34,407 nt of DNA from Verrucomicrobiota bacterium (GTDB taxonomy: Bacteria > Verrucomicrobiota > Verrucomicrobiia > Limisphaerales > J093), in NCBI GenBank assembly GCA_012517065.1, contig JAAYVR010000233.1, positions 1 to 34,407 on the forward strand, in the 5' to 3' direction. Both the position numbers and the translations under genes were made by a program. The notes beneath the pieces were generated by a model. It made no database searches. It saw only the letters and a list, made by a program, of their open reading frames with translations, and was not told the origin of the DNA. How positions within the stretch are numbered: position 1 is the first letter of the stretch; each line of letters starts with the position of its first letter. Positions 1 through 34,407 of this stretch are shown one piece after another.

Positions 1-195
1 CTCGTGCTGATCGGGCTGAACAACAAACAGGCGGTTTCCTTTGTTCTTCCCCCTTTGTTTACCAGGCCGATTCATCAGCCTGCGGCGATAATGTATTTCG
101 CGTTTTTCGCAGTCGGAATACTGACGGGTGCCGTGCTTACCGTCGGAGTTGGGAAAAAGGGCGGCGGCGGGGGAAAAACATCCGGCGGGAAATAA
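1..195 (+). CDS. LapA/DUF1049-like membrane protein, 3' part (partial)
   Basis: The frame is open from the first base of the window and ends at 195, so this is probably the C-terminal end of a gene starting upstream. The visible residues read as an Asn-Asn-x-Gln-x-Val segment followed by a hydrophobic stretch (about residues 30-50) with a Gly-rich, Lys-containing tail. This order (short strand with N-x-Q-x-V, then one membrane helix with spaced Gly) resembles the LapA/DUF1049 family of small inner-membrane proteins; that assignment rests on pattern only. If it starts inside the window, GTG at 4 or ATG at 91 are options, the latter leaving a 34-residue single-helix peptide. It converges on the amidase gene with a 16 bp gap. 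The Gly/Lys tail is low complexity. Confidence 0.45.
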   Translation, partial: LVLIGLNNKQAVSFVLPPLFTRPIHQPAAIMYFAFFAVGILTGAVLTVGVGKKGGGGGKTSGGK

Positions 196-211
196 TTTTC
201 CAAGCCCCAGG

Positions 212-1195
212 TTATTGCCGTTCAACGAGCCGTTTGTAGTCGAGAATGCCGTCTGCGATCGCTTGGGCAAGATCTCGGCGACGTTCAAGACCGACAAGCC
301 GGCGCCTTTCATCCGGGGCACTCATGAATCCGCCTTCGATGAGGATTGCGGGCATGGCCGCCTCCCGTAACACAAGAAATCTGGCGCGTCGGATGCCGCG
401 GTCTTCGACGTCAAGGCTGGTGACCATTGCCTTTTGGATGAGGTAGGCGAGGAGAACGTTTCGCGAATCGTTGTTGTTCCCAGGAACGGCTTTCGTCGTG
501 GCATTGTCATCGGGTCGCGTATTCGTCGATTTGGCCCCCGCCGGTGTCAGACAATAACATTCGACTCCTTTTGCATCGCCACCTCCGTTCCCCGCCGAGT
601 TGTAATGCAGACTCACAAAAATGTCAGCCCGGCGACGCTTCGCCAGCGCGACCCGCTCGTCAAGTTCCACAAACACGTCCGAAGACCTTGTGAGCAAGAC
701 TTTCAAGCCTGCTGATTCAAGCAGCGATTGAAGTCTGCGCGCCAACAATAATGTGTGCGTCTTTTCCTGATACCCTGCGGTTTCGAAGCCCTTGTCTTTC
801 CCACCATGCCCAGGGTCGAGAGCTACAAGCGTAACTTTGCGTTGGGGGTTGTTGCGGGCAGGGGTCAACAATGGTCGGATCAGCTTCTGGATGTCCAAAA
901 GTGCAATCGACGCGTTGGTCCCTCGAGCAACAACCGGGAACGACAACCATGCTTTAACGCCGTTGATTTCTGTCTGTCGGGAATTGACGGTGAAAGCCAG
1001 CTGCCATGACCGGTTGGTCAGCATGAAATCCCGGCCGTTTGAGTTCCAAACTACCCGAAATGAATTCGTGCGGCCCCAGCCCGCAAGGTCCACGTACTGT
1101 GGCGAAGACTCATGCGCCTGTGTTTTCCTCTGTGCGGCAACCACACTCACGGCAACCAGGATTGTGATCAAAAACAGCTTCAAGACCCGGGTCAT
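212..1195 (-). CDS. N-acetylmuramoyl-L-alanine amidase (Amidase_3), exported
   Basis: Predicted zinc amidase cutting the bond between MurNAc and the stem peptide of peptidoglycan in the periplasm. With the start at 1195 the protein has 327 residues. Residues 1-27 form a signal peptide. Residues about 60-112 resemble the beta-rich domain found before Amidase_3 in copper-amine-oxidase-N-like/AMIN architectures. The catalytic domain begins at about 122: DPGHGG gives zinc ligand His130, the E-K-T segment gives Glu144, SLHYN gives His197, and ILIEGGF near residue 285 supplies the catalytic Glu. The frame stays open upstream to 1429, but that extension translates repeat DNA (the same 39-bp unit twice), so I chose the ATG directly before the signal peptide. 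No clear ribosome binding site was seen. Cell-division AmiC-type or spore-type roles cannot be told apart. Confidence 0.9.
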   Translation of the reverse strand: MTRVLKLFLITILVAVSVVAAQRKTQAHESSPQYVDLAGWGRTNSFRVVWNSNGRDFMLTNRSWQLAFTVNSRQTEINGVKAWLSFPVVARGTNASIALLDIQKLIRPLLTPARNNPQRKVTLVALDPGHGGKDKGFETAGYQEKTHTLLLARRLQSLLESAGLKVLLTRSSDVFVELDERVALAKRRRADIFVSLHYNSAGNGGGDAKGVECYCLTPAGAKSTNTRPDDNATTKAVPGNNNDSRNVLLAYLIQKAMVTSLDVEDRGIRRARFLVLREAAMPAILIEGGFMSAPDERRRLVGLERRRDLAQAIADGILDYKRLVERQ

Positions 1196-1249
1196 GGCGA
1201 CGGGAACAGGCTGCCCAAGACCCGAGGCAGTCTTCAAGCAAAACCGCTT

Positions 1250-1460
1250 AGCCCGCATGTTTTGCAGCCCGGCGCAGCCGAAACCAAAGTTGTCTGACGG
1301 GTACTGCCCCGCTCCTGCGCCCCCTGACCAGGGCTCTCGGCTACGTCTTCCCGCTGCAATTTGGTCCATGCACCAAAACCCCGCTCCTGCGCCCCCTGAC
1401 CAGGGCTCTCGGCTACGCCGGGCTGCCAAATATCTGCTACGACTCCGTCGCCGGGAAAAG
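1250..1460. repeat. Intergenic repeat type A with internal 39-bp duplication
   Basis: Contains CCCGGCGCAGCCGAAACC near 1270 followed by a GTCTGACGGG stretch, matching blocks at about 17125-17165 and 34083-34120. A 39-bp unit is present twice, at 1307-1345 and 1379-1417, 72 bp apart and identical as far as I can read. The block ends with an ACTCCGTCGC segment near 1441 that also recurs near 34180. It lies directly upstream of the chosen amidase start. Confidence 0.75.
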
Positions 1461-1525
1461 TGCGCTGATTAAGCGCCCACTGGAAGCAGCGCTGCCAGCT
1501 TAACTCCCAACTGCGTGAAACTGTT

Positions 1526-1660
1526 CCGCCTAAAGGCGGAACTCTAGCGGCCGTGGGCGCGGCACCGTCCGATGCGCAGAGCAACCCGTCGCTGCCAAAC
1601 TTCCGCGTTTACGCTGAAAACTGAAAGCTTTCCGCTCCTGACTTTGGTACCCCAGCGCTG
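1526..1660. repeat. Intergenic repeat type C (two small hairpins)
   Basis: Begins with the palindrome CCGCC-TAAA-GGCGG (1526-1539) and continues to a TTCCGCG-TTTA-CGC motif at 1601, then a GAAAACTGAAAGC stretch. The same pair of motifs recurs at 17364-17470, and the second motif alone at 17621. At the two later copies the second motif is a perfect 7-bp stem with a TTTA loop; here one base is changed. Confidence 0.7.
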
Positions 1661-1990
1661 CCGCAGATGCAATGGGCGTTGGCAGGCGCGAAGCGTTTGG
1701 AGTGCGGCAGCTTGCTGCCGCTTTGTTCTTGTGCGCAAGGATCGTGTCTGTAACCAGATCGGCATGACGCCGAAAACAATGTGTCTGTCCCCATACGGCC
1801 TCATTCGATCGCGCCGGTGATCCCGATGGTTTCTCACGCGCTGCCGCGGATGCAGTGGACGATGGTGGGCGCGAAGCGCTTGGAGTGCGGCAGCTTGCTG
1901 CCGCTTTGTTTCTATGCGCAAACAACGTGTCTGTCCCCATATCGGCATGACGCCGAAAACAATGTGCCTGTCCCCATATCGGCATCCAAG
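1655..1990. repeat. Intergenic repeat type B, tandem array (REP-like)
   Basis: Two tandem units. Each carries an 18-bp palindrome GCGGCAGCTTGCTGCCGC (1704-1721 and 1887-1904) followed by one or more copies of GTGTCTGTCCCCATA(T/C) or GTGCCTGTCCCCATAT (1781-1796, 1927-1942, 1964-1979) with CGGCATGACGCCGAAAAC between. The same unit occurs at 17.5-17.95 kb and 34.2-34.4 kb. Size, palindromy and intergenic placement resemble REP/BIME elements, which are mobilised in trans by Y1-type transposases; no such gene is in the window. Confidence 0.75.
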
Positions 1991-2006
1991 GAGTTCCTCA
2001 CAGCCC

Positions 2007-2120
2007 GGGCGCGCGGGCATTCTTGCCCGCCAAGAGCTTTGAAGTTTCGGGGGCCGGATTTTCCTTGACCGGAACGGGTCCTTCGATCGGTTGTCGGGTT
2101 AATGCGGCCGAGGACGGCCC
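2007..2120. repeat. Intergenic repeat type D, copy 1
   Basis: Starts with a hairpin of 7-bp stem (GCGGGCA...TGCCCGC, 2013-2030) and ends with ATGCGGCCGAGGACGGCC (2102-2119), itself able to form a GGCC...GGCC stem. A second copy with the same layout lies at 22222-22328. Both end 50-80 bp before the stop codon of a minus-strand gene, so a role as a 3' structure or convergent terminator is possible. Confidence 0.6.
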
Positions 2121-2197
2121 CGGTTCTGGCGCGCGTGGCTGTCGAATTCAGCGAAGCAGCCTCTTGAAACGACCCCTTGACGGCGAGGTTGTTTGGA

Positions 2198-2491
2198 TCA
2201 CTTGACCTCGCGCACAGCGTTGAAAGTACCGAACGGATTCGGAACGCGCAGAGTGCACTCGGGATCGTCACACCATTCGCCGTCCACGATAAACTTGTAG
2301 TGATACGTGCCGGGCGCCAGTTCAACTTCCGCATGCCAAAATCCATCCGGCCGTTTCTGCATGCTGATCGGATTCTTCTGCCAGTGAGTAAAGTCGCCGA
2401 CCAACATGACGCTGGTTGCCGAGGGCGCGTTGTAAGTAAAAGCCTGTTTGTTCTTGGCAGTTGCCTTTTTCGATGTCGCTTTCTTTGCCAT
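2198..2491 (-). CDS. Small glycogen-binding domain protein (CBM48/AMPK-type)
   Basis: A 97-residue protein made of a basic Lys/Ala/Thr tail (residues 1-17) and a single carbohydrate-binding domain of the CBM48/AMPK glycogen-binding type. Recognisable are the VMLVGDFTHW strand pair, the FWHAEVELAPGTYHYKF segment and the VDGEW turn, which in this family carry the aromatic residues that stack on alpha-glucan. There is no catalytic domain and no signal peptide, so it should be cytoplasmic. It may bind glycogen or act as an adaptor for a glycogen enzyme encoded elsewhere. It lies 330 bp after lpxB on the same strand, separated by repeats, so it probably has its own promoter. No clear ribosome binding site precedes the ATG. 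Confidence 0.85.
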   Translation of the reverse strand: MAKKATSKKATAKNKQAFTYNAPSATSVMLVGDFTHWQKNPISMQKRPDGFWHAEVELAPGTYHYKFIVDGEWCDDPECTLRVPNPFGTFNAVREVK

Positions 2492-2821
2492 GGTACTAAC
2501 CGATACTACGGTTCAGTGCCCCGGTCAAGTTCTGCCGATCAGGCAAACACCGAGCCTGTCACCATATCGGCATGCGAAAGGTTCCCCCACAGACTTCGGC
2601 AGCTGCGGATTGGAACAAGGGAAAATCCGTGGGCCGTACCGCAACCAGGGGCCGACGCCCAGACAACGAGCCTGTCACTCTATTTGCATCCTCGCACAAA
2701 TATCGTGCCTGGCACTCTATTCTCAGTTCAAAGAAAGTGCCCACACTTTCGAGGTCGGAGTCGTCAAAAGAGGACTTCAATCAAATACTCGATGCTCAGA
2801 GGGAAGCTGTCCGAACCATTC
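2492..2821. repeat. Gene-free stretch with degenerate type B repeats
   Basis: Contains variant B motifs: GAGCCTGTCACCATAT at 2552-2567, GAGCCTGTCACTCTAT at 2668-2683 and GTGCCTGGCACTCTAT at 2705-2720. An ACAGACTTCGGCAGC segment near 2589 recurs near 17948. I see no gene here. Confidence 0.6.
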
Positions 2822-4072
2822 TCACCCGGCGTTTGGCAGCAGGGAGGCAACCGCTGCTGCCGCTCGGGTGGCAGCGCCCGGTGGGCCAAGCTTCGACACG
2901 ACTGCCGCAAGTTTCGCCCGAATCGACCTGCGGAGGTCCGAGTTTTCAAGGAAATCGGCAGTTGCACGCGCCAGATTGGCCGGTGTGGCGAGGTCCTGAA
3001 TGAACTCCGGAAACAGCTCATCGTCAGCCAAAATGTTCGGCATCGCCAGATATCGCACCGAAACCAATCGCCGTCCCACAAAGTAATTGATGGCGGAGGT
3101 CTTGTACATTGCCACCGTGGGCACGCCGTAGAGCGCGCATTCGAGCGTTACGGTGCCGGTGCAGGCAATTGCCACGGTCGCGTCGGCCAGAGCGCCGCCC
3201 AAATCGTTCACTCGAACCCGGACTTCAGGCAGCAGTTGCCTGCACATTGGATCGGCAATCTGCCGAAGCCGCTCATCCGCCAACACCAAAGTGAACGCGC
3301 GTTTCCGATTCACACCGACATCCGCTGTTGTCTGTTGGTGCCTGCCCGTCACGAGCAGTTTGGCCGCCTCGAGCATGACCGGCAGGTGCCGGTTGATCTC
3401 CGCAACACGACTCCCAGGCAGCAGAACAACGTTTTGGACCTGGCCGGCTTGGCTGTCATTTTCTGCTTTCGGTGCGGTTTTCACCGAAGCGGACTTGTGG
3501 CGGTCAACCACAGGGTGCCCAACAAACTCGACTCTGAGCGATGGCGCACGTTTGGCGTACCACTCTTTTTCAAACGGAAACAGGCACATTAGCAAATCGA
3601 GATTCTTCGCCATTGTCCTTGCGCGTCCGGGGCGTGACGCCCAAACCTGCGGGGAGACGAACTGGACAAACTTTGGTTTCCAGTTGAAGAAGAATCGCGG
3701 CGCTTTCCGCAGCCTTGCGCGAAGCGCGCGCACAAACCTGAGGTTGAACCCGGAAAAATCGACGCCGATGATCACATCCGGCTGTCTTTCAAATGCCAGC
3801 CTGATCAACTCGCGCATGTGCCGTCGGAATGTCAAATAGTGCCAAACCGCGCCGCTGAGTCCGACCATTGCGTGTCGGCACAAATCCAGGACCACATCTG
3901 CGCCTGCGTTTTCCATGTGTAGTCCGCCCGCGCCAAAAAAGCGCGGTGCAAACGCGAACGACTGTACTGTTGGATCAGCGCGAAGAGCTTGGATCAGCTC
4001 CCCTGCCAGCATGTCTCCACTTGGTTCACCTGCTATGAGCATGAACTTGGGCGCGTGGTGAAGAGTACTCAT
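2822..4072 (-). CDS. lpxB: Lipid-A-disaccharide synthase LpxB
   Basis: Family GT19 glycosyltransferase condensing UDP-2,3-diacylglucosamine with lipid X (2,3-diacylglucosamine 1-phosphate) to make the tetraacyl disaccharide of lipid A at the inner membrane. The N-terminus shows the family signature AGEPSGD(M)LAGEL, followed by the conserved region ending FGAGG. Mid-protein there is VDFSGFN with QFVSPQVWASRPGR, and the donor-site motif LLPGSRVAEI. With the ATG at 4072 the protein has 416 residues, slightly longer than the usual 380-390; a Lys/Ala-rich insert before LLPGSR and the C-terminus account for this. AAAGGA lies 6 bases before that ATG. A GTG at 4087 overlapping the upstream stop codon is an alternative start. 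It is co-transcribed with the upstream dehydrogenase. It marks the organism as a lipid-A-containing diderm. Confidence 0.95.
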   Translation of the reverse strand: MSTLHHAPKFMLIAGEPSGDMLAGELIQALRADPTVQSFAFAPRFFGAGGLHMENAGADVVLDLCRHAMVGLSGAVWHYLTFRRHMRELIRLAFERQPDVIIGVDFSGFNLRFVRALRARLRKAPRFFFNWKPKFVQFVSPQVWASRPGRARTMAKNLDLLMCLFPFEKEWYAKRAPSLRVEFVGHPVVDRHKSASVKTAPKAENDSQAGQVQNVVLLPGSRVAEINRHLPVMLEAAKLLVTGRHQQTTADVGVNRKRAFTLVLADERLRQIADPMCRQLLPEVRVRVNDLGGALADATVAIACTGTVTLECALYGVPTVAMYKTSAINYFVGRRLVSVRYLAMPNILADDELFPEFIQDLATPANLARATADFLENSDLRRSIRAKLAAVVSKLGPPGAATRAAAAVASLLPNAG

Positions 4073-4078
4073 CTCCGG

Positions 4079-4084
4079 TCCTTT
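4079..4084 (-). promoter_or_regulatory. Ribosome binding site of lpxB
   Basis: AAAGGA on the minus strand, 6 bases before ATG 4072, inside the end of the upstream gene. It supports 4072 over the GTG at 4087. Confidence 0.6.
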
Positions 4085-5112
4085 CACGCTGCGGGCGAAT
4101 TCGATTGAATCTGCCTTGTGATTTCCAGCGCCACGTCCAGTGCCTGTGCTCCGGCTTCCCCGGAGACCACTGGCGTGCGTTTGTCCCGAACGCAGCTCAA
4201 GAAACTTTCAAGCTCGAGCTTTAGCGGTTCATCCTTGGTGATTGGAACCGGTTCTCTGACAATGCGCTTTCCGCCAAACCTTGTCACAAGGGAAACTTCC
4301 CTGCCGCCGAACAGTTTCTGGGCAATAGACGACTCCTTTTCATCGTCGCGCGCCAATCGATACAGATACCCTTCTTGCGCCCTGTAATCCAAGGAGACAT
4401 AGCATGGCTCCGGGCCGCCGCTGAACACGCGTATTTTGCGAAGGCGTTCGGGGCTGACGCGGCTGGCCGTCAGGTTTGCCACACAACCGTTGGCGAAGCG
4501 AAGACGGGCGTTTGCGATGTCCTCGTTCCGGCTCAGGACCGGGACGCCCACGGCGTCAATCGACACTACTGGCGATTTCACAAATGCGAGCACCACGTCA
4601 AGGTCGTGTATCATCAGGTCCAACACAACCCCCACGTCCGTGCTCCTCGCAGGATACGGAGACAACCGGTGGGCCTCGATGAATCGCGGAGAAACAATCG
4701 TGCGCTGCAAGTACTTGAACACCGGATTGAACCTTTCCACGTGACCAACCTGGAGAACGGAATTGTTCGTGCGCGCCAACTCGACCAGCTCAGCGGCCTG
4801 CGCCTGTTGATCAGTCATCGGTTTTTCTACGAGCACATGTTTGCCTTGGGACAGGAGCGCTTTGGCGATCTGGAAATGAGTTGATGTGGGTGTAACCACG
4901 CTGAACGCATCGCAGGCGCGAATTGCGGCATCGATTGAATCGAAAGCTGTTGTACCACAACGCTGTGCGACGTTTCTCGCCGTTTCGCCGTCGAGGTCAT
5001 AAACTCCTCCGAGCACAACATCTCCTGTGCGACTCAACTCGGCATACAATCTGGCATGTTCCTTGCCGAGCGCGCCGACTCCTATCACACCCACTCGAGT
5101 TACCGCTGACAT
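4084..5112 (-). CDS. Gfo/Idh/MocA family dehydrogenase, likely UDP-GlcNAc 3-dehydrogenase (GnnA-like)
   Basis: NAD(P)-dependent sugar oxidoreductase of 342 residues. The Rossmann start is GVIGVGALGKEHARLY (about residues 8-23). The family EKP motif (VLVEKPMT) carries the catalytic lysine near residue 97, and GHVERFNPVF follows near residue 123. A GH(I/V)ERFNP segment is, from knowledge of the family, typical of UDP-N-acetylglucosamine 3-dehydrogenases such as GnnA. Its stop codon overlaps the GTG before lpxB, so the two are translationally coupled. GnnA with the aminotransferase GnnB makes UDP-GlcNAc3N for amide-linked lipid A; no GnnB is seen here, so the specific role is inferred. Upstream lies a 150-bp gap to the divergent TonB receptor gene. 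Confidence 0.85.
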   Translation of the reverse strand: MSAVTRVGVIGVGALGKEHARLYAELSRTGDVVLGGVYDLDGETARNVAQRCGTTAFDSIDAAIRACDAFSVVTPTSTHFQIAKALLSQGKHVLVEKPMTDQQAQAAELVELARTNNSVLQVGHVERFNPVFKYLQRTIVSPRFIEAHRLSPYPARSTDVGVVLDLMIHDLDVVLAFVKSPVVSIDAVGVPVLSRNEDIANARLRFANGCVANLTASRVSPERLRKIRVFSGGPEPCYVSLDYRAQEGYLYRLARDDEKESSIAQKLFGGREVSLVTRFGGKRIVREPVPITKDEPLKLELESFLSCVRDKRTPVVSGEAGAQALDVALEITRQIQSNSPAA

Positions 5113-5225
5113 GGGCCGATTTTAGCGACAAATGGTGGTTCTGTCGAAAGTGTAAAACTGCGTTTTTTTTGCTTGTGCAATTGGAGTTTTGTATTCTAAT
5201 GATGCCCCCAAGCGTAACGCCTGTA

Positions 5226-5240
5226 GTGAATCCGATTCAC
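5226..5240. promoter_or_regulatory. 15-bp perfect palindrome before the TonB receptor gene
   Basis: GTGAATC-C-GATTCAC, a perfect 7+1+7 inverted repeat 22 bases before ATG 5263, in the divergent gap between the dehydrogenase and the receptor. Its size suits a dimeric repressor operator; as RNA it could form a 6-bp hairpin close to the start codon. A weak sigma-70-like pair (TTGTGC at 5173-5178 and TCTAAT at 5195-5200, 16-bp spacer) lies just upstream. Function is inferred only. Confidence 0.4.
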
Positions 5241-5262
5241 CACTAACAGAGCATAAACAAAT

Positions 5263-8154
5263 ATGAAGAAAACAAAAAACACCGCAACCCAAGTTGTCCT
5301 ACCCGTTGCCTGCACGGTGGCCATTGGCATACCAGGGGCAGCGGTAATGCCGGCGGCGGCCCAGGAGACAGCTCCTGCCGAGCCGGAGCGCATGGAGAAA
5401 ATCATCGTCACCGGTTCGAACATCGAAAGCGCAGATGCAGCCGGCACTTTGACGGTAAGTGTCATGGACATCGCCGAACCGGCCAACGTCGGACGCCCAG
5501 CCCTCGCTGACACACTCCGAGTGCGCGCCCCCCAATATGCAGGCGGCACGGGTGCGATCAACCCGGGCTTTGGGAATGGTGGCGACGGCAGCTCACAACT
5601 GTCCCTGCGTGGTCTGCCTGCCAACGCAACCCTGCTGCTCGTCAACGGAAGACGAACCAGCACAAGCGACCTTAACCTGATCCCAGAAGCAGCAATCGAG
5701 AAAATCGAGATTCTGCAGGACGGTGCTTCTGCCATTTACGGATCGGATGCCGTTGCAGGCGTCGCCAATATCATCCTCAAAGAGGAATACACAGGTGCCA
5801 AGATTGGCGCCTATTATGCGAATACCACCGACACAGACGTCAGCGATTGGAAGACGAGCGTGTTGGTCGGCGAAACCACCGAAAAATCCAAATTCGTGAT
5901 GGCCGCCGAATACGGCAAGTCCAACGATCAACTCAGCGTTGACCGCGAGCGATCCAAACCGCTGCCGTTCCAGACTTCACAGACGTCCAACCCGGGTTTG
6001 TTCCTCAACAACGCTTCACTGCCTGCCGACGAGATCGCCCTGCGTTGGAGCTTGGTGCCAACCAACACAAGGGGTCTCACCAACATCACGCAGATACCCG
6101 AGGGGTTCAATCCAATCGCCACTGTCAAGGTGCCAGAGGGCGCCAGCCGCACTGCAGTGCGAAATGCAGCCGAGGCCGAGCTGAACGCCGCGCTCCCTCC
6201 TGACTCGCCCGTGCGTTACGGTGGCAACCCGTCGGTGATGCCGGGAATGGACCCTGGTTTCCCGTATCCGTACTATACAACTGCGTATCGCCCGCACGAG
6301 AGATACTCGGTTTACATGTCCGGTTCTCACCAGTTGTACGGCGAGAACCTCGAGGCTTTCATGCTGGGCTACTATGCGGCGAACAGCTCCAGTTTCCAAC
6401 TGGCGCCGTCTCCATTGTCCGGAGTTGAAATGCCAGCTTCAAATTACTGGTACCAACTCCTCTTCCCCGAAGCCGCTGCGACCGGCACGCCGCTTCGGGT
6501 TTCCTACCGGCCAGTCGAGCTTGGCCCGCGCATTTTCTACAACGACTTCGAAAACACTCACCTCGTCGCCGGGCTCAGAGGCAGAATCGCCGAAAGCTCA
6601 TGGAAGTGGGAAACCGCTTTCACGTGGGACCGGACAGAAATCGATGAAACCCAGACAGGCGGCGTTCTCAGAGACGTGTATGTGGACCTCTTGAGTCTCA
6701 GCACGCCCGACGCATGGAACCCGTTCGGTTACACGCCAATCGGCGGTTCAAGCGTAGTCAATCCACGGAGCCTCGTGGACCAAATCTACGGCGAGGCAAC
6801 GATCAAGACTGTCGCAGAACTGCTCAGTTGGGATGCCAAGATCAACGGCGAAATCTACAAGCTGCCGGGCGGCGCACTGGCTGGTGCCGTTGGAACAGAG
6901 TACCGTCGCGAGACTCTGGACTTCGCACCAGACTACGCCATCCAGCACGGTTCGGTCTTCCCATTCAACGTCCAGCAGCCGCTCTACGCCGCACGGGACA
7001 GCATGGCTGTTTTCGGCGAAGTCCTCGTTCCGATATTTGGCGAAGACCTGACCCTGCCCGCGTTCAAGTCTTTCTCGGTGTCAGCAGCGCTCAGGTACGA
7101 GGATTACAGTGACGTTGGTGACACCGGCGTCAAACCGCGCGTGAGCTTCAAGTGGCAGCCAATCGACCACCAGTTCACAATTCGCGGATCGTACGCCGAA
7201 GGCTTCATCGCGCCGGGATTCTTCGACCTGTACCAACTGCCAGGCGAGGACTACATCGAGGTGTTAAACCCGTACACAAAGTTGCGTGAGCAGCCCGAGA
7301 ACGCAGTCCTCACAATCGGCAACCCAGAGTTGAAACCGATCGACGCCGAAAACTGGACCATTGGTGGCGTATTCGAACCTGACTTCCTGAAAGGGTTCAA
7401 GATCGCACTCGATTACTATCGTATCAAGCAGACTGGCATTCCGTTCGCCAGCGCACAATACATAGTCAACCAGTGGTACAACTACAACCCCAACGATCCT
7501 CGGGACCCGACCAACCCGTTCGGACCAAACGCCGGGCGCAGTGCGGCCAATCCGCTCGGGGCGCAGGTTGAACTGTCACCCACTGACGAGATCAGCCAGA
7601 TCCGGAACGTCGGCCCGATCAACACCGGCGAACGCCTCACTGACGGTATCGATATCACTGTCTCACAAAGGATCGAGACAAGTATCGGCGCGTTCACGCT
7701 CACCGGCATCGCCACGCGCATCCTGACGTTCGAGCAGGAGAACTTCCCGGGCGCAGGCACAATCGATTACCTCGGCAAGTACTGGGGTCCGGGCGCTGCA
7801 CTCGAAGACGTCAGCTTCCCAGAATGGCGTGCCAATATCGCCCTGACATGGGAATACGAACGTTGGACCGCTGCCATCGGCTGGAACTATGTTGATGGTT
7901 ATACCGAAGACGTCACGCAGCAGAACTTCGAAGCCGAAGATTCTGAGCCGCGTGATGTGAGGTCTTACATGACCTTTGACGTCCGCCTCGGATACAAGAT
8001 TCCGTGGATCGAAGGCCGGTTGATGGCCGGTGTTAACAACGTGTTCGATGAACAACCGCCGCTGGTCGAGAGCAGCTTCGAAAACGCCTATGACAGGCGC
8101 CTCGCTGACATCCGCGGGCGGATGTACTTCGTCGAGTTCACCAAAGAATTCTAA
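5263..8154 (+). CDS. TonB-dependent outer-membrane receptor
   Basis: A 963-residue outer-membrane barrel with an N-terminal plug, taking up a substrate with energy from TonB/ExbBD. Residues 1-34 form a signal peptide ending AAAQ. The TonB-box-like EKIIVTGSNI lies at about 45-54. The plug spans roughly 55-175, with SLRGLPANATLLLVNGRR and the IEILQDGASAIYGSDAVAGVANIIL signature region of the family. The rest is barrel with alternating aromatic strands, including GSYAEGFIAPGFFDLYQLPG and INNVFDEQPP-like segments near the end. The last residue is Phe (FVEFTKEF), as expected for BAM-dependent insertion. There is no STN or carboxypeptidase-like extension. The start lacks a clear Shine-Dalgarno. A terminator follows at 8174. 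The substrate is not evident; no transporter or SusD partner is adjacent. Confidence 0.93.
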   Translation: MKKTKNTATQVVLPVACTVAIGIPGAAVMPAAAQETAPAEPERMEKIIVTGSNIESADAAGTLTVSVMDIAEPANVGRPALADTLRVRAPQYAGGTGAINPGFGNGGDGSSQLSLRGLPANATLLLVNGRRTSTSDLNLIPEAAIEKIEILQDGASAIYGSDAVAGVANIILKEEYTGAKIGAYYANTTDTDVSDWKTSVLVGETTEKSKFVMAAEYGKSNDQLSVDRERSKPLPFQTSQTSNPGLFLNNASLPADEIALRWSLVPTNTRGLTNITQIPEGFNPIATVKVPEGASRTAVRNAAEAELNAALPPDSPVRYGGNPSVMPGMDPGFPYPYYTTAYRPHERYSVYMSGSHQLYGENLEAFMLGYYAANSSSFQLAPSPLSGVEMPASNYWYQLLFPEAAATGTPLRVSYRPVELGPRIFYNDFENTHLVAGLRGRIAESSWKWETAFTWDRTEIDETQTGGVLRDVYVDLLSLSTPDAWNPFGYTPIGGSSVVNPRSLVDQIYGEATIKTVAELLSWDAKINGEIYKLPGGALAGAVGTEYRRETLDFAPDYAIQHGSVFPFNVQQPLYAARDSMAVFGEVLVPIFGEDLTLPAFKSFSVSAALRYEDYSDVGDTGVKPRVSFKWQPIDHQFTIRGSYAEGFIAPGFFDLYQLPGEDYIEVLNPYTKLREQPENAVLTIGNPELKPIDAENWTIGGVFEPDFLKGFKIALDYYRIKQTGIPFASAQYIVNQWYNYNPNDPRDPTNPFGPNAGRSAANPLGAQVELSPTDEISQIRNVGPINTGERLTDGIDITVSQRIETSIGAFTLTGIATRILTFEQENFPGAGTIDYLGKYWGPGAALEDVSFPEWRANIALTWEYERWTAAIGWNYVDGYTEDVTQQNFEAEDSEPRDVRSYMTFDVRLGYKIPWIEGRLMAGVNNVFDEQPPLVESSFENAYDRRLADIRGRMYFVEFTKEF

Positions 8155-8173
8155 ACCAACTGCTTAAGTCCAC

Positions 8174-8203
8174 GGGCCGGCTCAGAAATGGGCCGGCCCT
8201 TTT
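8174..8203 (+). terminator. Rho-independent terminator after the TonB receptor gene
   Basis: GGGCCGG (8174-8180) pairs with CCGGCCC (8193-8199) across a 12-base loop and is followed by TTTTC. It begins 20 bases after the receptor stop codon. It argues that the next small gene is transcribed separately. Confidence 0.65.
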
Positions 8204-8295
8204 CATTTGACAAAAAACCGCCTTGCGTCAGTCGCAGAATTGATGCATGGTTGGTTACCATGAAAGCCAGATTAAGCAAAATGGAGTCGCGCTCG

Positions 8296-8625
8296 ATGTT
8301 TCGGTTCCTCGTTTGTGCCATCTGTGTTTTTCTCGCCGGGGCAGTGGCTGTGGCTGGCCAGGCTAAGAAGACCTCCGATACCAAGAAGAACCAGCCCAAG
8401 GCATCCGCGGTTCACAAGTCCAAGAAAACAGCCAAGACCACAAAGTCCGTCAAGGTCACCGGCTCAAATATCAGCTATCAGGTGAAAGAAGGGGCCGATA
8501 TGGCGGATGCGCCGCTTAACCTGACAGTGATCGACGTGAGCAAGGCCGAGAACCGCGGTTACAGTCGCGTGATGGATATCCTCCGCCGTGATCCGAGGGT
8601 TTATCCGTCATACCGCGGCTATTAA
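8296..8625 (+). CDS. Small secreted Lys-rich protein with TonB-box/plug-start motif
   Basis: A 109-residue protein: signal peptide at 1-23 (hydrophobic core CAICVFLAGAVAVAG), a Lys/Thr/Ser-rich linker at 24-51, then a C-terminal segment with KVTGSNI (53-59), LNLTVIDVSKAENRGYSRVMD (74-94) and a tyrosine-containing end. That C-terminal part matches, in the same order, the start of the receptor encoded just upstream (IIVTGSNI, then TVSVMDIAEPANVGRPALAD). It stops where a plug domain would normally continue. I chose ATG 8296 because GGAG lies 9 bases before it and the signal peptide starts there; ATG at 8260 or 8281 is also possible. It could be a real periplasmic partner or decoy for TonB, or the remnant of a second receptor gene. 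Function is not known. Confidence 0.65.
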   Translation: MFRFLVCAICVFLAGAVAVAGQAKKTSDTKKNQPKASAVHKSKKTAKTTKSVKVTGSNISYQVKEGADMADAPLNLTVIDVSKAENRGYSRVMDILRRDPRVYPSYRGY

Positions 8626-9053
8626 CTCAGCGCGGCGCAGCCGCAACCAAAGGCCCGGCCAGCACGGACTCAGCCATGCCTTCACTCCGGCGAAATCTCC
8701 GGGTTGTGCGGGGCGAATTCGTGGCCCTCGGCGAGCAACAAGTTGAGGTGGGTGAACGAATCTCTGCAAGACAAGAGCCCTCCACGACCGCAGAGTTCGT
8801 GATCCTTATGCAAGTTTTTTGACATAGTAGTACGGAAATCTCGTCGGCCGACTGACCAGACACACGGGTTTGTTTCTCGCGTACTTGGGTCTTTCGTGGT
8901 TGATTTTGCCCTATCCATTTGCGGTTGTGACCGCAGCAGGTGACAAAAGGTGGAAGGAGGTTAACCACGGAGAAAACAGAGAAGTTTGGCCCGATGGGAT
9001 GACTTGCATCGGCTGCGCAAATACTCGAAAGTGGCGGTGTTATAGTGCACCTG
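8626..9053. other. Gene-free stretch with remnants of ACCACGGAGA-type repeats
   Basis: No convincing gene on either strand. Near its start a GCGGCGCAGCCGCAACCAAAG segment resembles the core of repeat type A. At 8884-8908 lies CTTTCGTGGTTGATTTT and at 8961-8983 TTAACCACGGAGAAAACAG. Such pairs are, as I recall, common scars around GxxExxY-type genes in Planctomycetes and Verrucomicrobia. Here they face outward with 50 bp between them and no such gene. Confidence 0.4.
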
Positions 9054-10259
9054 ATGAAAACCAATGCTTTTTCTGCCGTTCTGCTGTCATTGGCGATTAT
9101 CGCATCGCCGGTTTTTGCCGGCGATCAACCGTCTCCAGTCCAATTGCCAAAAAGCCCCCCGCCCCCGGGCGTCGAGCTTGCCCAGACAATTTCAATGGTC
9201 ACCGGCGTGGCGATCTCACCGTTGCTTGGTGTAAGCGCGGTCGGGGCGTGGAAGTATTTCAAGACGCCAGCGGCCCGGCGTGCGGGCTTGCCGTGGTTTG
9301 CTCAGCCGTGGTTTTTTGTGCCAGCCTTGATCCTTGTGATGGCTGTTTTTTCGAAGGACTCTCTCGGGCCTGTGATACCTACGGCGCTAAAGAAGCCGTT
9401 TGATTTGGCTGAGTTGATCGAGAACAAACTCAGCGCCCTGGTTGCGGCGGGCGCGTTTCTGCCATTCATCGTTTCAGTATTCCCCAACGCCGCGGTTACG
9501 GATTCAACCGCTGGCGGGGCGCTTGTCTGGGCGGCGATAGACACGGCTCAACTGGGCAATTTGTTGCTTACACCGTTCGCAGTCGCCGCGTTCGCAATTG
9601 TCTGGCTCGCTTCACACGCAATCAACATTCTCATCTTGATCAGTCCGTTTGGGACCGTGGACGCCGCGCTCAAGGGATTCCGGTTGTTCATGCTTTCGAC
9701 CGTCGCAGTGACCTCGTTTGCAAACCCGTATGTGGGCGCAGCGTGGGCGCTGGTCATAATCTTGATCTGTTATCTGCTTGCGGGCTGGTCTTTTCGGATG
9801 CTGGTCTTCGGCACGGTGTTTTCGTGGGACCTCCTCACCGCCGGGCGCAAGCGGTTTGTGCCGGGCGTATCCGGCCTGAGCGCATTCACAAGCCGGAGGA
9901 TACAGAAGGTTCCAGTTCGTACTTACGGGCAGCTCGAGCTGGATGAGCAGGGCCGGCTGGTTTTCACTTACCGGCCATGGCTGGTGCTTCGCGCCAAAAC
10001 TGTTGTGTTGCCGACATCCGGTCTTGCCGTGGGGCGTGGGTTCCTCAACCCGTGCCTACTCGCTGTTCATCATGATTCCGCGCGCGCTTTGTTCGCATTC
10101 CCGCCCCGTTGCCGAACCCACGAGGAATCGCTGGCGCAGATTTGTGGCTGTTCCGAAGTGCGCGACGTTGGGCTGCGCGGTCTTTGGAGGTGGTTGCGGG
10201 AACTGTTCGGATTCCGTGGCAGTTCTCAACCTGAGGCCAACATTTTGGCCTCGGTTTGA
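9054..10259 (+). CDS. Polytopic membrane protein of unknown function
   Basis: A 401-residue protein I do not recognise. It begins with a signal-like helix (residues 1-22, ending VFAG), has a Pro-rich segment (PKSPPPPG), then about five to six further hydrophobic helices between residues 45 and 255 (among them PWFFVPALILVMAVF, ALVAAGAFLPFIVSVF, LLLTPFAVAAFAIVWLA and AAWALVIILICYLLAG). A soluble C-terminal region of about 140 residues, rich in Arg and Leu, includes TSRRIQKVPVRTYGQLELDEQGRL-like sequence and probably faces the cytoplasm. The start is set at ATG 9054; a GTG lies three codons upstream. There is no clear ribosome binding site and no operon partner. Transport or signalling roles are equally possible. 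Confidence 0.75.
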   Translation: MKTNAFSAVLLSLAIIASPVFAGDQPSPVQLPKSPPPPGVELAQTISMVTGVAISPLLGVSAVGAWKYFKTPAARRAGLPWFAQPWFFVPALILVMAVFSKDSLGPVIPTALKKPFDLAELIENKLSALVAAGAFLPFIVSVFPNAAVTDSTAGGALVWAAIDTAQLGNLLLTPFAVAAFAIVWLASHAINILILISPFGTVDAALKGFRLFMLSTVAVTSFANPYVGAAWALVIILICYLLAGWSFRMLVFGTVFSWDLLTAGRKRFVPGVSGLSAFTSRRIQKVPVRTYGQLELDEQGRLVFTYRPWLVLRAKTVVLPTSGLAVGRGFLNPCLLAVHHDSARALFAFPPRCRTHEESLAQICGCSEVRDVGLRGLWRWLRELFGFRGSSQPEANILASV

Positions 10260-10385
10260 GAATTGCACGGGCTTGGCTTCTGCGCTCGCGTCGCCTATTA
10301 TCTGCGCGCCGCTCCGGTCATAGGGGCCGGGGCAGCTAATGTTCGTTTGGGAATAGGGAATAGGGACACAAATTTGGGTAGCAGT

Positions 10386-11453
10386 ATGGGTGGTTTGAAT
10401 TTGGGTAAGGGAGGGTTTGCACAACACTGTTTCTGTCAAATAATCCCCAATTACATCCTTCGCGAGCTGGCAGCCCGCGGTCATAGCAAGCTCCGTGAAC
10501 ATGCTCTGCGCACGATCGAACAAAGCGAGCGCCTGCGCGGTCAGCGCGACATGTTGGCGTTCTTGGGCGCAATATCGGTCGCCACGCCACCCGGCGCAAA
10601 GCGCCGGACGATATACGACTGCCAGCACGAGACCAAATTGCCCGGCAAACTTGTCCGGGGCGAAGCCGACCCTGCAACAAATGACCGCGCAGCCGACGAA
10701 GCATACGACTATTCAGGCGCAACGTATGATTTCTTCAAATCGGTGTACGGTCGAAACTCGATCGATGACCGCGGCATGCGACTGGATTCATCGGTTCATT
10801 ATGGGGTCGGTTACGACAACGCGTTCTGGAATGGAATGCAGATGGTTTACGGTGACGGCGACGGCGAGATATTCCAAAGTTTCACGAGTGCCATCGAGGT
10901 GGTCGGCCACGAGCTGACCCATGGCATCATCCAGTGCGAGTCGGGTTTGATCTACTACGGCCAGGCCGGTGCACTCAATGAGTCGTTTGCCGACGTGTTC
11001 GGCGTGCTTGTTAAACAATGGCGACTGAAGCAAACAGCCGCCGAGGCCGATTGGCTCATAGGCGCCGACCTGTTCACTAGCAACGTAAAAGCTACTGCGC
11101 TTCGCTCGATGAAAGCCCCGGGCACGGCTTACGACGACCCCAATCTTGGCAAGGACCCACAGCCGGCTCACATGAATGACTATTACAAGGGAAAGGCTGA
11201 CAACGGCGGCGTGCACATCAATTCCGGGATTCCCAATCGCGCTTTTTACATCGCCGCAACCCAGATCGGCGGTTCCGCGTGGGACCCAGCAGGCCGCATT
11301 TGGTATGATGCCCTGTGCAACCGGCTGCGTCCAACGTCCGACTTCAAATCGGCCGCAAAAGCCACGATAGATTCTGCAGCCGCTCTTTGTGGCCCCGGTA
11401 GCAAAGAACAACAAGCTGTCCGGTCCGCATGGGAACAGGTCGGCGTGATTTGA
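10386..11453 (+). CDS. Protealysin-type M4 metalloprotease
   Basis: Thermolysin-family zinc endopeptidase of 355 residues (start at 10386). Residues about 15-30 carry CQIIPNYILRELA, matching the short protealysin propeptide with its conserved IIPPYML-like motif, so the enzyme should be made as a self-processing precursor without a signal peptide. The catalytic motif is HELTH (His175, Glu176, His179). The third zinc ligand is Glu199 in ALNESFAD, and the transition-state histidine is His277 in NGGVHINSGIPNRAFY. The C-terminal domain includes the usual AFY and WYDAL helices. The next gene encodes its likely inhibitor. The reading frame extends upstream to 10263 through repetitive G/A-rich sequence, so the start is uncertain; no clear ribosome binding site was seen. 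Family members act inside or outside cells; the natural substrate here is unknown. Confidence 0.92.
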   Translation: MGGLNLGKGGFAQHCFCQIIPNYILRELAARGHSKLREHALRTIEQSERLRGQRDMLAFLGAISVATPPGAKRRTIYDCQHETKLPGKLVRGEADPATNDRAADEAYDYSGATYDFFKSVYGRNSIDDRGMRLDSSVHYGVGYDNAFWNGMQMVYGDGDGEIFQSFTSAIEVVGHELTHGIIQCESGLIYYGQAGALNESFADVFGVLVKQWRLKQTAAEADWLIGADLFTSNVKATALRSMKAPGTAYDDPNLGKDPQPAHMNDYYKGKADNGGVHINSGIPNRAFYIAATQIGGSAWDPAGRIWYDALCNRLRPTSDFKSAAKATIDSAAALCGPGSKEQQAVRSAWEQVGVI

Positions 11454-11504
11454 ATTTGATATTCGCCATGGGGAGTTTTGGCGATACAGTACCGGCGTGG
11501 ATCG

Positions 11505-11810
11505 ATGCGCCTGACCTTGTCCAGAAGCGGTGGGTTCGCCGGCATTCGCCGGCCGCCGGTTACAGTTGACACTGGTGATCTCGCGCCAGATGAAGCAGCG
11601 CTTTTGGAAAAGCTGATGTCAGACGCCCGATTCCTCGACCTTGCCTCCCATGCGCCCACCCCGGGGCAAGCAGACAGGTTCGAATACACAATCGAAGCGG
11701 TCCCAGACAATGGTCTGCCATACACCGTCACAATAGGCGAAGCCGATGCACCGCCGCCGCTCATCGAGCTGGTGCGGAAAATCGAGCAGATCGCCAAACG
11801 AAAGAAATAA
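11505..11810 (+). CDS. Emfourin-type inhibitor of M4 protease
   Basis: A 101-residue protein starting 51 bp after the protease stop codon. It begins MRLTLSRSGGFAG, then a basic turn with two prolines, a helix of Leu/Ala-rich sequence (LAPDEAALLEKLMSD), a DRFEYTIEAV strand, a PYTVTIGEAD strand, and a C-terminal helix rich in Lys. An N-terminal SRSGGFAG, the middle helix and the paired strands are the layout of emfourin, the small inhibitor encoded next to protealysin genes. The adjacency supports a protease-inhibitor pair that protects the host cell. There is no signal peptide, in keeping with a cytoplasmic partner of an intracellular proenzyme. A TTG nine codons upstream is an alternative start. 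Confidence 0.8.
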   Translation: MRLTLSRSGGFAGIRRPPVTVDTGDLAPDEAALLEKLMSDARFLDLASHAPTPGQADRFEYTIEAVPDNGLPYTVTIGEADAPPPLIELVRKIEQIAKRKK

Positions 11811-11983
11811 ATCTTTGTTTTAACCCGAAAAACTTTTTCGAGTGCCGCTTCGGCTGTCTTGGCGTGGGCAGGCGGTGAGATTTCCGGGCTCGCAGTTACG
11901 GCCTTGGAATCTATAAGTATTTACTGTGGACCCGGCAAATCGCACACCGAAACGAATGCCCGCCATCCCCTTGAAGTAGCAAC

Positions 11984-12676
11984 TCAATCGGATGCCGCAA
12001 GGTCTCCAAGCAAAGAAAGCGGCTGGCTTAGTCGAATTGCAGCTCGCCGAATCGCCGCCGGCCTGTTGGCAGTGCGACCCAAATACGGGATTTCTAGAAC
12101 GAGCTTTGTGGGATCGGATTCCCTGAGAATTGCCGCGTTCGTTTCCACGGAGATATCCGGACGCCCAATGCTCATTAGCACGATAGCCATCGGCTCGAAG
12201 CCAACGCTGAGCAGCACCCGCTGTGTCAGGAAGAGATGGTTGAGCACGCCGAGCCGGTTTCGTGCGGTCACAATGACACGCATTGGCACGGCTCGCATCA
12301 GGTCCAGAAGATCGAAACCTTCCGCCAAAGGCGCGAGCAACCCGCCGCAACCCTCGACCAACAGCAAATCGCACTTCGCAGCAGCTTGTTCGACTCTTGC
12401 GGCAAGGTCGGTGAGCCGAACTGTTTTGCCCTCTGCCCGCGCTGCTACAATCGGGGCAACCGGGGTTTTGAAGAAAAAGGGATTTAGCAAGGTGCGAGGC
12501 AACTCGCCGTTTTGCAGGCGATCGAGAAGATCAGCGTCTGCGGTGTCGCCGGTTGCAAACGGTTTCATCGCGAGCACCCGGTGGCCGGCGTTGCGCAAAT
12601 GACAAAGAAGCAGCGCTGTCAACACGGTTTTGCCTGCGCCGGTGTCGGTCCCGGTTATTACAACTACTCTGCCCAT
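11984..12676 (-). CDS. bioD: ATP-dependent dethiobiotin synthetase BioD
   Basis: Forms the ureido ring of dethiobiotin from 7,8-diaminopelargonate, CO2 and ATP, the penultimate step of biotin synthesis, in the cytoplasm. With ATG 12676 the protein has 230 residues, the usual size. The P-loop GTDTGAGKT is at 9-17 (family form GTDTxxGKT), KPFATG follows near 40, and LLLVEGCGGLLAPL carries the conserved EGxGG motif near residue 105. The frame is open upstream to 12766, overlapping gspK, but that extension has no conserved sequence, so I rejected it. No other bio gene is in the window, so the pathway must be split. The gene converges on the emfourin gene; the 170-bp gap holds a weak AT-rich hairpin (CGAAAAACTTTTTCG at 11826-11840). 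Confidence 0.92.
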   Translation of the reverse strand: MGRVVVITGTDTGAGKTVLTALLLCHLRNAGHRVLAMKPFATGDTADADLLDRLQNGELPRTLLNPFFFKTPVAPIVAARAEGKTVRLTDLAARVEQAAAKCDLLLVEGCGGLLAPLAEGFDLLDLMRAVPMRVIVTARNRLGVLNHLFLTQRVLLSVGFEPMAIVLMSIGRPDISVETNAAILRESDPTKLVLEIPYLGRTANRPAAIRRAAIRLSQPLSLLGDLAASD

Positions 12677-12734
12677 TTGATCTGCAAGAAAGAAAGTCCG
12701 CTGAGTGTGCGGTTGGCGGATCGGCGCTGGTTTC

Positions 12735-14750
12735 TCAATACCAACTGAATTGCAACACGGGCACATCCCGTGGCGTGTTCCGCCGGACTATGGCGACAAA
12801 AGTGCGCCGCGTATTGCCTATTTGTGCGTCCACAGTGACCTCGAAAGTGTTGCTTTGCACCGAACAGATGATCCCGTAACGCGCCACCATTTCAGGGATT
12901 ATGCCCGGAACAACAGCCGGATTTAATCCGGCGACGTTCAGGAACGGCGTGTCATCTTCAGTCCCTTCTGCACCATCCGGCCCGGCCCTGGCGCGGATTA
13001 TGTTTTCAGCCACGTTCTGGTCTATGCCGGGCAAAAGCTGCAGAACATGAACCGGTGCAGTATTGATGTTGATCCGCCCGTTCGAGAGCGGAGTGAAGAA
13101 ATCCACAAGCCCAAATGGATAAGATTGTCCGGACGGTTCTGGGCCGGACCGGCTGCCTGACCGGAGCATATGAAACCTGTGGCCGTAAGCGCGCGGCCCC
13201 CAATAGATGTCTGGCGTGATTCCACGGATCAAGAGCAGCTCCGCTAGATCATCAATCGGCCCGTTCTTCGCAACGTAAGGCGGATTGAGGCCAAGATAAA
13301 AGTCGGACTCGGTTCCATTCAGGTGCGGTTTGTCATCAGGATCAATCCAATCGAATATTGAATCCTGGATTGTTTCGGCGTCGCCGGCTTCGACTCCCAT
13401 CAAAGTCAACGCGCGGTTGATAATGAGCCGCTTTTCGATCTCTGGTAACATGGAGTTCAGATTGAACTTGCGTTCCAGATCAACAATCTTCACTGAAAAC
13501 CGCCCGTCGCCGAGTTGGTTGTCCTCCAGCTTGATGTTCACAAGAGGCGAATTCGTTTCGTTCGGCCCACCGGGGCCGCCCGCCCATATCTGGTTCAGCG
13601 CCGTGTACGGGGAATTCATGGATTGCCCAAGTACGTACCGTGCAAGTTCGACCCCGGACCTGCCGAGCCATTCCAGTTCAGCCTCGTTTCCTGCGTTTGC
13701 AGCGAGGCGCGTTTCAACTTTCATGGCAAACGCGAAGCTCCCCGCAAGAATCCCGAGCACGACTATCACGATCAACACGATTATGATGGCGAATCCGCCG
13801 CGTTCCTCTCTTTGCGCGTGCCGCGTTCCACCGGCAGTTCGAAGCCGTGCGCGCGCGCCGCAGCCTCGATCAGGCCGGTTTCTCGGTTGAGGTTGTCTGG
13901 GAAATCCAGTCTGGCCCGGCGGCAACGCAACAGGCGGTTGTGTGCCGGGCTGGCCTTGCTGACCGGGCTGCGTCGTGCCGGGAGCGACCAACGGCGGTTG
14001 CACACCTCTGCCCAGCATAGTTTGGGAATCCAACGGCACTGCCGAACTCGGGATGCTGACTGTGCGCACCGTAAGCTGCGAAGGTTTGTCCGGCTTGTCA
14101 GGACGGCCAAATGCAAGCGCAAACCTGACCACTCGCGGCAATTGGTTCGTTTGTTTCCATTCCCTTGTCCATTCATATCCAGTGCCTTGCTGCCTGGCGA
14201 ACTCGACCATGAATGTGGCCACGTCGCGGGCTAGCACAATCGTGTGCTGGTCAGTGTCGGCAATGTTGGTTTGCAAAAGAGGCGCCTGATGGAGGATCAG
14301 TTGTTGCCCGCCCTGGCTGCTGTTCTCGACCGCGAATGTCACGCGCCGGACGACCTGGTCGCCGAAGCAGCCGCTGCCTGGAAAAGACGGCGGCAGGCGC
14401 GCCACGAAACTGAGCAGTGTGTGCTCGTCGCTGCTGTCAACAATGAAAGCGTATAAGCTCGGGTTGCTTGCGAACATAACCGCAGAAACCAGCGCGTCTT
14501 CGACTGTCCTTGCAGCGATTCGGCTCCGCTGCATGTCTGTTGCCGCGTCTATTCCTGCTTTGGACGCGCGAAGAATCGCCGAATAGGTCGAGTACACCGC
14601 CGCCAACACCATCGAGAATATCCCGATCGCAAGAAGCAATTCGATCATCGTGAAAGCGAAGACCGATCGCGGCCTGCGCGTGCCTGCCGAGGTGTCGGCG
14701 GCGAAACCGCCCGGGCCCGCGAAGCCCTGTGTTGTCGAGATCGGTTTCAC
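12735..14750 (-). CDS. Type II secretion minor pseudopilin fusion GspJ-GspK
   Basis: One 671-residue frame holding two minor pseudopilins. Residues 1-about 245 are GspJ: a prepilin signal with AFTMIELLL (cleavage before Phe33, Glu37 at +5), a hydrophobic helix and a pilin body. Residues about 250-318 form a Pro/Gln/Arg-rich linker. Residues 319-671 are GspK: ERGGF gives a second prepilin site (Gly319/Phe320) and helix, then the large GspK body with KFNLNSM, DWIDPDD and INTAPVHVL motifs. In the usual pseudopilus, J and K sit with H and I at the tip. The GTG start overlaps the gspI stop. Prepilin peptidase would have to act in the middle of the chain, so either the fusion is processed or the linker reflects a frame change (see findings). 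It ends 59 bp before the bioD start. Confidence 0.85.
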   Translation of the reverse strand: MKPISTTQGFAGPGGFAADTSAGTRRPRSVFAFTMIELLLAIGIFSMVLAAVYSTYSAILRASKAGIDAATDMQRSRIAARTVEDALVSAVMFASNPSLYAFIVDSSDEHTLLSFVARLPPSFPGSGCFGDQVVRRVTFAVENSSQGGQQLILHQAPLLQTNIADTDQHTIVLARDVATFMVEFARQQGTGYEWTREWKQTNQLPRVVRFALAFGRPDKPDKPSQLTVRTVSIPSSAVPLDSQTMLGRGVQPPLVAPGTTQPGQQGQPGTQPPVALPPGQTGFPRQPQPRNRPDRGCGARARLRTAGGTRHAQREERGGFAIIIVLIVIVVLGILAGSFAFAMKVETRLAANAGNEAELEWLGRSGVELARYVLGQSMNSPYTALNQIWAGGPGGPNETNSPLVNIKLEDNQLGDGRFSVKIVDLERKFNLNSMLPEIEKRLIINRALTLMGVEAGDAETIQDSIFDWIDPDDKPHLNGTESDFYLGLNPPYVAKNGPIDDLAELLLIRGITPDIYWGPRAYGHRFHMLRSGSRSGPEPSGQSYPFGLVDFFTPLSNGRININTAPVHVLQLLPGIDQNVAENIIRARAGPDGAEGTEDDTPFLNVAGLNPAVVPGIIPEMVARYGIICSVQSNTFEVTVDAQIGNTRRTFVAIVRRNTPRDVPVLQFSWY

Positions 14751-15157
14751 CTTGCAAACGCCGGATTTGGAGAATCCGGCCGATATAGCAGAATGCTGCC
14801 TTTGCGCTGCCGCACCAGCCCGGTGTCCGGCCAGTCCACCGCAATGTCCACTCTAAACAGACCGTTCGACGAGTACAACTGTGTCTCTGCTGTCCATGAA
14901 GCGCCGGGACGCAGATCGCCAAAATCCCCCATGGTTGCGCCTTCGGTGAGCCGATTTGTCATGCTCAACTCTGCTGCAACCGAGCTGAACTCGATTTCCC
15001 CAAGGCGCAAACCGCGAGCGATTCTGAGGTTCTGAGCCACCAGATCCAGAATGGCAAATACCGCCATGAAAAAAATCCCCATCGCAATGAGGACCTCCAG
15101 AAGCGTGAACGCCGCTTGCCAGGCATTGTCTTGTGGCCTCCTCGATTCGGTGTTCAT
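14747..15157 (-). CDS. gspI: Type II secretion minor pseudopilin GspI
   Basis: A 136-residue minor pseudopilin. After a short leader, AAFTLLEVLIAMGIFFMAVFAILDL (residues 15-39) contains the prepilin cleavage site (Ala before Phe), Glu at +5 and the N-terminal helix. The body is short and beta-rich, ending in an LLYRPDSP segment. In the type II secretion system GspI binds GspJ and GspK at the pseudopilus tip. The ATG overlaps the gspH stop (ATGA) and its own stop overlaps the gspJK GTG, so the genes are translationally coupled. The assignment as I rather than another minor pilin rests on gene order H-I-J-K and on length. Confidence 0.85.
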   Translation of the reverse strand: MNTESRRPQDNAWQAAFTLLEVLIAMGIFFMAVFAILDLVAQNLRIARGLRLGEIEFSSVAAELSMTNRLTEGATMGDFGDLRPGASWTAETQLYSSNGLFRVDIAVDWPDTGLVRQRKGSILLYRPDSPNPAFAR

Positions 15158-15753
15158 CTGATGACCTCGATAATGCTCCGCGCAGTTGTAACTTCGAGGG
15201 TAATGGTGCGTTCTTCGTTGTCCTCAGACAGCAGCGTCGCGCGGAATGCATCGCAGGTGCTGTTTGGGAAGAACCGCACCCGGGCTTCTTCGGTGTCCAT
15301 CATGTCCTGCAGGTTAACCACAAGACTCTTGAACGCAACCGTGGACGGCAATTTGAACACCACCGGCGCGACACCGATCGGCAACGGTGATCCGCTCGAT
15401 TGCCCTGCGGTTTCGCTTGATTCGGCCGGCCCGCCCACACCAGGCTCCGCCTGCTCTTCCGGCGCAGTTTCGCGGAAAAGTCTGACCTGCACCATGCCGT
15501 CAGCAGCCCGAATCGCGATTTCAGAAGGCTGCCCTTCCATGATCGCCATCATGCGGGCTCTGTTGCAGGCTTCTTCAAGATCGCTCATTGCCTGGCGCAA
15601 CGGGCTTTTTCGTACGGCATGCAAAAACGACGGCAGACTGATCGACACCACGATGCTCAGCAGAGCCACCACAACCATCAGTTCAAAGAGCGTAAATGCC
15701 CGCACATTCTTGCGCCAGCACCGCTGCAGTTCATAGTGACGAGAAACGGTCAT
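15154..15753 (-). CDS. gspH: Type II secretion minor pseudopilin GspH
   Basis: A 199-residue pseudopilin with RAFTLFELMVVVALLSIVVSI (residues 18-38): cleavage before Phe19, Glu23 at +5, then the hydrophobic helix. The body begins LRQAMSDLEEACNRARMMAIMEG, the typical GspH/FimT helix with ARMMA, and continues as beta strands with a Glu/Ser/Gly-rich loop near residues 95-120. It lies 7 bp after gspF and overlaps gspI. Its role is at the junction of the pseudopilus body and its tip. A general FimT-type pilin is the alternative; gene order favours GspH. Confidence 0.85.
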   Translation of the reverse strand: MTVSRHYELQRCWRKNVRAFTLFELMVVVALLSIVVSISLPSFLHAVRKSPLRQAMSDLEEACNRARMMAIMEGQPSEIAIRAADGMVQVRLFRETAPEEQAEPGVGGPAESSETAGQSSGSPLPIGVAPVVFKLPSTVAFKSLVVNLQDMMDTEEARVRFFPNSTCDAFRATLLSEDNEERTITLEVTTARSIIEVIR

Positions 15754-15760
15754 GAAACTT

Positions 15761-17038
15761 TCACCGGGCTATGTTTGCAGTGATGCTGAACATCGCGGAC
15801 AACACACCGAACAGCAGAAATCCAACCCCCAGCGCCATCACGATAATGAGCGCCGGCTCGATAAGATTCGTCATCACCCGCAATGCAATCGTTAGTTCGT
15901 TCTCGTAAGTCTGCGCTACATTGTTCAGTGCCCCGGGAACATCCCCCGTTTCCTCGCCGATCCGAATCAGGTCGATCATCAGTTGAGGAAATATCTGGCT
16001 CCGACCCAGTGGTTGAGCGATCGTTTTGCCGTCGGTGACTTCCTCGCGTGTTCGCGCCACCGCCTCACGAATGATTGTGTTGGGCACGACCTGCTCGGTT
16101 ATCTTAAGCGCCGTCAGCACCGGAACGCCGTTTTGCAACAGCGTTCCGAGCGTTCGCGCAAATTGACCGAAAAGATTTAGCTGAACCACGCGCCCTATCA
16201 CCGGCGCTTTCAACACCAACTGATCAATCGTCCGCCGCCCCATCGCCGTCGAACGATACCTGTTGAACGTCACAACACCCACCACAACCACAAGCGGGAT
16301 CGTCCACCAATACCCGGCAAGAAAATGACTCAGCCCAATCAATGCTCTTGTCGCCGCCGGAAGCTCAACGCCTTTCATGCTTTCGAAAATCGTCATGAAC
16401 TTCGGCAGCATCACCGTCATGAAGAAAAACATGATCACCAGCCCAACACAGCAAACAATCGCAGGATAAATCAGCGCCGACACAAACTTCTGCCGCACTT
16501 CGGCGAATCTTTCGTAATGATTGGCCAGCCGTTGCAACACTTCAACCAAAGCCCCGCTCTGCTCGCCGGCCCGGACCATGTTCACGTACAAATCCGAGAA
16601 TATTAACGGCTGCTTCGCCATTGCGTCCGAGAGACTCTTGCCCTCGATCACATCCTGTCGGAGCTGCTTGCTGACCTCGGGCGGGATGCCCTTGGACACG
16701 AGGTTGGACATGCTGTTCAGCGCGGGCGCAAGCGGCATCCCGGCTTTCAACAGATTCGTCAGTTGCTGCGTGAAAGTCGCCAATTCCTGTAGCTTCGGAC
16801 GGCGCTTCCGCTGCATCAAGTCCCTCAGTACCGCCGGCAGCAGGTTCGATGACGCGGCACCGCGGACGGGCACCTTTTCCGTCCGCGCCGGTTTGCTGCC
16901 TCTGACCAGATCAACAGCCACAGGAAACAAACCAAGCCGCTCGATCTGGCCAAGCGCAGCCGCCCGATCAGCCGCTTCGACCACGTCCTGAACCAGTTCG
17001 CCGGTTCGTTTTCTGGCCTTATATGCAAATTGAGCCAT
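15761..17038 (-). CDS. gspF: Type II secretion inner-membrane platform protein GspF
   Basis: A 425-residue polytopic protein anchoring the assembly platform that links the GspE ATPase to pseudopilus growth. It starts MAQFAYKARKRTGEL, the typical GspF/PilC opening. There are two T2SSF domains: FTQQLTNLLKAGMPLAPAL in the first and FARTLGTLLQNGVPVLTAL in the second. Three membrane helices are visible (ALIYPAIVCCVGLVIMFFF, WWTIPLVVVVGVV and LIIVMALGVGFLLFGVLSA). The frame is open to 17197, but the added residues translate repeat DNA, so the start is set at ATG 17038. It heads the operon gspF-H-I-JK. GspE, GspD, GspG and the peptidase are not in the window. Confidence 0.93.
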   Translation of the reverse strand: MAQFAYKARKRTGELVQDVVEAADRAAALGQIERLGLFPVAVDLVRGSKPARTEKVPVRGAASSNLLPAVLRDLMQRKRRPKLQELATFTQQLTNLLKAGMPLAPALNSMSNLVSKGIPPEVSKQLRQDVIEGKSLSDAMAKQPLIFSDLYVNMVRAGEQSGALVEVLQRLANHYERFAEVRQKFVSALIYPAIVCCVGLVIMFFFMTVMLPKFMTIFESMKGVELPAATRALIGLSHFLAGYWWTIPLVVVVGVVTFNRYRSTAMGRRTIDQLVLKAPVIGRVVQLNLFGQFARTLGTLLQNGVPVLTALKITEQVVPNTIIREAVARTREEVTDGKTIAQPLGRSQIFPQLMIDLIRIGEETGDVPGALNNVAQTYENELTIALRVMTNLIEPALIIVMALGVGFLLFGVLSAMFSITANIAR

Positions 17039-17104
17039 TGCAGTTCGCAAAAGTTTAATACCCAGATCAATGCAGAAGTTTCTCCACGAAACGCAAAAGC
17101 GCAA

Positions 17105-17190
17105 GCCCGCATATTTCCCAGACCGGCGTAGCCGGAACCTAAGTCGCCTCACGGGCAGTGACCCGGCGCTTGCGCATCCTCCGGCGCATG
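17105..17190. repeat. Intergenic repeat type A, copy upstream of gspF
   Basis: CCCGCATATTTCCCAGACCG, then GGCGTAGCCGGAACCTAAGT and CGCCTCACGGGCAG, corresponding to type A at 1255-1302 and 34070-34120. It lies 67 bp before the gspF ATG, in the same orientation relative to the gene as at the amidase. Confidence 0.65.
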
Positions 17191-17234
17191 AAGCCATCCG
17201 GTTGGGAAACCCGCGGGCTGGTTAAACGTTGCGA

Positions 17235-17330
17235 GTTGAATGTTGTACGTTGAACGTTCTTATAGACTCATCACTTGGGTCACCTATTTGGGAACGCACA
17301 ACAAACAACGCTCAACGTACAACGTTCAAC
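17235..17330. repeat. Long inverted repeat (24-bp arms)
   Basis: Left arm 17235-17258 and right arm 17307-17330 are inverted copies matching at 22 of 24 positions, with a 48-bp spacer. Each arm is built from GTACGTTGAACG/GTTGTACGTT-like words. In RNA this gives a 24-bp stem with one G-U pair and one mismatch. Confidence 0.7.
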
Positions 17331-17362
17331 GGTATTACTGCTCGATGAATGCTCATTTCAAA

Positions 17363-17690
17363 GCCGCCTAAAGGCGGGACTCTAGCGGCCGCAGGTGCGG
17401 CGTCGCCAGATGCGCAGAGTAACCCATCGCCGCTAGAGTTCCGCGTTTACGCGGAAAACTGAAACCGTTCTGGTCCTGACTGTTGTACCCCAGAGCTTTA
17501 CGCATCCGGCAAGGGGCCACCTGCGCCGCTCCGAGCCGACAGCGTGTCTGTCCCCATATGACCTCAACAGCCTTGGGCGTGGCAACGCCCGATGTCCAGG
17601 ACAACCCATCGCCGCTAGAGTTCCGCGTTTACGCGGAAAACCGAAAGCTTTCTTGTCCTGATTGCGGTACCCCAGCGCTTTGCGCCTGCG
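17363..17690. repeat. Intergenic repeat type C, two copies
   Basis: The first copy starts with CCGCC-TAAA-GGCGG (17364-17377) and reaches TTCCGCGTTTACGCGGAA at 17439. The second has TTCCGCGTTTACGCGGAA at 17621. The latter motif is a perfect 7-bp hairpin. Both are followed by an AAAC(T/C)GAAA segment and a GGTACCCCAG-like or TGTACCCCAG word, as at 1601-1655. Confidence 0.7.
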
Positions 17691-17960
17691 CCAAAACGCG
17701 ACCTGCGGCGCTCCGAGCCAACTGCGTGTCTGTCCCCATATGGCCCCATTCGATCGCGCCGCTGATCCCAATCGTCTCTCACGCGCTGCCACCGATGCAG
17801 TGGGCGTTGGCAGGCGCGAAGCGCTTGGAGTGCGGCAGCTTGCTGCCGATTTGTTCTTGTGCGCAAACAACGTGCCTAGAACCAGATCGGCATAACGCCG
17901 CAAACAATGTGTCTGTCCCCATATCGGCATCCGAGGGCTTCCTCCACAGACTTCGGCAGC
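17500..17960. repeat. Intergenic repeat type B, array
   Basis: GTGTCTGTCCCCATAT occurs at 17544-17559, 17726-17741 and 17909-17924. The palindrome GCGGCAGCTTGCTGCCG(A) is at 17832-17849. A GATGCAGTGGGCGTTGGC word before the palindrome recurs in the arrays at 1.6-1.9 and 34.2 kb. The array is interleaved with the second type C copy. Confidence 0.75.
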
Positions 17961-18158
17961 CGCGGACTGGAACAATGGGCAATCGCAACTTGAAAAACTT
18001 CGCGAATATGAAAGACTTTGCGGCATAATGATATACCCTGATCAATCTGCGAAGCGGCCGGCTTCAACTGGTTCAGGAACATTCGGACTTCAGGAAACCT
18101 GCGGGGATGTTTTCTTTGAAAGTCGGTTGTGGTTGCGCAAACCCTTGTCAACCGAACC

Positions 18159-18166
18159 AAAAGGAG
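18159..18166 (+). promoter_or_regulatory. Ribosome binding site of the DHPS-like gene
   Basis: AAAAGGAG 6 bases before ATG 18173; one of the few strong Shine-Dalgarno sequences in the window. It fixes this start. Confidence 0.8.
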
Positions 18167-18172
18167 TGAACG

Positions 18173-19090
18173 ATGCTCGCCATTGAAGATCTCGCGGCAC
18201 TGGCTGCCGATTTCCCCGACGCGCTCAAAAGCAAAGTAGCTCGCCTCGAATTGGGCGGTCGCGTGTTCGACTTTGCACTGCGCCCGGCGATAATGGGTGT
18301 GATAAACCTTTCGCCCGATTCATGGTACCGGGAAAGTGTGTGTTTGAGCGCGGACCACGCAGTAAGACGCGCGCGAGTGATGGTTGCCCAAGGCGCTGAC
18401 ATCGTCGATGTCGGCGCTGAATCTTCTCTGGCACACGCAGCCCGGGCAGACGAGGCCCTGCAAACCGGCCGGTTGGTTCCCGTGGTTCGCACTTTGACCG
18501 AAGCCGGCATCCTCGTGTCGGTCGAAACGTATGAACCCGCAGTTGCGAAGGCATGTCTCGAGGCCGGCGCGCGCATCTTAAACGTGACCGGGACCGAACA
18601 TGCCGATCACCTGTTCAAGCTTGCTGCCGAACATGACGCAGCCATCATCATGTGTTACGTGCAGGGACGAAATGTGCGCGAGGTGGGCGATTTTGATTTC
18701 AGCAGGGACCCCATCCAGCTCATGTACGAGTTCTTCGCCAAACAGACCGAGCACGCTTTGAAAACCGGAGTGAAAAAGATCGTGGTCGATCCCGGCCTCG
18801 GATTCTACTACGGGAATCTGCAGGACAGCGCGTTTCGTGTCCGGCATCAGATGCGAGTTTTTCTCAATACTTTTCGGCTCCGAACCCTTGGCTGGCCGGT
18901 GTGCCACGCCCTCCCACACGCGTTTGAATACTTCGGCGAAGAAGTGCGATGTGCGGAACCGTTCTTTGCAGTTATGGCTGCACTGGGGAAGACAGACATA
19001 TTCCGCACGCACGAGGTTCCAAGAACGAAGGCCGTCCTTGACACTCTGGCTGTGTATTCTTCGGATGTGACGTCTCGTCAATCGCCATAG
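18173..19090 (+). CDS. Dihydropteroate-synthase-fold protein, atypical active site
   Basis: A 305-residue TIM-barrel protein of the pterin-binding (dihydropteroate synthase) family. Family features seen: IMGVINLSPDS (40-50, the pterin loop), GADIVDVGAESS (74-85), ILNVTGTE (135-142), VVDPGLGFYYGN (204-215) and the C-terminal FRTHEV (277-282, normally RVHDV). Key synthase motifs are missing: the TRPG part of loop 2 is replaced by SLAHAA, and the SRK motif that contacts p-aminobenzoate/pyrophosphate is replaced by VCHALPHAFEYFG (243-255). Hence I doubt it makes dihydropteroate. It may act on another pterin-like or methyl-transfer substrate. A strong ribosome binding site fixes the start. Its last 13 bases overlap the end of the convergent enolase-superfamily gene. 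No other folate gene is adjacent. Confidence 0.85.
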   Translation: MLAIEDLAALAADFPDALKSKVARLELGGRVFDFALRPAIMGVINLSPDSWYRESVCLSADHAVRRARVMVAQGADIVDVGAESSLAHAARADEALQTGRLVPVVRTLTEAGILVSVETYEPAVAKACLEAGARILNVTGTEHADHLFKLAAEHDAAIIMCYVQGRNVREVGDFDFSRDPIQLMYEFFAKQTEHALKTGVKKIVVDPGLGFYYGNLQDSAFRVRHQMRVFLNTFRLRTLGWPVCHALPHAFEYFGEEVRCAEPFFAVMAALGKTDIFRTHEVPRTKAVLDTLAVYSSDVTSRQSP

Positions 19091-20487
19091 TTGGCAGCCG
19101 GCGGCGGCAACTGCCTCTGGATCTCGCTTGCCCGATAACCAAATCCAGCGCCCTTGATCGTCGATAGGTCAACCCCGCCATTGCGCCGACGGTAAACGCC
19201 CGGGTGAACGGCTGCCTCGGGTTTTGATGCCTCAGGGTAGAACTGCATGCAATTCGTCTCGACACCCATGATTGTGCCCACATGCGCAGCCAGCAACAAA
19301 TGCGGAATCTGAGCCAACATCGGGTTCGTCAAGTCTTGAACCATCAGGGACATCCCATGCGCCTTCGCCCAGCACGCAGCGAGTATGGCGCCGGTTTGGG
19401 TCTTGCAGGTTTTCAACGCCACGCCGGACCACCCCAATTGACGGCCAAGCCGCACAATACGCCAATCATGCGCGCTTTCGTCGAGGAACAACGGTTTTCG
19501 TGCCGACACGCTGCGAACGTCTATTCGGTTTTGTTCAAGGTCGTACGGGAACGGTTGTTCGACATAGAGTATCATGCCGTAAATCCGAGGATGTTCGTCC
19601 CGGAGCCGATCGAGCAGGTCGTTCACGTAGGCCGGTTCGGTGACTGTACAGTTGAAGTCGGCACTCAGCCAATCAACCCCGTTCCCAACGGCGATCGACC
19701 CCACGCGCACCAGCCGATCATAATCCCAGACGTTGTCGTTGCCCCGCAGCTTGACTTTGAGGCACCTCAGACCGTCGGTTCGAATCCAGTCCGTCAAAAG
19801 AACCGGGTAACCATCGTTGGGTTCGTCCCCACGCAACTCCTGCGGTTCCAAAAGGTCGAGTCCTCCGACAAGGTGCCAGGCACGAAGCCGCTGCGGTGGA
19901 CGGCGGACAAGGAAATCGCACGGATACAGTCCTTTGAATGACACCTCACTGTCGTCTGCCGGGGAAATGAACGCAGACAAGTCACGGTTCAAAAACGGCG
20001 GGCAGTACGTCTCGTAAGTTGGAATGCCCGCCAACCGCCCGTAGGCGTCGTGCAGGGCTTGATCGAACACGGAACAGCACACCAGCGCTGCAAGCCACGG
20101 CATTGGCTCGGGACACTGGTTGGCAGTCCGGTTAAACTCAGCCAGCAGAGTCCGCAGCGGTCCTTCTTGGAATGCATGACCCAATTCCATTGCGTGGCCT
20201 GCCTCTTGAAACTCTGACCACGCCTTGGCCAGCAAGATGCAAAAATGCTGCAGTGCGTTGGAGCGTTCATGGTACGTGCACTTGCCAGGCCATACCCATT
20301 GCACGCTCAACGGGGTCTCGCCCCAGCCATCCCCCCGCCGCCCCGCCGCATTCTCAATCTCAACGCGCGCCCGTGCGCATACGACCTCCGTGAGCGTCTC
20401 AGGTCCAAACTTCAGCGGCACCCGAGTGCGCACAGGAATGAAATAAAGCGTGGTACCGACAACTCTTGCGTCCGTTGGTGTGCTCAC
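19078..20487 (-). CDS. Enolase-superfamily enzyme (mandelate racemase/muconate lactonizing type)
   Basis: A 469-residue protein (from GTG 20487) with an N-terminal capping domain and a C-terminal TIM barrel. Superfamily residues visible: the Lys pair in CLKVKLRG (Lys244/Lys246), metal ligands in SADFN (Asp277), YVEQPFP (Glu310) and LFLDES (Asp336/Glu337), and the opposite lysine in ALKTCK (Lys359). This suggests Mg-dependent proton abstraction next to a carboxylate. The substrate cannot be named; it is longer than dipeptide epimerases and has a C-terminal extension (about residues 430-469). The frame is open upstream to 20865, but that region translates repeat DNA. The gene overlaps the DHPS-like gene tail to tail. 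No obvious pathway partner is next to it. Confidence 0.83.
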   Translation of the reverse strand: MSTPTDARVVGTTLYFIPVRTRVPLKFGPETLTEVVCARARVEIENAAGRRGDGWGETPLSVQWVWPGKCTYHERSNALQHFCILLAKAWSEFQEAGHAMELGHAFQEGPLRTLLAEFNRTANQCPEPMPWLAALVCCSVFDQALHDAYGRLAGIPTYETYCPPFLNRDLSAFISPADDSEVSFKGLYPCDFLVRRPPQRLRAWHLVGGLDLLEPQELRGDEPNDGYPVLLTDWIRTDGLRCLKVKLRGNDNVWDYDRLVRVGSIAVGNGVDWLSADFNCTVTEPAYVNDLLDRLRDEHPRIYGMILYVEQPFPYDLEQNRIDVRSVSARKPLFLDESAHDWRIVRLGRQLGWSGVALKTCKTQTGAILAACWAKAHGMSLMVQDLTNPMLAQIPHLLLAAHVGTIMGVETNCMQFYPEASKPEAAVHPGVYRRRNGGVDLSTIKGAGFGYRASEIQRQLPPPAANYGD

Positions 20488-20770
20488 GTCAGGGCATGGT
20501 GGCCAAACCCCGGCAACTGACAAGCCCAATTGGCACAGCGCCGTGCAGGAGTGACTGAACGATCTCGGCGAGGCATGGGTGCTGTCGCAGCGGCGGTTCC
20601 TTGCCGTGGCGCATATGGTGACAGGCTCGTTGTTCCGGCAGTTCTCTGCCATGGTGCAATATGGTGACAGGCTCGTTGTTTCAGCGGATCGAATTCGAGC
20701 GCGATCCAGCCTGATGTTCCCAATCTCGACACACAATCGACGAGGTGGTATAGAGGCGTTGTAACACGCC
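20488..20770. other. Divergent gap with two type B repeat motifs
   Basis: Gap between the enolase-like gene and the permease. ATATGGTGACAGGCTCGTTG is present at 20613-20632 and 20659-20678, extended by TT in both; it is the minus-strand form of the B variant seen at 2552. Promoters for both genes must lie here, but I could not place them. I saw no purine riboswitch signature before the permease. Confidence 0.55.
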
Positions 20771-22198
20771 ATGTTTGCACAATTCATCACACGGTTCTTC
20801 GCTCTCAAAGAAAACAACACAACGATTCGAATCGAAGCGCTGGCGGGTCTGACAACCTTCCTCACGATGGCCTACATCATCTTCGTGCAGCCAGCGATTC
20901 TGTCGGGGCGAATGTTTGACAAGCCCACCGGCATGGATTTCGGCGCGGTGGCAACAGCGACCTGTTTGTCGGCGGCAATTGCATCTGCGATCATGGGACT
21001 GTATGCGCGTTATCCGGTGGCGCAGGCGCCGGGGATGGGGCAGAACTTTTTCTTTGTCTTTAGTGCGGTGCCGGCCGCCGCTGCGGCGGGGTTCGAGAAC
21101 GCATGGGCTGTTGCGCTCGGTGTGGTGTTCATTTCAGGGATTCTATTCCTTGGGTTTTCGCTGATTGGCCTGCGCGAAGCGGTGCTGAACGCGATCAGTC
21201 CCAGCATGAAGTTCGGGATTGCAGCCGGGATAGGATTGTTTATTGCGTTCATTGGCCTGCAAAGCGCGGGTGTGATCGTAAAAGACCCCGGGACCGCAGT
21301 ATCGCTGTGTCCGCATCTTTTTTCGCCCGACCTTGTGATTTTCTTTTTTGGCTTGTTTCTTGCCGCTGTTCTGCAAACGCGGCGGGTGTCGGGCGCAATT
21401 CTCTGGGGCATTGGTGGCGCCACGCTGCTGGCCATTGTCCTTAGACTTGGCCTGAACGCAGCAGGTAATGAAAGCGCTCTTGCAACGTGGATGAAAGACT
21501 CGGCGTTCGCCAAGCGATTTGATCTGCCGCACGGGCTGGTGGCGTTGCCGCCTTCGTTGGCGCCGACGTTTTTGAAGTTGGATGTTCGTAGCGCCCTGGC
21601 ACCGGTGATGTGGCCGTTCATCATTGTATTCCTGTTCATGGTGCTGTTCGACACGGTGGGAACGCTCGTGGGCGTTGCAGAACAGGCCGGTTTCATCAAG
21701 GACAACCGGTTACCCCGCGCAAAGGAGGCGTTCACGTCGGATGCATTGGCGACGACGCTTGGGGCGTGTCTGGGCACCAGCACGGTCACCAGTTACATTG
21801 AAAGCGCTGCGGGCGTTGCGCAGGGCGGACGAACCGGGCTTACCGCCGTGGTTGTGGCGATTCTGTTTTTGGTGGCGCTGTTTTTCAGTCCGCTGATCGA
21901 AATGATCGGTAATTACCCGCCGATAACGGCGTCGGCGCTGGTCCTTGTTGGTGCGATGATGAGCAGGAACATTGCGCGTGTTGAGTGGGATGATCCCAGC
22001 GAATCAATCCCGGCGTTTCTGATCATGCTTGGAATGCCACTGACATACTCGATAGGGCACGGCCTTGCGCTCGGATTTATTGCTTATCCGATTGTGAAAC
22101 TGGCCGCGGGGCGCGGTCGGGAAGTGAGCTGGGTCTTGTACGTGCTTGCGGTTCTGCTGGTCGTGTACTTTCTGCTGGTGCGGGGCAGGCTGGGCTAA
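20771..22198 (+). CDS. NCS2 family purine permease (AzgA type)
   Basis: A 475-residue inner-membrane transporter, probably importing adenine, guanine or hypoxanthine with protons. AzgA-type signatures: FFALKENNTTIRIEALAGLTTFLTMAYI near the start, ARYPVAQAPGMGQNFFF near residue 80, the MVLFDTVGTLVGVAEQAGF segment, and GTSTVTSYIESAAGVAQGGRTGLTAVV, which in this family forms part of the substrate site. Twelve or more hydrophobic helices can be followed; the C-terminus is a helix ending VRGRLG. It stands alone with a 283-bp gap before it; a type D repeat follows. No purine salvage gene is adjacent. Purine specificity is inferred from the subfamily. Confidence 0.9.
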   Translation: MFAQFITRFFALKENNTTIRIEALAGLTTFLTMAYIIFVQPAILSGRMFDKPTGMDFGAVATATCLSAAIASAIMGLYARYPVAQAPGMGQNFFFVFSAVPAAAAAGFENAWAVALGVVFISGILFLGFSLIGLREAVLNAISPSMKFGIAAGIGLFIAFIGLQSAGVIVKDPGTAVSLCPHLFSPDLVIFFFGLFLAAVLQTRRVSGAILWGIGGATLLAIVLRLGLNAAGNESALATWMKDSAFAKRFDLPHGLVALPPSLAPTFLKLDVRSALAPVMWPFIIVFLFMVLFDTVGTLVGVAEQAGFIKDNRLPRAKEAFTSDALATTLGACLGTSTVTSYIESAAGVAQGGRTGLTAVVVAILFLVALFFSPLIEMIGNYPPITASALVLVGAMMSRNIARVEWDDPSESIPAFLIMLGMPLTYSIGHGLALGFIAYPIVKLAAGRGREVSWVLYVLAVLLVVYFLLVRGRLG

Positions 22199-22221
22199 CA
22201 AAGCAATTTGCTCGCAGGAGC

Positions 22222-22328
22222 GCGGCGATTTTTCGCCGCACACAGCCGGTGAATGTTCGGGCGAGGGATTTGCCTGATCGAAACGGGTCGTACGATCGGG
22301 CGTCGGCTTGATGCGGCCGAGGACGGCC
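22222..22328. repeat. Intergenic repeat type D, copy 2
   Basis: Hairpin GCGGCGA-TTTT-TCGCCGC (22222-22239) starting 23 bases after the permease stop, then ATCGAAACGGGTCGTACGAT and ATGCGGCCGAGGACGGCC (22311-22328). The first copy is at 2013-2119. No U-run follows the hairpin, so it is not a standard terminator, although its position after the permease gene would fit one. Confidence 0.6.
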
Positions 22329-22376
22329 GCGCTCCCGACCGCTGTTGTTTTTCCGAATGCACTGGCAGAAGCGACG

Positions 22377-22907
22377 TCAGCTCTTGCGATCAAAGAATGG
22401 GTTTTTGCCCGTGACGCTCAACGGGATTCCAAGCGCTTGCTTGACCTTGTCAGGGAGCAATCCGAGGTGCATGGCAGCTCGCCCGATCGAGTACATTAAT
22501 CGGTTGTCAATGCGGTGGTTTGACGCAACGGCTGCAGCGGAGCATGCTGCGATGCCAAGGTCAATGGAATTGAATGCGCAAATCCCGCCGGAATCCTGCA
22601 GTTCTTTGCAGGTCGGTTTGCCGCAGAATCCGCAATTCAGTCCTGCCGTGTTTGCTTGCACGCCGATCACGACGACTGCGGGCGCGTTTTGGATGTTGCC
22701 GGCGTCGCGGACCATGCCTGGTCTGTTTTCTTTCCGGCCGATACTGCGCATGGCGTTTACAAGGCTTTCCATGGTCGGCTGGTCATCGATCGCCAGCGCA
22801 TGAATGTTATCGATGCCGCGGGTTTTTGGTGCGGTTCGGGCTGCCGCGACCATGAGGGCTGCAACCTGCAGTGCGGCTTCACGTTCAAGTTCGGTTGATG
22901 TTTTCAT
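22377..22907 (-). CDS. DUF2148 ferredoxin-like domain protein
   Basis: A 176-residue cytoplasmic protein of the DUF2148 family, whose biochemical role is not established. The N-terminal half is helical, with AARTAPKTRGIDNI near residue 22, a common feature of the family. The C-terminal half has a Cys cluster: NCGFCGKPTC (Cys92, Cys95, Cys100) and GGICAFNSIDLGIA (Cys110), suited to a 4Fe-4S cluster; Cys122 may be an extra. A longer frame reaches 23033, but it lacks conserved sequence, so ATG 22907 is chosen. It is divergent from the giant subtilase gene with a 137-bp gap. An electron-transfer or redox-sensing role is a guess. Confidence 0.85.
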   Translation of the reverse strand: MKTSTELEREAALQVAALMVAAARTAPKTRGIDNIHALAIDDQPTMESLVNAMRSIGRKENRPGMVRDAGNIQNAPAVVVIGVQANTAGLNCGFCGKPTCKELQDSGGICAFNSIDLGIAACSAAAVASNHRIDNRLMYSIGRAAMHLGLLPDKVKQALGIPLSVTGKNPFFDRKS

Positions 22908-23044
22908 GGCACGGTTTTTGTTGGGCGATACTGCGACATTTTCTCGGCAGGAGCAAATCTTCACTGGCAATGGCAGAAGCAGAACCAACATGTTGACCTT
23001 TCTTTGGCGATTGCCAGCGGGAGAAATCACCATAGATTTGTGTT

Positions 23045-26000
23045 GTGCGGTTCTTGAAGGTCATCTTGGGATGCGCGTTTCTGGTTCTGGCCGCAGTCAG
23101 GACGTTGTGCGGGGGTGCGATCGGCGAGGAACAAGACTCGCTTTACCCGTTGTCATCAAACGCCAGTGAATTGACCGGCGCACTGGCAGCGGCGGGGATT
23201 CCGGTGGAAGCTGGGGATGAATCGGACGGTGTGGTACCGGGGCAGTTCATAGTGTTGTTTCGCGGGGGGATGGGCCCGAGTCGCCAAGTTTCAGATGTAG
23301 CCGGGGCATTGTCGGGCAAGGCGGTCATCAGGCGTTTGCCCGGAGTAGAATCAGGGCGATGGAGTCTGGCGGGCGGGGGGCGTGCATCGGTGTTTGCACG
23401 GCTTGCATTGGTTGAGTTGGTTGGAGACGGCGCAGAATCCGCACAGGTCCTTGGGGTGTTGGCCAAGCATCCGGACGTGTTGAGTGTCGAGCCAAACCGG
23501 GTTTTGCGTGTGCATGGTGCGGGGTTGCGGCCGAGATTTCCCAACGACTTTGAGTTTCCGCAGCTATGGAACCTTTGGAATACGGGGCAGAACGGCGGCG
23601 TAACTGGCGCTGACATTTCCGCTCCTGAAGCTTGGTCGGTCACGACCGGCTCGCGCGATGTTGTCGTGGCGGTAATCGATACCGGGGTCGATTTTTTCCA
23701 CCCAGATCTCGAACGCAACATGTGGATCAACGTGGGAGAAATACCCGGCAACGGCATTGATGACGATGGGAACGGTTACATCGATGATCTGTGCGGGTTC
23801 GATTTTGTCTGGAGGGATAGCGATCCGATGGACGACATGATACACGGGACGCATGTTGCGGGGATAATTGGGGCGGTTGGCAACAACACGGTTGGTGTCG
23901 CTGGCGTGGCATGGTCGGTTTCGATAATGGCGCTGAAAGCGTTTGACGAAAAAGGGGAAGGGGAATTGTGGCACGTGATCGAAGCTCTGCATTACGCAGC
24001 GGCGAACGGCGCGCGCATCATCAACGCAAGCTGGGGACAGAAGGAAGACAGCAGGGCGTTGCGCGAAGCGATCGCGGAGCTACGGGACAAGGGGCTTGTG
24101 ATTGTGGCGTCGGCAGGGAACAAGCAAACCGACAAACTGTCTTATCCGGCGGCGTTTCCGGGTGTGATAGCGGTGGCGGCGGTGAACAGTCGGGATGAAC
24201 GGCCGTTCTTTTCGAATCACGGGCCGCGGATCGATGTAGCTGCGCCTGGCGAAAGCGTTTTATCGACCGTGGTGAACAACCGCTACGACTTTCTCAGCGG
24301 GACGTCGATGTCAGCACCACACGTCAGCGGTGTTGCCACGCTTGTATGGTCGATCCGGCCCAATTTCGCCGCGGAACAGGTTGAAGACGTTTTGCGGAAC
24401 GCAGTGGACCCGACGCGCGCGACCGAATATGTCGGCCTTGGCAGGATAAACGCGGCTCGTGCGGTGAGGGTAAATCCGCCGCTCCCGAAAGCGGGTCTTG
24501 ATTTGCCGTCGGTTTTGCTTGGGCGGGTTGACCTGAAAGGCACGGCGTCGGGGGAATACTTTGCAGGATACCGGCTTGACTGGGGCTGTGGGAACTACCC
24601 GACGAACTGGACGACGATCGGCACTGGGTCTGTGCCCGTGGAAAAAGGCGTTTTGTTGTCCGGGTTTCGAACAGATTCGTTGGCGGAAGGAAGCTATGTA
24701 TTTCGTTTGACGGTGTGGGACACCTATGGCCAGGAAGCTGTCGCACGCGCCGTGAGCACGGTGCGTAACGTGGCGCTGAGCCGGCCAATGGACAATGACG
24801 TGTTGCGCGCGGGCGATCTGGTGACTGTCGAAGGAACCGTTTTCGGCGCTGGACGAACCTACAGAATCGAATATGGCGCGGGTGCACGGATGAAAGAATG
24901 GCTCAGGGCAGGCATCGAGCTCGCAAATGACGGGCTAGAAAACGTCGTGGATGGTGTACTCGGCTGGTGGGACACAACCTTGGCTCGGACCAACGAGTTC
25001 TACACGCTCAGGCTCATTGTAATGGCAGGCGACGAGGTCGTGGCCGAGTCCCGATCACAATTGATTTTCCTTGACGGACAGATTCGATCCGGCTGGCCCA
25101 AGTACGTTCCCACAGCCGGCAATTACCCGACCAACGACTGGCGTGAGGTGACAGTTGTTGATATCGACAATGATGGCCTGAAAGAAATTTTGCGCGTGGA
25201 CGCGGGCGACGATGGCGACAAACCGGCCGTGTTGCGCGTTTATCAACCGGACGGGACACTGAAGTGGGCGCGCGAACTTACCGCCGGCGATCCCTCTTAT
25301 GACATACCGGTGGCTGGCGACGTCGATGGCGACGGCTTTTCTGAAATCTTCGTTGATGTTGGCGGTTCCCTGTTCGCTTTGCGTCACGATGGATCGCCAA
25401 TGCCCGGCAATTGGCCGGTGCTACTGGACGTTCCGAAACTCGGCAAGGTGCTGGCCGACCTCGACGGCGATGGGCGCCTCGAATTGATCGGGTACGCCCA
25501 AATGCCGACATGGACGAGCACTCAGCAAACCCGTCAACTGGTCGTTTACAATGCTGCGGGCCAACTGCTGCAGAAATGGCGTTTACGTGATTTCAGCGCC
25601 AGCGTTGACGTTCCGAGAATGTTCTCAGCCGTGGGCAACTTCGATGACGACCCCGGCCTCGAAATCGTCGCTGTGGACGGCGGGTCAGACCTTGTGATGT
25701 TTGACATTGGGAAAGCCGACGCGCCTGTCTGGCGCGCGCGTGTCAACGGGTCTCTCGTTTCATCGCCTGTCGTTGGCGACATTAACGGCGACGGGAAGGT
25801 TGAAATCGTTGCTGGAGTTTACGACGCCGCATCGAAAGGCCAGCCCGGGATGGCTGGCGGCGTTTACGCGTGGGACCGGCAAGGCATGCTGCTGCCCGGG
25901 TGGCCTGTGTTAATAGATCAGTCGTTTCCGTTTGCACCTGCTTTGGCCGACCTTGATGGCGACAAGCGACTCGAGATTATCATCAGCTCGCAGGGCTTGG

Positions 26001-28672
26001 CGCTGCATGCTCTTCGGTGGGATGGATTTGATCTCCCCGGCTGGCCTGTCAAACCGCCCGCGGGTTTGAAACTGGCCTCCAGCCCCGTCGTGGGCGACAT
26101 CAATGGAGACGGGCTACCGGACGTGGTCGCGGCGTGCTTCGGGGTCAGTCTCCAAGTGGCAATGAACGGGGAGGTCTCGAAGCTGGGCGGGCTCTGTGCG
26201 TGGAACGCTGACGGCCTGCCAATAGATTTGAACGAACACGCGCAATTGTCGGGCTTGATGTTGGAGCATGTGCTGATGAAGTCTGCCCCGCCCGTGCTTG
26301 CGGACCTTGATGGAGACGGGATTCTGGATGTTGTGGCAACCACAATAGACGACATGGCGTTGCCTCAAACGTTGTCGAGAGCGTATCGAAAGAACCGTTA
26401 CACGATTTCAGTTTGGGCTCTGGCCAACGGCGGGATGTCGCCGAACGTTTACCCATGGCCAATGCTCCGACGCGATCCGCAACACACAGGCTATGTTGAA
26501 CCGGAAAAACCCGTGAATCGCCCCCCGCAGCTTGATCGAATCCCGGATCAGATAGTGCGAGTGGGAACGGCATTTTTCCCGATCGAACTGGACCGCTACG
26601 TTTTCGACCCGGACAACAAACCAGCGGAGCTGATCTGGGAAACCGAAGGCAACGTTGAATTGCAGGTTACAATTGGGGAGAACCGGACGGCTTTTGTGAA
26701 CGTGCCAAACCCCGATTGGTCGGGACGCGAGGTCATTCGGTTCATTGTCCGGGACCCGGCAGGTTCGATTGCTGAAACTTCGGCTTCGTTTGAGGCGCGG
26801 GTGGACTATGACCCGCCCGTCGCTGTCGCAGACACCGTCACATGTCTCGAAGACGAATCAATCGAAATAGATGTGTTGGCCAACGACACTCACCCTCATG
26901 GGCTTCCACTGGCGCTTCTGGACTTCAGCCGCCCGGGCTATGGCAGCCTCGAACGAACCAACCAGAACTCCCTCCGATACACGCCATCCAAGGATTACTT
27001 TGGCCCGGACAGCTTCGCTTACACGATCAGCGATGGCCAGGGCGGAATCGCAATGGCAAGAGTCGCAATCGAAGTGCTGCCTGTGGCAGACCCACCCGTG
27101 GCAGAACCAGACCGGGCAATTACCAACGAGGATGAACCCGTTGAGATCGATGTGCTGGCAAATGACCATGACCCGGACGGGGATCACCTTGTGATTCGGT
27201 GGTTTGGGCAGCCTGAGCATGGGAGCGTGGTTATGCTCGAAAACACGGCGTTGGGCTATGAGCCCACACCCGATTTCAGCGGCACCGACAGGTTCACTTA
27301 CCGAGTCTCCGATGCGACAGGCAACGAAACCGAAGGCGAGGTGACCGTCATGGTCAAACCGGTCAATGATCCGCCCACAGCCAAATCCTTTTCGTTCACC
27401 ATCAACCGGAATACACAACAGACCGTGATGTACCAGGCCACTGACAACGACGGTGACACCCTGACGTTTAGAGTCGTCGAAGGCCCTCAACACGGCGAGC
27501 TGTGGAGTTATCCTGACATCGCCACGTATTACCCCAAGAAAGGTTACAGTGGCGTTGACAGCTTTACTTATGCGGCCAGTGATGGCGTGTCAGAAAGCGC
27601 CCCGGCTACGGTGTCAATCACCGTGCTTGATGTCAACAACCCGCCGATTGCATTGGACGCGGCTATGACAACAAAAGTTGGACGCGCCTTGCCGATCGAA
27701 CTTGAAGCGCGTGACGCCGATGAAGACCCGTTCGTGTTCACAATACTCAGCCTGCCCGAGCACGGCTTGCTGACCGGCAGCGGATCAAATTATGTTTATT
27801 CGCCGGACCCGGGTTACATCGGGGAAGACCAGTTTTTTTTCCGTGCAGAAGACGCGAAGGATGCAGGCGCACCGGCAACTTTCACAATCACGGTGACGGA
27901 CCAGAACACTGCGCCTGTTGCAACAAACTCGTGGGTCGAGGTGCTGATTGACACGCCGAAGGAATTCGCGCTCGAAGCCAAAGACCAAGAAAACGATGAT
28001 TTGAGCTTCAGGCTGCTGAGCCTTCCAGCACACGGCACTCTGAGCGGAGTGCCACCGAATCTGACGTATTCCCCAGAACGCGGTTTTGTCGGGCCGGACA
28101 AATTCACATTTCTCGTCAGTGACGGCGAGTTGGAGAGCGAGCCGGCAACAGTATCGATTGTTGTGATCCTGCCCAACCATGCGCCGGATGTTAAAGACCA
28201 AACCGTTGTAGCTGCGGCAGAGAAAAGTTCGCCCGTGCCGTTTGCAGTCAAAGACGAAGACGGGGACAACCTCAAGGTGGTGATTCTGAAAGGACCGCAG
28301 AACGGGCTGGTCAGCGGGATTGGGACGAACTATTTGTACACGCCAAAACCGGGGTTCCTCGGGCTTGACTGGTTTACCTATCGGGTGTGGGACGGGACTG
28401 TTTACAGCGATGTAGCGACTGTCACTTTGAGCGTGCAATCGCACCCGCAGTTCATGGCGCCGAAGTTCGAGTTTGTGCGGTTGCTTGATGGGGAGACGGT
28501 ACAGTTTCTGATTCGCGCAACGCCCGGGTCCAAGCTCGAGCTTCTCGGCTCAACGAATCTCACTGAGTGGGTGTCGATCACAAATCTGACGGCGCATGAC
28601 GAACTCGTCCCGATTACTGACACCGTAGGGGAGGAGTCGGGCATGCGTTTTTATCGTGCACGGTCTGAATAA
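23045..28672 (+). CDS. Giant secreted subtilase with FG-GAP propeller and Ig-like repeats
   Basis: An 1875-residue exported protease. A signal peptide (1-24) is followed by an I9-like prodomain (about 62-155) and a peptidase S8 domain (about 200-470) with Asp212 in VIDTGVD, His267 in HGTHVAG, Asn359 in SAGN and Ser421 in SGTSMSAPH, so the triad is complete. Residues about 700-1105 hold eight FG-GAP/VCBS-type calcium loops (DIDNDG, DVDGDG, DLDGDG, DINGDG and variants), likely a beta-propeller. From about 1158 there is a putative Ig domain, then six repeats of about 90 residues starting with (P/A)PxA and ending in VxITV-like strands, of the bacterial Ig/cadherin-like type. The last 70 residues form a module ending RFYRARSE that is shared with the convergent gene. 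The GTG start lacks a clear ribosome binding site. It is probably cell-surface or released. Confidence 0.92.
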   Translation: MRFLKVILGCAFLVLAAVRTLCGGAIGEEQDSLYPLSSNASELTGALAAAGIPVEAGDESDGVVPGQFIVLFRGGMGPSRQVSDVAGALSGKAVIRRLPGVESGRWSLAGGGRASVFARLALVELVGDGAESAQVLGVLAKHPDVLSVEPNRVLRVHGAGLRPRFPNDFEFPQLWNLWNTGQNGGVTGADISAPEAWSVTTGSRDVVVAVIDTGVDFFHPDLERNMWINVGEIPGNGIDDDGNGYIDDLCGFDFVWRDSDPMDDMIHGTHVAGIIGAVGNNTVGVAGVAWSVSIMALKAFDEKGEGELWHVIEALHYAAANGARIINASWGQKEDSRALREAIAELRDKGLVIVASAGNKQTDKLSYPAAFPGVIAVAAVNSRDERPFFSNHGPRIDVAAPGESVLSTVVNNRYDFLSGTSMSAPHVSGVATLVWSIRPNFAAEQVEDVLRNAVDPTRATEYVGLGRINAARAVRVNPPLPKAGLDLPSVLLGRVDLKGTASGEYFAGYRLDWGCGNYPTNWTTIGTGSVPVEKGVLLSGFRTDSLAEGSYVFRLTVWDTYGQEAVARAVSTVRNVALSRPMDNDVLRAGDLVTVEGTVFGAGRTYRIEYGAGARMKEWLRAGIELANDGLENVVDGVLGWWDTTLARTNEFYTLRLIVMAGDEVVAESRSQLIFLDGQIRSGWPKYVPTAGNYPTNDWREVTVVDIDNDGLKEILRVDAGDDGDKPAVLRVYQPDGTLKWARELTAGDPSYDIPVAGDVDGDGFSEIFVDVGGSLFALRHDGSPMPGNWPVLLDVPKLGKVLADLDGDGRLELIGYAQMPTWTSTQQTRQLVVYNAAGQLLQKWRLRDFSASVDVPRMFSAVGNFDDDPGLEIVAVDGGSDLVMFDIGKADAPVWRARVNGSLVSSPVVGDINGDGKVEIVAGVYDAASKGQPGMAGGVYAWDRQGMLLPGWPVLIDQSFPFAPALADLDGDKRLEIIISSQGLALHALRWDGFDLPGWPVKPPAGLKLASSPVVGDINGDGLPDVVAACFGVSLQVAMNGEVSKLGGLCAWNADGLPIDLNEHAQLSGLMLEHVLMKSAPPVLADLDGDGILDVVATTIDDMALPQTLSRAYRKNRYTISVWALANGGMSPNVYPWPMLRRDPQHTGYVEPEKPVNRPPQLDRIPDQIVRVGTAFFPIELDRYVFDPDNKPAELIWETEGNVELQVTIGENRTAFVNVPNPDWSGREVIRFIVRDPAGSIAETSASFEARVDYDPPVAVADTVTCLEDESIEIDVLANDTHPHGLPLALLDFSRPGYGSLERTNQNSLRYTPSKDYFGPDSFAYTISDGQGGIAMARVAIEVLPVADPPVAEPDRAITNEDEPVEIDVLANDHDPDGDHLVIRWFGQPEHGSVVMLENTALGYEPTPDFSGTDRFTYRVSDATGNETEGEVTVMVKPVNDPPTAKSFSFTINRNTQQTVMYQATDNDGDTLTFRVVEGPQHGELWSYPDIATYYPKKGYSGVDSFTYAASDGVSESAPATVSITVLDVNNPPIALDAAMTTKVGRALPIELEARDADEDPFVFTILSLPEHGLLTGSGSNYVYSPDPGYIGEDQFFFRAEDAKDAGAPATFTITVTDQNTAPVATNSWVEVLIDTPKEFALEAKDQENDDLSFRLLSLPAHGTLSGVPPNLTYSPERGFVGPDKFTFLVSDGELESEPATVSIVVILPNHAPDVKDQTVVAAAEKSSPVPFAVKDEDGDNLKVVILKGPQNGLVSGIGTNYLYTPKPGFLGLDWFTYRVWDGTVYSDVATVTLSVQSHPQFMAPKFEFVRLLDGETVQFLIRATPGSKLELLGSTNLTEWVSITNLTAHDELVPITDTVGEESGMRFYRARSE

Positions 28673-28679
28673 TCGGCGT

Positions 28680-31600
28680 TCACTCCTGAACCACGCGATA
28701 GAATCTGCTCGGCCGCTCCGCTGACACAGGGTCCGCGATTGTTATCAACCGGGTTTCGCTCTGCACCGGAAACTCTGCGAGGACTTGCCAATTGGCGTCC
28801 GTGAGGGAATCGCAATACTCGACCTTGTACCGCCAGCCGGCCGCAGTATTGAACTTGAAGATCAAAACTGGTTCGGTGTCACCACTGATTACTGTTGATT
28901 GGACCACTGGCTCGGGAGCGACACCCGGCAGCACAAGAACGCTGACGTGATCACTCACAGTCGATGCGCCGTCATCCGCGGTCAGTTTAAGAACGTAATC
29001 GCCCGGGACCGAGAATCTGGCGCCGGTCATCCACAGTGTTGGATCAAGAAAAGCCACTTCGCCCGGACCCGAGACTTTCTCCCAACGCACCGTGACGACC
29101 CCAGGCGGATTGGGTAAGCCGTCGTCGCTGAAGCGCCCCAACAGGAAAGTTACCTGCCCCACGGTGTTTGTGAGGTCTGGACCGGCTTCGACGGTTGGCG
29201 GTCGATTGTCCGGAAAAACGGTTGCATCGAGCTGAAAATCGAAGCTGAGATCGGTGCTGTTGGCGGCGGATTGGTGGATTTCGATGGCAACAATATTTGT
29301 TCCCGACCGAAGGATTGACGGGTCAACCAGGCGCTCGAAGAACGTTGATTCGTCAGCGCCGCCGACTGCGACGGAAGCGGTGGTTCTGTAGTTGATGGGT
29401 CCTTCGGGCATGTTGTCGCGGTACGCCTCACGTCCATTGATCCACACCACTGCACCATCATCGCGCAACAGCTTGGCTGTGAGTGAAGTCACGGCGGCGG
29501 GGTCGGAAACCACAAAGGTTGTTCTGAAGTAGTAAGTGATGAACTTGTTGTTCGCATCTGGGCCATAACCGAGCACTGTCACCTCATCGTTTTCCGGGGA
29601 ACCAACGCTGTAACCCAACTGTGCATTTCCGGATTTCCATGAGCTGTCAGCGAAACCCAAAGCAACCCAATTCGTTCCTTGGTCTGAGCCGTCATCAAGA
29701 TACCGCCATTTTGATCCCGCAGGGAGAAGTGTAATCGGACCGCTTGGTCTGGTGACGGTGATGACAATTCGATCAGAAGACTCGACCTGGCTGTCTGAAG
29801 CTGAAAGCTCGAAGATGTAGATGCCGGTGCCGGGCAATTGGGCAGTTGTTGCAGCAGAGTGCGGGTTGGTGAACAGCACATTCGCAGCGCCGCTCACAAG
29901 ACGCCATGTGATGTCGAGCATGCCAGGCGGCGACGGCAAGCCATCGTCTTTGACAGACCCGTTCAGTTGGATTTCAAGTGGGAATGCGGTTGCACTCAGC
30001 TCGGCGTCGGGCCCTGCGTTGACAATCGGCGGGCGGTTGCCGTCGTTCTCGAGACCGTGCGATGTTGTGCCATTGCTTGCGCGCCAGTTAATCGGATCGT
30101 TGCCATACGCAGCGGGGTTTATCCGTTCCAGAGATGAGCCGGTCCCGGCGGCGTCTGCAGGCCATGGCGCCTTGTCATTGTAACGCACGGCATCGACTGT
30201 CACGTAGGGCACCACCAGTGTGCCGTCGTCTGCGAGGTTGGGTTCGTCCGGGCATTGCAACTCTATCATTTCGCCGTTGTCTTGAAGAACGCCTGTGTAT
30301 GGTCCAAGAACGGGAACATTGGCTGGCACCGGACTGCCCGAGCGGAACGCGTCGGGGTCGGTCGCGGTTATAACGAGCAAGCCGTGCGGGGCGATTTCGG
30401 CATTTCTTGGGAACGAGTATCCGATGCCGCTAATACGCCATGTGTTGGTTGGGAACTGCGGATCGTAGAGTTTGACGGTCTGGGCGGTGATATTCTTGAG
30501 TTCGATGAACTCGATGCCACCGGGAGGCGGCCAATAGTGGATTTCGTTGATGACGACCGGGCCAATGCGCGGTCCGACATTTTCAGAGCCGAGTGTTGGT
30601 TGACGTTGGGGGGTGAAATGCACTTCGCCCACGCTGTTTGTGAAACGGCCGAACGTCATACCACTCGAAGCAGCGCCAAAACTGAAACCGTCGCTGTATC
30701 CCGTAAGTTCACCGTCTCTCGTCGCCGAGTACAGATAAACCTGATCGCCGGCAGAATTGAGCGAGAAGCTCGGGTCCACGCCCGGGGTTGGATTGAAGTC
30801 CTTCTCGGTGAACACGAGGAAACCGTATGGAGCAATCTGAGTCCCATTTGGAATCCGGAATTTTTTCGGGGCCGATCGATCGTCCGTGAGATACCATCCA
30901 CTCAAATCAACATATTCAGCGGTTGGGTTGTACAACTCGATGGCATCGGTCTCGGGCGCATCTGAATGAGAGAGGCATTCATTGACAACTACCGGCGCAA
31001 CGCCGGCAACCGGATCGTCCGTGCCCGGCGATCCGCCGATTCTCGAGCTCGCGCGCCAATTGTCCGGGTTGTCCGGGTCAGGATTCGAATTCGGATCAGC
31101 CGGAACGAGTGAAAAGCCGACGCCGTCGGCCGCGGCGGGCCATGACGGGGCATCCTTGTATTCGACGGAAAACAAAGGCGTTCCGACCGCATGCACGATC
31201 GTGATTCGTTCTCCGCCGTTCGACAGATTGCCATCATAAACGCCGTCGATTCGCACCCCCGGGTAACGATGGGCAAAACTGACCGGGTCGGCCACAAGAA
31301 CGACGAATTGCCCAGGCCCGAGTCGGGTGCCGCGTGGGAATTCGTACTTGACGCCGTTTGTGAACCGGACACCGCTCAGATCGATCTCGAACGGGTTGGC
31401 GTTTTTCAGTTCTATGAACTCGAAGGCGTCGCCGTCGATATCGCCTTCGTCCGGCGGATGGTACATGATTTCTGTTACCAGCAGGTTCGTGTACGTTTGG
31501 ATGACGGTGAAATCGGCCTCGTTAAGCGCGCTCCAGTTTGTTCCGGACAGAACCCTTGATTTCACAAAAGTAGATTCGTTGATCAAGAGGGGTTTTGTGT

Positions 31601-33941
31601 AGGGAATGGCCGTCGGTGAAACCGCTCCGCCACGAACACGGGGATCAGAACCGTCCCGTGTGTAATAGATCGTTCCCGAAGGCGCGCTCATGCTGAGGGC
31701 AAACCCGGCGTTGACGGCACCGCCATGTTTGCTGAACGTCGGCGCTGTGATGTTTGGATACAGCCCCTTTCCTTTGAGTTGATTAAGGACAACCTGAGTC
31801 CGATTAGGGAAAAAACTGGTGAGGATGGCATTGACGGCTGCGACCCAGTCATCGCGCGTTCGCGGTGTGGAACGCTTCGAGTCGCCCCAGCGCGCAGATT
31901 CCCCGACAATAGCGCGGTCGATCTCGTTTTTCCGGCGCATAAGCCGGGCCGTGCAGGCTTCAGGAGTGAGCGCCCCGCCATTGAAGAAATGTTTGTGGAC
32001 ACGGTCTGCCATGGCGATTTTGAATTCCGCGTTTATCCACATTTTCTGCCAAATCCATTGGGGGTTACTGGTGCTGACCGACGAATCGCCGGCCGTAAAT
32101 GGGCCGATCCTGTTGGCATTGACGTCCAGCAGCGTGTGCTCGGAATCGTGAGCGACGAAACTGAACCCGTCCGCACCGAGCCTGTTTCGAATTGCATAGA
32201 AATTGTTTGGGCTGCTGTTTCCGAGGAAGTTGGATATGGGCGCGTCGAGGTTCCCGGTGTAGAGAATCACGAGCATGTAATCGGCCAGGTTCTCCAGATC
32301 GATGTACTTTGGATAATCCGGGTTGCGCGTGCCATTTGGATTGTTCCCTTGAATGAGTTCGTAGGCGGCATCGTTGGTCAGCCCCGCTCTGCAAATGTTG
32401 TAGAGGCGCGTCCAATTGGTCATGTTGCCGTCTGTGGCGCCGATTGTGTAACCGTTATCGGGGGAGACCTTTATGACGTCGTAATCTTCTTTCTTGCCGC
32501 CGAAGTACGATGCGCCGTAGGAAGCTTCGGGGCGTTCGCAGGTGTTGTAGAGGCCCCAGTACTGGCCGTTGATGTAAAGGTGACAAAAATCGCCGCGCTC
32601 ACTGTTGTGTCCCATGTCGAGCTGTGTGTCGCGGCTGAACTGGTCGCGCAGGAACGTGCATCGGGAATCGCCTTCAAAACTCCAGGAGTAATTCTGTGCG
32701 GTGCGAAGATCGAAACAGTCGAAACGATCGGCTGCATTGTCGCCAAAAACAGGGTACTCGAGTTTGGGCGCGCCATACACTTCGCGGAAGAACAGGCGAA
32801 ACGCGTGTTTGGGGTTGTTGCCGCTTCGACTGTACCCTCCGCGGATGCGGATGCCGCAGTTGACTTGGAATCCTTGCCGCCCGTCAGGATGGATCAATTC
32901 AAGCGAACATTTTCGTTCCCATGCGCGACCGTCTTGGCCTGGGTTGGCGTAAATGCCGCTCGAGGTGCTGAAAAGGTCGTTGAGGTCCATGACCACAGAA
33001 AACGACGGTATCGTGACGAGATCGCTCTTGATGGTGTCGCGGTACTTGGGATTGTCCACGATATCGGGGTCCATGCCATAGTCAATGACCTGGCCGGTAC
33101 TCATTGTGCCCTTGTTTGGCCAGCCAGGCCACGGCGGCGACCCTGTGGGCGATTGGCGAATGATGTCATCAACAAAGAGATAAGTGTGCGTGTCGATGTT
33201 GGATGGCTGATAGCCTTCCTTGAACGCGGCTGCGCGAACGACAATGGTGCGATCGATTCGGACTGGACCCGAATACACGATCCCGTTTGTTGCGGTGGCC
33301 GTCAGATTCGGAGCCGATCCGTTCGTGGTATAAACGATTGTCGCGTCTGCCGTCGCCGTGGTGATGACAAGGTCGAAGGCATTGGTATAAAAGCCGCGGT
33401 CATGGCTGAATTTTGTGTCTGACACGAAAGAATTGTAGCCGCCCACGTTTGCCGCCCGCGGCGTCGGTTGCGGGAAATAATAAAGCCTGCCCAACCGAAG
33501 CCCGTAAGAGACATCAACGAACTGCTTCGGGTAAGCAGGCGCGAATTCCGAAACAACCTCGCCTTCAGGGCCAACCAACGCCAGATACTCGCCGTCCGCG
33601 TCCAACGCGAAGTTCGTGTGCAATTCCGCTCCTGCAATCGCGCGATCTTTGCCCGAAGCGAAAACGAGCAGATAAGAACCGGCTGCGAGGTTCGTGGAAG
33701 GAAAAACCCACTTGGAAAGGTTGTTGGTGCTGTCGGTCAAACTCCATCCGCCGAGGTTAACTGCGTCCGGGCCTGCGTTGTACAATTCAATCCAGTCCGG
33801 ATAATCGCCGTTGCTGTCCTTGATTGTTTTGCCGTTGGCTGCCATGAATTCGTTGATGTAAACGTCGGCATCAGCCAAAGCGGTCAATTGCGCCGCTATC
33901 AAAATCAGCATCGGGAAAACCCTGTTGGCCGCTGAAATCAT
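28680..33941 (-). CDS. Giant secreted lamin-tail/CotH kinase-like protein
   Basis: A 1753-residue exported protein. Order of domains: signal peptide (1-25); lamin-tail domain (about 26-130, INEFMAAN...DWIELYN); chitobiase C-terminal-like beta domain (about 165-250); CotH kinase-like domain (about 310-727, with GIRIRGGYSRSGNNPKHAFRL, FLRDQFSRD and HLYINGQYWGLYNTCE); second chitobiase-type domain (about 735-820); three more lamin-tail domains (about 820-985, 985-1120 and 1129-1290); a PKD/Ig-like domain (about 1303-1400, NRPPIVNAGPD); a galactose-binding-like domain (about 1402-1578); a second PKD-like domain (about 1579-1680); and the C-terminal module ending RFYRVVQE. CotH proteins in spore formers phosphorylate coat proteins; here substrate and activity are unknown. 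Its end lies 7 bp from the end of the subtilase gene. Confidence 0.9.
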   Translation of the reverse strand: MISAANRVFPMLILIAAQLTALADADVYINEFMAANGKTIKDSNGDYPDWIELYNAGPDAVNLGGWSLTDSTNNLSKWVFPSTNLAAGSYLLVFASGKDRAIAGAELHTNFALDADGEYLALVGPEGEVVSEFAPAYPKQFVDVSYGLRLGRLYYFPQPTPRAANVGGYNSFVSDTKFSHDRGFYTNAFDLVITTATADATIVYTTNGSAPNLTATATNGIVYSGPVRIDRTIVVRAAAFKEGYQPSNIDTHTYLFVDDIIRQSPTGSPPWPGWPNKGTMSTGQVIDYGMDPDIVDNPKYRDTIKSDLVTIPSFSVVMDLNDLFSTSSGIYANPGQDGRAWERKCSLELIHPDGRQGFQVNCGIRIRGGYSRSGNNPKHAFRLFFREVYGAPKLEYPVFGDNAADRFDCFDLRTAQNYSWSFEGDSRCTFLRDQFSRDTQLDMGHNSERGDFCHLYINGQYWGLYNTCERPEASYGASYFGGKKEDYDVIKVSPDNGYTIGATDGNMTNWTRLYNICRAGLTNDAAYELIQGNNPNGTRNPDYPKYIDLENLADYMLVILYTGNLDAPISNFLGNSSPNNFYAIRNRLGADGFSFVAHDSEHTLLDVNANRIGPFTAGDSSVSTSNPQWIWQKMWINAEFKIAMADRVHKHFFNGGALTPEACTARLMRRKNEIDRAIVGESARWGDSKRSTPRTRDDWVAAVNAILTSFFPNRTQVVLNQLKGKGLYPNITAPTFSKHGGAVNAGFALSMSAPSGTIYYTRDGSDPRVRGGAVSPTAIPYTKPLLINESTFVKSRVLSGTNWSALNEADFTVIQTYTNLLVTEIMYHPPDEGDIDGDAFEFIELKNANPFEIDLSGVRFTNGVKYEFPRGTRLGPGQFVVLVADPVSFAHRYPGVRIDGVYDGNLSNGGERITIVHAVGTPLFSVEYKDAPSWPAAADGVGFSLVPADPNSNPDPDNPDNWRASSRIGGSPGTDDPVAGVAPVVVNECLSHSDAPETDAIELYNPTAEYVDLSGWYLTDDRSAPKKFRIPNGTQIAPYGFLVFTEKDFNPTPGVDPSFSLNSAGDQVYLYSATRDGELTGYSDGFSFGAASSGMTFGRFTNSVGEVHFTPQRQPTLGSENVGPRIGPVVINEIHYWPPPGGIEFIELKNITAQTVKLYDPQFPTNTWRISGIGYSFPRNAEIAPHGLLVITATDPDAFRSGSPVPANVPVLGPYTGVLQDNGEMIELQCPDEPNLADDGTLVVPYVTVDAVRYNDKAPWPADAAGTGSSLERINPAAYGNDPINWRASNGTTSHGLENDGNRPPIVNAGPDAELSATAFPLEIQLNGSVKDDGLPSPPGMLDITWRLVSGAANVLFTNPHSAATTAQLPGTGIYIFELSASDSQVESSDRIVITVTRPSGPITLLPAGSKWRYLDDGSDQGTNWVALGFADSSWKSGNAQLGYSVGSPENDEVTVLGYGPDANNKFITYYFRTTFVVSDPAAVTSLTAKLLRDDGAVVWINGREAYRDNMPEGPINYRTTASVAVGGADESTFFERLVDPSILRSGTNIVAIEIHQSAANSTDLSFDFQLDATVFPDNRPPTVEAGPDLTNTVGQVTFLLGRFSDDGLPNPPGVVTVRWEKVSGPGEVAFLDPTLWMTGARFSVPGDYVLKLTADDGASTVSDHVSVLVLPGVAPEPVVQSTVISGDTEPVLIFKFNTAAGWRYKVEYCDSLTDANWQVLAEFPVQSETRLITIADPVSAERPSRFYRVVQE

Positions 33942-34059
33942 ATTCTCAAGAACAGCAGGTTACACGCCACACTTTGCATTCAGAGGCACCTTACGTCCAG
34001 CCCGGAAATCCAACCGCCTGACCAGACCAAGAAACCAAAAGCCTCGTTCCCACTGAGAT

Positions 34060-34215
34060 TTCTGGGCCCGTCTATTTCCCAGCCCGGCGCAGCCGGCACC
34101 AAAGTCGCCTGACGGGCAAGGCCCCCGGCTCTTGCGCCCCCTCAGGCTGTCACCCACGCCGGGCTGCGAAATATCCCCTGCAACTCCGTCGCAAGGAAGA
34201 GCGCGCTGATCCCAA
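34060..34215. repeat. Intergenic repeat type A, copy upstream of the lamin-tail/CotH gene
   Basis: TATTTCCCAGCCCGGCGCAG, then CCGGCACCAAAGTCGCCTGA and CGGGCAAGG, a CTCTTGCGCCCCCT word, CGCCGGGCTGCGAAATATC and AACTCCGTCGC, in the same order as 1255-1460. It lies about 120 bp before the ATG of the giant gene. Confidence 0.7.
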
Positions 34216-34407
34216 CGGTTTCTCACGCGCTGCCGCCGATGCAGTGGGCGTTGGTGGGCGCGAAGCGCTTGGATGCAGTGGGCCTTGGCAGGCGCGAAGC
34301 GTTTGGAGTGCGGCAGCTTGCTGCCGCTTTGTTCCTATGCCGAAACAACGTGCCTGGAACCAGATCGGCATGACACCACAAACAACGTGTCTGTCCCCAT
34401 ATCAGCA
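34200..34407. repeat. Intergenic repeat type B, array cut by the window edge
   Basis: A 34-bp unit containing GATGCAGTGGGC is duplicated in tandem (from 34238 and from 34272). It is followed by the palindrome GCGGCAGCTTGCTGCCGC (34310-34327) and GTGTCTGTCCCCATAT (34387-34402). The unit order equals that at 1655-1942 and 17790-17924. Confidence 0.75.

Follow-up and report, generated by a model that had tools for sequence, protein, structure and literature searches.

The short reading frame that follows a TonB-dependent receptor gene in the window (the whole stretch of 34,407 nucleotides of Verrucomicrobiota DNA analysed here) almost certainly belongs to a real conserved protein family, because strong selection acts on stand-alone genes of this kind, which turn up repeatedly across one Verrucomicrobiota order. 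The family is old, has a hallmark insertion and is kept alongside one receptor family, and it is apparently undescribed, being derived from receptors and new in its stand-alone form. We propose, with a probability of roughly 45%, that its members are periplasmic and in some cases lipid-anchored Ton-box proteins which, through a predicted binding to TonB, tune this receptor family.

Gene structure and protein layout

The initial annotation had placed the mini-protein gene at 8296–8625. The reading frame is real, but the start at 8296 is not conserved: in the orthologous locus of a same-genus genome (L002/L003, 91% identical) ATT stands at the position of the 8296 ATG, whereas the ATG at 8260 is present in both, and for this reason the upstream start is preferred. 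The 8260 start (MKARLSKMESRS...) also agrees with the MK(T/I)... starts of other members, and the protein is probably 121 amino acids long (8260–8625). The L002/L003 locus has the same receptor upstream of the mini-gene and the same gene for a membrane protein of ~400 amino acids downstream. In the window, that downstream position is taken by a 404-residue hydrophobic protein (9045–10259), which has no Pfam match and is conserved in L002. Elsewhere in the window lie two giant converging genes, one for a subtilase with bacterial Ig/cadherin-like repeats (23045–28672, 1875 amino acids) and the other for a CotH-kinase protein with lamin-tail domains (28680–33941, 1753 amino acids).

Table 1. Features of the receptor and mini-protein locus, in window coordinates.
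Feature	Position	Strand	Basis or remark
TonB-dependent receptor of 963 aa, from the family partnered with the mini-gene	5263..8154	+	Pfam and homologue searches; only plug match found in genome
Intrinsic terminator stem, 11 pairs, then TTTTCATTTG	8174..8199	+	between receptor and mini-gene
Stand-alone mini-protein gene, probably 121 aa plus stop	8260..8625	+	conserved; dN/dS 0.12 overall, 0.05 in core
Putative signal peptide, aa 1-34, with a basic start, a hydrophobic stretch and AVAVAG	8260..8361	+	by eye; relatives' alignment; AF2 helix 10-36
Lys/Ala-rich linker, aa 35-63	8362..8448	+	evolves fast, dN/dS 0.37; modelled with low confidence
Ton-box-like motif VKVTGS, aa 64-69	8449..8466	+	TGS is the family's most conserved part
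Mini-specific spacer NISYQVKEGADMADAPL	8467..8517	+	sets motif and helix 5-6 residues further apart than in any of the receptors examined
Equivalent of plug strand 1 and helix 1, NLTVIDVSKAENRGYSRVMDILRR, aa 87-110	8518..8589	+	AlphaFold model, match to solved receptors, joint alignment
C-terminal tail DPRVYPSYRGY, 11 residues	8590..8622	+	relatives' alignment

The mini-protein is probably exported: reading by eye and regular expressions picked out, among the family members, a basic start, a hydrophobic stretch and sites of the AxA-like or lipobox type. The Lys-rich linker described ahead of the VTGS motif is borne out, and the tail ends in RGY in close relatives and has an Arg at the matching place in most others. 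AlphaFold places strands at and after VTGS and helices at the position of the plug helix, with low confidence (two models, pLDDT 64–68), which would fit a segment that takes up its fold only on a partner.

A terminator between receptor and mini-gene, and with it separate control of the two genes, had also been suggested. The 11-pair stem is kept in L002, and a hairpin with a T-tract lies between receptor and mini-gene in eight of the ten other pairs examined, so that separate transcription appears to be the usual arrangement.

A conserved family related to receptor N-termini

The mini-protein had been described as mimicking the start of the adjacent receptor. The likeness holds (IIVTGSNI...TVSVMDIAEPANVGRPALADTLR in the receptor, VKVTGSNI...NLTVIDVSKAENRGYSRVMDILR in the mini-protein) and profiles agree with it, the next-best matches of profiles of the relatives being the N-termini of TonB receptors, and the same profiles matching solved receptors at the plug start. 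A recent copy of the neighbour, in contrast, is not what we find, but a diverged family with an insertion of its own. The protein ends right after the first plug helix, before a plug could fold as had been claimed, and neither it nor the DNA at 8626–9060 downstream of its gene contains a C-terminal beta-barrel (PF00593); with no barrel and no full plug, it does not qualify as a TonB-dependent receptor. The Pfam Plug model (PF07715) gives no match to it at E ≤ 10 and matches 3 of 32 relatives weakly (best 4.4e-4). In a joint alignment VKVTGS falls on the Ton-box motif of the receptors, contact with TonB being a prediction, and the first position of the motif is usually not acidic in the mini-proteins. 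Classical Ton boxes often have an acidic residue at this position.

Searches with a single sequence and then with profiles over 320 genomes of the order, mostly incomplete assemblies and all from one phylum, recovered conserved stand-alone homologues as short ORFs in 37 genomes. The members, ~90–130 amino acids long, share one stop point directly behind plug helix 1, and their last residue is mostly Arg. Short-ORF matches in 36 genomes had E-values from 1e-31 to 1.7e-12 in the final profile search, receptors appearing only from 1e-9; one further short ORF (G285) ranks among the receptors. The distance from the Gly of VTGS to the helix Gly is 30–34 residues in all 30 aligned mini-proteins and 25–26 in all 46 receptors, owing to an insertion of 5–6 residues after VTGS (typical form IPxxVKRxGxITDG) found in 30/30 of the former and 0/46 of the latter. 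Such a fixed, discrete insertion argues against repeated recent truncation of receptors, and a tree built on 48 usable columns neither demonstrates nor rejects a single mini-protein clade (AU p 0.34). Beyond the order, 387 genomes sampled across the phylum yielded two short ORFs (G332 and G648), the first of them on the same strand as a receptor ~1 kb upstream.

A scan of genome contigs for the mini-protein returned only the near relative L002, and tblastn against plasmids, with one consensus-like member as query, gave no match. The window protein is matched by no NCBIfam model at E ≤ 0.01 and by no Pfam model above the cut-off; its matches to PepSY_2, Phage_ASH and DUF2500 lie below the cut-off, mainly in the signal and linker region, and are taken as chance. 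When 32 members were compared with Pfam and NCBIfam, the only families matched by more than one of them were weak matches to receptor models. No stand-alone protein of the plug-N-terminus kind was found in the open-access literature, subscription journals lying outside that search.

The family varies in its N-terminal part. Membrane anchoring appears to differ between members, since some of the signal sequences inspected are of the lipoprotein type (e.g. LVAGC) and others are ordinary (L060, L062, L068, L069, L054). The linkers of about ten relatives (including L056, L064, L070, L073, L078, L082 and L157) contain Cys, often paired, in patterns such as CVC, CKC, CCEDGC, CSECCPDRC and CTDCKNGCKCETGKCQC; these residues might coordinate metal or pair in disulfides. 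One genome carries a tandem pair of mini-genes, one a strong and one a weak match (G265:C108:77526-78259, L064).

Association with one receptor family

The mini-gene adjoins a homologue of the window receptor in 14 of the 37 genomes, lying downstream on the same strand in 12 and convergent in two more; in G061 a single ORF stands between the two genes, and in G266 two contigs share the receptor, whose last piece precedes the mini-gene. In the remaining 23 genomes the mini-gene is unlinked, or not visibly linked, to the receptor. A receptor homologue (E ≤ 1e-40) is present in 32/37 genomes with a mini-gene versus 39/283 without (Fisher odds ratio 40, p 3e-19, with no correction for relatedness). 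Within the GTDB family the corresponding figures are 9/9 and 0/5, four of the five mini-less genomes having one TonB-receptor match outside the partner family and one having none. Four genomes with close receptor homologues (49–55% identity; G311, G312, G279, G280) gave no mini-gene. At two loci (L062 and L058, in G003 and G066) the neighbouring receptor is split or interrupted by an in-frame stop in these assemblies, possibly through sequencing error or decay.

The window's own genome (completeness 95%) has one plug-domain match (PF07715), which is the window's receptor, with sensitivity limited by a first-look filter; most relatives with a mini-gene have two to ten such matches per genome. 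Three TonB_C matches were found in the window's genome. One of them (on C3) lies beside an ExbB-like gene and is the best candidate for TonB, and the other two (on C263 and C72) look more TolA-like from a reading of their neighbours.

This association bears on what the mini-protein acts upon. It could work on the receptor and not on TonB, with strand and helix binding the barrel or plug from the periplasm as an assembly helper, a lock or a surrogate piece of plug. The tight link to one receptor family would fit such a role, as would the near-equal conservation of the helix Gly and Leu and the TGS motif, and mini-proteins score higher against the N-terminus of their own neighbour than against other receptors (permutation, p 0.001, shared ancestry not being removed). 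We nevertheless regard this role as unlikely, though worth keeping in view: the gene is unlinked in many genomes, the protein lacks the length to fold as a plug, its models are of low confidence, and even the full plug of FepA behaves as unfolded in isolation (PMC11658791).

It is rather improbable that the family descends from a receptor N-terminus but has taken up an unrelated secreted job, for instance in metal handling or envelope attachment, the motif being kept for structural reasons. The paired linker cysteines, the very basic linker and the several members that are not near a receptor speak for such a job; the linker of the window protein, however, has no Cys, no part of the family is better conserved than TGS, and co-occurrence with the receptor family is accompanied by repeated adjacency. 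A scan of 20 neighbour genes revealed no common partner besides receptors, with lytic transglycosylases beside three members, arylsulfotransferases beside two, and the rest unrelated. The same scan bears on the idea of a small adaptor that delivers TonB, or an anti-sigma or signalling partner, to the receptor as a variant of cell-surface signalling; a receptor partner and a separate transcription unit are indeed present, but there is no sigma or anti-sigma gene among the neighbours scanned and Pfam finds no signalling domain in the window receptor, and we give this idea very little weight.

Selection on the mini-gene

Between the window and L002, dN/dS is 0.12 for the whole mini-gene, 0.05 for its core (amino acids 64–121) and 0.37 for the linker, and 0.046 for the C-terminal half (barrel) of the receptor. 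In eight other measurable pairs the core gave 0–0.21 in seven and 0.38 in one. A search of 8626–9060 with the receptor and a receptor profile found no receptor or barrel remnants. Both dN/dS and synteny point to a gene that works together with the receptor. That the mini-gene shares its C-terminal half with receptor N-termini would speak for a truncated pseudogene of a receptor or a chance ORF, a reading dismissed on the core dN/dS, the lack of downstream remnants, and the stop point and unique insertion common to relatives across the order.

Proposed mechanism and significance

In the preferred reading, that of a TonB-binding protein, the mini-protein goes back to the opening ~50 residues of a TonB-dependent receptor (the VTGS segment, strand 1 and helix 1). 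It would hang on a flexible tether rich in Lys and Ala, preceded by a signal peptide or, in some relatives, by a lipobox for anchoring in a membrane. Once in the periplasm, its Ton-box segment would bind the C-terminal domain of TonB and either compete with the partner receptor's own Ton box or prime it; the amount of mini-protein could then set how often that receptor is energised. Export, TonB binding and the direction of the effect on the receptor are thus predicted steps. Counting against this reading are the usually non-acidic first position of the motif, the 23 genomes in which the mini-gene does not visibly adjoin the receptor, the close receptor homologues for which no mini-gene turned up, and the low confidence of the models. 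Ton boxes typically bind with KD values of 1–50 uM. A Ton-box peptide of BtuB alone binds TonB with a KD of 9.4 uM, and the 50 residues after the BtuB Ton box form the force-labile half of the plug (PMC5413942); the retained segment corresponds to the Ton box together with the start of this mechanically weak half, on which TonB pulls. With one receptor and three TonB_C matches in the window's genome, the mini-protein would act there on this one receptor and its TonB, and a need to arbitrate among many receptors cannot explain its presence in that genome. More tentatively, a dedicated and genetically separate Ton-box mini-protein may co-evolve with one receptor family and act as a competitive regulator built into TonB-driven transport.

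According to a recent review, TonB is far outnumbered by receptors, and how it chooses substrate-loaded ones is called unknown (PMC11658791). A natural protein consisting of little beyond the receptor end that contacts TonB would lend itself readily to this question, and the strain from which the window comes, with a single receptor beside its mini-gene, would be a simple setting. If the proposal is true, part of a membrane receptor would have become an independent, conserved gene, and the Ton system would have a layer of control not described so far.

Comparison with known systems

TonB-dependent colicins and pyocins are released toxins, not receptors, that carry Ton boxes. The mini-protein shares with them a Ton-box-like motif in a non-receptor protein, and differs in its putative signal peptide and its lack of a toxin domain. 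In receptors of the FecA/FpvA/HasR type a fused N-terminal signalling domain precedes the Ton box. The mini-protein would likewise be an extra periplasmic element tied to a receptor, but it comes from a separate gene and is not a fused domain, with no sigma or anti-sigma gene among the neighbours scanned. The BtuB Ton-box peptide (PMC5413942) is likewise a free Ton-box segment outside a receptor; it is synthetic, whereas the mini-protein, with binding only predicted, is the product of a conserved natural gene. A likeness in layout also exists to the N-terminus of the receptors themselves (Ton box and Plug, PF07715), in the VTGS segment, strand 1, helix 1 and the putative signal peptide, from which the mini-protein differs in lacking the rest of the plug and the barrel and in possessing the insertion of 5–6 residues, a longer basic linker and a gene of its own.
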